Assembly: GCA_021463865.1 (NCBI GenBank)
Contig: JAJTXY010000002.1
Coordinates: forward strand, 252,219 to 316,218
Length of the DNA stretch: 64,000 nt
Source of the DNA: Anaerolineae bacterium
Lineage (GTDB): Bacteria > Chloroflexota > Anaerolineae > Aggregatilineales > J027
Reading direction: 5' to 3'
A program made the translations under genes and the position numbers. The notes under the pieces were generated by a model. That model saw nothing but the letters and a program-made list of their open reading frames with translations, made no database searches and had not been told where the DNA came from. This document shows, piece by piece, positions 1 through 64,000 of the stretch (position 1 is its first letter; the number at the start of each line of letters is the position of its first letter).

Positions 1-429
1 GATTTAAGAAACGCGCAGATGGAACCTAAACAATACAATGGCGAACCTGTGAGATTAGAAAGAACGAATTTGACTGATGCCAAGTTTGACGGAGCACAGA
101 TGTCTAAAGTGGTTTTAAATCAGTGTAATCTTCGTCGGACTAGTTTTAGAAGAGTAAATTTACAAAGCGCCATTCTGAGGAGTGTTAATTTAGGCTATAC
201 CAACCTAAAGGGCGCTAATTTGAGAGGGATAAATCTGGAAAATGTGAGATTTGAAGTTGATGTCTATACTACTCACGGGTCAGTACGATTGTATGATTTG
301 ACCGGTAGAAAAGCAAACCCAAAAGATGTATTTGATGAAAAAACAATCCTACCAGACGGTGAATATTGGAAGCCTCAAAAAGACATATCGCAGTTTTTTG
401 ACCAAGAAGACCTTGACCTTCACGACTGA
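1..429 (+). CDS. Pentapeptide-repeat protein, 5' end outside window
   Basis: The reading frame is open from the first base, and the residues before the first ATG (position 19) already fit the repeat pattern, so the gene very likely starts upstream of the window. Visible repeats follow the A(D/N)LxX style (TNLTDAKFDGAQ, CNLRRTSF, VNLQSAIL, ANLRGINLENV) over roughly the first 80 residues, which would form a right-handed beta-helix. The last ~50 residues are non-repeat and acidic (ends DQEDLDLHD). Pentapeptide proteins have varied roles and no function can be assigned here. It ends 31 bp before paaA. The lower A/T-rich codon use compared with paaA suggests it is not functionally tied to the paa operon. 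Confidence 0.75.
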   Translation, partial: DLRNAQMEPKQYNGEPVRLERTNLTDAKFDGAQMSKVVLNQCNLRRTSFRRVNLQSAILRSVNLGYTNLKGANLRGINLENVRFEVDVYTTHGSVRLYDLTGRKANPKDVFDEKTILPDGEYWKPQKDISQFFDQEDLDLHD

Positions 430-460
430 GATAGCCTTGCTAGAAGGGTAGAGTGCAATT

Positions 461-1423
461 ATGTACGGCGCAACAGTCGAACCGATAGAGGATATTCGTA
501 CCGACGCGGAAAAATTAGCTGAATTTGAAGCCCGGATTGCACGCGGGGAAAAAATCGAGCCGGGGGATTGGATGCCGGATGAATACCGCCGCCAATTGAT
601 TCGCATGATCTCCCAACATGCCCACAGCGAAGTGGTCGGGATGCTACCCGAAGGTGCGTTTATCACCCGCGCCCCCAATCTACGCCGCAAGCTAATTTTG
701 CTGGCAAAGGTGCAAGATGAAGCGGGGCATGGGCAATATCTCTATCATGCCGCCGAAACATTGGGAGCAACCCGTGAAGAAATGTTGGAGGCGCTACTTT
801 CCGGCAAGGCGAAATATTCCAGCATTTTTAATTACCCTACCCTTTCATGGGCTGATATGGGCGCGATTGGCTGGCTGGTGGACGGCGCGGCAATTCTTAA
901 TCAGACCATGCTGGCAAAATGTTCGTATGGCCCTTATGCGCGGGCAATGGTGCGTATTTGTGCCGAGGAAAATTTCCACCGCCGACAGGGGCAGGATATT
1001 GTAATTACCCTTGCGATGGGCACACCCGAACAAAAAGCGATGATGCAGGATTCGATTAATCGCTGGTGGTGGCCTACGCTCATGATGTTTGGCCCCCATG
1101 ACACCGACTCCCCCAACAGTGCTGTCTTGATTCGGTGGGGCATCAAAACCAAGACCAATGATGAACTCCGACAGACGTTTGTTGACCAGACCGCCCCTGA
1201 ACTCATGGCACTTGGTTTGACCATCCCCGACCCCGAACTGCGTTATGACAAAACCAGCGGGCATTGGCATTTCGGCGAAATCAATTGGGACGAGTTTTGG
1301 AATGTGGTCAAGGGGAATGGCCCATGCAACGCGGAACGGATGGCAACCCGTCGCCAAGCCCATGAGGAGGGCCTATGGGTACGCGAGGCAATGGCGGCTT
1401 ACGCGGAGAAATATCAATCATGA
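461..1423 (+). CDS. paaA: Phenylacetyl-CoA 1,2-epoxidase, catalytic subunit PaaA
   Basis: Catalytic di-iron subunit of the ring 1,2-phenylacetyl-CoA monooxygenase, which inserts oxygen into the aromatic ring of phenylacetyl-CoA in the cytoplasm. The 320-residue length matches the family. Iron-ligand motifs typical of the ferritin-like fold are visible: DEAGHG near residue 86 and EENFH near residue 168. The N-terminus ([23 protein letters not shown]) is typical of PaaA. The ATG is preceded by a purine-rich AGAAGGG. It is the first gene of a paaABC-x-DFGH run; its stop overlaps the paaB start by ATGA. A PaaA identity rather than a generic ferritin-like oxygenase is supported by the adjacent paaB, paaC and paaD. 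Confidence 0.96.
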
Positions 1424-1971
1424 CCGATACCCAGTGGCCCCGTTACATGGTGCTGCATCAGGAGCAGGATGATAAACCCCATCAACATGCTGGAACGGTT
1501 CATGCCCCCGATGCGGAGATGGCTCTACTTAATGCGAGGGATGTGTTTGTGCGCCGTCCCGATTGTGTCAGTTTATGGGTGGTGCGGGCCGATCTCATTT
1601 TTACGCGCACCCAAGAGGAACTGGCCCTGCACCCCGAATGGCTTGATAGCATCCAGCCGAGGGGCGACACCGCCGAAACCTATTATGTGTTTGCCAAGCT
1701 GACACAAAAAGGCCAGTTTTCGTATGTCGGGGAAGTCGAGGCCGAAAATCCAGCCCGCGCCTTGAAAATGGCCCTGCAAAAATATGGGGATATAGCTGGT
1801 CTGGCGTGGTGGGTGTTTCCAGTGAAGGCCGTTTTGAAATCTACCCCCGATGATATTGAAGCGATGTTTGCCCCGGCAGCGGCCAAGGATTTCCGCGATC
1901 AAGCCAACTTCCATGCCTTGTCCGTGCTGCGAAAATTGATGCGAAAGCAGGAGACTTCGGATGAACCCTGA
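1420..1971 (+). CDS. paaB: Phenylacetyl-CoA epoxidase subunit PaaB
   Basis: Small non-catalytic subunit of the epoxidase complex, thought to bridge PaaAC heterodimers. The start at 1420 gives a protein opening [15 protein letters not shown], which matches the usual PaaB opening, and forms an ATGA overlap with paaA. The in-frame ATG at 1375 lies inside paaA and would add 15 unlike residues, so it was rejected. At 183 residues the protein is about twice the classical ~95-residue PaaB. The N-terminal part carries the PaaB signature ([29 protein letters not shown]), and the second half ([21 protein letters not shown]) looks like a second PaaB-like repeat, as in two-domain PaaB proteins of other phyla. 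It overlaps paaC by 11 bp. Confidence 0.93.
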
Positions 1972-2722
1972 ATTGAAGCAGGCATTGGTAGATTATTTGC
2001 TGGCGATGGCCGATGATGAGTTGATTTTGGGTCATCGCAATTCAGAATGGTGTGGGCACGCCCCCATTTTGGAAGAGGACATTGCCTTCGCCAATATCGC
2101 GCTTGATGAAATTGGTCACGCGATTGTGTGGTACGAATTGGCGGCAGATGTATTGGGGGAAGAACGCGAAACCTATGCCAATCGCATGGTCTATTTTCGA
2201 GATGCCCCTGATTACCGAAACACTCAAATGGTCGAACTTCCGAAAGGAGATTGGGCGTTTACCATGCTGCGCCAATATCTTTTCGACCAGTTTGAAATGG
2301 TACGACTCGAAAAATTAGCCCAAAGCAGTTATGCCCCGCTTTCCGAAGCCGCTGCCAAAATCCGTACCGAAGAAATGTACCATTTGCGCCATACGCAAGC
2401 ATGGGTACGCCGCTTGGGATTGGGTACGGAGGAAAGTCACCGCCGAATGCAAACCGCCCTTAATGAAATATGGCCCCATGCAATTGCCCTTTTTCAGCCA
2501 TCCGACAGCGAAATATTATTGATAAATGCCGAGTATGTTCCCGCCACATCTGCACTAAAAACCGAATGGATGGAGCGAATAATGAGCTATTTGCAGGAAG
2601 CACGATTGACCCTACCACAAACCTCAGTTGTTCCGTCGCGCACTCATCATACTGAACATTTGGCGGCGCTATTGAGTGATTTACAACAGATAGCGCGTCT
2701 TGACCCGATGGCAAAATGGTAG
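1961..2722 (+). CDS. paaC: Phenylacetyl-CoA epoxidase structural subunit PaaC
   Basis: Ferritin-like, structurally essential partner of PaaA in the epoxidase. The 253-residue protein has the expected helical segments: ELILGHRNSEWCGHAPILEED near the N-terminus, LDEIGHAIVWYELAADVLG, and RTEEMYHLRHTQAWVRRLG around residues 130-150. In characterised PaaC the iron site is degenerate and the protein is not catalytic; I infer the same here. The gene starts inside paaB (11-bp overlap), implying translational coupling. It is followed by a 36-bp gap and then an unrelated Uma2-family gene that separates it from paaD. Confidence 0.94.
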   Translation: MNPELKQALVDYLLAMADDELILGHRNSEWCGHAPILEEDIAFANIALDEIGHAIVWYELAADVLGEERETYANRMVYFRDAPDYRNTQMVELPKGDWAFTMLRQYLFDQFEMVRLEKLAQSSYAPLSEAAAKIRTEEMYHLRHTQAWVRRLGLGTEESHRRMQTALNEIWPHAIALFQPSDSEILLINAEYVPATSALKTEWMERIMSYLQEARLTLPQTSVVPSRTHHTEHLAALLSDLQQIARLDPMAKW

Positions 2723-2758
2723 AATAAAAACTATAGGCATTAGAGAAAAGATTTCTAC

Positions 2759-3343
2759 ATGGCAGACTATGTAAAAACGGGCCTCACACTTCAGGATTTG
2801 ATGAATCTTGCCGAGGATGAATGGGTCGAAGTTTCAAAAGGGGAGCTAATCAAATTAGAAATGGGTGGCGCAGGTTTTCTCCATAAAGTGGTGGCGGACA
2901 ATCTTCGGGATATTTTAAAACCTTTTGCCAAGCAGCATAAACTGGGGCGGGTTTTTAGCGATGGGCTTATCTATATCCTTTCTATGCTTGGCGACACTAT
3001 AACGGATTCTCGCATTCCTGATGTTTCGTTCATTCGGGAAGAAAATCTGCGCCAAGATTTTGACCTTGAACTACCCTATCCCGGTGCACCAGACCTCGCG
3101 GTTGAAGTGGTTTCTCCAACCGAGCGAGCCGATTATTTGCAGGAAAAAATCGCCGATTACCGCAGCGCAGGTACTGAGCAAATCTGGGTCATCTATCCCT
3201 CTCTCAAAGAATTACATGTTTATCAACGCGATAGCAGTAAAACCATTGTGGTCTATGGCATCAACGACATTTTAGAAGCACCCACCCTGTTTCCGGGCCT
3301 CCAAATCAAAATCGCCGATTTATTCTCGCTCGAAGGGAATTAA
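2759..3343 (+). CDS. Uma2 family (DUF820) putative endonuclease-fold protein
   Basis: 194 residues with the Uma2/DUF820 pattern of the PD-(D/E)xK nuclease superfamily: a DEWVEVSKGELIKLEMG N-terminal strand pair, RIPDVSFI, and the core PDLAVEVVSPTERADYLQEK followed by YRSAGTEQIWVIYP. The Asp of PDLAVEV and the Glu of VEVVSP are the expected metal-site residues. Uma2 proteins are abundant, multi-copy genes in Cyanobacteria and Chloroflexota; their activity is largely unproven. The gene sits between paaC and paaD on the same strand, 2 bp from paaD, and so interrupts an otherwise standard operon. A role in phenylacetate metabolism is not suggested by its sequence; a recent insertion is more likely. 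Confidence 0.85.
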   Translation: MADYVKTGLTLQDLMNLAEDEWVEVSKGELIKLEMGGAGFLHKVVADNLRDILKPFAKQHKLGRVFSDGLIYILSMLGDTITDSRIPDVSFIREENLRQDFDLELPYPGAPDLAVEVVSPTERADYLQEKIADYRSAGTEQIWVIYPSLKELHVYQRDSSKTIVVYGINDILEAPTLFPGLQIKIADLFSLEGN

Positions 3344-3345
3344 AT

Positions 3346-3825
3346 ATGTCGGCTGTCGCAGCAATCTGGCAAGCATTGGATGAGGTGAAAGACCCAGAAA
3401 TTCCGGTGGTGTCGCTAGTGGAAATGGGCATTGTGCGGGATGTGACCATCAATGATACTTGTGTAGCCGTCACTATCACCCCGACCTTTTCTGGTTGCCC
3501 TGCCCTCCATGTCATGAAAGCCGATATTGTGGAATGCTTGAATACGCTTGGTTATGCGAATGTGGAGATCAAAACGACCTTTGCGCCAGCATGGTCAACG
3601 GATTGGATTACTGAATCGGCCCGCGCCAAACTGCGGGACTTTGGCCTTGCCCCGCCGCCCATTCATCGTGGTGATTTGAATGTGATGTTATTGGAGGTAG
3701 CGACTTGTCCCTATTGTGGCTCAACCAATACCTCGCTCCGCAACAGTTTTGGGCCAACCGCCTGCCGCATGATCTATTATTGTAATGCTTGTAACCAACC
3801 CTTTGAGCAATTTAAACCCCTATGA
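3346..3825 (+). CDS. paaD: PaaD, MIP18/DUF59 iron-sulfur maturation protein
   Basis: PaaD is needed for an active phenylacetyl-CoA epoxidase, probably in metal-centre or Fe-S assembly. The 159-residue protein has an N-terminal DUF59 domain (LDEVKDPEIPVVSLVEMGIV, then TPTFSGCPALHVMKADI with the conserved Cys) and a C-terminal zinc-ribbon with two CxxC pairs (CPYCGS near residue 122 and CNACNQPF near residue 148), which distinguishes PaaD from generic DUF59 proteins. It follows the Uma2 gene by 2 bp, and its stop overlaps the paaF start (ATGA at 3822). Confidence 0.94.
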   Translation: MSAVAAIWQALDEVKDPEIPVVSLVEMGIVRDVTINDTCVAVTITPTFSGCPALHVMKADIVECLNTLGYANVEIKTTFAPAWSTDWITESARAKLRDFGLAPPPIHRGDLNVMLLEVATCPYCGSTNTSLRNSFGPTACRMIYYCNACNQPFEQFKPL

Positions 3826-4601
3826 CTGAAAACATTCTCATCGAACGCCCTGCCGACTATGTAGGCCTCATCCGCCTGAACCGCCCCAAACAACTAAACG
3901 CCCTCAATCAAGCCACCTTTGATGAACTGCACGCTGCCCTCATCGAATTTGCTGCCGATGATACCGTCCGGGTGGTTATCCTCACGGGCAACGAAAAAGC
4001 GTTTGCGGCGGGGTCGGACATCACCGAAATGCAGGATAAGTCGGCGGTGGATATGCTGGATTATGGCGAACACCGGATGCAGCAGTGGGACTACCTCCGC
4101 ACCTATCCCAAACCTTTGATTGCCGCCGTCAGTGGGTGGTGTCTAGGCGGGGGCAACGAATTGGCAATGGCCTGCGATATGATTGTCGCCAGCGAAACCG
4201 CCAAATTTGGGCAGCCCGAAATTTCATTAGCGATTATGCCCGGCGCTGGCGGCACACAGCGATTGGCCCGTGCCGTTGGTAAAATGTTGGCGATGGAAAT
4301 GGTGCTGGCAGGTCGGGTACTATCGGCCTATGAAGCGGAGTCATATGGCCTCGTCAATAAGGTTGTTCCGCTGGAACTTTATCTTGAAAAAGCGATTGAA
4401 CTGGGCCAGAAAGTCGCTACCCAAGCCCCTGTTGCCACCCGTCTTGCCAAAGAAGCGATTCTGAAGGCATTCGAACTGGCGCTGGACGACGGGCTGGTTT
4501 TTGAGCGGCGCAGTTTCTATACCCTGTTTAGCACCGAGGACAAACAAGAGGGCTTCTCGGCCTATCTCGCCAAACGCCCCCCGACATGGAAAGGGCAATA
4601 G
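3822..4601 (+). CDS. paaF: Enoyl-CoA hydratase PaaF-like
   Basis: Crotonase-fold enoyl-CoA hydratase, expected to hydrate 2,3-dehydroadipyl-CoA to 3-hydroxyadipyl-CoA in the lower paa pathway. The 259-residue protein has the crotonase signature: FAAGSDITEM near residue 65, the oxyanion-hole segment SGWCLGGGNELAMACDMIVAS around 102-122, and GQPEISLAIMPGAGGTQRLAR around 128-148, with the two catalytic glutamates in NELAMA and QPEISL. A start overlapping the paaD stop fixes the ATG. Assignment to PaaF rather than another hydratase rests on operon position. Confidence 0.9.
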   Translation: MTENILIERPADYVGLIRLNRPKQLNALNQATFDELHAALIEFAADDTVRVVILTGNEKAFAAGSDITEMQDKSAVDMLDYGEHRMQQWDYLRTYPKPLIAAVSGWCLGGGNELAMACDMIVASETAKFGQPEISLAIMPGAGGTQRLARAVGKMLAMEMVLAGRVLSAYEAESYGLVNKVVPLELYLEKAIELGQKVATQAPVATRLAKEAILKAFELALDDGLVFERRSFYTLFSTEDKQEGFSAYLAKRPPTWKGQ

Positions 4602-4602
4602 C

Positions 4603-5400
4603 GTGACCGAGCATACACCGATATTGACGGAGCAGCAGGGCGGCATTTTGACCATCACCTTCAATCGCCCCGAGAAACTGAATGCCATGACCGACCCCAT
4701 GTTGGAAGGGCTGCTTGAGGCGCTTAAGCAAGCGGAACGTGACCCCGCCGTGCGCGTGGTGATTTTGACAGGGGCGGGTCGTGGATTTTGCCCCGGTCAA
4801 GATTTGGGCGCGGCTAAGGAACGGGGCGGCGAAACGGGCGATTATGGCTATGGTAAACATTTGCGCGAGACCTATAATCTCGTCATTTTGCGGATGCGCC
4901 GACACCCCAAGCCGATTATCGGGGCGATTAATGGGCCAGCCGCCGGAGCAGGCATGTCCATCGCGCTGGCCTGTGATCTACGGATTGCCGCCGAAAGTGC
5001 CGTTTTTGTGCAGGCATTTGTCAAAGTCGGCCTTGTACCGGACAGCGGGGCAACATGGTTATTACCGCGTCTGATTGGACAAACCCGTGCTTTGGAATTG
5101 ATGCTGACTGGACGCAAGGTACCGGCGCAGGAGGCGTTGGAATTGGGTATGATTCATCAGGTCGTGGCGGATAGTCAATTGATGGCGACGGTTCACGAAT
5201 TGGCCCAAACACTAGCCAGCGCCCCAACCAAATCCATCGGCTATATCAAGCGCGGTCTTGAATTCGCGGCGACGCATACCCTTGAAGAAAGCCTTGAATA
5301 TGAGGCCGATTTACAGGATATGGCAGGTCGCACCGCCGACCATCACGAAGGATTGACCGCGTTCCTTGAAAAACGACCACCCCAGTATCGAGGTGAATAA
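4603..5400 (+). CDS. paaG: 1,2-epoxyphenylacetyl-CoA isomerase PaaG
   Basis: Crotonase-superfamily isomerase that converts ring-1,2-epoxyphenylacetyl-CoA to the oxepin-CoA. I chose the GTG at 4603 (VTEHTPILTEQQGG), two bases after the paaF stop; an upstream in-frame ATG at 4501 lies inside paaF and would add 34 unlike residues. The resulting 265-residue protein carries GRGFCPGQDLG, INGPAAGAGMSIALACDLRIA, and VKVGLVPDSGATWLLPRL. The Asp in LVPDSGAT replaces the second hydratase Glu, which is characteristic of PaaG-type isomerases. It is followed 6 bp later by paaH. Confidence 0.92.
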   Translation: MTEHTPILTEQQGGILTITFNRPEKLNAMTDPMLEGLLEALKQAERDPAVRVVILTGAGRGFCPGQDLGAAKERGGETGDYGYGKHLRETYNLVILRMRRHPKPIIGAINGPAAGAGMSIALACDLRIAAESAVFVQAFVKVGLVPDSGATWLLPRLIGQTRALELMLTGRKVPAQEALELGMIHQVVADSQLMATVHELAQTLASAPTKSIGYIKRGLEFAATHTLEESLEYEADLQDMAGRTADHHEGLTAFLEKRPPQYRGE

Positions 5401-5406
5401 ATCTTG

Positions 5407-6285
5407 ATGACGATTGAGCATATTAAAAAAATCGGGGTACTCGGCTCTGGCACAATGGGCGCGGGTATCGCACAAATTGCGGCTCAAAGCGGTTTTGATG
5501 TGCTGCTGTATGACATCAACGCCGAGATTTTACAGAAGGCGTTTGGCAAAATCAGCGGGTTCATCAACCGTGCCGCCGAAAAAGGCAAAATGACCCGTGA
5601 AGAAGCCGATATTGCCATTGAGCGCATCATCACGACAACCCATCTGCCCAACATGGCAGGCTGTGATTTTATCATCGAGGCCGTGCCGGAAAAATTGGAG
5701 CTAAAACAGAGCCTCTATCAAGAATTGGATACGATCACCTCCCCTGAAATTATTTTGGCGACCAACACCAGCACGTTGAGCGTGACCCAAATCGCCAGCA
5801 TAACCAAAAATCCGGGGCGGGTTGTCGGGATGCACTTTTTTAACCCCGTGCCATTGATGAAATTGGTTGAGGTCATTGGCGGGGCGATTAGCGATGAGGC
5901 CGCTATCCAAACGACTGTCGAAATGGCGAAGCGGCTTGGCAAAACCCCCGTCGTGACCAAAGATGTCCCCGGTTTTATCGTCAATCGCGTGGCCCGCCCG
6001 TTTTATTTGGAGGCACTGCGCTTGTTGGAAGAAGGGGTCGCTGACCATGCCACCATTGACCGTCTGATTCGGGAGGGCGGCGGATTTAATATGGGGCCGT
6101 TTGAATTGATGGATTTAATCGGGCTGGATGTGAATTTTGCCGCATCGGTGTCGGTGTACGAAGCCTATTTCCATGAGCCGCGCTATCGTCCCAGTCTATT
6201 GCAGCAGCGCATGGTCGAAAGTGGGCGTTTGGGCCGCAAAACGGGACGCGGATGGTATGAATATGACGAGGGTGAGGATAAATGA
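5407..6285 (+). CDS. paaH: 3-hydroxyacyl-CoA dehydrogenase PaaH
   Basis: NAD-dependent dehydrogenase oxidising 3-hydroxyadipyl-CoA to 3-oxoadipyl-CoA. The ~292-residue protein has an N-terminal Rossmann motif IGVLGSGTMGAGIAQIAA (residues ~7-24), the catalytic-His segment VVGMHFFNPVPLMKLVEVI around residue 138, PGFIVNRVARPF near 193, and the C-terminal helical dimerisation domain (NMGPFELMDLIGLDVN). The ATG at 5407 is used; a TTG at 5404 is also possible, since AGGTG (5391-5395) can serve both. Its stop overlaps the next start (ATGA at 6282). Confidence 0.93.
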   Translation: MTIEHIKKIGVLGSGTMGAGIAQIAAQSGFDVLLYDINAEILQKAFGKISGFINRAAEKGKMTREEADIAIERIITTTHLPNMAGCDFIIEAVPEKLELKQSLYQELDTITSPEIILATNTSTLSVTQIASITKNPGRVVGMHFFNPVPLMKLVEVIGGAISDEAAIQTTVEMAKRLGKTPVVTKDVPGFIVNRVARPFYLEALRLLEEGVADHATIDRLIREGGGFNMGPFELMDLIGLDVNFAASVSVYEAYFHEPRYRPSLLQQRMVESGRLGRKTGRGWYEYDEGEDK

Positions 6286-7043
6286 GCAACGTTCTAGTGA
6301 TTGGCGATGGGCCACTGGCATATGAAATTACAGAAACATCCAAGTTAAATGGACACGGCGTGACACCATATTTCACTAACGAGAGGGGGCCGGATTTTTC
6401 TCACCCGTATATTAACGTCGAACAAATAGTGTCGCGCTCAACAGATCTGATTTTGGAAGCTGCCAAAAACAAGATCAATTATTGGTATACACACGGCTCT
6501 GAATATCCTAAGATTCTGACAGATATTCCAATTTTGACCTTGTTATATACGGAGAGCGCCACTCATATCAGTAATTGGCTTCGCAATGCACCTAACGTTA
6601 TTGGATGGGCGGCATTACCACCATTTGAAAAAGCAAAAGCCGTCGAGATAATGCCCGGCCTACAAACGAATCAAGCCACTCTAGAAGCCGCCCAACAATT
6701 TTTCACCAGCCTCGGCAAAGAACCCGTCATTATCAAAGATTGCGTAGGGGGCGTTTTGCCGCGCGTGGTGGCAAGCCTCATCAACAATGCCGCCTATGCC
6801 CTAATGGAAGGGGTTGCCAGCGCCGCCGATATTGATGTTGCCATGAAACTCGGCACCAATTACCCCTATGGCCCGTTGGAATGGGCAGACAAAATTGGCC
6901 TCGATCAAGTCTTGGGGATTTTGGAGGGCTTGTGCGAAGCCTATGGGGAAGACCGATATCGGCCTGCTCCCAATTTGCGCCAATTGGTGTATGCGGGTCA
7001 TTGGGGTGAACGCACCGGGCGTGGTTTCTACGAATATCCGTAA
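6282..7043 (+). CDS. 3-hydroxyacyl-CoA dehydrogenase-like protein lacking catalytic residues
   Basis: 253 residues related to PaaH but strongly diverged. It keeps a dinucleotide-binding glycine motif (VLVIGDGPLAYEI) and a clear C-terminal 3HCDH domain (YPYGPLEWADKIGLDQVLGILE, ERTGRGFYEYP). Aligned with PaaH, the catalytic-His stretch GMHFFNPVP reads GWAALPPFE, so the His is replaced by Ala, and the Asn of FIVNRV reads VLPRV; the Glu (KAVEIM) is kept. It therefore may be non-catalytic, or act as a partner of PaaH, or use a different substrate. It is coupled to paaH by ATGA and is the last gene of the operon. What it does is not known to me. Confidence 0.8.
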   Translation: MSNVLVIGDGPLAYEITETSKLNGHGVTPYFTNERGPDFSHPYINVEQIVSRSTDLILEAAKNKINYWYTHGSEYPKILTDIPILTLLYTESATHISNWLRNAPNVIGWAALPPFEKAKAVEIMPGLQTNQATLEAAQQFFTSLGKEPVIIKDCVGGVLPRVVASLINNAAYALMEGVASAADIDVAMKLGTNYPYGPLEWADKIGLDQVLGILEGLCEAYGEDRYRPAPNLRQLVYAGHWGERTGRGFYEYP

Positions 7044-7215
7044 TCCTTCATTATGCTGCCGGGGTATCCTACTCGCGGCCCATCCTCCTACCCAAATTTA
7101 GCCAAGAATAAACCTCCACTCGACAATTGTTATACAAATTTCATGGGCAAAACACAGAATTTAACTACAATATAAAATAGTGTTGTTTCAATTTTTGTAC
7201 AAATTAGAGGGTTTC

Positions 7216-10200
7216 ATGTCACTTATAACCCCCGACCCCGGCTTGCTTGGCAATACGATTATTAATAACCGCTACCAATTGGAAGACCACCCCAAAGAAG
7301 GCACGTTTGCCTACGTCTATCAGGCATTCGACAACCAGTTGGAGCGCCAAGTAGCCGTCAAAGTATTAAAGCCCCTGCGCACGCAAAATTCGGAATGGGT
7401 GGATCATTTTCGCAGTGAAGTCGCTGTACTCGCCGAAATGGAAAACCCTTATATCGTGCGAGTTTATGAAGTAGATACCGATACCAACTCCGGCCTCGAT
7501 TATCTAGCAATGGAGTGGCTTGGTGGGCAAAGTTTAGCGGAGTGGCGGCGGGCAGTGGTGAATCCACCCATCGAAAGCCTACTCGACATTGCTATTGATA
7601 TTTGCAAGGGCCTACACGCGATTCATGACCGGGGTTTGATGCACGGGGATATTACGCCGCGCAATGTCTATCTTGAACCGGATAGTAGCGGTTGGCGGGC
7701 CAAGTTGATTGACCTCGGTTTGATATGGCAGCTAAAACATACCGCCCCGGCTGAATTAGACGGCACATTGTCGTATGCCGCGCCAGAACAACTCCGCACC
7801 CCCATCAGCGACAGCATCAACTATCGTAGCGACATTTATGGACTAGGGGCGCTGTTATTTTTCTTATTTTCTGGTCAGCACTATCTCCATAATTTCACAC
7901 CTGCCCCCAGTCAATCCCTCGCGGAACAAAAGGCGTATTCGTATTATGACCGCGAACAGATCCGCCAAGTTATTTTGTCCGAACCGGCCCGCTCACTGCA
8001 AAGCGTTTTGGGGGCGTGCAATCACGAACTGAACGACTTGCTACTGGCAATGTTGGAAAAAGATGTGGAGGTGCGTCAGCCCACGACAGTGGCCGAAGTC
8101 CAGCATGAGCTAGAGGTCATTCTGCACAGCTATGAACGCGAAACTTCAAGCGGCGGAGGGCGGGTCAAACTCGAACGGCCCAGTTTTATAGACAACATCG
8201 AATTAGAACTCGAATTATTTATCGCTGATCGGACGGCGGAAGACATCCGCACCCAATTGATTAGTCAGATGGTCAGTCTGGGGCATTTGCCAGAATCGGC
8301 TTTGCGTGCGCCCGACCAAGCCATCACCCCTTTGTTGTTTCAAGGCGGCGAGACCTATGACTGTTATCTCTACAACGAAGGTAGCGGGGTCTATGAAAGT
8401 GAACATCGCCTACGCATCGCCCTAGCTACTGACAGCAATAATCCCAATAACCTATACTACAATGAAGCGCTGCATGGATCGCTGGTCTTGGAGTGTCTCA
8501 AAACCCCGCGTTATCCCAACAGTCTGCTGGTGCGCCGCATTTATAAAGCACCTGCTGATATGGGCCTGCAAAGCAATATCACCCTCGCGGCCCGGCTCAA
8601 GTTCACCAGTCGTGGAGCAGGCTCGAACACAGCCCAAAATATCCCCGATACGATTATTGAATTGCTCAAGACCAAGCCCAAAGAAATTGAGGCGGATCCA
8701 CAGGTAATGCAACGATTGGGCTATTGGCGTAGCCACATTAATGCGTGGAAGCGACTGGTCAGTGAACGGGAATTTGAAGTGGAGTTTGTAGACTATCGCT
8801 GGCGCAACGCCCCCAATAATGTTGTATTGGTCTGGTTCTATCTCAACGAAGAAACCACCATCCCATGGGAGCGCCTGCGGGCCAGTGTAAATTCCCCCCT
8901 GTATCTGCGCCAATATACTATCGCCGCTGTTGACGATGAGGATAGCCATGATCTGTTGGACAGTGAAGATATTTTGTTAGGCATCGTGGAACGCCTTGAT
9001 GAAAACACGGCAGCGGTGCAGGTACGGCTGGATGGCAGTTTTATAGCACAGGCTCAGGCCGATGCCATCTTTCCGCTTCCCGGTTATCTCGCCTGCAAAA
9101 TGCTGCCCGATTTAGCTCCTATTCGTCGGCAAGCCGAGGCATTGGAGGCGTTGGGACGGGGACGCACGCCCAATTCACGCCTTGCACGGTTTATTTTTGA
9201 TGCATCACAAGCAGCCCTGCCCGGTGAAGACACCGAATTGATCACCCTGCGGCGCGACATGCTGCTGATGGATGATTTGAACACTGACCAACGCAAAGCA
9301 GTCGAAAAAGCCCTGAATGCCCCCGATTTGTTTCTGATTCAAGGTTTAGCAGGTACAGGCAAAAGCCGATTAATTGGGGAACTGTGTTATCAATTTGCCA
9401 GCCGTGACCAGCGTGTTCTGGTGGTGACTCAAACCAGTGCAATGATAGATCGTTTGCTGACCATGCTACCTCATCATCCCGCTATTCGTCCGTTGCGAGT
9501 GGGGAAGGGTCACAATGGGCAGGGCTTTACCCGTGAGACAATTATCAATACGTGGTTTAGGTGTATGGCACTAGATGCCGAGGAGCGGCTGACCAACCGT
9601 GACCGTCAGCAAGAAATGGCCGGGTATTTATTCGGCGACCAAAGCCGCTTACAACTGTATCTCAGTACACTTGAAGAAGATGCCGAGCGCCGTCAACAAT
9701 TGGAGGTCAATTGCGAACAAGCATATAAAATGCTTGACCCAGTGCAAAATGCGCTGGTTACGGTACAAGAACGCGAACGGGAACTCTATAGCCTCACGGA
9801 ACATTTGCTGGCAGCGAGCCAAGCGGTCAAAAATGAAGAGGCCGCCGAATTTGAGCCGACCCCTAATCCACGTTGGCGCTCTGAGATATTTAATGTGGTC
9901 ACTAGCCCTGAATATCAGGCTTATCTTAACCGCTTGGTCGAGGCGATTGATTTGGTCGAGCAGGCCCAACCCGGCGTCACCAAAGAATTACTAGAGGAAG
10001 CACTCAATACGCAGGATTACCTGATGATTCAGCGGCTGCGGCAGGGTGTCCAAGAGGCGAAAAGTTGGGCACACCGCGTCACATCGGTGTTGAGTGTCGG
10101 CCCGCTGTTGGCGCAGTCATTGGAACAATCCGCCAATCTGTTGGGGATTTTGCAGTCGGATGTGGATTCGCTGCTTAAATTGGCCTCACTCTATGACGAT

Positions 10201-13200
10201 ATTCAAGATCAATACCTCGCTGGCACGGAATTGGCACTGGCGTCGGTAGCCCTAAAAAATATGACGGATCCAATGCCGCGTATTGATAAGGTTGTCAACA
10301 GTTACCAGACCTATATGAACGCCTTCCGCAAGGTGCAAGAGACGCAGGAGCAATATAAACAGGCCGTTGAGAGTGAAGCCGCCCTTGCCGCCGAAGTGGA
10401 ATCCAAACAATCTATTTTGACATGGCAAACGCAAGTTACCGATCTTCAACAGCAGCCCATCGAAGTCTTGGAATTTATCAAGGAATCGGCGAACGAGCTT
10501 GAACAATATGCCACCGCGAAAACCACCGGTTCCCTAGCCAGTATTGACAATCAAAATCTGATTGCCCTGCAACAGTCTATTTCTGACCAACGTGATCTGA
10601 TTACTCAGTGTATGAACATCCAAACTTCAATGGATGAGGCGATGATCAGCGTTGGCGAGTGGCTGTTAAGCGGGCAGACCATCACATTAAGTGAATATTT
10701 ACCCGATCCGTTGGTAAAAGCGTTAGAACAACACCGCTGGGTCAACGAAGACCCCATTTATCGTAGTATTGCCGAAGCCTACAGCATTTGTCGCGGCGCG
10801 ATTGCCGAGCTTGATCGCGTCATCCCCTCCAAATATTTCTTGTTGAATACTAAGCCCGATAAGATTTTGAGTGATCGGCTACGTGACTTGTTTGACGACA
10901 AGCGGCAAACTGACAAATTCAACTGCGTCTATCCCGCCAACGTCAACAAATTCACCCAGCAGTTGCAGCGTATCTTGTCAGAGCGGCTGAAAAATGCCCG
11001 CACCTCGCGCAAGGCTGATGCCCAAGCGTGGTTGCCAGTGGTCAGCGAATATTATGTCATCGTTGGATTTGAAAAATTACTAAATCGGCAGATGATGGCG
11101 CATTCGGCCCGACTTTCTGAACCCATTGTCCAGCAGGGTCGCCATCGCTTGGTCATGCACGAACTCCTGCCGCGTGTTATCAAGGAACAGCAATTGGAAT
11201 TGCAGCGTCTTACCGAGCAGCTTGACCGCATGAAAACAATGATTTCGGCCAAAGCCAAACGCGCCGAACAACAGCGTGAACAGGTCGCTCAAAAAATGGA
11301 GGCCCATTTAGAGGCTTTTCGCTCGGCCATTACACAGGTCGAAACTCAACTGGGCACAAATGTTTATGCCGAGCTACGTACCCTGCTCGATCAAATTAAC
11401 TGGAAACTGACTCCCGAACCGGTTGGGGCCGCTACGCTGTTGGAAGAGACACTCTATGCCGCCCATGAAGCCATTGACCAGATCTTCGCGGGCCACCATG
11501 AGGTTTTGGAAGCTGCCCGTTATGAACTGGCCGAGGCGCAGAACATTAAGATGCAATGCCGCGAAAGGATTCAGCAAGCCCAAAAGGATATGGGGCAACT
11601 GAAACGAGAAATTGCCGCCGAGACCGAAACGCTCAAGAGTCTACAAGCCAGTTGGCAGCAGTGGGAAAACATTCACCAGCAAACGGGTATCGCCGCCGAG
11701 ATTCAAAGCCTGTTTACGTTGGTGTCACGGGGTAAAAGCGTTCAAGCGATTTTGGATATTCGAGACAACATCGCCAATGTTTACCAGCAGACGTATCAAG
11801 CACTCATCGAAAGTGTGCAAGCCAGCGAAGCCCGTCTTGCTCAGAAAACGGCTACTCAAACGGTTAATCCAGAGCAGTTAAAAGCGGAGATGAGCCAAGC
11901 CGACACCAAACGGCAATCTATGGCCCAAAATATTCAACGGGAGATGGAGCGGCTTGGTGGTCAGCGCTTGGTGATTGCCTTAAATGGCACCCGACCACCT
12001 GTGGATATTACCCCTGAAGCCCTAATCGCATGGCAACGACTGCTTGACCTCATCAATAAGCTGGTCGCCGAACTTAATACCTTACCGCGCTATCTCGACC
12101 CCCTCACGCTGTTAGATACCCTGTTGGATCAGGTGCATATCTTAACCGTCGAGAACGCCGAAAACGTGAAACAATTGGCGGGGGAGCGTGATCTATTATC
12201 CCAACGTCAACTTCAGGCCGAACACCAGTTGGAACAATATGTTCATGATGTCGAGATGGAGCATACATTGTGGGAGGAAATTCATCAGTCCATCCCGCGT
12301 CCCCTGCTCGACACGCTCGGCCCGGTCAAAGATATTCATTACCCCAGTTATGTGAAGAAGGTTATGGAACGAGCGTCCAGCGACGAATGGCAGCAGGAAT
12401 GGTCACGCCAACAGATGCTGATGGCAGGGTTGGAAAACCTCGTGCAGGGATGGATTGCCCGACTAAGTGAACAACGTCCAAGTGATACGGTAGATTTGCG
12501 CGAACTCTACCTTGCCAATGTTAACGTGATGGGGGCAACCTATAATGAACTCAGTCAAATCGGGCCATACCATCGTGAATATCGGCCCTTTGATGTGGTC
12601 ATTATTGATGATGCCCAACGCGCTACCCCATCTGAAATGCTATTGGCGATGTTGATGGCACATAAAGTCGTGCTCATTGGTGATGCCCAACAATTACCGC
12701 CGATGGTAGGTGAACAAACCTTGTCAGAGGCAGTACAAGACTTCAATTTGCCGTCAGCGGAAATGGAGCATCTGCGCCAATCCTACTTCTGCAATTTGTT
12801 TAATTCTGCGCCACAAGCCTTGAAAGCGACCCTTACCCAGCAATATCGGATGCACCGCACAATTCAGGAAGGAGTCAATACACTCTGCAATTATCAACTA
12901 TCCGGTGGGCATGACCGCGAACATGGCCTGATTTTGGCGACGATCCCGCCCAACATCAATATGGTCAAGATTGTGACACCTATCGAAGGCCTATATAACG
13001 AGGAACAATCTGGCGGGAGTTATCGAAATCAGGGCGAGGTGGAAATCATCGAACGACTCTTGCGCCAGATGAACGACGCATGGATGAAACAAGCCGAAGG
13101 CGGAATGCCTAAATCAGTGGGTGTGGTAACATTTTATGAAGCCCAAGCCCGCCGCCTGAAAAATCGCTTGCAAGGGCCATATCGGGCGTTGGATGTGCGA

Positions 13201-13443
13201 ATTGGCACAGTTGATGAATTCCAGAGCGCCGAATACGATGTTGTGCTGGTCAGTCTGGTGCGACACCAAACTATGACCGGGTTAAGCCGATTGGTGATGG
13301 CCCTTTCGCGGGCCCGCGAACTATTGGTAATTGTCGGGGCCTATCCTACTACTGATAACAATTATTCTCATGCTCTATACCAAAATCTACTAGACACCAT
13401 TCAACAGGAAGGGGCGCTGCTCGATGTTTCACAGTTCGCCTAG
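7216..13443 (+). CDS. Ser/Thr protein kinase fused to large coiled-coil SF1 (Dna2/UPF1-like) helicase
   Basis: 2075 residues, start ATG 7216 preceded by AGAGGG; a GTG at 7180 in frame lacks a Shine-Dalgarno. Residues ~17-300 form an eukaryotic-like kinase: VAVKVL (Lys), HGDITPRNV at ~143-151 (catalytic Asp and Asn kept, Arg replaced by Gly), LIDLGL in place of DFG, YAAPEQL, and a C-lobe RSDIYGLGALLF. A ~380-residue linker of unknown fold follows. The helicase begins near residue 688 with Walker A GLAGTGKS (~710-717), is split by a ~1000-residue helical, Gln/Glu-rich insertion with coiled-coil character, and resumes with motif II VVIIDDAQ (~1795), motif III LIGDAQQLPP, LTQQYRMH, IGTVDEFQSAEYDVVL and ALSRARELLVIVG. 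All key ATPase residues are present, so both enzymes may be active. No membrane segment was seen. It overlaps the next gene by 20 bp, implying coupled translation. The function is unknown to me; antiphage or nucleic-acid surveillance is an inference. Confidence 0.92.
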   Translation: MSLITPDPGLLGNTIINNRYQLEDHPKEGTFAYVYQAFDNQLERQVAVKVLKPLRTQNSEWVDHFRSEVAVLAEMENPYIVRVYEVDTDTNSGLDYLAMEWLGGQSLAEWRRAVVNPPIESLLDIAIDICKGLHAIHDRGLMHGDITPRNVYLEPDSSGWRAKLIDLGLIWQLKHTAPAELDGTLSYAAPEQLRTPISDSINYRSDIYGLGALLFFLFSGQHYLHNFTPAPSQSLAEQKAYSYYDREQIRQVILSEPARSLQSVLGACNHELNDLLLAMLEKDVEVRQPTTVAEVQHELEVILHSYERETSSGGGRVKLERPSFIDNIELELELFIADRTAEDIRTQLISQMVSLGHLPESALRAPDQAITPLLFQGGETYDCYLYNEGSGVYESEHRLRIALATDSNNPNNLYYNEALHGSLVLECLKTPRYPNSLLVRRIYKAPADMGLQSNITLAARLKFTSRGAGSNTAQNIPDTIIELLKTKPKEIEADPQVMQRLGYWRSHINAWKRLVSEREFEVEFVDYRWRNAPNNVVLVWFYLNEETTIPWERLRASVNSPLYLRQYTIAAVDDEDSHDLLDSEDILLGIVERLDENTAAVQVRLDGSFIAQAQADAIFPLPGYLACKMLPDLAPIRRQAEALEALGRGRTPNSRLARFIFDASQAALPGEDTELITLRRDMLLMDDLNTDQRKAVEKALNAPDLFLIQGLAGTGKSRLIGELCYQFASRDQRVLVVTQTSAMIDRLLTMLPHHPAIRPLRVGKGHNGQGFTRETIINTWFRCMALDAEERLTNRDRQQEMAGYLFGDQSRLQLYLSTLEEDAERRQQLEVNCEQAYKMLDPVQNALVTVQERERELYSLTEHLLAASQAVKNEEAAEFEPTPNPRWRSEIFNVVTSPEYQAYLNRLVEAIDLVEQAQPGVTKELLEEALNTQDYLMIQRLRQGVQEAKSWAHRVTSVLSVGPLLAQSLEQSANLLGILQSDVDSLLKLASLYDDIQDQYLAGTELALASVALKNMTDPMPRIDKVVNSYQTYMNAFRKVQETQEQYKQAVESEAALAAEVESKQSILTWQTQVTDLQQQPIEVLEFIKESANELEQYATAKTTGSLASIDNQNLIALQQSISDQRDLITQCMNIQTSMDEAMISVGEWLLSGQTITLSEYLPDPLVKALEQHRWVNEDPIYRSIAEAYSICRGAIAELDRVIPSKYFLLNTKPDKILSDRLRDLFDDKRQTDKFNCVYPANVNKFTQQLQRILSERLKNARTSRKADAQAWLPVVSEYYVIVGFEKLLNRQMMAHSARLSEPIVQQGRHRLVMHELLPRVIKEQQLELQRLTEQLDRMKTMISAKAKRAEQQREQVAQKMEAHLEAFRSAITQVETQLGTNVYAELRTLLDQINWKLTPEPVGAATLLEETLYAAHEAIDQIFAGHHEVLEAARYELAEAQNIKMQCRERIQQAQKDMGQLKREIAAETETLKSLQASWQQWENIHQQTGIAAEIQSLFTLVSRGKSVQAILDIRDNIANVYQQTYQALIESVQASEARLAQKTATQTVNPEQLKAEMSQADTKRQSMAQNIQREMERLGGQRLVIALNGTRPPVDITPEALIAWQRLLDLINKLVAELNTLPRYLDPLTLLDTLLDQVHILTVENAENVKQLAGERDLLSQRQLQAEHQLEQYVHDVEMEHTLWEEIHQSIPRPLLDTLGPVKDIHYPSYVKKVMERASSDEWQQEWSRQQMLMAGLENLVQGWIARLSEQRPSDTVDLRELYLANVNVMGATYNELSQIGPYHREYRPFDVVIIDDAQRATPSEMLLAMLMAHKVVLIGDAQQLPPMVGEQTLSEAVQDFNLPSAEMEHLRQSYFCNLFNSAPQALKATLTQQYRMHRTIQEGVNTLCNYQLSGGHDREHGLILATIPPNINMVKIVTPIEGLYNEEQSGGSYRNQGEVEIIERLLRQMNDAWMKQAEGGMPKSVGVVTFYEAQARRLKNRLQGPYRALDVRIGTVDEFQSAEYDVVLVSLVRHQTMTGLSRLVMALSRARELLVIVGAYPTTDNNYSHALYQNLLDTIQQEGALLDVSQFA

Positions 13444-15394
13444 AATTGACTCGCGCCTCGCCGAGGAAGTCACCCAAGTCGAGCGGCAAGTTGCTGGTTA
13501 TCTAGTTCTAAGTGCCTATCTCTGCACCGCGCCAGTCGCCTATTTCCGGGCGACGTGTGAGGTATTACAGGCCCGTCGCCTGAATGCGATAGAAGAATAT
13601 GTATTGCAGGCCGCAATTGAGCTTTCGCCAGCCGCCACCCCAATTGAATTGGCCGACGCGCTTGGCGTAGACCAGCGGTTTATTCATGAGGTTACGACGA
13701 ACTTCACCGAAAAACTGGCTGTTCTAAAAATCGGCAGTGGCAACACCCTGACCGCCACCGAAAAAGGCAAAGATTTCTATAAACGCCGCCAAATTCCCAA
13801 ACCCCCGCGTCTCGAGACCGTTGATTTAGCCTATTTCACGCCCTATTATGCGTTTATCGCCCTCCCCAGTGGTTATAAAGAAGATTCCCTTGAAATCGCA
13901 CCGTCCTTGCCGGGTGTTCCCCCTCTTGAACAAGTAACTCTCAAACGGGTGATGGAGCAGATCAATAAAAATACTGTGTCTGCCGCGACCCAATCCATCG
14001 GAAAACCCATTCATCACCCCGAAGCCGGCCAGACACTGGGGACGATGCGTTCCGTTGAATTGGCCTCGCAAGGATTATGGAATTGGGCGGTGCTGGTGGT
14101 CTGGGATGCGTTGGAGAAAGAAGTGTTTATTCGTCTCAGCAATATCAGCTATCCAGCCGTCCCCCCCAAAGAAATTCGCGGGTTTGCGCTGGATGAATGG
14201 CTGGAAGATGCCAACGTCCGCCTTGAGGATTTGCTGCAATTGGAGGACGCCGATTATCAAGCCTTTGCCGATCTCGCCCCTGCCAACCGTGCCCAACTTT
14301 CGGATACACAAAGTCGGGCGGGCATGGTCGCCCGATTGGTCGAAAGTGAGTTGCGCGAAATCCGTAACCCGACAGGCGGAATTCTCAATCGTAGCTTGTA
14401 TGAAGGGGGTATTGCAGAAATCCTTCGACAGCAGGATGTTCCGAATGCCCTGCGCAACGCCCTAAAGCAAGCCAAAGGGCGGGTCTTGATTGTTGTGCCA
14501 CGCCTGACTGATCAATGGCTTGATGAGCAGTTGATTAATCAATTCCGCGAATTGGCTGCACGCCGCGTCATTACCGTGATTGGATGGGGAAAGGCCAGCC
14601 AATATAGTGATGAGGACAGCACCCCTTCTCTGCAACTTCTCAGCAAACTGGGGGAAATTAAATCACCGGAGGGGCTTCCGGCGGTGTTGGTGCAATGGCT
14701 TGGCAGTCAATATAGCAAAGATGTGATTATTGATAATCGCCTACATCTGTGCGCGACGGCCAATTGGGTGCAGCACCATGATGATGATTTACCCGGCGTG
14801 GAGACAGTCTACAAAGTAACCATTCATGAGCAGGTGAGACAAGCCGCCGAAACAATTGAGCAGTTGTTTTTTGAACATACCGCCAGCAGTTGGGAAACCC
14901 GTATCCAAAGCCCGGTCAAAGAGACCGATATTGAATTGCTGTCCGGGTATCTGGCGGTATTGGCGGCGGTTGGACGATTTGGTGAAGCCGCTGCACGCGC
15001 GGTCAGCCTCACCCAAGTGCCACATCGCCATTTTCAACCACTGGTGCGCTTGTGTCAGGCCGCGACTGAAAGTATCTATGGCGTCAACGCTGAAACCCGT
15101 ACCGACCTTTTACAGATCATCGGCGATGAATGGCAGCGCCCCAACAACATCACTAAAATCAGTGAATTTTTGGATGAGGATGAACGCAGCAGCTTTGCAA
15201 AAATCTTGTTACTATTGTTGGAGCAGCTACTCGACCAAGACGAAATTGCCCTGCGGACGACGCTCGATGGGTATCAGGACGTATGGAGTGGGGTCGGGGT
15301 GTTCAAAGAGGGCCAGACTATAGATGGTTTAATTGACCAAATCCGCAAACAGAAAAAAGTCAGCGGCACAGGGCGTTTGAATCAAGCCAAATAG
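13424..15394 (+). CDS. Winged-helix protein with degenerate phospholipase-D-fold domain, partner of the kinase-helicase
   Basis: 656 residues. The start at 13424 lies 20 bp inside the kinase-helicase gene and has AAGGGG upstream at good spacing. Residues ~60-125 look like a winged helix-turn-helix (PIELADALGVDQRFIHEVTT, then LTATEKGKDFYKRR). Residues ~350-445 fit a PLD-like fold: GRVLIVVPRLTDQWLDEQL, RVITVIGWG, and YSKDVIIDNRLHLCATANW. Aligned with the HxKx4Dx6GSxN motif of this superfamily, Lys, Asp and Asn remain, but His reads Tyr and the GS reads AT, so phosphodiesterase activity is doubtful. The C-terminal ~200 residues are helical with no recognised motif. Tight coupling suggests that it works with the kinase-helicase, perhaps as a nucleic-acid-binding subunit. 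Confidence 0.85.
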   Translation: MFHSSPRIDSRLAEEVTQVERQVAGYLVLSAYLCTAPVAYFRATCEVLQARRLNAIEEYVLQAAIELSPAATPIELADALGVDQRFIHEVTTNFTEKLAVLKIGSGNTLTATEKGKDFYKRRQIPKPPRLETVDLAYFTPYYAFIALPSGYKEDSLEIAPSLPGVPPLEQVTLKRVMEQINKNTVSAATQSIGKPIHHPEAGQTLGTMRSVELASQGLWNWAVLVVWDALEKEVFIRLSNISYPAVPPKEIRGFALDEWLEDANVRLEDLLQLEDADYQAFADLAPANRAQLSDTQSRAGMVARLVESELREIRNPTGGILNRSLYEGGIAEILRQQDVPNALRNALKQAKGRVLIVVPRLTDQWLDEQLINQFRELAARRVITVIGWGKASQYSDEDSTPSLQLLSKLGEIKSPEGLPAVLVQWLGSQYSKDVIIDNRLHLCATANWVQHHDDDLPGVETVYKVTIHEQVRQAAETIEQLFFEHTASSWETRIQSPVKETDIELLSGYLAVLAAVGRFGEAAARAVSLTQVPHRHFQPLVRLCQAATESIYGVNAETRTDLLQIIGDEWQRPNNITKISEFLDEDERSSFAKILLLLLEQLLDQDEIALRTTLDGYQDVWSGVGVFKEGQTIDGLIDQIRKQKKVSGTGRLNQAK

Positions 15395-15422
15395 GATGGA
15401 GGTCAAGACTTATCTCCATCCT
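15393..15422. terminator. Hairpin between convergent genes
   Basis: AGGATGGAG (15393-15401) pairs with CTCCATCCT (15414-15422), 9 bp plus possible wobble extension. It lies between the stops of two convergent genes. There is no strong T-tract on either side, so it is a bidirectional terminator-like hairpin rather than a textbook one. Confidence 0.6.
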
Positions 15423-15430
15423 GTACCCTC

Positions 15431-16498
15431 TTAGTCGTAAAGATATTCCAGTAGTTTATCGGGCAGGCTGGCAATCACATCTTTCTTGAGCCAGTACATG
15501 ATGATGCGGTTGTCGAGTGATTCCTCGGTGATCAACCCGCCGTCTTTCAATTGAGCCAGATGGCGCGACACCGCCGAGGCCGATAGATTCAGCATCTCTG
15601 CGATTTTCTTGCCATTCATTTTGCCATCGCTGCGAGCGATTAATTGCAAGATTTTTAAGCGGGTTGCATCTGCCAGCGCCTTCAAGGTCGCAAGAGTTTC
15701 TTCTTTGGCTTCTTCAATTTGAGCTAGGCGTGCGGTGGTACGCTCGGCATCAAACAAAATCGTGATGTTACCATAGCCAAAAAACATCGTCATATGGCCT
15801 GAAATAAGATGGACAGGTACAAGCAAAATCTCAGTGAAGGGTTGATCGGGGGGCAGTGGATTGGGTAATTTTTTGTTGACCAAGAGCTGATCCAACACCG
15901 CTCGCCCACCACTGCGGGCCATCAGTTCTTCCTTATCCATCAGCCCTTTTTCCCAGATGGGGTAGAAGGTTGCGACCCGTGAACTGAAATAGTTATCCCA
16001 ATAGATTTGCCACAAATCCGTTAGATGTTTTTGAAAGGCGGGAATATCCTCGACTACCTTATCCATCGGGACGTGTTCGCAAAAATATTGATAGTAGCTT
16101 GGTTCGCTGTGCTCCAATTCATACGTCAACCCTTCAACCGTCAAGTCTATCTTGCGTAACACAGCCAGCGGAATCACCCGCCCCACCAGATGGAAAATGA
16201 AGGTTGGCTCATCCATCGAACGTACATAGCTGATAAAACCGGGCACATCATCGTGATTGGGGTAATAGACCGCTAATTCCAAAAGATCACGCCCTTGGTG
16301 AAAGGGTTCAACAATGGCCCGTAACTCATCCCAAAATTCAGCCGAGAGTGTCTCGCGGGCATGATTGGCCCATGCGATATGTCGCCGCCCATCCAACAGG
16401 GTTGCCAAACTAATCAGCATTTCATAGACTACTGATGTCCGAAAGCGGAGCATCGAGGTAATTTCATCCGTGACTTCAATCCCGTGCAGAGGCGGCAT
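15431..16498 (-). CDS. ArsR-family transcriptional regulator with long N-terminal domain
   Basis: 355 residues. The C-terminal ~90 residues are an ArsR-type winged helix: LKALADATRLKILQLIARSDG, KKIAEMLNLSASAVSRHLAQLKDGGLI, then EESLDNRIIMYWL. The first ~260 residues (VVYEMLISLATLLDGRRH and so on) resemble the large sensory or assembly domain found in front of ArsR HTH domains in Actinobacteria and Chloroflexota. No cysteine pair of a classical metal site was seen in the HTH, so metal sensing is not indicated. It is convergent with the winged-helix/PLD gene and transcribed with the same orientation as the pseudo-receiver and metK upstream. The targets are unknown. Confidence 0.85.
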   Translation of the reverse strand: MPPLHGIEVTDEITSMLRFRTSVVYEMLISLATLLDGRRHIAWANHARETLSAEFWDELRAIVEPFHQGRDLLELAVYYPNHDDVPGFISYVRSMDEPTFIFHLVGRVIPLAVLRKIDLTVEGLTYELEHSEPSYYQYFCEHVPMDKVVEDIPAFQKHLTDLWQIYWDNYFSSRVATFYPIWEKGLMDKEELMARSGGRAVLDQLLVNKKLPNPLPPDQPFTEILLVPVHLISGHMTMFFGYGNITILFDAERTTARLAQIEEAKEETLATLKALADATRLKILQLIARSDGKMNGKKIAEMLNLSASAVSRHLAQLKDGGLITEESLDNRIIMYWLKKDVIASLPDKLLEYLYD

Positions 16499-16575
16499 AC
16501 AATACTTCCCTTATCGTGGATACGCGAGTTCCTATAGTGTTACAGACGTTCCCAATATTCTATATCTAACTCTTT

Positions 16576-17028
16576 TTAAAAGACACTCAGAGAATTTAAT
16601 TTGGTCATCAATCCGCGTAGTTCCACTGTATCACGGGGCAGGCTAATCAGTTCCTGTGCCCCAAATCGTTTCACTTTTTCTTTATTTTCAGAGCTGCATT
16701 GTTCGGTTTGGCGAGTAACAACCGCAATTGGCGTCAAGGGGGCGGCAATGCGAATATACCGAACCAAAAACAGGCGATCCCGTTGATGTGTATCCAAGCC
16801 AATTAAAATTAAGTCATATTTTTGCGTGCCGAGGTGATTAAGAACGGTGCTTTGGTCGGGGATGTTGATAAAGGTCAAATCGCGTTGGAGTAGGGCAAGT
16901 GTCTCGCTGAGGACATCGGCAGGGCCATTGGGGGAATCTACTACCAAGATATGGGTCGGAGCGACAGATTTGGAAGAGTAGAGTGATGGCTCTAGTTGAA
17001 CACCAGCCTTTGTTTTTGTAAGTGTCAT
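16576..17028 (-). CDS. Pseudo-receiver (response-regulator-like) protein
   Basis: 150 residues with a CheY-like fold pattern: THILVVDS (beta1), YDLILIGLDTHQ (beta3), TPIAVVTRQT (beta4, with the conserved Thr position), and VKRFGAQELISLP (beta5, without the usual Lys at KP). Aligned with the usual DLILLDLxMP, the phospho-acceptor Asp is Gly, and only one of the acidic pair after beta1 remains. It probably cannot be phosphorylated in the normal way and may act as a phosphorylation-independent binding module. No output domain is attached. The start is set by AAGGGGAA about 8 bp upstream of the ATG. Its partner is not evident from the neighbours. Confidence 0.7.
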   Translation of the reverse strand: MTLTKTKAGVQLEPSLYSSKSVAPTHILVVDSPNGPADVLSETLALLQRDLTFINIPDQSTVLNHLGTQKYDLILIGLDTHQRDRLFLVRYIRIAAPLTPIAVVTRQTEQCSSENKEKVKRFGAQELISLPRDTVELRGLMTKLNSLSVF

Positions 17029-17143
17029 CCGCGTTCCCCTTTCTATGTTCTATTTGACGATTGCGCAATTATGCAATTGAACGAAGTGTATAACAGCTAA
17101 CAGCCAATGTCAAGTAGGGCACTCTACGAAATACTACGAAATG

Positions 17144-17175
17144 AAAAAAGGATGGGTCTATAAAAACCCATCCTT
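17144..17175 (-). terminator. Rho-independent terminator of metK
   Basis: AAGGATGGGT (17148-17157) pairs with ACCCATCCTT (17166-17175), a perfect 10-bp stem with an 8-nt loop. On the minus strand it is followed by a run of six T (plus-strand A run at 17144-17149). It lies 32 bp past the metK stop. Confidence 0.88.
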
Positions 17176-17207
17176 CTCATCAAAATCATAAAGTTAGGGA
17201 TTTACTT

Positions 17208-18425
17208 TTAGAGACCAGCTTCTTTGCGGAGGATAGCGGCCTTATCAGTCTTTTCCCATGCCACATCAAGGTCATTGCGACCAAAGTGACCATAGGCTGC
17301 CGTCATACGATATTGAGCGCGACGTAGGTTCAGGTCACGGATAATGGCAGCGGGGCGCATATCGAAATGTTTGTGAATGAGATTTTCAATGACTTCATTC
17401 GGCACGTTGTTGGTGCCAAAGGTTTCGATAGCGATAGACAGCGGGCGGGCCACACCAATCGCATAGGACACCTGCAATTCAAAGCGATCTGCTAGACCAG
17501 CTGCCACGACGTTCTTGGCGATGTAGCGGGCCATGTACGCAGCGGAACGGTCAACTTTTGTCGGGTCTTTACCGGAGAAGGCACCACCGCCATGACGAGC
17601 GACCCCGCCATAGGTGTCCACGATAATCTTGCGTCCGGTCAGGCCCGCGTCACCCAGCGGGCCACCGACTACAAAACGCCCGGTTGGATTAATGAAAATC
17701 TTGGTGTCGGCATCGAATAGGTTAGCAGGAATCACAGGTTTAATGACATGCTCGATTACGTCTTTGTGAATCTGGTCGTTGTCAATTTCGGGGGCGTGCT
17801 GGGTCGAAATCAATACGGTATCTACGCGCTTGGGTTTGCCATATTCATATTCAACCGTGACCTGACTCTTGCCATCGGGACGCAGATAGGGCACCGTCCC
17901 ATCTCGGCGCACCACCGACAGACGGCGACACAATTGATGGGCCAATGAAATCGTCAGTGGCATCAATTCAGGTGTTTCATTGCACGCGAAGCCAATCATC
18001 ATGCCCTGATCGCCTGCACCGATAGCCTCGATTTCGGCGTCGGACATCTTGCCTTCACGGGCTTCAAGGGCTTTGTCTACGCCCTGCGCGATGTCACCTG
18101 ATTGCTCTTTGATAGAAACAATCACACCGCAGGTATCGGCATCGAAACCGAATTTGCCACGTGTATAGCCGATGTCACGCACCACGTCACGTACCAACGA
18201 TTGAATGTCCACATAGGTGCTGGTGGTGATTTCCCCAAACACCAAGACTAGACCAGTAGTGACAGAAGTTTCGCACGCTACACGAGCATTGGGGTCATCT
18301 TTAATGATGGCATCCAAAACGGCATCAGAAATTTGATCACAAATTTTATCGGGATGGCCTTCTGTCACCGACTCCGAGGAGTAAAAGAAACGCGGTGAGG
18401 TCATAAAGGTATTGTTACTACTCAT
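17208..18425 (-). CDS. metK: S-adenosylmethionine synthetase
   Basis: Makes S-adenosylmethionine from methionine and ATP. The start at 18425 gives [14 protein letters not shown] and has AAAGGG at about 6-bp spacing; a GTG at 18440 is in frame but badly placed. The ~405-residue protein shows [20 protein letters not shown], the hexapeptide-like GAGDQG ([16 protein letters not shown]), and [19 protein letters not shown], all typical of MetK. A SAM-I riboswitch and a terminator-like element lie upstream, and a strong terminator lies downstream, so metK is likely a monocistronic unit under feedback control by its own product. Confidence 0.98.
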
Positions 18426-18458
18426 CGAAACCCTTTCCACATATTGAAAAAGATGGGT

Positions 18459-18497
18459 AAATGAAACGCCCTCCGAAGGGCATGGACTCAGAGGGCG
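18459..18497 (-). terminator. Riboswitch expression platform: alternative terminator hairpins
   Basis: On the minus strand a compact hairpin GCCCT-TCGG-AGGGC (18481-18468) and a larger competing one (GAGGGCG at 18491-18497 of the plus strand with CGCCCTC at 18467-18473) end just before TTTCATTT. The position between the SAM aptamer and metK fits a transcription-terminating expression platform; the exact antiterminator pairing was not worked out. Confidence 0.6.
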
Positions 18498-18557
18498 CGT
18501 GGGTGCTAGATCATGTTACCGCTTATCAGAAAGGCCCAAGCGGATTTTGACACGTCG

Positions 18558-18678
18558 CTCTCATCTTCCAGAAAAATCTACCGGAATTGGCACCTTCGGC
18601 AGTGGTTGTGGCCTAACGACCCACTGGCGGGTTGCCGCGACATCATCGGGCCGGTCCCTCCGTCGCTCTGGATAAGAG
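18558..18678 (-). promoter_or_regulatory. SAM-I riboswitch (S-box leader) upstream of metK
   Basis: Read on the minus strand, the segment opens with CTCTTATCCAGAG, continues with the highly conserved GGAGGGACCGGCCCGATGA, then CGGCAACC, and ends with AGGTGCCAATTCCGG and GGAAGATGAGAG. The 5' CTCTTATC and 3' GATGAGAG close the P1 stem. These are the hallmark blocks of the SAM-I aptamer. Binding of S-adenosylmethionine should reduce metK expression. Length is about 121 nt, normal for the class. Confidence 0.95.
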
Positions 18679-18716
18679 TGTTTTTTGATTTGTTGATATT
18701 CTGTTTTGCGGCGCAT

Positions 18717-18745
18717 AGATTACCAGAGGGGCTATCGGCTGTCAA
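18717..18745 (-). promoter_or_regulatory. Sigma70-type promoter for metK leader
   Basis: On the minus strand: TTGACA (18745-18740), 17-bp spacer, TAATCT (18722-18717). The start of transcription would fall about 30-40 nt before the SAM aptamer. Confidence 0.8.
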
Positions 18746-18819
18746 CGGTAACTATTCGGCATTGGTTAAATATGCTATGCTTATGAGGTGGAACGACTAT
18801 AGAGACCCTTTATCCATCT

Positions 18820-19318
18820 ATGACCACTTCCCCACACCCTGATATGCCAGATATGCAAAAGGCATTTGATTTTACCGATGAGGATTTGCAAGCGAATTAT
18901 GGCAGTTGGATTACTCAGGCTCAGAGAGAACGGGCACTGACTCACGCAAGTGATTATGCTTGGCTTGCAAGAGTAGGTTGGGCAGTGTTTGGCATTCTTG
19001 CATTAGCCACCTTAATCTCCAAGCTGCCTTTCGCGGTCATGATTTCGTGTCTTATAGTAAACATGCCTCTGACATTTGCGGGTTTCGTCTGGCGACGCAG
19101 AACCATAACCAATTTGAATCGGACGCAGATCAAGATCGTCGAGGGCTACAGCGTGCTGTACTTCAATAAATTCAAGCACTATAGTCTTTTTCATTGGAGA
19201 TGGCGTAAAATTCAACATCACCATTCCCCAATATCATGCTTTACGTGATCTGCAACCTTACAAAGTTTTCTATTTACCCGCTGGCAAGCACATCCTCTCT
19301 ATCGAGCCGCTTTTCTAA
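18820..19318 (+). pseudogene. Small two-helix membrane protein gene, broken by a +1 frameshift
   Basis: The frame from 18820 codes for MQKAFDFTDEDLQANYGSWI, two hydrophobic helices (ARVGWAVFGILALATLISKL and AVMISCLIVNMPLTFAGFVW), and then a domain reading IVEGYSVLYFNKFKHYS. It then runs to a stop at 19248 through an implausible HHH-rich tail. The +1 frame from about 19187 continues the domain sensibly: IGDGVKFNITIPQYHALRDL, PYKVFYLPAGKHILSIEPLF, stop at 19316-19318. The shift falls at a T5 run (about 19186-19191), so one extra T would explain it, either a real mutation or an assembly error. The restored protein (~165 aa) resembles a family of small membrane proteins ending in a YRVYYAPRTK..LSIE-like strand; its function is unknown. 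No clear Shine-Dalgarno precedes the ATG. Confidence 0.72.
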
Positions 19319-19599
19319 TCCAGTCAGCCAGTCGTCAGCAACCCGCCTATACCCCGCCGAGCAGACACGCGCTAATCTCGCAAACCAATTACCAACTAAA
19401 ACGTAGAGTCATAGTAGAATTACCATAGGGCGGGAATCAGCTTTATTTATCAGCAATTTCCGTGTTTCAAATCCGGCATGGCATGTTTCAAAATTGTTTC
19501 ACGGCTGACACCCCATCGTAACAGGCGGGTGATACGGTTATACATGCCATAACAGGACATGCTCTCATTCATCATTTAGCCAATCCATAGGAAGTGGTT

Positions 19600-20646
19600 A
19601 TGGCTTCAACCAAAACCCAGCAACCCATTACAGAACTAGACGAACAACCCAAAATTCCTCGTCGGCAAATCCAGACCGCTGAACCACGTGAATTGCAGCT
19701 AACCGAGCAGGTCACCCGCCGTTCGTTGGTAAATCAAATCGGCACGGCCTTGATGCAACCGGCCAATTTTTATCGCACCCTGCCCGCCAGCCATGCTTCG
19801 CGCCAATGGGTATGGGTCGGCTTGTTGATTCTGGCACTGGTCGGCTTTAGTGCTGTGCGATATGACGCGCTCAAAACTTCGGAAACAACGGCTACCGATA
19901 CTGGTGCGCCGATTGATGGTGAGATACCCATTGATGCGGGCGGGGATAAAGGCGGTGGGATTGATTTTGGTGGTATTCCATCGGATGTTGGTGGAGCACC
20001 CACCGAAACCACCGAAACGAAAGCCACGCCAGAGGAAATCACCGCCAAATGGTCAATTGCCCTCGAAGCAGCAGGTGAAATTGTGCTGCAATGGCTTATC
20101 ATCTCGATTTTGCTAATTGAGGTGTCGCTGCTCCGGGGTCGCAAACCACGTATGGGCCATAACTGGCAAATTGCGATTTATTCCAGCTTGCCCTTTGCAT
20201 TGATGGCGGCTTTGCAACTGGCCTACTATTATGCGGGTGGCAAAGTGGGCGAAGAAGGTTTATCCGGCCTGATTGACCAATGGAAAGGTTATGCTGACCT
20301 CTCCGAATTTCAGAAAAACGTGGCCTATTCACTATCTACCCGCCTAACATTGTTTTGGCTGTGGAGTTTGAGTCTGCTCTATCTTGGGGCACGCTATGGC
20401 CTGAAAGGGCGCACATGGTCGGCTACATTGGTCGTCCTGATCTGGGCGGGTGTGTTGGTTGTCGGGCCAGTAGCAGCGGGGTGGGTTGAAGCGCCCAAAG
20501 ATGAGGCTCAGACCGAGAGTGTGCCCGGAGAGATACCCTTTGACCCAAGCCTCCAACCCAGTGACCCATCGTTGGACGGCGGTGGGAATGAATCCGTACC
20601 CGAAACACCATCTGAACAGCCGCCGCGTGCACCAATGAAAGGCTAG
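19600..20646 (+). CDS. Yip1-family multi-span membrane protein
   Basis: Start ATG 19600 with AGGAAG 5 bp upstream; a GTG at 19594 overlaps the Shine-Dalgarno and was rejected. The ~348-residue protein has a cytoplasmic N-terminus, a first transmembrane helix (WVWVGLLILALVGFSAV), a Gly/Asp/Thr-rich loop, and about four more helices (WLIISILLIEVSLL, ALMAALQLAYYYAGG, LTLFWLWSLSLLYLG, TLVVLIWAGVLVVGPVAAG). The FYRTLP...GHNWQIAIYSSLPF segments fit the Yip1 domain. It leads a cluster with an ABC ATPase, an exported TIG/CARDB protein and an FtsX-like permease, 8 bp ahead of the ATPase gene, so it probably belongs to the same complex or export pathway. The precise role is unknown. Confidence 0.8.
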   Translation: MASTKTQQPITELDEQPKIPRRQIQTAEPRELQLTEQVTRRSLVNQIGTALMQPANFYRTLPASHASRQWVWVGLLILALVGFSAVRYDALKTSETTATDTGAPIDGEIPIDAGGDKGGGIDFGGIPSDVGGAPTETTETKATPEEITAKWSIALEAAGEIVLQWLIISILLIEVSLLRGRKPRMGHNWQIAIYSSLPFALMAALQLAYYYAGGKVGEEGLSGLIDQWKGYADLSEFQKNVAYSLSTRLTLFWLWSLSLLYLGARYGLKGRTWSATLVVLIWAGVLVVGPVAAGWVEAPKDEAQTESVPGEIPFDPSLQPSDPSLDGGGNESVPETPSEQPPRAPMKG

Positions 20647-20654
20647 ACCATTCG

Positions 20655-21410
20655 ATGGCAAATCACAATGGCAATCATCGGAATGGGTCAGCCCCCTATA
20701 TCAGCGGCTATGGCCTGCGTAAACATTTTAAGCTGGGAGGGCAGGTGGTTCGGGCATTGGATGGCGTGGATGTCGAAATCCCGAAAGGTCAATTTCTTGC
20801 CATCATGGGGCCAAGCGGCTCTGGCAAAAGTACCCTGTTATATGTAATGGGTGGGTTAGACCGACCCACTGGCGGCGAGGTCAGCGTCGGAAATAAATAC
20901 TTACACAGCATGAATGCCGATGAACTAGCCCGTTTTCGGCGGGAAAGTATCGGGTTCATCTTCCAGCAGTTTCATCTCGTACCAACCCTGACCGCGCTAG
21001 AAAATGTGGCGCTGCCGGGAGTGTTCGCAGGCATACCGCGTGAAGTGCGCGAAAAACGGGCGCGGCAACTGCTCAATACACTGGGTATGGGGGAACGGCT
21101 TGACCATAAACCCTCCCAGCTTTCCGGCGGTCAGCAACAGCGTGTGGCGATTGCACGGGCCTTGTTTAATAACCCGCCGATTATTATGGGCGACGAACCT
21201 ACCGGGGCACTCGATAGCAAAACCGGACAAACCGTGATGAACCTACTGCGCTGGCTGGCAACACGGCAGGGCAAAACCGTTGTGTTGGTGACACATGATG
21301 CTGGAGTCGCCAGTTACGCAGACCGTCTATTGCATCTAAAAGATGGGCGTATTGTGGACGATATTCCAGCCGCCCAACAGGAGATAGAAGACCTCCATGT
21401 CATTCGTTAA
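20655..21410 (+). CDS. ABC transporter ATP-binding protein (MacB/LolD type)
   Basis: 251 residues with Walker A GPSGSGKST (~residues 53-61), Q-loop FIFQQFHLVPTLTALENV, signature LSGGQQQRVAIARAL, Walker B PIIMGDEPTGALDS and the switch His VTHD. The LDRPTGGEV and GDEPTGALDS forms are typical of the MacB/LolD/FtsE-like subfamily, which powers mechanotransmission rather than classical transport. The cognate FtsX-type permease is encoded two genes downstream. The start codon is 8 bp after the Yip1 gene stop; its 3' end overlaps the next gene by 14 bp. Confidence 0.93.
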   Translation: MANHNGNHRNGSAPYISGYGLRKHFKLGGQVVRALDGVDVEIPKGQFLAIMGPSGSGKSTLLYVMGGLDRPTGGEVSVGNKYLHSMNADELARFRRESIGFIFQQFHLVPTLTALENVALPGVFAGIPREVREKRARQLLNTLGMGERLDHKPSQLSGGQQQRVAIARALFNNPPIIMGDEPTGALDSKTGQTVMNLLRWLATRQGKTVVLVTHDAGVASYADRLLHLKDGRIVDDIPAAQQEIEDLHVIR

Positions 21411-23754
21411 ATCGCTGAAAATCCAACTTATCGCGGCGTTGCTCATTCTGTCATTGCTAATTGTGATTGGGGTGGGCATTTCAAATTCTGATCCTGTAGC
21501 GGCCCAAGACGGGGTACAGGCCTCCGCCACGCCTGCGATGGTGGTGAATCGGGCTGAACCCACCCAAATTACCATAGGTGGTTCGCAACCTGCCTATATG
21601 TCCATTTTTGGGTCGGGTTTTAGCGCGTCCACCTCGGTGCAGTTGATGGGTTATGGCACACTGCCGACTCAACTGATTGATAATGGGTCGCTGGTGGTCT
21701 CATTCCCCGGCAACATCAACCCCGGTCAGTACGTGATTCAAATTTTGGACCCGATTGGGGGTATCGTAACATGGCCTACCCCCGTAACGATCCAAGTCGC
21801 ACCGACAGCCACGCCGACCAATACCCCACCCCAGCCTATTTTTGTGACACGCGCCGAGCCTGCCCAAGTCATGGCAGGACAAGGGGGCACACTCTCGGTT
21901 ATTGGGGGTAATTTCACCAATACCACCGTCATTCGTCTGGCAGGTGTTGGCTTGCTAACCACGACTTTTATCAACAGCGGTGCATTAACAGCCCAATTGC
22001 CCACTACTCTGCTGCCGGGGGTCTATAATGTGGAGGTTAGCGACCCATTGGGTGGGACACAATATGCCCCGAACGCACTAACGGTGCTTCCAGTGCCCCC
22101 AACCGCCGCCCCGACCAATACCCCTGCACCACCAACGCCTACTCTTGAGCCATCCGCGACGCCACAGCCCGCCACCCCCATTCCGGGTCAACCCTCACTA
22201 TTAGCGCGTAATTTCTCGGTCAGTCCGGTGACCATCGCGCCCGGTGAGACAGTCACACTCAATTTTGAAGTGGTCAATCAGGGCAATCGCAACGCGCAGG
22301 GGGTGTCAGTAGCAGTAGATTCAGGTGGCAAATTTGTTCCGGCAAACGGTCAGGCCACTGCTACGTTACCGGATATTCCAGTCGGTGGACGGGTGAATGT
22401 CACCTTAATGGCGGTTGCGGCAATGGATACCCCCGCTGGCCCGATCAGTGTTCCCATTACGATGGCCTATCGGGATTTCAGTGGCGAGAGCTACACCAGC
22501 AAAGCATCCCTCAGCGTAAATGTTGAAGAGGCCGGGGAATCGTCACAGGTCGTGATGTCCAGCTACAGCGTCGAGCCAAATCCGGTGGAACCGGGCAAGC
22601 CTGTCACCATGATCGTACATATCGCCAATTCGGGCAACAAGAAGGCCCTACAGGTACTGCTGCGGGTATCGGGCAGTGAAAATGTATTGCTGGCAGGGCC
22701 AAATGGCGACAGCTTCCCAATCGGTGATCTTGACGCGAGTGAATCAGTTGAACTTGAACTGCCCTTGATTGTGCGCCCCGATGCCAAATCCGGCCCCCAG
22801 TCACAGCCGTTCACAATCACCTATCTCCAAGATGGTGAGGCCCAACAAGCCGCTGGGAGTATGACGGTTGAGGTGCGGCCTGTGGTTGCCACTGTGCCCT
22901 TAATGTTGTTGGAATCCTATGACTACGGCAAGGATATTCTGGAGCCGGGGGAACAGTTCACGCTCAATCTTGATCTGAAAAATGTCGGCAATGGCGACGC
23001 CACAGAACTGGTTGTCGTCTTTGGAACAGTCGAATCCAGTGGGGATTCGGGTGGTGGCACTCCTACTAGTGGTGGTGGCACGACGACCACCCCCAGCACA
23101 ACCTTTGCCCCTGTCGGCTCAGGCGGCACACAGTACATCGGCACGGTTGAAGCCAATGGAGAGAGCAAGGCTATCTCACAAGAGTTCATCGTCAATGGCA
23201 CGACGACCAGCGGCGTTTACAGTCTGCCTGTCACCGTGCGCTACAAAAAACCCGATGGCACAACGGCCCAAGATAATTTGCGGGCAATTGTAGTGGTGGT
23301 TGCTCCACCAAATTTGAATATCACCTTGCAAAGCCCTGTGCCCGAACAGGTCAATGTGGGTGAACCACTGCCAATTGGCTTGACCATCAAAAATCTTGGC
23401 ACTAAGGTGGTCAATTTCACAAATGTCACGTTCGAGGCCGAAAACGCCGACGTGATGGATATGGCGGAGGTTTTTATCGGGCCAGTCAAAGGTGATGAAG
23501 AAACCACCTTTGGCTCGGCGTTCGCCCCTAGCAGTGACGGCCATGTCAAAATCACCGTGACCATCTACTATCTGAACGACCTCAACCAAGAAGTGAGTAT
23601 CGTGCAGACCTATGAGACCGAAGCCGTGACGCCACCGCCCATGCCGGAAGATAACGGAGGTTTCCCAATGGATCCCACCCCTGAACCAGAACAGGAAGAA
23701 GAGGATGCCTCCTTGGGGGATGTCATCTTGGGTTTCCTCGGTCTAGGGAGCTAA
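21397..23754 (+). CDS. Exported TIG/IPT and CARDB multi-domain protein
   Basis: 785 residues. An N-terminal hydrophobic segment (IQLIAALLILSLLIVIGVGI) acts as signal peptide or anchor. Two TIG/IPT-like beta-sandwich repeats follow (NRAEPTQITIGGSQP..., TRAEPAQVMAGQGG...), joined by Pro/Thr linkers such as ATPTNTPPQP and PTNTPAPPTP. Then come about four CARDB-like repeats (VSPVTIAPGETVTLNFEVVN, EPNPVEPGKPVTMIVHIANS, DILEPGEQFTLNLDLKNVG, PEQVNVGEPLPIGLTIKNLG). The C-terminus is acidic (PEQEEEDASLGD) and hydrophobic at its end. It is likely extracellular or envelope-facing. It lies between ABC ATPase and permease genes, overlapping the former by 14 bp and 5 bp from the latter, so it may be the accessory adaptor of that ABC system. 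Confidence 0.85.
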   Translation: MSFVKSLKIQLIAALLILSLLIVIGVGISNSDPVAAQDGVQASATPAMVVNRAEPTQITIGGSQPAYMSIFGSGFSASTSVQLMGYGTLPTQLIDNGSLVVSFPGNINPGQYVIQILDPIGGIVTWPTPVTIQVAPTATPTNTPPQPIFVTRAEPAQVMAGQGGTLSVIGGNFTNTTVIRLAGVGLLTTTFINSGALTAQLPTTLLPGVYNVEVSDPLGGTQYAPNALTVLPVPPTAAPTNTPAPPTPTLEPSATPQPATPIPGQPSLLARNFSVSPVTIAPGETVTLNFEVVNQGNRNAQGVSVAVDSGGKFVPANGQATATLPDIPVGGRVNVTLMAVAAMDTPAGPISVPITMAYRDFSGESYTSKASLSVNVEEAGESSQVVMSSYSVEPNPVEPGKPVTMIVHIANSGNKKALQVLLRVSGSENVLLAGPNGDSFPIGDLDASESVELELPLIVRPDAKSGPQSQPFTITYLQDGEAQQAAGSMTVEVRPVVATVPLMLLESYDYGKDILEPGEQFTLNLDLKNVGNGDATELVVVFGTVESSGDSGGGTPTSGGGTTTTPSTTFAPVGSGGTQYIGTVEANGESKAISQEFIVNGTTTSGVYSLPVTVRYKKPDGTTAQDNLRAIVVVVAPPNLNITLQSPVPEQVNVGEPLPIGLTIKNLGTKVVNFTNVTFEAENADVMDMAEVFIGPVKGDEETTFGSAFAPSSDGHVKITVTIYYLNDLNQEVSIVQTYETEAVTPPPMPEDNGGFPMDPTPEPEQEEEDASLGDVILGFLGLGS

Positions 23755-23759
23755 GTGCC

Positions 23760-25049
23760 ATGTTTTCGGAACTCGCGGGCCTAGCAATTGGCAATCTTTT
23801 CCGCGCCCGTGCCCGATTAGCAATGACGGCGGGCGGCGTGGTAGTTGGGACAAGCGCGGTCATTTTGTTGGTCGCGCTGACCTTTGGCTTGCAACGTTCG
23901 GCTGAGGCAGGCATTGGAAACAGCAGTGCCGTCACCGAGATTCAGGTCTATCCCAGTTGGGAAATTCCACCGGGGCAGTCACCCGAAGATATGCCCCAAC
24001 TGAATCTCGAAACCGTTCAGGAATTGTGGCGTATCCCCGGTGTGGCGGCAGTTATCCCAATGGTCAATTTGCAGGTTGGTGGTGATTTAATGTCGGGGGA
24101 CTACATTGCAGGAGCGAATATCGTGGGGATTGACTCACGTTTGCTGCCTTATCTTGGCATCACATTGGAACAAGGCACGCTGTCTTTGCAACCGGGGGAG
24201 ATGATCGTCGGCCCGTATATCGGCGAGAATTTTTTTGACCCCACCAGCGAATTTTACGAGCCTGTCCAAGTGGATGTCTACAACACGCCGCTCAAATTCC
24301 GCGTGACCAATTGGAACAATGGCACGGAATTGAAAAAGGACATCAAAGTTTCCGGCACATTCGCGGCAGGCACGAGCTTTGACTACACCATCTTCATGAA
24401 TGTGAATGATATTATCGGCTACAACGAATGGGCGTCTGGGCAAGAGACCGACCCTGAGACCTTCACGTTTGGTCAGGTGCTCGTCCGGGCCAACAGCCGC
24501 GAAACCACGATTGATGTGACCAACGCCATCAAAGATTTAGGGCTAAATGCCTATAGCATGGGTGAATTTTTGGGGCAGATGAACAATTTCTTCCGTACCA
24601 TGCGCCTCATTCTCGGTGGCGTCGGTGGGGTGGCGCTGTTGGTGGCAGCCTTTGGGGTCGCCAACACGATGACAATGGCAATTCTCGAACGCACCAAAGA
24701 AATCGGCCTGATGAAAGCCATCGGGGCGACTGACCGCGATGTGTTGACCGTCTTTCTGATCGAGTCCGGTTTAGTCGGGCTGGCAGGCGGGGTCGTTGGC
24801 GTCATCCTGTCGTTCATTTTACGGCGGGTGATTAATCAGGCGGTTGCCAATGCGCCGACGGGTGAGGATAGTGTCACGAATTTTCTGCCATTTAATACGT
24901 CGCAGATTGGCGGGAATCTCATCATTATACCAACTGACCTATGGCTGTTTGCGATTGTGTTGGCGACATTGGTCGGTTTAGGGGCGGGGTTGTTTCCATC
25001 GCTGCGTGCGGCCCGACTCTCACCTGTGATCGCGCTAAAGCAAGAATAA
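23760..25049 (+). CDS. MacB/FtsX-type ABC transporter permease
   Basis: 429 residues. It has an N-terminal transmembrane segment (AMTAGGVVVGTSAVILLVALTFG), a ~240-residue MacB-like periplasmic domain (VAAVIPMVNLQVGG, PGEMIVGPYIGENFF), and three C-terminal helices characteristic of the FtsX domain: ILGGVGGVALLVAAFGVANTM, LVGLAGGVVGVILSFIL and LFAIVLATLVGLGAGLFPSL, with ERTKEIGLMKAIGATDRDV between them. It should pair with the ABC ATPase at 20655. The cargo or mechanical output is not evident. The gene ends in a good terminator 12 bp downstream. Confidence 0.92.
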   Translation: MFSELAGLAIGNLFRARARLAMTAGGVVVGTSAVILLVALTFGLQRSAEAGIGNSSAVTEIQVYPSWEIPPGQSPEDMPQLNLETVQELWRIPGVAAVIPMVNLQVGGDLMSGDYIAGANIVGIDSRLLPYLGITLEQGTLSLQPGEMIVGPYIGENFFDPTSEFYEPVQVDVYNTPLKFRVTNWNNGTELKKDIKVSGTFAAGTSFDYTIFMNVNDIIGYNEWASGQETDPETFTFGQVLVRANSRETTIDVTNAIKDLGLNAYSMGEFLGQMNNFFRTMRLILGGVGGVALLVAAFGVANTMTMAILERTKEIGLMKAIGATDRDVLTVFLIESGLVGLAGGVVGVILSFILRRVINQAVANAPTGEDSVTNFLPFNTSQIGGNLIIIPTDLWLFAIVLATLVGLGAGLFPSLRAARLSPVIALKQE

Positions 25050-25060
25050 ATCGCCGGAAT

Positions 25061-25103
25061 GCCCTCTGTGCTACACTGAATGGTAGACAGGGGGCAAGTT
25101 TTT
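25061..25103 (+). terminator. Terminator of the ABC/TIG operon
   Basis: GCCCTCTGT (25061-25069) pairs with ACAGGGGGC (25087-25095), 9 bp with one wobble, extended by CTAC/GTAG inside the loop, followed by AAGTTTTT (25096-25103). Confidence 0.8.
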
Positions 25104-25119
25104 GGCGGGGGAAATCCTT

Positions 25120-25788
25120 ATGAGCGATGAATTCAAGTATAAATCAACGCATTACCTATTTTTAAATGACATGACACTCCCTGAACTTATGGCTCATTTT
25201 TGTGCCGAACATCTTGACGAGGAAGGCGATGAGGATTGGTGGCAATATGATGATACTGCCCTTCTCATTAGAAAGTTGGGGGGAAGTGCAGGCATTGACT
25301 TCCTTTTACAAATGTTCAGTTCCACTCAAAGTGTCTCAAAAAAGAGGGCTATTCTTTCAACGCTGACCTCTCGACCAATGCTAGACACTCCTGAAATCTT
25401 TGATTTGCTCATTAAATCTCTTGACGATCAAGAAGACGTCGTTGTGATGGATGCGATTGATGGTCTGGAAAATCTCAAAAAATTCGATCTCCTAGATCGT
25501 GTCATGGCTTTTAGAAACCACCCATCACCCTATGTTCGAGGTGGTGTTTTCCGATATATCAGTGGCCTTTTTCCTGTTCAAGCAATTCCCGTTCTCATCG
25601 AAGGTATCCGCGACCCTCACCCCATCCCGCGTGATGTAGCCGCCGATATGATGAGCGAATTGGAATTGAATGAAATAGAACTTCGCCAATTTTTGCCTTA
25701 TCTGGAATCCCTCCGAAATGATGAAGATGAAGATGTACGGGAAACTGCCAGAATCTCAATGGCAATTATTGAAGGTACCGAGTGGTAA
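25120..25788 (+). CDS. HEAT-repeat-like protein of unknown function
   Basis: 222 residues from ATG 25120, which has a GGGGGAAAT Shine-Dalgarno at suitable spacing; an in-frame TTG at 25102 overlaps the upstream terminator. The sequence is a series of helical repeats: DTPEIFDLLIKSLDDQEDVVVMDAID, LLDRVMAFRNHPSPYVRGGVFRYI, and LPYLESLRNDEDEDVRETARISM, which fit HEAT/PBS-lyase-like helix pairs (DEDEDVRETA is a typical turn). It is strongly acidic. There is no catalytic motif; it may be a protein-interaction scaffold. Terminator upstream and a 130-bp gap downstream suggest a stand-alone gene. Confidence 0.75.
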   Translation: MSDEFKYKSTHYLFLNDMTLPELMAHFCAEHLDEEGDEDWWQYDDTALLIRKLGGSAGIDFLLQMFSSTQSVSKKRAILSTLTSRPMLDTPEIFDLLIKSLDDQEDVVVMDAIDGLENLKKFDLLDRVMAFRNHPSPYVRGGVFRYISGLFPVQAIPVLIEGIRDPHPIPRDVAADMMSELELNEIELRQFLPYLESLRNDEDEDVRETARISMAIIEGTEW

Positions 25789-25918
25789 AGATAGATGGGA
25801 ACACAACACCGCCAACCAGCGTTTTAAATGCAGGGGATATTTCCGCTTCCCTTGCTTGCGTCCAATATCCTAGCAATGGAGCATTACGCTTATTCTAAGT
25901 TAGTGAGGAGAAATTGAT

Positions 25919-28900
25919 TTGACACGCAAAGCCTTGTTATTTACCCTGCTGGTGGTGAGCCTCATCACCAGCGTGTTGACAGGCGTCAATCCGACTCCTG
26001 TTCATTCTCAAGACGGCGGCGGGACCGACATCCCCCCGCAGGTCATTGACGTTTGGCCTCTCCCCGGCGTCGAAATGCCAGCCAATAATCCCCTAACCAT
26101 CACCTTTGACCAACCGATGGATCAAGCCAGTGTCGTCTCTGCTCTGACCTTCGACCCTGCCATCGAAGGCAGTCTCACATGGGCTGATCCGCGCACTGTC
26201 GCGTTTATCCCATCCGCGTCATGGCCTACCGGGATGGAATATGCCGTTACAATTGGCACAGGTGCAGCGACCACTGGCGGTACACCGTTTACCGACCCCT
26301 ACAGTTTTAACATCAAGACGGTTGGCCCGCTCCAAGTTTCAACCGTCATCCCCGAAGATGGTTCAACCGGGATTTCCGCCGATTCGACCATCCTCGTCAC
26401 CTTCAATCGCCCCATTGTGCCATTGGTGACAACGAGCGAAATGGGAGATTTGCCTATTCCTTTGAGCATTACCCCTGCAATTGATGGCAAAGGCGAATGG
26501 CTCAACACCGCCATTTATCAATTTACGCCCTCCGTTCCCTTGCAAGGTGGCACAACTTATACGGTTACCGTTGCCAGCGGATTGACCAGTGTAGATGGTG
26601 CAGTCTTGGCGGAAGATTTTGCGTGGTCATTCAGCACCCTGCCGCCGCAAATTTTGAGTCTGTCGCCATCGGTAAATCAAGAAACCGTCCGACTGGAATC
26701 GCCGATTGTGGTGACATTCAGCCAGCCGATGGACAAACCCTCCACCGAAGCGGCCTTCTCGGTTATTCAAGCGTTTACCTCTAATCCTCCCATCGCAGGT
26801 ACGATTACGTGGAACGAGGATGCCACCCAGTTGACCTTCACGCCTGCTGAAAATCTGAATATCGCCAGCGCCTATCAGGTCATCATCAAACCGACGGCGA
26901 TGAGCGCATCCGGTGAGGCCATGCTCGATCTTTCGACAGCCTTTGGCAATGCTGAGGGCTATATTTTCTATACTGTGCCCTATCCCGGTATAGATTCGAC
27001 CTATCCCGAAAATGGTGCTACTGATGTCTCCCCCGGTTATGGCGCGACGATTTATTTTGTCTCACCCATGAACACCGAAACGCTTGAAGGCAAGATTCAG
27101 ATTGACCCCGAACCGGAAACTTGGACACCCGAAGTACGCGGCAATCAAACCCTTTCGATTAATTTCGCCTCCAAGCCGCTAACCCAGTACACCATCACCC
27201 TTTTGGCGGGGGCGGAAGACATCTATGGCAACCCGATTGCTAATGATTTCACCTTTACCTATCGCACCACCGATATTCCAGTCTGGGCCACCCCCATCAC
27301 CAGCTACAATGATGTGATTGTGACGGGAGCATATCGAGAAAATACCACTATTGCGATGTCGGTGAGTGGCAAACCGAGTGTTGAATTTAAACTCTATCGT
27401 CTCGACATCAACCTATTAGAACCCGCCGTCGAATATTACAGCGATACCCGTCCTGCTTGGGAATCGGGCGAAAATCTGCTGCGCTCATGGACACAGAGCT
27501 TTGACTCCAATGGTTTTCAGGGCATTGCCCGTGAAGTCTATCTAGCCTCCGAGCAAGGTGGTCAATTAACCCCCGGCCTCTATTGGCTTACCATCACTGA
27601 CGAAAGTAGTAGCTACCCCTCTACCTACGATCAGGTACTGGCAGTCGTCAATGCGGGTGTGACATTCAAGCGCGGCCCAGAGGAAGGTTTTATCTGGGTC
27701 ACGGATATGCAAACAGGCGCTCCTGTCGCTGATACGACGGTCTCGGTCTACTATCTCGGTGAACAAATTGGGCGAGGCCAAACCAATGCCGATGGGGTTT
27801 TCCGCGCCCCGATTAATGCCGCCCTTAACGACGAGTTCATCAGCGTGGTTGCTGAAGGGGCAGGTGCATATGGGGTATGGTATGGCTGGAACGCGGGCGA
27901 ACCCCCAACCCGTACAGGTTATGTCTATACAGATCGCCCGATTTATCGTCCCGGCGAAACCCTCTATTTCCGGGGGGTCATCCGCAACAAAGACGATATG
28001 ACCTACAGCGTGCCCAATGTGCGCTCGGTGACGGTACAGGCCGAAATTGGCTACGACGGCGTGTATATCTTTGACGGCAAAGTTGAAGTCTCGGAGTATG
28101 GGACCTTTAGTGGTGAAATCCAAATCCCCGAAGATGCGCAATTGGGTGACGGCTATATCAACGTCATGCCGGATACCCCCGACGAAAATGGCAATCTCAT
28201 CTATTATGGGAGTGTCTATTTCACAGTGGCTGAATTCCGCGTGCCGGAATATGAAGTCAGTGTCACCGCCCAACAAGACGAAATCTTTCAGGGCGATCCC
28301 TTGAGCGCGATTGCCAAATCCAGCTACTATTTCGGTGGCGCGGTCAGCAATGCACAGGTTAGTTGGTATGCCTATGGCGATCTGGCCTATTTCAACTATA
28401 CCGGGCCGGGCCGCTACTCGTTCTATAACGATGAATGGGAATACTACTACTATCAATATATTGGCGAAGGTGGAGGCCTGACGGATGGCAATGGCGAATT
28501 TGTCATCCAGACTGATACCACTCAAACTGAGTCCCATGCCCCACTCAATATCACGGTTGAGGCGACGGTAACGGATGAGAGCAATCAGGCGATCAGTAAC
28601 CGCACGACGGTTCTCGCTCACCCTGCCAACATCTATGTCGGTACAGCCACTAATCAATATTTTGGCTATGAGAAAGAGCCGATAACGATTGACCTGATCG
28701 CCGTTACCCCCGACAGCGAACCGATTGCCGACAAACACTTGGATATTGAAGTGATCGAACAACGCTGGGTGCAAGTGCCGGATTCGACACAGTTCGGTGT
28801 GTACTATTGGCAGCAGGAAGAAATCCCGGTGGAAACAGGCAGCGTCACCACCGGGGCGGATGGCACAGCCAGCTATACCTTTACCCCACCCAACGGCGGC

Positions 28901-31840
28901 ATCTTCCGCTTTAAGGTGACAGGCATGGATGAGCGCGAACGTGCCAACAGCAGCACCCGCCGATTTTATGTGGTCGGCAGTGGCCCGATTTATTGGGGGC
29001 AGCCGTCGCAGTACATCAATTTGATGGCAGACAAAGAATCCTATAAACCCGGCGATACCGCCCAAATCTTGATCCCCCATTCCCTTTCCGGCGAATCCAC
29101 TGTTCTGGTGACAATTGAGCGCGAAGGTGTTCTCGGTTATGAAGTGGTGAAATCCGATGGGGCAACGCTGGTCTATGAGCTACCCATCGCCGAGGGTTTT
29201 GTCTCCGGTGTAACAGTTACGGCCACTGTCGTCAAAGGCATTGACGCTGAAAATACCAATCCGACCATTCGTATCGGCAGCGTTTACCTTACCGTTGAAC
29301 CTGTCCAGCAGCGGTTAAATGTCACCGTCACGCCTTCTGCTGAACTCACCCAACCCGGCGATACAGTTACATTTGATGTCTCGACTACCGACGCGGCAGG
29401 CAACCCGGTTGCGGCAGAAGTTGGCATCGGCTTGACCGATAAAGCCATCTTATCCCTCATGCCCCCTAACAGCGGTCTGATGGAAGATACCTTCTATGGC
29501 TATCAGGGCAACTATGTCTACAGCTACTATTCGCTAACCTCGCTGCTCGACGAACTCACTGATAAGAACATCGAACGTGCCCGTGAAGCTGAAGAAAGCG
29601 GCGTGCTTGCACCCTCAGCAGCCGATGGCATGGGTGGTGGTGGCGGCGGTGGCGGTGGCGGTGGCCTAACCAGCGTCAACGTCCGCGAGAACTTTGAACA
29701 AACGCCTCTGTGGGCACCGCATGTCGTTACCGGTGAGAATGGCAAGGCGTCGGTTTCGATTGACCTACCTGATAACCTGACGACATGGAAGTTGGATGCA
29801 CGGGCCGTCACGTTGGATACAGAAGTGGGTCAGACAACCACAGAGATCGTTACGACTCTGCCCTTGCTAATTCGCCCCGTCGCACCGCGCTTTTTCGTGG
29901 TCGGGGATAAAGTTCAATTAGCCGCAGTAGTCAATAACAATACAACTGAAGCCCAGACCGTACAGGTAATCCTCGAATCCAGCGGTGTCACGCTTGAAAG
30001 CGAAGCCACCCAGACTGTGACCATTGAACCCGCCGCCCGTGCGAGAATTGAATGGAACGTGGTCGCTGAAGATGTGCCGTTTATTGACCTGACGTTTGGG
30101 GTCATCGGAGCAGATTATTCCGACGCCGTGAAACCGACCCTCGCCACTGGCCCAGACGGTACGATTCCAGTCTATCGCTATACCGCACCAGATACGGTTG
30201 GTACGGCAGGTCTGTTGATGGACGCAGGTTCACGCACCGAAGGCATCAGTTTGCCAACTCGCATTGACACCAGCCGGGGTGAACTCACTATCCATCTCGA
30301 CCCATCGCTGGCGGCAACCCTGACGGATTCGTTCGACTACCTTCAGAACTATCCACATCAGTGCATCGAACAAACGGTTAGCCGCTTCTTGCCGAATATC
30401 GTCACCTATGCCGCGCTCAAAAATTTGGGGATTCAAGACCCTGAATTAGAAGCCAATCTGTTTGTGGCACTCGAACAAGCACTTGAAAAACTCATCACCC
30501 AACAAAATCCTGATGGTGGTTGGGGTTGGTTTGGCGGTATGGAAAGCAATCCACTGGTGACGGCCTATGCTGCTCTTGCTCTAATTGAAGCACACGAGGC
30601 GGGGCTAACCTATGATGCCAATATGCTGAGTCGTGCCTTAAATTTCGTGCAGAGCGATGTCCAAGCTGTCACGATTAACAGTGACACATGGCAACTCAAT
30701 CGGCAAGCGTTTTATGCCTATGTGTTTGCCCGCGATGGGCAAGCCGACCTGAGTCAATTGACTTCACTCTATGATCAGCGGCTACGGCTGTCGTATATGG
30801 CACGAGCCTACCTGTTGATGGTTTATCAACAGTTGAATCCAAACGCTCCCGAAATCGCCGATTTGGTCAGTGACCTTACCAATGCCGCCTTCCTTTCTGC
30901 GACAGGCGCACATTGGGAAGAAGAAAATGACGACTGGTGGAACTGGGGCAGCAACACCCGCACGACTGCTGTTGTTTTGGCAGCCCTTGTGCAAGCCCGT
31001 CCCGATAATGAACTTCTGCCGAATGTGGTCCGCTGGCTGATGGTGGCGCGTGAAGGCGATCACTGGCAATCTACCCAAGAAACCGTATGGGCCATCATCG
31101 GATTGACCAAATGGATGGTGCATACAGGCGAGTTGCAGGGTAGTTATGAATACACCACCGACCTGAACGCCGAAAATATCGCCAATACCACTGTCACGCC
31201 GGATACCGTGCGCGAGGGTCAGGTTTTGCGGATTGCGGTCAGTGAGTTGCTGCAAGATGAACTCAACCGTTTGGTGGTCGGACGTGGTGAGGGCGAAGGG
31301 GTGTTGTATTACACCGCCCATCTCAATATCCGCCTGCCTGTGGATGCGGTTGAACCCGTCAGCAAGGGGATCACCGTCACCCGTCAATATTTCTTGGAGG
31401 GCGATCCCGAAACCCCCATCACCAGCGCCAAAGTCGGCGACATCATCACTGTCCGCTTGACCATTACCTTGTCAGAGGATATCTACTACTTCGTCTTGGA
31501 AGACCCCATTCCCGGCGGAACAGAAGGGGTGGATACCTCCCTATTGACGACCAGCCAACGCGCTCAAGGGCCGGATTTGCAGATCGTGTGGGATGACTAC
31601 GATCCCTTCTGGTATTGGGGCTGGTGGTGGTTTGACCGCACCGAACTGCGGGACGAACAGACCAATCTCTATGCCGATTATCTACCTGATGGCACCTATA
31701 CCTATACCTATCAAATTCGGGCCAGTGTCGCGGGTGAATTTCAAACCATCCCATCGCACGCCTATGCCTTCTACTTCCCGGAAGTTTTTGGCACATCCAA
31801 CGGTACCCTGTTCACGGTTGAGGAAGGCGAAACCGAGTAG
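25919..31840 (+). CDS. Alpha-2-macroglobulin-family protein with thioester
   Basis: 1973 residues. Start is TTG 25919 with GAGGAG 8 bp upstream; residues 2-30 form a signal peptide (ALLFTLLVVSLITSVLTGV) with no lipobox Cys. Three N-terminal Ig-like (SbsA/Big_5-like) domains follow (VIPEDGSTGISADSTILVTF, SLSPSVNQETVRLESPIVV, PENGATDVSPGYGATIYFV). Next are macroglobulin domains with YTDRPIYRPGETLYFRG (~residue 670), a bait-like region with a poly-Gly run (~residue 1240), the LWAPHVVTGENGKASVSI segment, and the thioester motif NYPHQCIEQT with Cys at ~1482. A toroid domain follows (QNPDGGWGWFGG). The intact CxEQ thioester suggests protease trapping at the cell surface. No penicillin-binding protein 1C gene, the usual partner, lies next to it. 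Confidence 0.93.
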   Translation: MTRKALLFTLLVVSLITSVLTGVNPTPVHSQDGGGTDIPPQVIDVWPLPGVEMPANNPLTITFDQPMDQASVVSALTFDPAIEGSLTWADPRTVAFIPSASWPTGMEYAVTIGTGAATTGGTPFTDPYSFNIKTVGPLQVSTVIPEDGSTGISADSTILVTFNRPIVPLVTTSEMGDLPIPLSITPAIDGKGEWLNTAIYQFTPSVPLQGGTTYTVTVASGLTSVDGAVLAEDFAWSFSTLPPQILSLSPSVNQETVRLESPIVVTFSQPMDKPSTEAAFSVIQAFTSNPPIAGTITWNEDATQLTFTPAENLNIASAYQVIIKPTAMSASGEAMLDLSTAFGNAEGYIFYTVPYPGIDSTYPENGATDVSPGYGATIYFVSPMNTETLEGKIQIDPEPETWTPEVRGNQTLSINFASKPLTQYTITLLAGAEDIYGNPIANDFTFTYRTTDIPVWATPITSYNDVIVTGAYRENTTIAMSVSGKPSVEFKLYRLDINLLEPAVEYYSDTRPAWESGENLLRSWTQSFDSNGFQGIAREVYLASEQGGQLTPGLYWLTITDESSSYPSTYDQVLAVVNAGVTFKRGPEEGFIWVTDMQTGAPVADTTVSVYYLGEQIGRGQTNADGVFRAPINAALNDEFISVVAEGAGAYGVWYGWNAGEPPTRTGYVYTDRPIYRPGETLYFRGVIRNKDDMTYSVPNVRSVTVQAEIGYDGVYIFDGKVEVSEYGTFSGEIQIPEDAQLGDGYINVMPDTPDENGNLIYYGSVYFTVAEFRVPEYEVSVTAQQDEIFQGDPLSAIAKSSYYFGGAVSNAQVSWYAYGDLAYFNYTGPGRYSFYNDEWEYYYYQYIGEGGGLTDGNGEFVIQTDTTQTESHAPLNITVEATVTDESNQAISNRTTVLAHPANIYVGTATNQYFGYEKEPITIDLIAVTPDSEPIADKHLDIEVIEQRWVQVPDSTQFGVYYWQQEEIPVETGSVTTGADGTASYTFTPPNGGIFRFKVTGMDERERANSSTRRFYVVGSGPIYWGQPSQYINLMADKESYKPGDTAQILIPHSLSGESTVLVTIEREGVLGYEVVKSDGATLVYELPIAEGFVSGVTVTATVVKGIDAENTNPTIRIGSVYLTVEPVQQRLNVTVTPSAELTQPGDTVTFDVSTTDAAGNPVAAEVGIGLTDKAILSLMPPNSGLMEDTFYGYQGNYVYSYYSLTSLLDELTDKNIERAREAEESGVLAPSAADGMGGGGGGGGGGGLTSVNVRENFEQTPLWAPHVVTGENGKASVSIDLPDNLTTWKLDARAVTLDTEVGQTTTEIVTTLPLLIRPVAPRFFVVGDKVQLAAVVNNNTTEAQTVQVILESSGVTLESEATQTVTIEPAARARIEWNVVAEDVPFIDLTFGVIGADYSDAVKPTLATGPDGTIPVYRYTAPDTVGTAGLLMDAGSRTEGISLPTRIDTSRGELTIHLDPSLAATLTDSFDYLQNYPHQCIEQTVSRFLPNIVTYAALKNLGIQDPELEANLFVALEQALEKLITQQNPDGGWGWFGGMESNPLVTAYAALALIEAHEAGLTYDANMLSRALNFVQSDVQAVTINSDTWQLNRQAFYAYVFARDGQADLSQLTSLYDQRLRLSYMARAYLLMVYQQLNPNAPEIADLVSDLTNAAFLSATGAHWEEENDDWWNWGSNTRTTAVVLAALVQARPDNELLPNVVRWLMVAREGDHWQSTQETVWAIIGLTKWMVHTGELQGSYEYTTDLNAENIANTTVTPDTVREGQVLRIAVSELLQDELNRLVVGRGEGEGVLYYTAHLNIRLPVDAVEPVSKGITVTRQYFLEGDPETPITSAKVGDIITVRLTITLSEDIYYFVLEDPIPGGTEGVDTSLLTTSQRAQGPDLQIVWDDYDPFWYWGWWWFDRTELRDEQTNLYADYLPDGTYTYTYQIRASVAGEFQTIPSHAYAFYFPEVFGTSNGTLFTVEEGETE

Positions 31841-31876
31841 ACGAGCGCTCTGCTTAATCAATTAGTCCCTAGCTTT

Positions 31877-31913
31877 TACCCCCTTGCCAATCATGCGGTG
31901 AGGGGGTATTTTT
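31877..31913 (+). terminator. Terminator of the alpha-2-macroglobulin gene
   Basis: TACCCCC (31877-31883) pairs with GGGGGTA (31902-31908); inner bases TTGCC/GGTGA extend the stem partly. TTTTT follows at 31909-31913. Confidence 0.8.
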
Positions 31914-31958
31914 CTCAGTCCGATCCGCGTGGGATTAAGCACTCGACTAATATTTCAA

Positions 31959-31986
31959 TAGTTACTTCCTTCAAATTGACTATAAT
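31959..31986 (+). promoter_or_regulatory. Possible promoter for the methyltransferase gene
   Basis: A consensus -10 TATAAT at 31981-31986 lies 38 bp before the ATG. The -35 match is weak (TAGTTA at 31959, 16-bp spacer), so the call rests mainly on the -10. Confidence 0.45.
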
Positions 31987-32024
31987 GGATTCATTCGATA
32001 TTTCGAGCACTTTGGAGGCGCATC

Positions 32025-32720
32025 ATGCCCGCCCAAGATGAAATTTACCAAAAACATGCCGAAAAATATGATTTGCTGGTCATGCGCGAGGACTATCAAG
32101 AGAATATTCTGGCCGCACTGCGAACCATCCATCCATTGCAAAATGCCGAAGTAGTCGAATTTGGTGCGGGTACGGGTCGCATGACGGGCATTGTTGCCCC
32201 CTACGTCAAATCCATTCTGGCAACCGATATTTCTGAGCATATGTTGACCGTTGCCGATCACAAATTAACCCCACACTATCCCCACCTGCGCTTGGCGGTG
32301 GCCGATAACCGCCAGATGCCGATCAAAACCGCCTGTGCCGACATCACCATTGCCGGGTGGAGCTTTGGACATGCGACAGTCTGGTATCAGGACAGATGGC
32401 GTGAGGAAATTAGCCTAGCGGTAACTGAGATGAAGCGGGTCTTGCGTCCGGGTGGAGTCGCCATCATTTTAGAGACACTGGGGACAGGCCGCGAAACCCC
32501 AAATCCGCCAACTGACATCCTTGCCGATTACTACAATTGGATGGAAAACGAGCAGCGGTTTAGCCACACATGGATTCGCACCGATTATCAGTTTGAATCA
32601 CCGGAGGAGGCCGATTTCTTGGTGCGCTTCTTTTTTGGCAATAATTTTGCGGACACGGTCATGAAGGATAAGCACGTCATTTTGCCAGAATGCACCGGCA
32701 TTTGGTGGCTAACCGTGTAA
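32025..32720 (+). CDS. Class I SAM-dependent methyltransferase
   Basis: 231 residues. Motif I VVEFGAGTGRMTGIVAPYV (~residues 44-62), ATDIS motif II region, LAVADNRQMPIKTACADITIAGWSF (motif III/IV) and RVLRPGGVAIILET are typical of class I Rossmann methyltransferases of the UbiE/Methyltransf_11 type. ATG 32025 has TTGGAGG 7 bp upstream. The substrate cannot be deduced. The 3' end overlaps the convergent Nudix gene by 12 bp. Confidence 0.85.
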   Translation: MPAQDEIYQKHAEKYDLLVMREDYQENILAALRTIHPLQNAEVVEFGAGTGRMTGIVAPYVKSILATDISEHMLTVADHKLTPHYPHLRLAVADNRQMPIKTACADITIAGWSFGHATVWYQDRWREEISLAVTEMKRVLRPGGVAIILETLGTGRETPNPPTDILADYYNWMENEQRFSHTWIRTDYQFESPEEADFLVRFFFGNNFADTVMKDKHVILPECTGIWWLTV

Positions 32721-33188
32721 GGCCAATTGGACGGCTTTCCACACCATATCACCAGCGGTAAAACTTTCGGCGGCGCCATCATTGACGGCCATCCAATGCG
32801 GATTGGTCGTCCATTCATCTGCTAAGATGCTGTTACGGATCACACCACCTGTCACCTCAGCCCGATAGAAAAAGTGGAGGGTGTGCCAGTGTTTGCCGCT
32901 AGGGGTCAGAAAGAAGTTATCCTGCACATGCACCAACTCGATAATTTTGGCTTCTAGGCCTGTTTCCTCCCATACTTCGCGGATGAGCGCTTCCTCGACT
33001 CTTTCCCATACCTCAACTCCGCCGCCGGGCAAGTCAAATTTGTGCGTATGGATATTATCCTGCACCAATAATTCGCCTTTGTCATTCAAAATGAGGGCAT
33101 AAACGCTGGGCCGCCATACCATTTTTTCAACCAGCATCTCAACCCGTTCCCCTTGAACATTACGCCCTTTGACAAATTCTGGTGGCAT
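32709..33188 (-). CDS. NUDIX hydrolase
   Basis: 159 residues with a full Nudix box Gx5Ex7REVWEETGL around residues 56-78 (GGGVEVWERVEEALIREVWE). Nudix proteins cleave nucleoside diphosphates linked to other groups; which substrate this one uses cannot be told. The FFLTPSGKHWHTLHFFYRAEV strand after the box is normal. It is the last gene of a minus-strand run starting with upp, 7 bp after the DUF5996 gene. Its 3' end overlaps the convergent methyltransferase gene. Confidence 0.88.
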   Translation of the reverse strand: MPPEFVKGRNVQGERVEMLVEKMVWRPSVYALILNDKGELLVQDNIHTHKFDLPGGGVEVWERVEEALIREVWEETGLEAKIIELVHVQDNFFLTPSGKHWHTLHFFYRAEVTGGVIRNSILADEWTTNPHWMAVNDGAAESFTAGDMVWKAVQLALHG

Positions 33189-33195
33189 GGCTGGT

Positions 33196-33981
33196 CTATC
33201 CTTTGGTCATGAGCCGGGCAATAGCTTGGAAAATTTGCACTTGGAGACCTTCAATCACCTGCGAAGTCCCCGTCATACCGTGCAAGCTGTCATACGGAAT
33301 CATGACACCCGTCCAGCCTGCGGTATGCCATTGGGCCAGCTGCGGGAGTGGAATATCCAACAATCCGGGGGGAATGGGCCACGCATAGGCATAAAAATAG
33401 GGGCGTGACAAGCCTTCACTAAAGGGGGCAAAACCAAAATTGAGGTGGGGTGCTTGTTCGCTGGCCTCGTTGGTGGCAAACCACAAAAACGAGAGATCAA
33501 AATGGTGCGGCCAAACGACAATCGGTGACATTAGGCCGTCTAACCGTGCACGAAAACGGGCTGTGGCGGTAAAGATTGAGTAGAGGGCATCGGCATAGTC
33601 TTCGGCCAGTGACGGGCTGATAACAAATGGCTCGGTATCGGACAGTTTATCGGTTGGTAAGGTGATAGAATGACCTAGATGGGTTAACAAAGCACTGGTG
33701 GCCTGAGCTAAGGTGGCTTGGTTGTGCCCAATCAGCGATATGTCAATGGTGGGGCTGCCTGCTGACCGATAGACCAGATGGCTATTTACAAAATCGAGTA
33801 CAAATTCACCGCCAATGGGTAATAAACCTGTGCTTAATCCCTCTGGTACGACTTGCAGACTGTGATGCAAGGAATGGGGCAATGGCTGAAGCGTCTGCAA
33901 GCGGATCTCACGCAGCACTTTGCAGGCACGGTGCAAGCTATCGCGGGTGTCGTCCCAAAAATTCAGTTCAGGCAGCAGCAT
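33196..33981 (-). CDS. DUF5996-family protein
   Basis: 261 residues resembling the DUF5996 family: LHRACKVLREIRLQTLQPLPHS near the N-terminus, GLSTGLLPIGGEFVLDFVNS, LGHSITLP, and the diagnostic SPIVVWPHHFDLSFLWFA around residue 155-172. The family's activity is unknown. AAGGAAA precedes the ATG. The gene lies 18 bp after the wecA-like gene and 7 bp before the Nudix gene, in an operon that starts at the upp promoter. It is soluble, with no signal peptide. Confidence 0.75.
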   Translation of the reverse strand: MLLPELNFWDDTRDSLHRACKVLREIRLQTLQPLPHSLHHSLQVVPEGLSTGLLPIGGEFVLDFVNSHLVYRSAGSPTIDISLIGHNQATLAQATSALLTHLGHSITLPTDKLSDTEPFVISPSLAEDYADALYSIFTATARFRARLDGLMSPIVVWPHHFDLSFLWFATNEASEQAPHLNFGFAPFSEGLSRPYFYAYAWPIPPGLLDIPLPQLAQWHTAGWTGVMIPYDSLHGMTGTSQVIEGLQVQIFQAIARLMTKG

Positions 33982-33999
33982 AGGGATTTCCTTTTAGGA

Positions 34000-35076
34000 T
34001 TATTTTGACGGAGGCATAATCGGCAGGTTATTGGAGCGCCCCCGCCAACTGACAATTGCAAACGTACCCAGCACAATTATCACCATCACCACCAAGCCCA
34101 ACAATTTATAGAGGCGGCTGGTAGTCAACAGCGCGATACCACCAAACAAGGCGCTGAACACATAATAACCTAAGACGATGGTGCGCTGTGAATAGCCCAA
34201 ATCTACCAAGCGCAAATGTAAGTGTCCACGATCCCCCATCATCGGGTTACGGCCCTCACTCATACGGCGAATCGCTTGCCACGCCAAATCCATCAGGGGC
34301 AACCCCATCACCAGCAAAATGGTCGCCATTTTCGCCCCGCCGATGATGGCAAGGCAACCCAGCGTGAAGCCCAGAAAGGTCGCACCCCCCCCCATAAAGA
34401 TTTTGGCGGGGTGGAAGTTATAGGGCAAGAATCCCAGTGTTGCGCCAAATAGAGCTAGGGGCAGCAAGCCGACACTAATCTGGTTGAGTTCAAAGGTGGC
34501 GTGAAGAAAAATGACCAGTGAGGCAATTGCTCCGACACCCGCCGCTAGGCCATCCAGCCCATCCAGAAAATTGACCGTATTCATCATCAACCCCAACCAA
34601 AATAGGCTGATGGTCACCGTCACCCAATAGGGCCAGTCTGATGTGGTGTTCCCGCTAAAGGGATTATTGAAACTTTCAATAAAGATGAGGAAGGCGACGG
34701 CTATCGCGGCAGCGGTCAACTGCGCCAGATAATTGACAATGGGCGAAAAATCGTATTTATCATCAAGGAAACCCATGATATAGATGAAAATTCCGCCAAT
34801 CAGCAGACCTGTCAGGCGGACAATTTCATTCGAATCAGTGGTTTCTACGTCGGTGAATTGGGCGACAATCACCGCTACAATAAACGACGTTGCAATGGCT
34901 AGGCCGCCTAACTTGGAGGTAGGGTGTTGATGGAGGCGGCGTCCCCCCGGTTTTGCTAAAATATTGAGCCGCTGCCCCAAGCGAATCATCAAAGGGGTCA
35001 GAAACAGTGATAGCCCAAAGGCCACCCCAAAGACAATCAAGAACGATGGCCCATGTTCTGACACAATATCTGCCAT
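34000..35076 (-). CDS. Undecaprenyl-phosphate GlcNAc-1-phosphate transferase-like (MraY/WecA/TagO family)
   Basis: 358 residues with about ten transmembrane helices. Family motifs are present: IYIMGFLDDKYDF (DDxxD, ~residue 100-108), NTVNFLDGLDGLAAGVGAI (~160-178), and GDRGHLHLRLVDLGYSQR (~285-300), which is the HIHH-type loop of polyprenyl-P hexosamine-1-P transferases. It should start lipid-linked glycan synthesis at the cytoplasmic membrane face by moving a sugar-1-phosphate from a UDP-sugar to undecaprenyl phosphate. WecA/TagO-like rather than MraY is favoured because no cell-wall mur genes are near. It is 33 bp downstream of upp. Confidence 0.88.
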   Translation of the reverse strand: MADIVSEHGPSFLIVFGVAFGLSLFLTPLMIRLGQRLNILAKPGGRRLHQHPTSKLGGLAIATSFIVAVIVAQFTDVETTDSNEIVRLTGLLIGGIFIYIMGFLDDKYDFSPIVNYLAQLTAAAIAVAFLIFIESFNNPFSGNTTSDWPYWVTVTISLFWLGLMMNTVNFLDGLDGLAAGVGAIASLVIFLHATFELNQISVGLLPLALFGATLGFLPYNFHPAKIFMGGGATFLGFTLGCLAIIGGAKMATILLVMGLPLMDLAWQAIRRMSEGRNPMMGDRGHLHLRLVDLGYSQRTIVLGYYVFSALFGGIALLTTSRLYKLLGLVVMVIIVLGTFAIVSWRGRSNNLPIMPPSK

Positions 35077-35109
35077 ATTTAGCGCCTATTCAGTGCTTGT
35101 GAAAACCCA

Positions 35110-35736
35110 TTAGGCCGTGCCGAACTGACGATCTCCGGCATCACCCAAACCGGGTACGATAAAGCCAATCTCATTCAGGTGGTCATCAACGGCGGCGAGG
35201 TGAATGGGCACATCTGGGTGTACCGTCGAGAGCTTGTCAATTCCTTCCGGCGCACCAATCAGGCCGACATACTTGATATGGTGGACACCCCAATTTTTCA
35301 AGACATCTACCGCCGCGACTGCTGAACCACCCGTCGCCAACATGGGGTCGAGAATCAGGCAAAGCTGGACAGTCGGCTCAACAGGGAGTTTATTGTAGTA
35401 TTGGACGGGGCGCAGGGTGCGTTCGTCACGATAGAAACCCAGATGCCAGACCTGTGCGCCGGGGATCATTTCGAGCATCCCAGCGACCATCCCAAGACCA
35501 GCCCGCAGAATTGGAACGAGGCCGATTTCTTGCTTCAGACGATGGCCCGGTGCTTGACCCATTGGCGTGTTAACGGTTAGCCCATCCAGTTCAAGGTCGG
35601 CAGTCGCTTCATAACACAATAACTTTGCCATTTCGCCTACCAACTCACGAAATTGGCGGTGTTTGGTTTCGGTGTCTCGAAGCAAGGCAAGTTTGTGCTG
35701 CAAAAGGGGGTGTTTGGACACATGCACTTGTGCCAT
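35110..35736 (-). CDS. upp: Uracil phosphoribosyltransferase
   Basis: Salvages uracil to UMP using PRPP. The start at 35736 ([21 protein letters not shown]) gives 208 residues, the usual Upp length. Motifs include [19 protein letters not shown], the PRPP loop [20 protein letters not shown] and [19 protein letters not shown] at the C-terminus. An in-frame ATG at 35796 would add 20 residues. An AAGGAGG lies at 35782-35776 but is 40 bp from the favoured ATG, so the true start is not certain. It is the first gene of a minus-strand operon. Confidence 0.93.
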
Positions 35737-35819
35737 AAGAATAATCAGGGGCAATAAATCTTGCGCCTGAAGTGTCCTCCTTCGTGAATTATTCATTAAA
35801 TTTTCAATCTCGCGGAAAG

Positions 35820-35848
35820 ATTATACGTGGCGAAGAGGCCCATGTCAA
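35820..35848 (-). promoter_or_regulatory. Perfect consensus sigma70 promoter for the upp operon
   Basis: On the minus strand: TTGACA (35848-35843), a 17-bp spacer, and TATAAT (35825-35820). Both hexamers match consensus exactly. Transcription would start about 16 nt before the ATG at 35796. Confidence 0.9.
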
Positions 35849-35885
35849 AACATTGTAGATAGGCCTTTTAGCCATTTTGCGCTAG

Positions 35886-35914
35886 TTGACTTGCCTATAG
35901 GACAAGAGTATAAT
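35886..35914 (+). promoter_or_regulatory. Sigma70-type promoter for the DUF4388/GTPase genes
   Basis: TTGACT (35886-35891), 17-bp spacer, TATAAT (35909-35914), divergent from the upp promoter and 37 bp away from it. The distance to the ATG at 36001 gives a leader of about 80 nt. Confidence 0.85.
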
Positions 35915-36000
35915 CCCAATGAAGGTTGGCTGATTCATTGATATTGCATTAACACACTGTCAAGGCTAGTTTCTAGCGACTCCAGGAGCATTACACATCA

Positions 36001-36891
36001 ATGGCGCTTAAAGGTAATCTAGCGGTTTTTACAACCACGCAATTGCTCAATTTAATTAACCTGTCAAAGAAATCTGGAGTCCTTACCATCTACGAAGGTC
36101 ACAAAACGGGTAAAAAATTGATCATGGGGGACGGCCTTACGCAAATTGATGAAGTCGCCCCCGGCAAAGAAGTCGCTAATCTCAATTTTCAGCAGGGGAT
36201 GCTGGTATTTGCTCAAATGAACGGTAAGGATGGTCATCTTGCCAGTATTTTGCAGCGAGCCGGGAAACTGAATGAAGAACAAGCCCGTACTATCCGTGAA
36301 AAAGCGTCCTCGCTCAATGATAAAGGGTTGGCGTTGCGCCTTATCAATGCAAACTATGTCACCAAAAATGATATTGTTCGCAGCATCCAAAAACACGCTG
36401 TCAGCATCGTCTTTGACCTGATGACGTGGAAACAGGAACCCTTCGAATTTAAAGAAAATATCGCCCCGCCCGACAGTCACATCCTCGTGCCAATTGACCT
36501 AAAAAACGTTATTATCGAAGGCACGCGCATTATCACCGAGCAGAAACATCTGGAAGAAGAAATCGAAAATCTCGATTTTGCGTTAAAATTCCCAGAGAAT
36601 CCGGGTGAAAAGTTCAAGAACGTGCAGCTTGGCACGAATGAATGGCGTGTAGTGGGCTTCATCAACGGCAAAAATACCATTCGGCAGATCGGCAAGGCGT
36701 GTAACATGACCGATACCGAAATCCGACGGATTGTGTATGGCTTGTTGCAGGCTGGTTTGGTTCAGATGATTCGACCCCAGTCGGCAGAACAACCCAAACG
36801 TGGCACAGACCTGAAACGGCAGCAGCCCGCCAATACCCGAATTGAGCGTGATGTCATTCAGCGTCTGATTGTAAAAATTAAGAATACCTAG
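36001..36891 (+). CDS. DUF4388 (PATAN-like) domain protein
   Basis: 296 residues. The N-terminal ALKGNLAVFTTTQLLNLINLSKKSGVL is the characteristic DUF4388 opening, followed by NFQQGMLVFAQM, where the domain usually ends. The middle has two helical segments (LASILQRAGKLNEEQARTI, LALRLINANYVTKNDIVRSI) and the C-terminus a second winged-helix-like domain (EWRVVGFINGKNTIRQIGKACNMTDTEIRRIVYGLL). DUF4388 proteins often pair with small GTPases in motility or two-component signalling in deep-branching bacteria; here a GTPase gene follows after 83 bp. CAGGAG lies about 13 bp before the ATG, rather far. Confidence 0.85.
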   Translation: MALKGNLAVFTTTQLLNLINLSKKSGVLTIYEGHKTGKKLIMGDGLTQIDEVAPGKEVANLNFQQGMLVFAQMNGKDGHLASILQRAGKLNEEQARTIREKASSLNDKGLALRLINANYVTKNDIVRSIQKHAVSIVFDLMTWKQEPFEFKENIAPPDSHILVPIDLKNVIIEGTRIITEQKHLEEEIENLDFALKFPENPGEKFKNVQLGTNEWRVVGFINGKNTIRQIGKACNMTDTEIRRIVYGLLQAGLVQMIRPQSAEQPKRGTDLKRQQPANTRIERDVIQRLIVKIKNT

Positions 36892-36974
36892 TTTAGTCAT
36901 CATTTTTTATCATCCGTGCTAGGGAGGGGGTTACTCCCGGCTTTCATGGTAGAAATGCGAGTAACGAGACACCT

Positions 36975-37520
36975 ATGCAAACTGTAAAAATGGTTATCAC
37001 TGGCCCTTTTAGTTCGGGCAAAACTGAATTTATTAAATCCATTAGCGAGATCGAGGTTGTCTCGACGGAAAGCCCTATCGCTAAAGATTCGCCGGAATCA
37101 ATGGAGAAAGCCAATACCACCGTTGCGATGGACTTTGGCCGTATCACAGTGGACGACGATTTAGTGCTGTATTTGTTTGGTACCCCCGGCCAGCGCCGTT
37201 TCGACTTTATGTGGGAAATTTTGGCAGAAGGCATGTTGGGTTTCGTGGTCATGGTGGATAGCTCCAAGCCAGAAACGTTCCGTGAAGCCCGCAGTATTTT
37301 GGAAACCTTTCGTGCCTATGCCCCGACGCCGTATGTCGTGGCCGCCAACAAACAAGACCACGAAGACGCATGGAAGCCAGAAGACTTGCGCATCGCCCTC
37401 CGGATTGAGGACGAAAACGTGAAACTGCTGTCCTGTGTTGCCAAGAACAAAGAAAGCGTCAAAGAAGTTCTATTGGAACTGCTCTATTCAATCTTGGAAG
37501 AGATGGACGCGCCAAAATAA
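36975..37520 (+). CDS. Small Ras/Arf-like bacterial GTPase
   Basis: 181 residues. P-loop GPFSSGKT (residues ~11-18), a switch I Thr in NTTVAMDFG, switch II LFGTPGQRRFDFMWE, and the base-specificity motif AANKQD (~residue 116-121). It belongs to the bacterial Arf/Rab-like GTPases that often pair with Roadblock/LC7 or DUF4388 proteins. No GAP (Roadblock) gene is adjacent. Together with the DUF4388 gene it likely forms a signalling module with an unknown output. No membrane anchor or lipidation motif is present. Confidence 0.9.
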   Translation: MQTVKMVITGPFSSGKTEFIKSISEIEVVSTESPIAKDSPESMEKANTTVAMDFGRITVDDDLVLYLFGTPGQRRFDFMWEILAEGMLGFVVMVDSSKPETFREARSILETFRAYAPTPYVVAANKQDHEDAWKPEDLRIALRIEDENVKLLSCVAKNKESVKEVLLELLYSILEEMDAPK

Positions 37521-37594
37521 TCCTTGCAATTGGCGAGGGGGCAGCAAACAAATTTTATCTTTTAATCACCATTGCAATCGCTAGGATTATTGCT

Positions 37595-38410
37595 GTGCCT
37601 TTATTGGTAACTGAAGCCCCTAATCCCGGTATTATCCATTATGAAACTTATGGTCGGGGTCGTCCGGTTCTATTTTTGCACGGATGGCTCGGCTCATGGG
37701 CCTTGTGGCGTCCCACTATTGAAGCGTTGGGTCAAGAATATAAAACCTATTCCCTAGATTTTTGGGGCTTTGGTGAAAGTCGCGGTTCGGGCGAAAACTC
37801 GGCTAATCTCCAGTCTTTTCAGGTAGATAGCTTCGTCGAGATGGTCAACCAATTTATGGATAAATTGGGCATCCCCAAAGCCGCCGTGGTTGGACACAGC
37901 ATGGGGGGGACGGTCTCGCTGAACACAGGGATCAAGTACCCCGATAAGGTTGTCAAAGCCTGCTGTATAGGCTCCCCCATCAACGGCAATTCCTTAAACT
38001 TGCTGCTCAAGCTCTCTGGTGTACCCGCCTTTGCCTTTATTGTGTGGCGCTTCCCCCCGCTGCTGCGAATGTTCTTACGCATCTACAGCCGCTTTATGGC
38101 AAAAGATGGCAAAAAGATGGCCGCGATGATTAATCAAGATGTGTCGCAGGTCACCATGGAATCCTTCTTCCAAAGTATTGGTACCCTCCGTGAGACCAAT
38201 CTCACTAATCAACTCAACAAAATCACCATGCCGACGCTAGGGATTTATGGCAAGCGCGACATCATTGTAAATCCCAATCAGCGCCATCTCTTGGCAAAAG
38301 GTGTACCCCATGCCAAAGTCGTCTATATTGAGGATGCGGGACATTTCCCCATGCTGGATACCCCCGAACTCTTCTTGGAGACGCTGCGGAATTTCCTAAA
38401 AATTAAATAG
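37595..38410 (+). CDS. Alpha/beta hydrolase
   Basis: 271 residues from a GTG start. The fold is shown by FLHGWLGSWALWRP (oxyanion HGW), the nucleophile elbow VVGHSMGGTVSL with Ser at ~residue 98, an Asp in GIYGKRDIIVNP and a His in EDAGHFPMLDTPELF. It is a serine hydrolase or related enzyme; the substrate cannot be deduced. It follows the GTPase gene by 74 bp and precedes an AlaX gene by 45 bp, all on the same strand, but no functional link is evident. Confidence 0.85.
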   Translation: MPLLVTEAPNPGIIHYETYGRGRPVLFLHGWLGSWALWRPTIEALGQEYKTYSLDFWGFGESRGSGENSANLQSFQVDSFVEMVNQFMDKLGIPKAAVVGHSMGGTVSLNTGIKYPDKVVKACCIGSPINGNSLNLLLKLSGVPAFAFIVWRFPPLLRMFLRIYSRFMAKDGKKMAAMINQDVSQVTMESFFQSIGTLRETNLTNQLNKITMPTLGIYGKRDIIVNPNQRHLLAKGVPHAKVVYIEDAGHFPMLDTPELFLETLRNFLKIK

Positions 38411-38455
38411 TCGTGCCCAACGACCATCCACATAATTATCTCAATGAGGCGACGT

Positions 38456-39175
38456 ATGACCGAACTCCTCTATCAATTAGATGCGTATCTACATGAATTT
38501 GAGGCTATCGTTACCGCGATTGACCCCGAAACGAAGGGCGTCATGCTTGATAAAACGGCTTTCTATCCGGGTGGTGGGGGTCAGCAACCCGATGCCGGGG
38601 TATTGATCGCAGGGAATGTTCGGTATGTCGTCAGCCAAGCCAAGAAAAATGGTGATACCGTCTTACATTTGATTGAGGGCGAGAACTATCCTACTGTCGG
38701 TACAATGGTGAAAGGTGTGCTGGATTGGGAGCGGCGTTATGCTGCCATGCGTACCCACACCGCAATGCACATCCTGTGTGGGGTGATCTGGCGCAAGTTT
38801 GGCGTCAGTGTGACGGGAGGTAATATGGAATTGCTCAAAGGGCGCATGGACTTTGAATTTGGCGAACTCACCCGCGAGACGATTGCCGAAATTGAGCGCG
38901 ACATCAATAGCGAAGTAGCAGCGGCGCGTCCGGTGCGGGTAGCGATTTTACCCCGTGAAGAAGCCTTTCAAATCCCTGACCTCATTCGCACCAAAATCAA
39001 CCTGCTGCCCCCGCAAATTCAGCAAGTTCGCATAGTAGAGCTTGTCGGGCTAGATTTGCAGGCGGACGGCGGTACGCATGTCCACAATACGTCGGAAGTC
39101 GGGCACATCCGCATTACCGATTATCAAAGCAAGGGCAAGGCCAATAAACGGCTGTATATTGAGCTAAACGCATAG
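38456..39175 (+). CDS. alaX: Alanyl-tRNA editing protein (AlaX)
   Basis: Hydrolyses mischarged Ser- or Gly-tRNA(Ala). 239 residues from ATG 38456, with GAGG 6 bp upstream; an ATG at 38444 lacks a good Shine-Dalgarno. The N-terminal LDKTAFYPGGGGQQPDAGVL matches the AlaX beta-barrel motif, zinc ligands HTAMH at ~residue 99-103 and DGGTHVHNTSEVGHIRI near the C-terminus. The cysteine usually found just before GGTHV in full AlaRS is absent, as in stand-alone AlaX-M. This is a free-standing editing domain without the AlaRS catalytic core. Confidence 0.88.
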   Translation: MTELLYQLDAYLHEFEAIVTAIDPETKGVMLDKTAFYPGGGGQQPDAGVLIAGNVRYVVSQAKKNGDTVLHLIEGENYPTVGTMVKGVLDWERRYAAMRTHTAMHILCGVIWRKFGVSVTGGNMELLKGRMDFEFGELTRETIAEIERDINSEVAAARPVRVAILPREEAFQIPDLIRTKINLLPPQIQQVRIVELVGLDLQADGGTHVHNTSEVGHIRITDYQSKGKANKRLYIELNA

Positions 39176-39194
39176 GGAAAATTTAGGGAAATTC

Positions 39195-39668
39195 ATGGAA
39201 ATTCGCAATGCTACCCCTAACGATTATTCGCCGATCATCAAAGTTATAAATGATTGGTGGGGTGGTCGTCACATGAGTGATATGCTGCCCAAGCTGTTTT
39301 TTGTGCATTTTCAGGACACCAGCTTTATTGCTATTGAGGACGATCAAATTGCAGGATTCCTCATCGGCTTCTTGTCGCAAACGTTTCCAAATGAGGCGTA
39401 TATCCATTTTGTGGGGGTACATCCCGATTTTCGGAAAAAAGGCGTGGGCAAACTGCTGTACGAGCAATTCTTTGAGGTTGTTCGCCAACATGGTCGCCAT
39501 ATCGTGCGCTGTGTCACCTCACCCATCAATCAGACCTCAATTGCCTTCCATACCCAGATGGGGTTTGCTGCCGAACCCGGCACATTGGTAAGCGAGTCGG
39601 GAGTTCCGGCTTCCCCCAACTATGACGGGGCGGGGGAACATCGTGTGCGATTTGTCAAGGAAATTTAG
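39195..39668 (+). CDS. GNAT-family N-acetyltransferase
   Basis: 157 residues. The GNAT core is visible as YIHFVGVHPDFRKKGVGKLLYEQFF (motif A, acetyl-CoA binding, ~residues 72-97) followed by SPINQTSIAFHTQMGF (motif B). ATG 39195 has AGGGAAATTC 6 bp upstream. The acceptor cannot be deduced. It lies 19 bp after alaX. Confidence 0.85.
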   Translation: MEIRNATPNDYSPIIKVINDWWGGRHMSDMLPKLFFVHFQDTSFIAIEDDQIAGFLIGFLSQTFPNEAYIHFVGVHPDFRKKGVGKLLYEQFFEVVRQHGRHIVRCVTSPINQTSIAFHTQMGFAAEPGTLVSESGVPASPNYDGAGEHRVRFVKEI

Positions 39669-39680
39669 TTGAAAACTCCC

Positions 39681-39708
39681 TAGACACCCCGCTGTAGCGT
39701 CCTATAAT
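39681..39708 (+). promoter_or_regulatory. Promoter for pcm
   Basis: TAGACA (39681-39686), 16-bp spacer, TATAAT (39703-39708), 45 bp before the pcm ATG. Confidence 0.7.
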
Positions 39709-39752
39709 AGTCGTTAAGTATCAACAAGCTATCAGCGATTGGGACTCATGCT

Positions 39753-40409
39753 ATGCTGACCGACCAAGATTTTGCCCTTGAACGCGAGCATATGGTACGG
39801 GAACAACTGATTGACCGCAATATCAGTGATCCACGAGTATTAGATGCCATGCGCCGTGTTCCGCGCCATGCTTTTGTTCCCGATAACCTCCAGTTTGCTG
39901 CTTACCGTGACCGCCCCCTCCCCATTGGACATGAACAAACCATTTCCCAGCCTTATATCGTAGCGTTGATGATTGAATTGCTTCAATTAAGCGGGCATGA
40001 AATCATTCTGGAAATTGGCACCGGGTCAGGCTATCAGACCGCACTATTGGCGGAATTGGGTGCTTTTGTCTATTCGCTAGAGCGCAATCTCGATCTTGCC
40101 GAAAAAGCAGGCGAACGCTTGGCTGACCTCGGCTATCACAATGTTGAAGTCCTACCCGGCGATGGAAGTCAGGGATTGGCGGATATGGCCCCCTTTGACG
40201 CAATCGTCGTCAGTGCGTGTTCCCCCTCGATTCCCGGCCCACTCCGTGCTCAGATGCGCGATAACGGACGGATGGCAATTCCAGTTGGCTCAATGGAAAG
40301 TCAATATTTAGAGCGTGTCTGGCGCACAGGCGATACATGGCACATTGAACGCCTAATCCCGGTGATGTTTGTGCCGCTTTTTGGACGCTATGGTTTTACG
40401 GGACGCTAA
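39753..40409 (+). CDS. pcm: Protein-L-isoaspartate O-methyltransferase
   Basis: 218 residues. Repairs isoaspartyl residues in aged proteins by SAM-dependent methylation. Family signature: REQLIDRNISDPRVLDAMRRVPRHAFVP, GHEQTISQPYIVALMIELL, motif I ILEIGTGSGYQTALLAEL and VLPGDGSQGL. It is a single gene with its own promoter and terminator. Confidence 0.95.
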   Translation: MLTDQDFALEREHMVREQLIDRNISDPRVLDAMRRVPRHAFVPDNLQFAAYRDRPLPIGHEQTISQPYIVALMIELLQLSGHEIILEIGTGSGYQTALLAELGAFVYSLERNLDLAEKAGERLADLGYHNVEVLPGDGSQGLADMAPFDAIVVSACSPSIPGPLRAQMRDNGRMAIPVGSMESQYLERVWRTGDTWHIERLIPVMFVPLFGRYGFTGR

Positions 40410-40440
40410 ACTATAGATGTTTAACAAGAAATAGAATACC

Positions 40441-40477
40441 AAAGAGGCAATTTGTTATGATGCGGTTGCCTCTTTTT
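40441..40477 (+). terminator. Terminator of pcm, probably shared with aceA
   Basis: AAAGAGGCAA (40441-40450) pairs with TTGCCTCTTT (40466-40475), a perfect 10-bp stem with a 15-nt loop, then TTTTT on the plus strand. aceA converges from the other side and may use the same hairpin. Confidence 0.85.
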
Positions 40478-40494
40478 CATTCGATTTGGATCAA

Positions 40495-41787
40495 TCAGTG
40501 CATTTCAAATTGGGCCGTCTCGGTTGACCCCGCCAGAGCTGCTGTCGAGGCTACCCCACTCGTGATGGTCAAGAGTACCTGATCAAAATATCCTGTACCC
40601 GATTCCCGTTGATGGCGTGTGCCAGAATAGCCATACTGTTCGGCAGCGAATTCTTGCTGCTGCAATTCGACATAGGCGCTCATACCAGATTGGGCGTAGC
40701 GTTGAGCCAAGTTGAAGGTATGATAATTGATCGAGTGCCAGCCAGCTAATGTGATAAATTGGAATTTGTAGCCCATCGCTCCCAGTTCACGCTGAAACCG
40801 AATAATCGTGATGTCATCCAGACGACGTTTCCAATTGAAAGATGGGGAGCAGTTATAGGCCAACATCTTATCGGGGTACTGTGCGTGAATAGCCTCAGCA
40901 AATTGACGGGCTTCATCCAAATCGGGCGTCGAAGTTTCACACCAAATCAAATCCGCGAAGGGGGCATAAGCCAGACCCCGTGCAATCGCTGATTCGATGC
41001 CGGGCTGTACCACAAAATAACCTTCGGGGGTACGTTGGCCTGTCGTGAATTGATGGTCGTAAGGATCAATATCGCTCATCAATAGGGTTGCACTGTTGGC
41101 ATCGGTACGAGCAATTAAGACCGTCGGAACATCCAACACATCGGCTGCCAAGCGTGCGGCGGTCAGGGTACGGATAAATTGCGAAGTTGGGATCAAGACC
41201 TTGCCACCTAGATGACCACATTTTTTCTCCGCCGCCAATTGATCTTCAAAATGGACGCCGGATGCACCCGCTTCGATCATGGATTTCATCAGTTCAAACG
41301 CATGGAGCGGGCCACCAAAACCCGCTTCGGCATCGGCCACAATCGGGGCATACCAATAGGTGCTGTTATCGCCCTCGGCCCGATGAATCTGGTCAGCGCG
41401 GGTCAAAGCGTTGTTGAGGCGCTTAACCAAATTCGGGACACTATTGGAAGGATAGAGGCTCTGGTCAGGATAGGTCTGCCCGGCCAAATTAGCATCGGCG
41501 GCGACCTGCCACCCACTCAAGTAAATAGCTTTCAAACCAGCCCGTACCATCTGGACAGCTTGTGCTCCTGTCATTGCGCCCAATGTGTGGATATAGGGTT
41601 CATCTTGCAACAATGACCACAACCGTTCGGCCCCAACCTGTGCTAAAGTGTGTTCAACCAAGATCGAAGCACGCAACCGAAGCACGTCCATTGCACTATA
41701 GGGGCGTTGAATACCCTGCCAACGCGGATTGGTTTGCCACTCACGTTCTAGTTGCTGCTCTTGCTGTTGGATGGTAGTTTTTGGCAT
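40495..41787 (-). CDS. aceA: Isocitrate lyase
   Basis: First enzyme of the glyoxylate shunt: isocitrate to succinate plus glyoxylate. 430 residues, the usual bacterial length. The catalytic loop [14 protein letters not shown] (~residue 187-200), preceded by HFEDQLAAE, and [20 protein letters not shown] and [11 protein letters not shown] segments are typical. GAGAGGACGCC lies just before the ATG. Malate synthase, the second shunt enzyme, is encoded at the right edge of the window, separated by 21 kb. Confidence 0.97.
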
Positions 41788-41997
41788 GGCGTCCTCTCAC
41801 TGGAATTAAATAATTGGAAAGTTGGTGAATCCTGATCTATTGTGAATAATGGTACAAATTCGGATTATGGGTTAAAACGCATCTTTCGATAGTTTTTGAA
41901 AAGCAGATGGGTAGGCTAGTTGGTCAATACTCCCCACCCAGTTGTGTAGGATTTCACAGATCGCCGTTTTGAGGTAAGGTATCACTTTTGGAGTTTT

Positions 41998-42714
41998 GTG
42001 AGGTTAGATAAATTGCCCCCGAAAAATGAACTTGCCTCGCGGCGGATTCTCTCGGTAACAGAGGAAGAATTAAGCCGCATCGTCTTAGATATTCATGATG
42101 GGCCAGTCCAGAATTTGTTCGCGGCCCTCTCGCTCATTACCCGCCTACAAAACGAAATTTCCCATCTGTCCTTTGAGCAATTACAATCAGCAGGAGTTGG
42201 CGAACTGATCCCGATTGTGGGACAAGTGGAGAAATTGATTGAAAACTCGCTGCACGAGATTAAATTTTTCTTGGGGACTTTTCGCCCACCCGAATTCCAC
42301 CGCCGAACGTTGGCTTCGATTGCCGAGGGGTTGGTGTATCAGCATGAGGAATGGACAGGTTGCACCGTCGAGTTGAATATATTGCCCCTCCCAGAAAACA
42401 TTTCCCTGCCCAGCAAAATCGCACTATATCGGATTTTGCAGGAAGCACTTTCAAACGGATTTCGCCATGCCGGGGTAGACCGCCAATGGGTAAAATTATG
42501 GAGTGAGGGCAACATGATTTGTTTGGAGGTGATAGATGAGGGCAAAGGTTTTGACCCACCGCCACTTGAAGGCCCAACCGCCACCGAACAGGAAGCCCAT
42601 ATCGGCCTGCGCGGGATGCGTGACCGTGTAGCATTGCTTGATGGCACCTTTCAATTGACCAGCAGCCCCGGTAAAGGGACTCAAATTTTAGTGAAGATAC
42701 CCGCCTATGTCTGA
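41998..42714 (+). CDS. NarL-type cytoplasmic sensor histidine kinase
   Basis: 238 residues from a GTG with GGAG upstream. HisKA_3 dimerisation motif RIVLDIHDGPVQNLFAAL with the phospho-His at ~residue 34, then a HATPase domain: ALYRILQEALSNGFRHAG (N-box), VIDEGKGFDPP (G1), HIGLRGMRDRVALLDG (G2). It has no membrane segment and only a ~20-residue N-terminus, so no sensor domain is present; signal input must come from a partner. The stop overlaps the response regulator start by 8 bp. Confidence 0.9.
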   Translation: MRLDKLPPKNELASRRILSVTEEELSRIVLDIHDGPVQNLFAALSLITRLQNEISHLSFEQLQSAGVGELIPIVGQVEKLIENSLHEIKFFLGTFRPPEFHRRTLASIAEGLVYQHEEWTGCTVELNILPLPENISLPSKIALYRILQEALSNGFRHAGVDRQWVKLWSEGNMICLEVIDEGKGFDPPPLEGPTATEQEAHIGLRGMRDRVALLDGTFQLTSSPGKGTQILVKIPAYV

Positions 42715-43345
42715 AAAAATCCGCCTCATGCTTGCCGATGACCATGCGCTGGTATTGCAGGGATTAACCACTCTGCTTGAACAAATCCCGGATATGGAAG
42801 TCGTGGCGACGGCCCATAATGGTGACGAACTATTGAACCTCTTAGGTCAGCATCAAGTTGATGTAGTGGTCATGGATTTACAGATGCCCTATCACGGGCT
42901 GACGGCGCTGGCGGAAATCCGCAAACGTGGCATGGCGGTACATGTGCTGGTGCTGACCGCTTTTGGGGATGGGGATAGTATCCGGTCAGCGCTTGAATTG
43001 GAAGCGGAAGGATTCGCACTCAAAACGGAATCACCCACCCAAACAGTCGAGGCGATTCGACAGGTGGCACAGGGGCGGTTAGTCTTTCCGCGTGCTGCCC
43101 AACGCTGGTTGGCAGTACAGCAGAAACCTCAGATTCAAGCCGAAAGCCTGCTGTCGCCGCGTGAATCGGATGTCTTGAAACAAGTGGCACGTGGGTTGAC
43201 CAACCCAGAAATTGCAGGTCAATTGAATGTCAGCGAAAATACCGTGCGTTTTCACCTGAAAAATATTTTTGAGAAATTGGGAGTCACCAATCGCACTGAG
43301 GCCGCCGCGTGGTTTTTTCAACAGGGTGGCTCAGCCGAATTGTAA
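42707..43345 (+). CDS. NarL/FixJ-family response regulator
   Basis: 212 residues. Receiver with LADDHALVLQGL (acidic pair), phospho-acceptor Asp in VVVMDLQMPYHG, and a LuxR-type HTH: LSPRESDVLKQVARGLTNPEIAGQLNVSENTVRFHLKNIFEKLG. It pairs with the histidine kinase, whose gene it overlaps by 8 bp. It could regulate the sigma/anti-sigma genes that follow 12 bp downstream, but no binding site is visible. Confidence 0.93.
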   Translation: MSEKIRLMLADDHALVLQGLTTLLEQIPDMEVVATAHNGDELLNLLGQHQVDVVVMDLQMPYHGLTALAEIRKRGMAVHVLVLTAFGDGDSIRSALELEAEGFALKTESPTQTVEAIRQVAQGRLVFPRAAQRWLAVQQKPQIQAESLLSPRESDVLKQVARGLTNPEIAGQLNVSENTVRFHLKNIFEKLGVTNRTEAAAWFFQQGGSAEL

Positions 43346-43357
43346 TGGGGGAAATCC

Positions 43358-43993
43358 ATGTTAACGATTGAGGACGCAGACATCATTCAAGGACTTCGAC
43401 GTGGCGACGAAAGCGTCTTTGTATCCCTGTTTGACGGCTATCAAAACTCACTGCTCCGCTTGGCATTGATGTATGCCACTGACCAGCGACTCGCCGAAGA
43501 AATTGTCCAAGAGACATGGCTGGCAGTCTTAAAAGGCATACACCGCTTTGAGGGTCGTTCGGCGCTCAAAACATGGATATACAGCATCCTCATTAATCGG
43601 GCCAAAACCGTCGCACAACATGAAGGCCGCTATAATAACTTGACACTATCCCTTGATGAGCAGGCCGAGTCGAATGAGCCGTCCGTGCCGATAGATCGCT
43701 TTCATCCGGACGACGATCACCCCTATCCGCATCATTGGCTGAACGGCCCATCAGACTGGGGTGACCTCCCCGAAGACAAATTACTCTCGGATGAGACCCA
43801 AAAGGTGATTTTAGCCGCGATTGACGACTTATCGCCAAATCAGCGTGAAGTCATTACCCTGCGAGATATTGAAATGCTGTCGTCCGAAGAAGCCTGTAAC
43901 ATCTTAGGGATTAGTGAGTCTAATCAGCGGGTTTTGCTGCATCGCGCACGGGCCAAAGTACGGCAGGCACTGGAAGAATATTTGGAGCGATAA
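43358..43993 (+). CDS. ECF-type RNA polymerase sigma factor
   Basis: 211 residues. Region 2: RRGDESVFVSLFDGYQNSLLRLALMYATDQRLAEEIVQETWLAVLKGIHRFEG, with the core RSALKTWIYSILINRAKT. Region 4: IDDLSPNQREVITLRDIEMLSSEEACNILGISESNQRVLLHRARAKVRQAL. A ~55-residue acidic linker separates the two regions. It is followed after 11 bp by a zinc anti-sigma gene, so the pair is a classic ECF regulatory unit. The target promoter is unknown. Confidence 0.92.
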   Translation: MLTIEDADIIQGLRRGDESVFVSLFDGYQNSLLRLALMYATDQRLAEEIVQETWLAVLKGIHRFEGRSALKTWIYSILINRAKTVAQHEGRYNNLTLSLDEQAESNEPSVPIDRFHPDDDHPYPHHWLNGPSDWGDLPEDKLLSDETQKVILAAIDDLSPNQREVITLRDIEMLSSEEACNILGISESNQRVLLHRARAKVRQALEEYLER

Positions 43994-44004
43994 GACGGGC
44001 AACT

Positions 44005-44286
44005 ATGGACGAACACGATTTAACCTGCCAAGAATTGGTAGAATTGGTTACAGATTATTTGGAAGGGGCATTGCCTGAAACGCAGTTCAAGCGTTTTGAG
44101 GAACACCTCTCTGCTTGTCATGATTGTCATCATTATTTCGACCAGATGCGGTTTACCATCCGTCTGGTGGGTCGGCTTTCCGAATCACACTTGAGTTCCG
44201 GGGCCAAAGATGAACTTCTCAGATTGTTCCGCGATTGGAAAAAAGAATTGCCCGAACAGGAAAAACCAGAAAACTTAGAAGAATAG
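44005..44286 (+). CDS. Zinc-binding anti-sigma factor
   Basis: 93 residues. The zinc-finger anti-sigma motif Hx3CxxC is present as EEHLSACHDCHHYF (~residues 31-44), after a helix LTCQELVELVTDYLEGALPE. It has no transmembrane helix, so it is a soluble, possibly redox- or zinc-responsive anti-sigma protein of the ZAS family. It probably holds the preceding sigma factor inactive. Confidence 0.88.
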   Translation: MDEHDLTCQELVELVTDYLEGALPETQFKRFEEHLSACHDCHHYFDQMRFTIRLVGRLSESHLSSGAKDELLRLFRDWKKELPEQEKPENLEE

Positions 44287-44308
44287 TTGGTTATTTCATC
44301 CAAATGTA

Positions 44309-44336
44309 TTGACAGAAAAAATAGACTGCGTTATCT
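44309..44336 (+). promoter_or_regulatory. Promoter of the lysine operon leader
   Basis: TTGACA (44309-44314), 16-bp spacer, TTATCT (44331-44336). Transcription should begin near 44343, giving a leader of about 380 nt before lysW, unusually long and full of structure. Confidence 0.82.
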
Positions 44337-44376
44337 TTTTGCCCACTTACACAGTATCAATGAGCAATTATTCAAC

Positions 44377-44430
44377 ATGACCATTTCATCTGTGACTTTG
44401 AAAAAAGGCAAAAAGCCAAACCGCACCTAA
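44377..44430 (+). CDS. Lysine-rich leader peptide 1 (attenuator)
   Basis: 17 codons: MTISSVTLKKGKKPNRT, stop TAA at 44428-44430. Four of five consecutive codons (44401-44415) encode Lys. The last codons lie inside the 5' arm of terminator 1, the classic arrangement for transcription attenuation by ribosome position. The Shine-Dalgarno (GAG) is weak. A very short frame MSNYST from ATG 44360 ends in an ATGA overlap with this start. Leader-peptide attenuation of a lysine cluster has been reported for Thermus thermophilus; by analogy lysine shortage would stall ribosomes here and allow read-through. This is inferred. Confidence 0.68.
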   Translation: MTISSVTLKKGKKPNRT

Positions 44431-44450
44431 CCGGGTGGTTTTTGTGTTTT
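44419..44450 (+). terminator. Leader terminator 1
   Basis: AACCGCACC (44419-44427) pairs with GGGTGGTT (44433-44440), 8 bp with one bulged A and one wobble, loop TAACC, then TTTGTGTTTT. Its 5' arm coincides with the end of leader peptide 1. Confidence 0.7.
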
Positions 44451-44528
44451 GCCAACAAGGGCACAGCCAAAAAGCAGAAACTGAATGCCACCCGCGCGGT
44501 GGTTTTTTGTTTTTTGAGTCATGAGTAA
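44442..44528 (+). CDS. Putative lysine-rich leader peptide 2
   Basis: A frame from TTG 44442 to TAA 44526-44528 contains TAKKQKLNATRA, four Lys codons in all, aligned with KKGKK-PNRT of leader 1 and KKAKKTNTR of leader 3. Its codons also run through terminator 2, as expected for a duplicated attenuator unit. The start codon is TTG and the only purine-rich stretch is GGTGG 3-4 bp upstream, so translation is uncertain; it may be a decayed copy. Confidence 0.42.
   Translation: MCFANKGTAKKQKLNATRAVVFCFLSHE
44488..44515 (+). terminator. Leader terminator 2
   Basis: CCACC (44488-44492) pairs with GGTGG (44498-44502), loop CGCGC, followed by TTTTTTGTTTTTT. The short GC-rich stem and long T-tract form a strong intrinsic terminator. 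Confidence 0.82.
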
Positions 44529-44541
44529 CAAGGAAATCAGC

Positions 44542-44622
44542 ATGTTTTTTATAGACAGCATCAGCAAAAAAGCGAAAAAAACGAACACCCGCTGGCGGCG
44601 ATTAGCCCGACAGTGCGCTTGA
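44542..44622 (+). CDS. Lysine/arginine-rich leader peptide 3 (attenuator)
   Basis: 26 codons, stop TGA at 44620-44622. It begins MFFIDSISKKAKKTNTRWRR; Lys codons are AAA AAA GCG AAA AAA (44566-44580), followed by four Arg codons. ATG 44542 has AAGGAA at 6-bp spacing, the best Shine-Dalgarno of the three leaders; an in-frame ATG at 44521 is an alternative start. The terminator lies 29 nt past the stop. A stalled ribosome at the Lys run would prevent or allow folding of the downstream RNA; the antiterminator was not identified. Confidence 0.68.
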   Translation: MFFIDSISKKAKKTNTRWRRLARQCA

Positions 44623-44650
44623 TGCTGGATTGAGTGAAAATCAACCACCG

Positions 44651-44690
44651 CGCCCTCTCTGGAAAATCGCCAGAGGGGGCGTTTTTGTTT
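44651..44690 (+). terminator. Leader terminator 3, just before lysW
   Basis: CGCCCTCTCTGG (44651-44662) pairs with CCAGAGGGGGCG (44670-44681), 12 bp with one wobble, loop AAAATCG, then TTTTTGTTT. It is 36 bp before the lysW ATG and should block transcription unless an antiterminator forms. Confidence 0.9.
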
Positions 44691-44726
44691 CATAGCCAAG
44701 TGTTCAATCAATAGGAGCGTTTCAAA

Positions 44727-44903
44727 ATGAGCAATAACAATGTCGAATGTCTGGAATGTGGTGCGGATGTACGAGTGCCCGGCAATGTCATGCAGGGTGA
44801 AATTTTGAAGTGTGGGGATTGTGGCATTGAGCTAGAAGTCACTGAACTGAACCCCCTAACCATTGACCTCGCGCCGATGGAAATGGAGGACTGGGGCGAA
44901 TGA
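44727..44903 (+). CDS. lysW: Amino-group carrier protein LysW
   Basis: 58 residues. LysW carries alpha-aminoadipate (and glutamate in some organisms) through its C-terminal Glu, keeping intermediates protected until release of lysine. The two zinc pairs CLEC and CGDC, an acidic body ([17 protein letters not shown]) and the diagnostic C-terminus EDWGE are all present. The ATG has TAGGAG upstream. The stop overlaps the lysX start (ATGA at 44900). It is the first gene of the operon, directly after leader terminator 3. Confidence 0.95.
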
Positions 44904-45763
44904 GCGCCAGAATCGGAATTTTGTGCAGCCGCGTCCGCATCGAAGAAAAGCTGTTGTTCGGGGCATTTGAAGAATTGGGTATCAATCCCGTCCGGTTGGA
45001 TGAACGCGAGATGATTGCGCGGATTGGCGAATTTGCCCCGGAAGTGGACGTGGTGTTGGAACGCAGCATCAGCACCTCGGCGGGATTGGTCGCGGCCCAA
45101 TTGTTGGAAGCGGCCCATATCCCCGTCATCAATAGCCATGCCACCGCCAGTACCTGCGCCGATAAGATTCGCACTACTATCGCGCTGGCTCAACACGGGG
45201 TAGCACAGCCCATTACCGAAGTAGCGATGAGTGCCGAATCCGCCCTTGCCGCGATTGAGCAGATGGGCTATCCGGTTGTCCTTAAACCCGCCATTGGCTC
45301 ATGGGGGCGTTTGTTGGCACGGGTCAATGATCGGGATGCCGCCGAAGCCATCCTTGAACATAAAGAAACGCTGGGTGGGGTCAGTCACCAGATTTATTAC
45401 ATTCAGGAATATATCGAAAAGCCCGCCCGTGACATCCGCGCTTTTGTCATCGGCACGGAAACCATCTGCGCGATCTACCGCAACTCACCCCACTGGATTA
45501 CCAATACAGCACGCGGCGGCAAGGCCAGCAACTGCCCCATCACGGATGATATTGCCGAGATTTGCCAAAACGCGGCGTTGGCAGTCAGTGGTGGACAGGG
45601 AGGCATCTTGGCGATTGACTTGCTGGAAGACCCCGAACGTGGCTTGCTGGTCTGCGAGGTCAATCACACGATGGAATTTCGCAATAGCATTGATACGACG
45701 GGAGTCAACATCCCGCTGCGTATGGCCCAATTTGTACTGAACAGCGTCGAGGTGGTGCAATGA
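44900..45763 (+). CDS. lysX: Alpha-aminoadipate--LysW ligase LysX
   Basis: 287 residues, ATP-grasp fold. It joins the alpha-amino group of alpha-aminoadipate to the C-terminal Glu of LysW. Features: [53 protein letters not shown] (ATP-binding loop), and the Mg-site motif [16 protein letters not shown] near residue 260. Whether it also accepts glutamate for arginine synthesis (ArgX activity) cannot be decided by eye. Starts inside lysW by ATGA and ends in ATGA with lysY. Confidence 0.94.
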
Positions 45764-46806
45764 GCCGGCTGCAAGTTGGCATCGTTGGGGCATCAGGCTA
45801 TACAGGCGGGGAACTGCTACGTCTGCTCAGTCAGCACCCGCAGGTCGAGGTTATGCAGGTGACGGCGGGGCGCAATGTAGGCAAGTTTGTCCACAACGTC
45901 CATCCCCATTTACGTGGTCAGTTGAATCTGCAATTTATCGCGGATGAGGGTCTGCAACCCTGTGATATATTGTTTCTCGCCCTGCCACATGGACAAGCCC
46001 AACAATCTATCGAACACTACACCGCCCTCGCCCCGCGTATCATTGATCTCAGTGCCGATTTCCGTCTCCACAACCCCACCGATTACGCCACCACCTATGC
46101 CCATGACCATCATGCACCGACGTGGTTAGACCGTTTTGTGTACGGCCTACCGGAAATCAACCGTCAAGCATTGATCGGTGCGAATTATGCCAGTGGAGTT
46201 GGCTGCAACGCGACGGCGACCACATTGGCGCTGTGGGCATTAGTCAAGGCCGGAATTTTGAATGCCGACCAACCCATTTTTGCCGATATTAAGGTTGGCA
46301 GTAGTGAAGCAGGCAGCACACCGACCCCTGCCAGCCATCACCCCGTCCGTAGCGGTATCGTGCGGCCCTTCCAGCTTACCGGACATCGGCATGAGGCGGA
46401 AGTGCGTCAAGCCCTGCGTGACTGCGGCGACTTCGATATACGAATGGCGGTGACAAGTGTTGAAATGGTGCGCGGCGTGGCGGTGGCGGTGCATGTCACA
46501 TTGCCCACCGGATTACGCGAACGAGATTTGTGGCAGGCGTATCGGGGTACTTGGAAGGGTGAACCCTTTGTACGCATCGTGCATGAACAAGATGGCCTGC
46601 ATCGTCACCCTGAACCACGTTTATTGGCAGGGACGAATTATGCCGATGTCGGCTGGGAATATGACCCGACCACTGGACGGACGGTGCTGCTGGCAGCGAT
46701 TGACAATCTGGGTAAGGGCGCGGCAGGAAGCACTGTGCAGTGCATGAATTTGATGTGTGGATTCGACGAAACAACCGCATTGACCTTTGGGGGAATTTAT
46801 CCATGA
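45760..46806 (+). CDS. lysY: [LysW]-aminoadipate-6-phosphate reductase LysY
   Basis: 348 residues, of the ArgC family. It reduces LysW-aminoadipyl phosphate to the semialdehyde using NADPH. The N-terminal [23 protein letters not shown] is the Rossmann motif, the catalytic Cys lies in [15 protein letters not shown] (~residue 150), and [17 protein letters not shown] is the conserved C-terminal stretch. In the absence of a second argC here it could serve arginine synthesis too. ATGA overlaps link it to lysX and lysZ. Confidence 0.95.
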
Positions 46807-47621
46807 CATACGTTTTGAAGATCGGGGGCGGCGCAGGGGTTGACCAACACGCCGTCACCCGCAATTTAGCTGAACGAATTCAAGCAGGCGAACGCTGGGT
46901 CTTGATACATGGCACAAGCGCCGCCGCCGATGAATTAGCCGCCCGTATGGGGGTTGCGGTGCGTACTATCACCAGCCCCGGCGGGCATGTCAGCCGCTAC
47001 ACCGATGCCCAAATGATCGGCATTTATGGGATGGCAGCCGCCTCAGTAAACCAACAACTGTGTTCCGAATTATCGGGCTATGGCGTGCGGGTCGCGGGAT
47101 TAACTGGGCCAACTGTCATCACGGCCCAACGCAAGCAGGCCATTCGTGCCATTCAAAATGGACGGCCTGTCGTGATTCGGGATGATTTTTCAGGTCGCAT
47201 CACAGGCATTGACCGCGATTTGTTGGAAACACTGCTGGACGCAGGCTACACCCCGATCATTGCTCCCCTTGCGATTGGAGAAGCGGGTGAGTCGCTAAAT
47301 GTAGACGGTGATTTAATCGCCGCCACCGCCGCCCATGCACTTAACGCCGATTTGCTCATGATTTTAAGCAACGTGCCCGGCTTGCTGCGTGATGTAAATG
47401 ACCCCACCTCGGTGATTGAGCATTTCGCCTTACACGAAATCGAGCGTTATGAGAATTTCGCGGCGGGGCGCATGAAGAAGAAGTTATTGGCGGCACGGGA
47501 AGCTAATATCGAGCAGGTTATTTTAGCCGATTCTCGACTGGCAAATCCGATTGACGCGGCACTTGCGGGTGCGGGCACACATATTTGGCGGGAGGGACAG
47601 CATGTTGGACACCACGCTTGA
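46803..47621 (+). CDS. lysZ: [LysW]-aminoadipate kinase LysZ
   Basis: 272 residues from ATG 46803 ([20 protein letters not shown]), overlapping lysY by ATGA; an upstream in-frame ATG at 46740 would add 21 unlike residues. ArgB-type amino-acid kinase with KIGGG, SPGGHVSRYT, GLTGPTVITAQRKQA and the ATP-site GRMKKKLLAAREA near the C-terminus. It phosphorylates the gamma-carboxyl of LysW-bound aminoadipate. It overlaps lysJ by 20 bp. Confidence 0.94.
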   Translation: MTYVLKIGGGAGVDQHAVTRNLAERIQAGERWVLIHGTSAAADELAARMGVAVRTITSPGGHVSRYTDAQMIGIYGMAAASVNQQLCSELSGYGVRVAGLTGPTVITAQRKQAIRAIQNGRPVVIRDDFSGRITGIDRDLLETLLDAGYTPIIAPLAIGEAGESLNVDGDLIAATAAHALNADLLMILSNVPGLLRDVNDPTSVIEHFALHEIERYENFAAGRMKKKLLAAREANIEQVILADSRLANPIDAALAGAGTHIWREGQHVGHHA

Positions 47622-48777
47622 TACTCTTGCCCTTGAACAAGCCCACACCAGCGGCGTCTACATGAAGCGCGATTTGCAAATTGAGCGCGGCGAGGGCGCT
47701 TATCTCTACGATACGACGGGTCGGCGTTACATAGATTGCGTCGGGGGACAGGGGACAGCCAATTTAGGTCATGCCCACCCCGCCATTGTCACTGCCATTC
47801 AGCGGCAAGCCGCTGAACTCATTTCCTGCCCAGAACTTTTCCACAATCCGATACGGGCGCAGTACCAAGCCGCCTTGTGTGAGGCCGCTGGCATGAATCG
47901 CGTGTTTCTATGCAACAGTGGGGCAGAGTCGGTGGAGGCCGCCATCAAGTTTGCACGGGCCAGTACCGGACGGACGAGCATTATTTCGACCATGCGCGGC
48001 TTTCACGGACGCACCTTTGGCGCACTAAGCGTGACATGGAACAAGTCCTACCGCGAACCCGTTGAGCCGCTCGTGCCGGGGGTCAATTTTGTGCCATTCA
48101 ACAACCTCGAACGATTACAGGCAGCACTGAACGATACGGTAGCGGCGGTAATCATTGAAGTTGTGCAGGGCGAAGGCGGCGTCTATCCAGCCGAACAAGG
48201 GTATTTGCAGGCCGTCCAAGAGTTATGCCGGGAAAACGGGTCGCTATTGATTGTGGATGAAGTGCAGACCGGATTTGGGCGCACAGGTAGCCTATTTGCC
48301 CATCAGCAGGACGGTATCACCCCCGATTTATTGTGCCTTGCCAAAAGCATCGCAGGGGGCTTGCCAATGGGGGCGGTGTTAATTGGCGACCGGGTGAATA
48401 CACTTGCCCCATCGCTCCACAGCAGCACGTTTGGCGGTAATCCGTTGGTGTGTGCGGCGGCATTGGCAACCCTTGAGGTGCTGCAAAAGACCGATGTGAT
48501 TGAACAAACCCATCAGCGGGGAACTGCCGTGATTGAACATTTACGGAATGCCCTGCCTGAAACTATGGTACGTGAGGTGCGTGGACGAGGATTGTTGATT
48601 GGAATTGAACTACGCGATAAGGCTGCACCATATTTGCGCCGACTACAAGAGGAGGGCGTGTTGGTACTGACCGCTGGCCCAACCGTTTTGCGACTGCTGC
48701 CGCCGCTGGTTATCAGCGATGCGGATTTATGGGATGTAATTGCCACCATTGAAAGGGTGTTGACCGATGCCGTTTGA
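47602..48777 (+). CDS. lysJ: [LysW]-aminoadipate semialdehyde transaminase LysJ
   Basis: 391 residues from ATG 47602 with GGAGGG 5 bp upstream; a start at 47551 is unlikely. ArgD-type class III PLP aminotransferase with DTTGRRYIDCVGGQGTANLGH, FLCNSGAESVEAAIKFARA, VIIEVVQGEGGV, the Asp in LLIVDEVQTGFGRTG, and the PLP Lys in LLCLAKSIAGGLPMG (~residue 248). It gives LysW-lysine. Overlaps the hcs gene by 11 bp. Confidence 0.95.
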   Translation: MLDTTLDTLALEQAHTSGVYMKRDLQIERGEGAYLYDTTGRRYIDCVGGQGTANLGHAHPAIVTAIQRQAAELISCPELFHNPIRAQYQAALCEAAGMNRVFLCNSGAESVEAAIKFARASTGRTSIISTMRGFHGRTFGALSVTWNKSYREPVEPLVPGVNFVPFNNLERLQAALNDTVAAVIIEVVQGEGGVYPAEQGYLQAVQELCRENGSLLIVDEVQTGFGRTGSLFAHQQDGITPDLLCLAKSIAGGLPMGAVLIGDRVNTLAPSLHSSTFGGNPLVCAAALATLEVLQKTDVIEQTHQRGTAVIEHLRNALPETMVREVRGRGLLIGIELRDKAAPYLRRLQEEGVLVLTAGPTVLRLLPPLVISDADLWDVIATIERVLTDAV

Positions 48778-49903
48778 CAATTTTGCCATTATTGAAAGTA
48801 CCCTACGCGAAGGGGAGCAGTTTAGTACGGCGACTTTTTCCACCGCGCAAAAACTGGAAATTGCGGGGCTGTTGGATGAATTTGGGGTCGAAATGATTGA
48901 AATGACCTCCCCGTGCGCCTCTCCCCAGAGCGAAGCCGATATTCGCGCTGTCAGTAATCTAGGATTAAACGCCCGTATTCTGACTCATATCCGCTGCAAC
49001 CGGGATGATGCCATCCGCGCATTGGACACGGGCGTGCATGGCTTGGATATTGTCATCGGTACGTCACCCCAACTCATGCAGCACAGTCATGGCAAGAACA
49101 TCAACCAGATTATTGACCTTGCCGCCGACGTAATGTGTTTTATCCGCGAACAAGCCCCCGATATTATCCTGCGCTTCAGCACCGAGGATACCTTCCGCAG
49201 TCGAGAAGCCGATTTGCTGCGGGTGTATCTCGCCATTGCCGATCTGGGGATGGTCAATCGGTTGGGTGTGGCGGATACCGTCGGGGTCGCCATGCCGCAG
49301 CAGGTCTATCAGATGGTCAATCAATTGGTACGGCTGACCGGGTTGGATGTCGAATTTCATGGACATAACGACAGCGGTTGCGCGATTGCCAATGCTTGTG
49401 CCGCGTTGGAAGGGGGAGCAACGCATATTGATACCACCATTTTGGGCATCGGCGAGCGCAATGGCATTACCCCGCTGGGTGGATTGGTAGCGCGGTTGTA
49501 CACCCTCAATCGAAATTATGTGACTAAATATAACCTCCGTCTGCTGCCTCAATTGGATCGGCTCATCGCGGATATTTGTGAAATAGGCATCCCCTTTAAC
49601 AATTACATCACCGGGGCCAGCGCGTTTATCCACAAGGCCGGGATTCATGCCAAAGCGGTTTTGGCTGACCCCTCGACCTATGAAATTTTGCGGCCTGAAG
49701 AATTTGGACTAAATCGGGAAGTGGCGATTGGGCACCGGCTGACGGGGTGGAATGCCATCCGCGAACGGGCGCTGTCGTTGGGGGTCAGTTTGGAAAATGC
49801 GACCCTGCAAGCCATCACCCAAGACATCAAGCGTCGTGCCGATGTACGCCCCCTGACCTTGCCTGAAGTAGACGCATTAATCTGGGAGGCCGCGAACGCA
49901 TGA
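48767..49903 (+). CDS. hcs: Homocitrate synthase
   Basis: 378 residues. It condenses 2-oxoglutarate and acetyl-CoA to homocitrate, the committed step of lysine synthesis by the aminoadipate route. [17 protein letters not shown] is the conserved LeuA/HCS opening, [15 protein letters not shown] is a homocitrate-synthase-type motif, and [16 protein letters not shown] carries the metal-binding His pair. It starts 11 bp inside lysJ and overlaps lysT by ATGA. Isopropylmalate synthase is an alternative but the [10 protein letters not shown] form and the operon favour HCS (Lys20). Confidence 0.93.
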
Positions 49904-51156
49904 GTGGCAAGACCTTTGCAGAGAAAGCATTGGCCCGCGCCGCCGGAGTCAGTGAAGCTAGTGCTGGGGACATTTTGGATGTGCGGCCAGACATGATTTT
50001 TAGTCATGATAACTCTGCCGCCATCCGCCACATTTTTGAAAAAATCGGAGCGAAAAACATCGCGCGGCCTGACCGGGTAGCCATTACGCTCGATCATGCT
50101 GTGCCCGCCCCCACCACCCAACATGCCCAAAATCATGCTGAAATCCGCGAATGGGTTAAGGAACAGGGCATCGGGCATTTTTTTGAGGTTGGGCGCGGCA
50201 TTTGTCATCAGGTCATTAGCGAGGAAGCCCTAATATTACCCGGTGAAGTCATCTTGGGGGCAGACAGCCACAGCACCCATTTTGGCTGGTTAGGGGCATT
50301 CGGGGCAGGTGTCGGACGGACGGAGATGGCGGCATTATGGGCAACGGGCGAACTCTGGCTGCGCGTGCCGGAAGCGATGCGGGTGACGTTGACAGGTCGC
50401 TTGCAACTCGGCGTCACCGCCAAAGACATCAGCCTGCGAATTTTGGGCGATATGGGGGTCGAAGGCGGCCTCTATCGCTCGGTGGAATTCGCCGGGGATA
50501 CCCTCAGTACACTCTCATTAGATGAACGGCCCGTCCTGCCGAATGTCATGGCGGAATTTGGGGCGAAAAATGCGTATATGCCACCAGATGACGTGGTGTT
50601 TAATTATCTGGAGGCCCACCGCACCCGCGATTATACGCCGCTGTATCCTGACCCTGACGCGCATTATGCGATTGATTATGCGCTGGATGTCAGCCAACTC
50701 GAACCCCAAATCGCGCTGCCCCATCAACCCGATAATGTAGTGCGCTTGTCGGATGCGATTGGTGAACCTGTCCAGCAGGCATTTATCGGCACGTGTACCA
50801 ATGGGCGACTGGAAGATTTGCAAGCGGCGGCGGATGTCTTGCGTGGTCATCAAGTGGCTTGTCGGTTGGTGGTCATTCCCGCCAGTTCGCAGGTGTTATT
50901 AGAAGCTACCCGTTCCGGCATTATCGAGACTTTGTTGATGGCAGGTGCTACCATTGCCACCCCCGGCTGTGGGCCATGTATGGGCAATCATATGGGTATC
51001 CCCGCGCCAAATGAAGCCACTATCAGCAGCGCCAATCGCAATTTTAAGGGGCGGATGGGTACACCCGAAGCACCTGTTTATCTCGCCAGTCCATATGTCG
51101 TCGCCGCCAGTGCCATTTGTGGAGCCATTGCCGATCCGAGGGAGTTTTTATCATGA
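49900..51156 (+). CDS. lysT: Homoaconitase large subunit LysT
   Basis: 418 residues of the aconitase/LeuC-type family. It isomerises homocitrate to homoisocitrate with LysU. The 4Fe-4S cluster cysteines are in [13 protein letters not shown] (~residue 298) and [14 protein letters not shown] (~residue 354), preceded by [12 protein letters not shown] and [16 protein letters not shown]. LeuC of leucine synthesis is similar, but the operon context favours the lysine enzyme. ATGA overlaps on both sides. Confidence 0.93.
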
Positions 51157-51653
51157 GCAGTCATCGCTGTTGGGTTTATGGGGATAACGTCAATACGGAT
51201 GTGATTTTCCCCGGCAAATATACGTATACTCTGAAGACGCCGGAAGAAATCGCGGCCCATGCGCTGGAAGACCTTGACATCAGCTTTGCCGCCAATGTGC
51301 GCCGGGGGGATGTCATCGTCGCGGGGCAAAATTGGGGCTGTGGCAGCAGTCGTGAACAGGGCGTGACCGCGCCCAAATATGCCGGAGTGGACATTATTAT
51401 TGCAGCTTCGTTCAGCCGTATCTACTTTCGCAATTGCATTAATCAAGGTGTCCTGCCGATAGTCTGCCCCGGCCTGAATGCGCTGGTACAAACTGGCGAC
51501 AGTATCGAGATTGACATCCCCAACGGGCAGATTCGCGCGGCGGGACGAACCTTCACTTTCCCACGCCTATCCCCCTCTGTGCAAGCCATTTTGGATGCAG
51601 GCGGGTTGGTTCCGATGTTACAACACCGTTTCGCAGGAGAAAGCCACCCATGA
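51153..51653 (+). CDS. lysU: Homoaconitase small subunit LysU
   Basis: 166 residues from ATG 51153 ([21 protein letters not shown]), overlapping lysT by ATGA; a longer frame from 51117 adds 12 unlike residues. LeuD-type swivel domain with [37 protein letters not shown] and [19 protein letters not shown]. It completes the homoaconitase active site and forms a heterodimer with LysT. ATGA overlap with the next gene. Confidence 0.95.
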
Positions 51654-52624
51654 CACGGATGATTACCTTTATCAACGGAGATGGCATCGGTCAAGAAGTG
51701 ATTCCTGCCGCCCGTCAGGTGGTCGAAAGTCTGGGCTTACCGCTGGAATTTCGAGAGGCCGAGGCGGGTTTTGGCACATTTGAAAAAACGGGGAATGCTC
51801 TACCGCCGGAAACATTGGCCCTATGTCAGCAAAGTGATGCGGTGTTGTTTGGGGCGACTAGTTCACCCATGACCAAGACCCCCGGCTATCAAAGTCCGAT
51901 TCTGGCCCTGCGCCGCCATTTTGATTTATTCGCCAATCTGCGTCCGGCGGTCAGCGAAAATATTGACTTACTGATTGTGCGTGAAAATACCGAAGGGTTA
52001 TATAGTCGGCGCGAACGGGTCGAGGATGACGGGCAAACCGCCATTGCCGAACGGGTGATTACGGCTCGTGCTTCGGAGCGCATTGTACGGGTGGCCTGCC
52101 AACAAGCCATGCAGCACCGCCGCCGACTGACCATTGTGCATAAAGCCAATGTGCTTTCGGAGACGTGTGGCTTGTTCCGGCGGGTAGCGTTTGAGGTCGT
52201 GAAGGAATTCCCCGATCTGACTGTCAACGAATTATTGGTGGATACAGCGGCGATGAAATTGGTGCAGTCTCCACAGAATTTTGATGTCATTGTCACCACC
52301 AACCTGTTTGGCGATATTCTCAGTGATTTAGCCGCCGGATTGACGGGTGGACTCGGCATCGCGCCCTCGGCCAATGTGGGGGTCGGACGGCCTGCGGTGT
52401 TTGAACCCGTGCATGGCAGCGCCCCCGATATTGCCGGAAAAGGTATTGCTGACCCCCGTGCCGCCATTCTCAGCAGTGCTATGATGCTCGATTTTCTAGG
52501 CCATGCCGAAATCGCGGAACAGGTACGCCGGATTACCTACCAAACTGCCCATCAAGGATCAACCCAAGCCACGACCCAAGCCATCATTCACCAATTGCTA
52601 GAGGTTGCCGTCCATGCCAAGTGA
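51650..52624 (+). CDS. hicdh: Homoisocitrate dehydrogenase
   Basis: 324 residues of the beta-decarboxylating dehydrogenase family. It oxidises homoisocitrate to 2-oxoadipate. Motifs: [37 protein letters not shown], a catalytic Lys region [43 protein letters not shown] (Asp pair binding Mg) and [18 protein letters not shown]. Isopropylmalate or isocitrate dehydrogenase are close relatives; the operon position decides. Overlaps lysU (ATGA) and lysK. Confidence 0.93.
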
Positions 52625-53654
52625 ATTATTGGTTGAATTGGTCAGCCGCTACAGCCCATCTCGTCATGAAACTCCCGCTGTCGAATATTTGGTGGCGTGG
52701 ATGCAGGGGCATGACTTTGAGGCACACATAGATGAAGTAGGCAACGCATTTGGGCGACGAGGGCCAGCCAATGCACCGCATACCCTCATGTTGTTGGGGC
52801 ATATTGATACTGTGCCGGGTGAAATTCCGGTGCGAGTCGAGGACGGCCTTTTATATGGGCGGGGAAGCGTAGACGCCAAAGGGTCGTTGTGTGCATTTGC
52901 CGATGCGACGGCCCTTGCGATCATTCCCGATGGGTGGCAGGTGATTGTGGTAGGGGCGGTGGAAGAGGAAGTCGCCACCAGCAAAGGCGCACACCATATC
53001 CGCGACCAATTTTGCCCGGACTTGTGCATCATCGGCGAACCGAGTGGCGCTGACCGCATCACGTTGGGTTATAAGGGGCGGCTACTGGTGGATTTTTCTT
53101 TGACCCGTCCCCTCGCGCATACGGCACGGCCTGAACCCAGTGTGGGGGCGCTTGGTGCGGCTTTCTGGTATGAGATTTTGGGGTGGTGCGCGGCGCAAAA
53201 CGAAGGGCATACGGCGCATTTCGATCAGATTATGCCGCATCTCCGCAGTATCAATACGGAGTCAGATGGCTTTCATGATACCGTGCGGCTGACTGTCGGC
53301 TTTCGATTGCCACCCCATCATACCCCGACCAGCGTGTTTGCCGAAATCAGCCGATTCGCGCCGTCGGATGCCACTTTACAACCCTCTAGCATGGAGCAGG
53401 CCTATCAAGGCGATAAAAACAATGCGTTAGTCCGGGGAATGCTCAGTGCTATTCGAGGTCAGGGGGCGCGTCCGGCCTTTGTTTCAAAAACAGGCACCAG
53501 CGATATGAATGTGGTGGGTGCACAATGGAACTGCCCGATTGTGGCGTATGGGCCGGGGGATAGCAACCTTGACCATACGCCGAATGAACACCTGCCCCTC
53601 GCTGAGTATGACAAAGCGGTGGCAGTGCTACGATATTTGATCGAGCGTCTTTAG
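52614..53654 (+). CDS. lysK: [LysW]-lysine hydrolase LysK
   Basis: 346 residues from ATG 52614 with GAGG 9 bp upstream; TTG 52605 is less likely. M20-family metallohydrolase that releases lysine from LysW. Metal ligands lie in [36 protein letters not shown] and the C-terminal [18 protein letters not shown]. It is the last gene of the operon, and its end overlaps the convergent moeA fusion by 4 bp (53651-53654). Confidence 0.94.
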
Positions 53655-55576
53655 GGAAACACTACCTGCCCGGTTTGGCGTGTATCATAACCGGGCTGTT
53701 TACCCAATAATTGATGAAAACGCGGGTCACGCAGAGCCGCCAGTAAATTTTGGATACCGGGGTGCGATTGATAGACATCGGGGATCACCAGATCGTACTG
53801 CTCCCACCCAAACGGGATAAAATCCAAGCCCATCGCGGAGGCCGCACTGCGTACCCCCATCCCACAATCTGCCACCCCCGACACCACTGCCGCCGCGACT
53901 GCCAGATGGGTAATCTCCTCGTGGTCATAACCTACGATGGCTTCCGGCGCAATCCCCTGCCGCTGCAATTCGTAATCCAACAGCAAGCGTGTCCCGGCGC
54001 CGCGCTGACGATTCACAAATCGAACTCGTGTTAGGTCAGCAACCCCCTGAATTTGATGGGGATTACCCGCCGCCACGATATAGCCCTGTTCCCGATGGGC
54101 AAAATTGACTAATGTCACGGCTTCGTTGGGCAGATATTTGGCGAGATAGGAGATGTTGTATGTGCCTGTTTTGGGGTCAAGCAGATGAACTCCCGCAAAA
54201 TGGGCCTCTTGACGACGCAGGGCCACCAAACCACCAATTGACCCAACGTTGGCCGAGGTCAGCCGATAACCCGGATAGTGGGTCGCCAAAAATTCCGCCA
54301 ACAAATCGAGCATAGGGTCATGACTGCCCATCGCCAAAATGGTTTGCTGAATCTCGTATAGGGGGCTATAGAGCAGCACATCAACTGACTGGCCCATATT
54401 CACCCCTTCGCTAAAACGCGGAATCTGGGCGAGGCCATCGGCTTTAACCAACGATGTAATGACCCCCGCACCGCGATTTAAAGGGCTTGCCAATAAGCGT
54501 TTGCCCACCTGCGCCAACGTCACCCGCACAAAATCATCGTCACCAATCGGGGACAATAATTTGCGCGTCATGATGGCTTGGACGTGGGGACGGGTAGAGA
54601 CAGTAGAGGGCTGTCCCAACCAATGCGCCAACAGGGGTTGGATAAAAATCTCACCGGTCAGCGCGGCACTAACCGGATAACCGGGGACACCGATCACAGG
54701 GATATTTTCGATTAGGCCAATAATCACGGGATGGCCGGGCCTAACCGCAACGCCATGTACCAACAATTGACCGATTTCTCGAATAATGGACGCCGTAAAA
54801 TCTTTGCTGCCAGCCGATGAGCCGGACAGCACCAAAATCAAATCGGGCCGCTGTTGAATAGCCTGTTCTAGCGCCGCCCGAATTTTGGCGGGAGCATCCG
54901 GCACGATGTCAGTAATCACAGCTTGCCCACCCGATTCTTGAATTTGACCCGCCAAAACTAAGCTATTGTATTCAATAATCTGGCCCGGTTGAGGCGTTTG
55001 GGTAACAGGGACAAGCTCACTGCCTGTCGGAATAATCTGAATATGCGGTTGGCGACGAACTGAAACGGTTGAATATCCACATCCTGCCATCGCTCCTAAA
55101 TCAACTGGGCGAATTTTGTGATTGGCAGGCAGCACCAATTCACTGACGACCATATCCTCCCCCATCAAGCGCACATGCTGACGGGGTACGACGCTGGCCC
55201 GAATTTCAACCTTGTCAGGAGCAACGGACTGCACGTCCTCAATTTTGATAACGGCATTGGTATAAGGCGGCAGCGGATCACCTGTGTTGATGGCAAAGGC
55301 TTGCTGGCCCACCTGCAAAATAATCGGGTGAGTTTCGGTGGCGTGCAGGGTATCTTCGGCGTGAACAGCATAGCCATCCATCGCGGCGCTGTGATAATGG
55401 GGGGACGACAATTTAGCCCATACGGCGGTGGCGGTGATACGCCCCAATGCCTGTGATAATAGAATTTCTTCCCCTACCAATGGCGCGGCTTTGCCAGATT
55501 GCTCAAGGGCCAGCATCAATTTGGTCTGCGCCTCATCAAGTGGAATATCTTCAAGGTAGATATTGCGTTCAGCCAT
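53651..55576 (-). CDS. MoeA-like molybdotransferase fused to periplasmic-binding-protein-like domain
   Basis: 641 residues. Residues 1-~400 are a MoeA (molybdopterin molybdotransferase) with [11 protein letters not shown], the MDGYAV motif, [24 protein letters not shown] and [14 protein letters not shown]. From ~415 a PBP-like (LysR-substrate-binding type) domain follows: [37 protein letters not shown] and [17 protein letters not shown]. MoeA-PBP fusions are known from archaea and some bacteria; the second domain may sense molybdate or a molybdenum cofactor intermediate. It is the last gene of the formate dehydrogenase operon, overlapping moeA by 8 bp. A second, simple MoeA precedes it. Confidence 0.92.
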
Positions 55577-56807
55577 CCCACACCACCACTTCGACCAGCG
55601 TCCCCGCTTTAAGGCCGTTGCTATTCAGCGGGATATGCACCACCCCGTCGGCCCGTACCAGTGTAAAAATCAGATTCGACTTGCCAAACAGCGGTTCGGC
55701 TTGCCAACCGCCCTTGTGTTCAATCAGACGCACGGGGATGGTATCTTCCCGGCCTGTCACCGAGGCGATATTGTGCGTCAGGGTCGCATGGACAAACATC
55801 AGACGGGGTGATTTTTGACCCAAAGCGTAACGAATCAACGGCACGACGATTTGTCGCGCTACTAATAGGGCCGACACCGGATTCCCCGGTAGGCCAATCA
55901 CGGGTTTGCCGTCACAGACCGCCAAAATCGTCGGTTTACCCGGTTTGACCGCCAAGCCATGCTGCAAAATCCCCGGTTGACCCAAACTGGCAATCACCTC
56001 GCGGGTAAGGTCCCGGCTGGAAACCGAACTCCCCGCCGTCATCAATAAAATGTCCACCCCGGCAAATCCAGCACGGGCACAGGCGTGATAATCGGCGGCG
56101 TCATCTTTGGCAATCCCTAACAACACTGGATGCCCACCCACTGATTGTACCAATGCCGCCAACATCGGCGCATTGATGTCACGGATTTGCCCGGGGGCAG
56201 GCAGCGCTTCGGGGGGGACTAATTCATCCCCGCAGCTTAATATACCGATACGCGGCGGCTCAATGACCTTGATTGCTAACACTCCCACCGCCAACAATCC
56301 CCCCATATCTTCGGGGCGAAGGCGATGCCCGGCGGGTAACAGTAGTTCGCCTGATTCAACATCTTCGCCGACCTGCACCACATTTTCACCGGGAGCGATG
56401 GGGGCTAGGATTTCAATTTCAGTCTCGCTGAGTTTTTGGGTACGTTCGACCATCACCACTGCATCGGCATGGGCTGGCAGCATCGCACCCGTAAAAATCT
56501 CGACACACTGGCCTGATTGAAGGGAAATGTCGGCGGCTTGACCCATCTGAATTGAACCAATACAGGTTAGATAAGCAGGTAGGGATTGAGTCGCCCCAAA
56601 GGTATCCGAAGCGCGGACAGCATAGCCATCCATTGTGCTGCGCGGGAAATAGGGCAGGCATTCAGGGGAATAAATCGGCTCGGCTAAAACACGACCCAAT
56701 GCGGCGCGAGGGTCAAGGATGGCGGTCTGGCGAATCGGCGACCAATGGACAAAGAGTTTTTCTAGGCCCGCCTGCACCGTAGCGACATTAAAAAATTCGG
56801 CACTCAT
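55569..56807 (-). CDS. moeA: Molybdopterin molybdotransferase MoeA
   Basis: 412 residues from ATG 56807 (MSAEFFNVATVQAGLEKLFVHW); the open frame upstream lies inside fdhD. It inserts molybdate into adenylated molybdopterin. Typical segments: GRVLAEPIYSPECLPYFPRSTMDGYAVRAS, GQCVEIFTGAMLPAHADAVVMVE, LLMTAGSSVSSRDLTREV, and GLPGNPVSALLV. It is one base after the fdhD stop, strongly suggesting one operon that makes the cofactor for FdhA. The adjacent MoeA-PBP gene is a paralogue. Confidence 0.94.
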   Translation of the reverse strand: MSAEFFNVATVQAGLEKLFVHWSPIRQTAILDPRAALGRVLAEPIYSPECLPYFPRSTMDGYAVRASDTFGATQSLPAYLTCIGSIQMGQAADISLQSGQCVEIFTGAMLPAHADAVVMVERTQKLSETEIEILAPIAPGENVVQVGEDVESGELLLPAGHRLRPEDMGGLLAVGVLAIKVIEPPRIGILSCGDELVPPEALPAPGQIRDINAPMLAALVQSVGGHPVLLGIAKDDAADYHACARAGFAGVDILLMTAGSSVSSRDLTREVIASLGQPGILQHGLAVKPGKPTILAVCDGKPVIGLPGNPVSALLVARQIVVPLIRYALGQKSPRLMFVHATLTHNIASVTGREDTIPVRLIEHKGGWQAEPLFGKSNLIFTLVRADGVVHIPLNSNGLKAGTLVEVVVWDG

Positions 56808-56808
56808 A

Positions 56809-57603
56809 TCAGGCGGAAATCGGCGTAACTTCGGGCAAGCCCAGTCGTTCGGGGTGGGTATAGACGCGCATACCGCCGCGCCGCACATACCCCGCGATAC
56901 AGATACCCCATGCCGTCGCCAATTGCACACTGATGCTGGTCGGGGCGGTGCGACTGGCGACCAACGGAACCCCCATGCGCCGCGCCTTGCCCAACATTTC
57001 GGAGCTAATGCGTCCGCTGGTCAACAATAAGCAATCGCGGGTATCAATACCCGCCTGCAACGCCTTGCCTGCGATTTTATCAATCGTGTTATGTCGTCCC
57101 ACATCTTCGGCACTGACCAGCATCCCCGTTTCATTTGCCAGAATCGAGGTGTGGACACCACGCACGGCATTATAGAGTTGGGCCGCGCCTTGCAAATCGC
57201 CCATGCGCTGCAAAATGGCATCCGGGGTGATGACAAAATCGGTTGCCAGTGACGGGTGGATGGCGGTCAAATCCTGCAAGCTGATGCCCCCACCACAGCC
57301 AGAGGTTAATATCATGCGACGCGGGGGATTAAATTCGGCCCGATTGAGAAAAATATCTACAGCAGTGCCTGTAACGTTCGCTTGAACCAGCCTGATTTCC
57401 GCCAGCGATTCGATGACGCCTTCGTTATAAAGAAAGCCGAGCGCCAATGCCTCTTGGTCAAGTGGGCTGCACATGACCGTCGCCAATTCCTGCCCATTGA
57501 CGAAGATGCTAACCAGCGATTCTTCAATGACCCCGCCCTCGGTCAATTCCGTTTTTTCGAGGTCAACTGTCCAGTAGGTATAGGGAACTGCGCCGGATTC
57601 CAT
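56809..57603 (-). CDS. fdhD: FdhD, formate dehydrogenase sulfurtransferase
   Basis: 264 residues from ATG 57603 (MESGAVPYTYW), one base from the preceding gene's stop, with GAGG about 9 bp upstream; ATG 57666 would lie inside that gene. FdhD delivers sulfur from a cysteine desulfurase to the molybdenum cofactor of formate dehydrogenase. Visible motifs: MCSPLDQEALALGFLYNEGVI, ILTSGCGGG (the usual CxxC loop is reduced to a single Cys here), AEDVGRHNTIDKIAGKAL and LTSGRISSEM. Family length is 265-280 residues, so it is complete. The reduced Cys motif deserves checking. Confidence 0.92.
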   Translation of the reverse strand: MESGAVPYTYWTVDLEKTELTEGGVIEESLVSIFVNGQELATVMCSPLDQEALALGFLYNEGVIESLAEIRLVQANVTGTAVDIFLNRAEFNPPRRMILTSGCGGGISLQDLTAIHPSLATDFVITPDAILQRMGDLQGAAQLYNAVRGVHTSILANETGMLVSAEDVGRHNTIDKIAGKALQAGIDTRDCLLLTSGRISSEMLGKARRMGVPLVASRTAPTSISVQLATAWGICIAGYVRRGGMRVYTHPERLGLPEVTPISA

Positions 57604-57604
57604 A

Positions 57605-58315
57605 TTACCCGTCCTCAGCTTCTTCACGACGGTGGCGAGATCGGCGGGTGCTTTGGCGGATTTCATCAGGGGTCAAACCCTGCTCCATGCCCCACTGAAT
57701 TTTGGGCTTGAGTGCCCCCGTCGGACACACACCGACACACTGCCCACAAAACACACAGGGCGATTCGGGCATGGGGATGTCAAAGGCGGTGGCGATATGC
57801 GTGTCAAAGCCGCGTCCATCAAAGGTCAAGGCGAAAGTATATTGGGCATCTTCGGCACAGACCTGCACACAGCGCCAGCACAACACGCATTGACTGTAAT
57901 CACGCACATAAAACGGGTTGTCATCCAACAGGGCATGTTCTCTGCGTTCGGCATCGGGAAAACGGGCGGGGTCGGCGTCGTAATCACTCATGAGGGTCTG
58001 AATCGCCGGGGCGTGCTGCAAATCCACCGCTGAATTGAGCATTTCCAGAATGGTACGTCGGCTGCGTTCTACCCGTTCGTTGCGCGTTTCAACCTTGCTG
58101 CCATTGGCGCAGGCCGTGACACAAGCGGCTTGCAGCAAACGCCCATTGTTGACATCCACCACGCACACCCGACACAGCCCGTTAGAAGTGGTCGCATCAT
58201 GATAACAAATCACGGGGACTTCGACGCCCAACTGTGCCGCCGCTTCGAGCACGGTGGTTCCGGCGGGCACGGTGATTTCATGATCATCAATCGTCAGGGT
58301 AACGGTATCACTCAT
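57605..58315 (-). CDS. Formate dehydrogenase 2Fe-2S/4Fe-4S subunit (NuoG N-terminal-like)
   Basis: 236 residues from ATG 58315 ([12 protein letters not shown]), in ATGA overlap with the upstream gene. N-terminal 2Fe-2S ferredoxin domain ([18 protein letters not shown] ... CVTACANG), a middle region where the His-Cys-ligated 4Fe-4S motif of NuoG/HoxU would be but no cysteines are present ([17 protein letters not shown]), and two 4Fe-4S ferredoxin motifs ([11 protein letters not shown] and [16 protein letters not shown]). It should pass electrons between FdhA and the NuoEF-type diaphorase. The C-terminus is basic. Confidence 0.88.
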
Positions 58316-60018
58316 ACAGGCTGACCTTTCACGGCGAACAAATCGGGCCATTTTTCGAGGGCGCTTAGAACTGCTGAAGCCGCCGTCTGCCCCAATCCAC
58401 ATAAAGATGATTCGGTCATCGTCAGGCCAATATCATGTAGGCGTTCCCGATCTCCTGCCAATGGCGCAGCGGCCCGTTCCAAAATTTCCATCTGACGCTG
58501 CGTGCCCAATTGACAGGGGAAGCATTTGCCACAGCTTTCGTGTTTAAAAAAGCGCCCCAGCCGCCGCAAAATATCAGGCAGATCAGCGGTCTCATTAAAC
58601 ACCATAATGGCACCTGACCCAAAAGTGCTGCGAATCGCGCGTAAATCTTCGAATGTCAGGCGCACCTCGAGTTGGTCAGGGGTCAAAAATGTGCCCGCCG
58701 CCCCACCCATCAAAACGGTTTGCAGATTGCCGACCACCCCGCCGCAAAAATCTTCTAACAATTGGCGCAGGGTCATACCGGGGATGATTTCATAAACGCC
58801 GGGGCGATGGACATGCCCACTGACCGATACCAATTTTGGCCCGGTGCTTTTTTCCGTGCCCCACTGCTTAAACCAATCGCCGCCATGTTCGACGATACCG
58901 GGGATGGTACTCAGGGTTTCAACATTATTGACAACGGTTGGTCTCTGAAATAAACCGTGTGTGGTCGGATAGGGGGGCTTGATTCGCGGGAAACCCCGAT
59001 CTCCCTCAATCGCCTCAAACAGGGCCGTTTCCTCACCACAGATATAGGCCCCGCCGCCGCGCCGAATTTCAATATCTAATGAAAAATCGCTGCCAAAAAT
59101 GTTCTCCCCAAGTAGGCCTGCATGGGTCGCCTCATCAATCGCCCTTTGCAGGCGCCATGTGGATTCAGGATATTCCCCACGCACAAAGAGATAGGCTTTC
59201 GTCGCGCCGATGGCAAAGGCACACAGCGCTACCCCCTCTAAAATAAGATGCGGACGGGCTTCCATCAACACACGATCTTTAAAAGTGCCGGGTTCACTCT
59301 CGTCGGCATTGCATACCACATATTTTGGTTGACCTGCGGCTTGACGGGTCATTTTCCATTTGGATGCGGTTGGAAAGGCCGCACCACCCCGTCCAATTAA
59401 GCCCGATTTTTCGACCTCGCCGATCACCCCCTCCGGCCCAAGTGTCGTGATGGCATGGTGCAAGGCGCGATAATTCCCATAATCGGTAAGGGATTCGACA
59501 TGCCTGCCATCCACACCCCTTAATAGGATGTCCCCCCGAACGATGCTTTGATAGGGCGGAGTGATTTGGAGTTCCAGCAGATCACTTTCGGGAGACACCG
59601 GAGCTACCGCGATTTCCTCGTGTCCGCGCTGGCTAATCAAGGCGGCGGGAGCATGGTCACATAATCCCAAACAGGTGGTATGGCTCACGGCATATTTTCC
59701 GTCGGAGGTGGTTTCATCGTGCTGGATATTCAGGCGATGACATAGGCGATGAACGACCTCATCCGCGCCTGCCAAACCACATACCGGATCGGTACACACG
59801 CGAATCACCGTTTCAGTGGTTGGTGCGGCAGAAAAAAGGCTGTAGAAGCTAATCACGCCATAAATATCGGCTTCGGGCACATGCAGGGTATGGGATATTT
59901 GGCGCACCGCGTCCGGCCCGATATGCCCAAAGGCGGTCTGCATATCCCACAAGACAGGCAGCAAAGCGTCGCGCTGTCGGCCTTGATAGGGAGCTAAAAT
60001 TTCAGCGAGGGAGTCCAT
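58312..60018 (-). CDS. NuoE-NuoF fusion diaphorase subunit of formate dehydrogenase
   Basis: 568 residues. Residues ~1-150 are a NuoE-like thioredoxin-fold 2Fe-2S domain ([42 protein letters not shown]). From ~165 a NuoF-like domain follows: [19 protein letters not shown] (FMN/NADH site), [33 protein letters not shown], and the 4Fe-4S motif [16 protein letters not shown] near 500. It should transfer electrons from formate to NAD. This gene plus the ferredoxin subunit and FdhA resemble the FdsABG-type NAD-dependent formate dehydrogenase, but with NuoE and NuoF fused. 33 bp before it (upstream) lies mobA. Confidence 0.93.
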
Positions 60019-60053
60019 TCCACAATCCTATACAAGAGATTTAGTTTAAAGAG

Positions 60054-60647
60054 TCATCCACCCGCCAACCGCCGCGCTTCCTCTAGTTCCTGCGGTGTGT
60101 TGACATTAAAAAACGACAGACCTTTAGGGTCAAAGGATTGATATTCGGCCTCGTCCAGATAGCGCACCCGCACATCATCGTAAAAACCCATTACCTTAAG
60201 CTGGTCGGCGTCCAAGCGTTTGCGAATGGGGGCGAGGCACGCTTGGCTATAAATCGCGTGTAATCCTTCGGGATAGCTGTCCACACGTGGAACAATCACA
60301 TCATACGAGCCATCACACAAACCCATCATGTATTTCAATAGGGTAGGGTTGGCAAAGGGCATGTCACAAGCGATGACTAGCGTATGTTCAAATTGACTAT
60401 AGGTAATCGCGGTATAGATGCCACCCAGCGACCCCTTATCAGGTAGGACATCGGTAAACATGGGCAGACCCAGCGCGGCGTAATCATCGGGGCGATTGGT
60501 TATCAAAATACGTTCATCTTCGCCCAAATCTGCCAGCCGATCCAACAAATGTTCAATGAGAGACTTGCCGAGCATGGTGACAAATGATTTGTCCGTACCC
60601 ATGCGCGAACTTTTGCCCCCCGCCATAATCGCTAGGGTCAGGCTCAT
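60054..60647 (-). CDS. mobA: Molybdenum cofactor guanylyltransferase MobA
   Basis: 197 residues. Adds GMP to molybdopterin to make the bis-MGD cofactor used by FdhA. The nucleotidyltransferase signature is SLTLAIMAGGKSSRMGTDKSFVTMLGK, with LPDKGSLGGIYTAI and VIACDMPFANPTLLKYM. AAAGGGG precedes the ATG at 6-bp spacing. It sits 12 bp after fdhA, linking the enzyme and cofactor genes in one operon. Confidence 0.93.
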   Translation of the reverse strand: MSLTLAIMAGGKSSRMGTDKSFVTMLGKSLIEHLLDRLADLGEDERILITNRPDDYAALGLPMFTDVLPDKGSLGGIYTAITYSQFEHTLVIACDMPFANPTLLKYMMGLCDGSYDVIVPRVDSYPEGLHAIYSQACLAPIRKRLDADQLKVMGFYDDVRVRYLDEAEYQSFDPKGLSFFNVNTPQELEEARRLAGG

Positions 60648-60659
60648 GACTTGCCCCTT

Positions 60660-62825
60660 TTAATGCACATAGGTGGTGGGGTCTTTGATCGTGCCCCGTT
60701 CATCCAATGCAATATCGGCCCCTTCTCGCATCGGCGCATCTGTTTTCCGCAGTCGCACCGCTGCCATTTTAAAGTCCGGGATTTTGGCGCGGGGGTCAAT
60801 CTTATCGAGCGTGAGCAAATTCGCCGCCGCCTCAACAAAATGGAAGGGTAGAAACACCGTCCCCACCGGAGAGCGCCCTGTCACCATTACCCGACAGACG
60901 ACACTGCCCCGCCGCGAACTGACCTCCACCCAGTCCCCTGACACCAATTCAAGCGTATGGGCATCGTCGGGGTGCATCTCCAAAATCGGCTCTGGGAAAA
61001 TCTCGTTCAGTTTGGAGGGGCGGGTCATCGTGCCGCCGTGCCAATGGAACAAGACACGGCCCGTCGTCAAATGATAGGGGTATTCGGCGTCGGGGAGTTC
61101 GCTGTCCGTACCATATTCCAATGCCCAGAATTTCCCTCTGCCGCGTGGAAAATCGTTCTCAAACAGATAGGGTGTGCCGGGGTGGTCAAGTGTTGGGCAG
61201 GGCCAATGCACACCACCCTCATGTTCCAGCCGTTCATAGGTGATGCCATAAAAATCAGGCGTTAGGAAGCGCATTTCTTCCCAGATAGCCTCCGCGTCGG
61301 GGTAATCATATCCCGCGCTGTGTTCAACCTCCAATATTTTCTCCATACGGGTCGCAATGTCACACACAATCTGCCAATCGGGACGCGACTCCCCATAGGC
61401 GGGTAAAGCCTGTCGAACACGCTGGACGCGCCGGTCACTGTTGGTGAAAGTGCCATCTTTTTCGGCAAAGCTGGCGGAGGGCAAAATCACATCGGCCAGT
61501 TCACTCGTTTCATTCATGAAGATGTCAATGCACATCGTAAAATCGAGATGTTCCATCGCGTGGCGGGCATGGGCCAAGTTGGGTTCGCTCATGAGCGGAT
61601 TTTCACCCATCACGACCATTGCACGAATTTTGCCCAGCAGTGCTCCATCCACCATTTCGGTCACGGTCAGGCCGGGATCAGGCGAAAGCGACGTATGCCA
61701 TGCGGATTCAAATTTGCCACGAATAGCCGGGTCAGTGATTTTTTGGTAGGCGGTAAACACATTGGGCAGGCCGCCACTGTCGGAACAGCCCTGTACATTA
61801 TTTTGACCACGTAGCGGGTTGAGGCCTGTACCCGGTTTGCCGATATGCCCAGTCAGCAAAGCGAGATTGGTCAAGGCGAGGGCGTTATCCGTACCATGTG
61901 TGCTTTGACTAATGCCCATGCCCCAATAAAACGCGGCGCGATCCGCTTGGGCATACATGCGGGCAGCTTGGCGAATTTGCTCGGCGGGCACCCCGCTGAT
62001 TTCTTCGGCCCATTCCGGCGTAAATTGCTCTAGGGATTCAATATAGTCGTTGAAGTCTTCGGTGCGGCGGCTGATAAAATCCTCATTATAGAGTTTCTCG
62101 GCGACAATGACATGCGCCATTGCCTGATAAACCGCTACATCTGTCCCCGGTTTTTGTCGCAACCACAGTGTCGCAAAATCGGTCAATTCGATTTGGCGCG
62201 GGTCAATCACAATCAATTTGGCGCCATTTTGTCGCACGGCCCGTTTGAGAAATAGGCTAATCACCGGATGGGTTTCGGTGGTATTGCTACCCGTGACGAT
62301 GAACGTATCCAGATGCTCCATTTCGGCGATGCTGTTGCTCATGGCGCTCGACCCGATGGCGAGTTGCAGCCCGGTCACACTTCCAGCATGGCACAATCGC
62401 GCACAATGATCCACATTATTTGTTTTGAGGACGGCTCGCACCCATTTTTGGAACACATAGTTGTCTTCATTGGTGGCTTTGGCGCAGGCATAGGTGGCAA
62501 TGCTGTCGCCGCCACTTTCGCGCACTATCTGGCTGAGTCTTTCGGCGACGAGGGTGAGAGCTTCCTCCCAAGTGGCTTCTCGAAATTCACCGGGGCCGCC
62601 ATTACGAATCAGGGGTGTCTTAAGACGGCGCGGATGGGTCGTAAAATCCAGTCCAAAGCGACCTTTGACACACAGATTGCCATAATTGGGTGCAGAATCA
62701 AACGGGGCACTCACGCGGTAAATGACATCATCTTTGATGTGCAAATTCATCTGACACCCCACCCCGCAGTAGGGACAGGTGGTGCGGACAGTGTGGTCTG
62801 GGGAGAGCATGGGGGCTGCGACCAT
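60660..62825 (-). CDS. fdhA: Formate dehydrogenase catalytic subunit (Mo-bis-MGD)
   Basis: 721 residues from ATG 62825, with GGAG 8 bp upstream; a GTG at 62831 is in frame but only 3 bp from the GGAG. N-terminal 4Fe-4S cluster motif TTCPYCGVGCQMNL plus GNLCVKGRFG, then the molybdopterin domain. The Mo ligand is Cys in DHCARLCHAGSV (Sec in some homologues), followed by the catalytic His. Also seen: FIVTGSNTTETHPVIS, IVIDPRQIELTDFATLWL, NPLRGQNNVQGCSDSGGLP, and the C-terminal LTTGRVLFHWHGGTMTRPS. Lacks the NuoG-like N-terminal domain of long FdsA; that part is a separate gene (57605). It oxidises formate to CO2. Confidence 0.95.
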   Translation of the reverse strand: MVAAPMLSPDHTVRTTCPYCGVGCQMNLHIKDDVIYRVSAPFDSAPNYGNLCVKGRFGLDFTTHPRRLKTPLIRNGGPGEFREATWEEALTLVAERLSQIVRESGGDSIATYACAKATNEDNYVFQKWVRAVLKTNNVDHCARLCHAGSVTGLQLAIGSSAMSNSIAEMEHLDTFIVTGSNTTETHPVISLFLKRAVRQNGAKLIVIDPRQIELTDFATLWLRQKPGTDVAVYQAMAHVIVAEKLYNEDFISRRTEDFNDYIESLEQFTPEWAEEISGVPAEQIRQAARMYAQADRAAFYWGMGISQSTHGTDNALALTNLALLTGHIGKPGTGLNPLRGQNNVQGCSDSGGLPNVFTAYQKITDPAIRGKFESAWHTSLSPDPGLTVTEMVDGALLGKIRAMVVMGENPLMSEPNLAHARHAMEHLDFTMCIDIFMNETSELADVILPSASFAEKDGTFTNSDRRVQRVRQALPAYGESRPDWQIVCDIATRMEKILEVEHSAGYDYPDAEAIWEEMRFLTPDFYGITYERLEHEGGVHWPCPTLDHPGTPYLFENDFPRGRGKFWALEYGTDSELPDAEYPYHLTTGRVLFHWHGGTMTRPSKLNEIFPEPILEMHPDDAHTLELVSGDWVEVSSRRGSVVCRVMVTGRSPVGTVFLPFHFVEAAANLLTLDKIDPRAKIPDFKMAAVRLRKTDAPMREGADIALDERGTIKDPTTYVH

Positions 62826-62888
62826 AGACACTACTCCAATAAATTTTAAGCGTAATCAAAGACAATATTTCGAAATTTAGTTATTTGC

Positions 62889-62894
62889 ATTATA
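62889..62894 (-). promoter_or_regulatory. Putative -10 element of the formate dehydrogenase operon
   Basis: On the minus strand a consensus TATAAT lies at 62894-62889, 64 bp before the fdhA ATG. No good -35 was found at 16-18 bp, so the promoter may need an activator. Confidence 0.5.
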
Positions 62895-62913
62895 CCGCAG
62901 AGAGTTGACCAGA

Positions 62914-62950
62914 GGAAAATGGACAGGGCAACGAATCACCCCCATCCATT
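62914..62950 (-). terminator. Terminator after malate synthase
   Basis: On the minus strand AATGGATGGGG (62950-62940) pairs with CCCTGTCCATT (62928-62918), 11 bp with two wobbles, then TTTTCC. It lies 13 bp past the malate synthase stop and just upstream of the fdhA -10. Confidence 0.72.
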
Positions 62951-62963
62951 AAACACAAGTGGG

Positions 62964-64000
62964 CTAGATATGATCATAGGCAATGATGGTCAAAAATTCA
63001 GGATACTCATCATTGGCAACCAATTGATCAAGAATTTTTTCTGCGTCGGCATAGCGCCCATTGGTGAAGGCTTTCTCACCGACCATCTCCTGAATTTTGG
63101 CAAGTTCTTCCTGAATGATCTGGCGAATCATCGGCACATCCACTTTGCGACCATCGTCCAACTTACCTTCGGGGTGATGGACCCACTGCCAAAGCTGCGA
63201 ACGCGAGATTTCAGCGGTTGCGGCATCTTCCATCAGGTTAAAAATGGCTACTGCGCCATTGCCGCGTAACCACGCCTCGATATATTGCAGGGCCACGCTG
63301 ACGTTATTTCGCACCCCAGACTCGGTGATTTGACCGCCGGGGATTCTGAAGTTAATCAGGTCGCTCGGCTTCACTTCCACTTCGGGAATACGTTCTTTTT
63401 GGTTGGCGCGGCCTTTCAAACCTTCCTCAAAAATAGGACGGGCGATGGGCACAAGATCGGGATGAGCGACCCACGTGCCATCAAAACCATCATTGACCTC
63501 GCGCAGCTTATCCTCCCGTACTTTGGTGAGAGCAACCTCATTAACCGCCGCATCCCGCCGACTGGGGATAAACGCCGCCATGCCCCCCATGGCGTGAGCA
63601 CCGCGCCGATGACAGGTCTGCACCAACAATTGGGTATAGGCCCGCATAAACGGCACGGTCATGGTCACTTGGGCACGATCTGGCAGGAGAAAATCGGGCT
63701 GACTGCGGAATTTCTTGATACAGCTAAAAATATAATCCCAACGTCCGGCATTAATCCCGGCAATGTGGTCACGCAATTCATAAAGGACTTCTTCGATTTC
63801 AAACGATAACAGGATGTGTTCGAGCAGGACGGTGACTTTGATCGTGCCAATGGGTAGACCAAGTTCATTTTGGGCCATGACAAACACGTCATTCCACAGA
63901 CGTGCTTCAAGATGGCTCTCCATTTTCGGTAGATAAAAATAGGGGCCAGTGCCTTTTGCTAAGAGGCGGCGGGCATTATGGAAAAAGTACATACCAAAGT
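62964..64000 (-). CDS. aceB: Malate synthase (A type), N-terminus outside window
   Basis: 345 residues visible; the frame runs open past the window edge, and the residues before the first Met (FGMYFFHN) match the family, so the true start lies beyond position 64000. Malate synthase joins glyoxylate and acetyl-CoA to malate, completing the glyoxylate shunt. Seen: [48 protein letters not shown] (the Glu of the active site), [30 protein letters not shown] and [14 protein letters not shown], then [16 protein letters not shown]. It ends in a terminator. Confidence 0.95.

Follow-up and report, generated by a model that had tools for sequence, protein, structure and literature searches.

The window, the 64,000-nt stretch of Anaerolineae DNA analysed here, carries a complete LysW-type lysine operon, which comprises lysW, lysX, argC/lysY, lysZ, lysJ and the genes for homocitrate synthase and the homoaconitase large subunit, with more lys-type ORFs 3' of the latter. 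The lysine leader is preceded directly by genes for an ECF-type sigma factor and a small anti-sigma-like protein (43358-44286), and between these and lysW lie a sigma-70-like promoter and two successive units, each made of a Lys-rich leader ORF and an intrinsic terminator, which we term module 1 (distal to lysW) and module 2 (proximal). A single promoter, upstream of module 1, would serve both modules. Its two hexamers are invariant and aligned in all five members of the genus, and the sequence 5' of it in one congener, G001, cannot be aligned with that of the other four members. The leader folds more strongly than its shuffles (z -3.97). Elsewhere in the window, we observed a SAM (S box) riboswitch on the minus strand (18558-18678, 82.4 bits).

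Table. Features of the lysW leader and operon (window coordinates).
Feature	Position	Strand	Details	Basis
Sigma-70-like promoter	44309..44337	+	TTGACA-17-TATCTT, 10/12 matches	consensus match alone
Leader ORF 1	44377..44430	+	MTISSVTLKKGKKPNRT*; ATG 44377, stop 44428-44430; Lys codons 44401-44406, 44410-44415	
Module 1 switching strand (antiterminator 5' strand)	44432..44438	+	CGGGTGG; partner is terminator 1 5' arm	
Module 1 protector, 3' side	44447..44467	+	complementary to leader 1 Lys-codon region	duplex -18.4 kcal/mol, best of 46 loci
KKQK string (second frame of the first-pass annotation)	44469..44480	+	non-ORF; within A-rich antiterminator 3' strand	
Terminator 1	44487..44515	+	GCCACCCGCGCGGTGGT + T-rich tract; stem 44487-44503	intrinsic terminator
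Leader 2 Shine-Dalgarno-like site	44530..44534	+	AAGGA; congeners have CAGGGAAAT	sequence
Leader ORF 2 (third frame of the first-pass annotation)	44542..44622	+	MFFIDSISKKAKKTNTRWRRLARQCA*; stop 44620-44622; Lys codons 44566-44571, 44575-44580	
Module 2 protector, 5' strand	44557..44563	+	AGCATCA, directly 5' of leader 2 Lys codons; partner TGATGCT	complementarity, swapped-locus test (46 modules)
Module 2 antiterminator, 5' strand	44597..44603	+	GGCGATT; partner AATCGCC 44665-44671	
Module 2 protector, 3' strand	44620..44626	+	TGATGCT	aligned in A3
Terminator 2	44650..44686	+	13-bp stem GCGCCCTCTCTGG/CCAGAGGGGGCGT + U-tract; hairpin 44650-44682; AATCGCC in loop + 3' arm	
Lysine operon	44727..51156	+	lysW to homoaconitase large subunit	NCBIfam matches, ORFs

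A first-pass annotation of this DNA had described three Lys-rich frames in tandem before lysW, and made no mention of the terminators at 44487-44503 and 44650-44682. All three strings are present, and the first and third frames are conserved leaders, but the second is not a leader and is lost in the congeners. Both leader ORFs are kept in all four congeners, making five genus members with the window. For leader 2, the ATG at 44542 is the best start and is retained in 5/5 members; the alternative start at 44521 that had been put forward is not an ATG in G002. The conservation of KKxK frames among relatives, which the first-pass annotation had named as a check on its proposal, extends for frames 1 and 3 beyond the genus: other genera and families carry similar Lys leaders at matching places for both ORFs, with AAG as the Lys codon where the window's genus mostly has AAA. 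Base conservation by codon position within KKxKK is partly circular, as loci were picked by Lys content. An ATG starts 78 of the 81 leaders, and Shine-Dalgarno matches are weakly enriched (0.46 in leaders versus 0.29 in shuffles); leader 1 is without a strong ribosome site. To judge from this conservation, leader ORFs 1 and 2 are real Lys-rich leader ORFs, and we infer that they are translated.

The middle, KKQK-bearing frame behaves differently. Its sole start codon is the TTG at 44442, with no ATG or GTG. The frame stops straight after KKQK in three of the five genus members (G001, G003 and G004), continues into the leader 2 frame in G002, and in the window has a tail that differs again; among relatives outside the genus, no Lys ORF was seen between leader 1 and terminator 1. 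We rejected frame 2 as a leader peptide because it can start only at TTG and its continuation is lost in congeners. The KKQK site falls 3' of the switching strand and 5' of terminator 1, in an A-rich strand (GCAGAA...GCCACCC) that forms a duplex of -23.0 kcal/mol with the U-rich switching strand CGGGTGGTTTTTGTGTTTTGC, ranking first of 46 partners. A stretch overlapping this U-rich partner pairs with the leader 1 Lys codons, and here too the predicted duplex ranks first of 46. We take frame 2 to be RNA structure and not a leader. Its A-rich strand and the Lys-codon strand are predicted to be rivals for a single U-rich partner. Two strands competing for one partner must look alike, which would explain why the cores of frames 1 and 2 had appeared aligned.

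To see how widely this arrangement occurs, we collected lysW upstream regions of the class by several routes, dereplicated them to 148, and scored as a module any ORF stretch with at least 3 Lys in 7 codons followed by a terminator 10-110 nt after the stop. At least one such module was present in 65 of the 148 upstream regions, two in 31 and three in none. The proposal that Lys-rich leaders act by attenuation before the lysine operon thereby gains comparative sequence support, and the proposal that the leader is triplicated does not survive: two modules is the most that any region holds. Single modules were found in 17 of 740 shuffles that kept the terminator positions, in 1 of 481 other 600-nt windows and in 0 of 148 antisense strands, and none of these three control sets yielded a two-module tandem. 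The count of 31 is a lower bound, since the 600-nt cut removed the distal module of L234; L044, in which both Lys ORFs are present and terminator 2 went undetected, also stands outside it. With Arg as the query amino acid, at least one module was found in 29/148 regions and a double in one; among the amino acids tested, only Lys gave frequent doubles at lysW upstreams.

A covariance model of module 2 recovered Lys leaders before lysW in other families (L151, L160, L161), as well as a two-module leader, L158, in another family. With model R1, no second copy of module 2 was found elsewhere in the window's genome. Percent identities between modules 1 and 2 came out at 0.76-0.77 in all comparisons, an artefact of gap scoring. 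Two further leaders were observed at other genes. At L152 (G016:C4:105036-105183, minus strand), which the covariance model also recovered in another family, a lysZ-like kinase gene is preceded by one Lys leader, MAHHVVSVEKKGKKGCTPPRLCGG*, and its terminator; this locus stands apart from that genome's lysW locus. At L156 (G050:C20), a homocitrate-synthase-like gene is preceded by a weak candidate leader, MQTHVANKAEKRSQPGR*, and a terminator.

The first-pass annotation had also suggested that the leaders sense arginine. Its full view, three tandem leader peptides sensing lysine and arginine together, draws on the three K-rich strings in the window and the four Arg codons of the third, and we now give it hardly any credence: frame 2 is unconserved and without an ATG or GTG start, and none of the 148 loci has three modules. 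Leaders contain on average 1.3 Arg versus 4.2 Lys, and 22 of 81 have no Arg at all. In leader 2, WRR is encoded by TGG CGG CGA, the CGGCGA part being the antiterminator strand; in several relatives, L046, L047, L070 and L072 among them, CGGCGA is conserved but untranslated, after a TAG stop. Joint sensing of Lys and Arg was rejected on these grounds, and the Arg codons of leader 2 are best explained as a side effect of constraint on the RNA.

Both modules have alternative pairings that covary. Terminator 1 has a short stem in the window and is weak in the genus, and relatives have stronger terminators at the same place; terminator 2 shows compensatory changes at six pairs. In the module 1 antiterminator, 97.5% of cells are paired, with GGGTGG/CCACCC exchanged for GAGTGG/CCACTC. 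In the module 2 antiterminator, GGCGATT/AATCGCC, 90.9% of cells are paired, with compensatory changes at three pairs; its covariation score was reached by 0/500 shuffles, and every slide was worse. As antiterminator and terminator both covary, the same 3' letters would serve two alternative helices. We also observed a locus-specific protector stem, which pairs the Lys codons or the bases just 5' of them, in the window (44557-44626) and in module 2 of relatives (A3), for example ACACATTGAAG with CTTCAATGTGT in L072; codon and pairing constraints therefore appear to overlap.

Strands also fit their own locus better than others. Antiterminator (2:3) duplexes were 3.6 kcal/mol stronger within their own locus than when swapped (-14.7 vs -11.1 kcal/mol), with a p of 4e-10 that is optimistic, the loci being related. 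The Lys-codon strand, taken with the 18 nt before the first Lys codon, paired at -19.2 with its own downstream strand and at -16.1 with those of others, a difference matched in 0/20000 permutations (46 modules, here too from related loci); this widened stretch was chosen after the result with the narrower one, which was not significant (p 0.12), had been seen. We then folded the nascent RNA with a ribosome masking part of it, using equilibrium folding as a proxy for co-transcriptional folding. With the ribosome at the middle Lys codon, the terminator 5' arm was paired upstream with a probability of 0.69, versus 0.42 with the ribosome at the stop (46 modules). The difference vanished when the intervening RNA was shuffled (0.48 vs 0.46; real vs shuffled p 2e-9, again optimistic for related loci). 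The window's own effect is modest, at 0.59 vs 0.41 for module 1 and 0.75 to 0.40 vs 0.43 for module 2.

Lysine operons elsewhere are controlled by L-box riboswitches or T-boxes, and one could imagine here, too, a T-box or a metabolite-binding riboswitch to which the ORFs are incidental, the more so as a T-box precedes trpE in this very genome (L142, G000:C31, reverse strand, about 508-793 of the reversed locus; 93.4 bits, gathering 93). We consider this very unlikely. Searched against Rfam at the gathering and at a permissive threshold, the lysW leader matched nothing save a chance rimP at E 0.81; neither the lysine riboswitch model RF00168 nor the T-box model RF00230 matches it, though the latter detects the trpE T-box, and both identities were rejected for lack of a match. 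What the families share is in-frame Lys codons, not an aptamer-like core. The genome would therefore rely on a T-box in the case of Trp and on leader peptides in that of Lys.

Every testable defining feature of classical ribosome-mediated attenuation is present in these serial Lys attenuators: two ORFs with Lys codons; two intrinsic terminators between leader ORF and first structural gene, as in relatives; antiterminators mutually exclusive with the terminators, by the covariation of both and by own versus swapped loci; and an antiterminator favoured in silico by a ribosome at the regulatory codons (46 modules versus shuffles). Collectively, tandem Lys leader-peptide attenuation before the lysine operon is well supported at the level of sequence comparison, and the lysW leader very probably consists of two serial ribosome-mediated transcription attenuators that each read Lys codons. 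Within a module, pairing of the Lys-codon strand with a downstream strand would hold the switching strand and so let the terminator form. When lysine is plentiful, the ribosome would reach the stop, the terminator would form and transcription would end. When charged tRNA-Lys is scarce, we infer that the ribosome stalls at KKxKK and leaves the Lys-codon strand open; the freed switching strand would then capture the terminator and polymerase would proceed. The part captured would be the 5' arm in module 1 but the loop and 3' arm in module 2.

Polymerase starting from the one promoter would have to pass both terminators before lysW, each needing antitermination. With this one promoter ahead of both units, the probabilities of read-through at each are expected to multiply, which would tighten repression and steepen the response. 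Alternatively, the proximal module alone might regulate, with the distal one vestigial or serving chiefly as a terminator against read-through out of the upstream ECF sigma/anti-sigma genes. Terminator 1 is weak in the genus, leader 1 lacks a strong ribosome site and one module suffices in many families, all in favour of this reading, yet we think it unlikely: both modules are Lys-coded, with the distal Lys codons kept, in 31/31 tandem loci, and the distal antiterminators covary where a bare terminator would need none. Moreover, the lys promoter is 5' of module 1, and G001 has the distal module though its sequence 5' of the promoter is unaligned with the other four. A C-terminal type of leader, K-P-D..S-G-stop, occurs in 9/31 proximal and 10/34 single leaders and in 0/31 distal ones, a distribution pointing to the proximal module as the class-wide form and to the distal one as an addition in front of it. 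Whether the same-signal double attenuator is a multiplicative (AND-like) gate, its distal module added, perhaps more than once, ahead of the class-wide single one in Anaerolineae under selection for a lysine response tighter or steeper than a single attenuator allows, we regard as evenly balanced.

Leader-peptide attenuators are textbook single switches, known from ribosome-mediated transcription attenuation of amino-acid operons at the trp, his and thr leaders of E. coli. Like these, the lysW leader has a short ORF rich in codons of the pathway product, a switching strand after the ORF, and an alternative antiterminator and an intrinsic terminator before the first structural gene. Unlike them, it has two complete units in series for one amino acid, and in its antiterminator 2 the pairing partner is the loop and 3' arm of the terminator, not the 5' arm. 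The lysine cluster of Thermus thermophilus is reportedly controlled by leader-peptide attenuation and would likewise have a Lys leader peptide before a LysW-pathway operon; we know of no tandem organisation like that of the lysW leader there.

We found no description of a same-amino-acid tandem attenuator in the literature searched (subscription journals lay largely outside it), and nothing relevant there on Lys leader peptides in Chloroflexi. Our data suggest that much of Anaerolineae controls the LysW pathway through Lys leader peptides, of which the same search returned no description. A conserved same-amino-acid tandem, with natural one- and two-module versions in one class, can be used to test what serial attenuation gains in repression, steepness and noise.

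The nearest tandem precedent that we found is the Salmonella mgtCBR leader, where tandem attenuators sensing ATP and proline have an additive effect, a case that its authors term a singular example (PMC3641672). Both systems have two short attenuator ORFs in one leader, and one of those in mgtCBR senses a shortage of charged tRNA, for proline (PMC3641672). However, where the mgtCBR elements answer to different signals, both lysW modules are Lys-coded in every one of the 31 tandem loci, each is equipped with an intrinsic terminator of its own, and the paired arrangement is found in many families.
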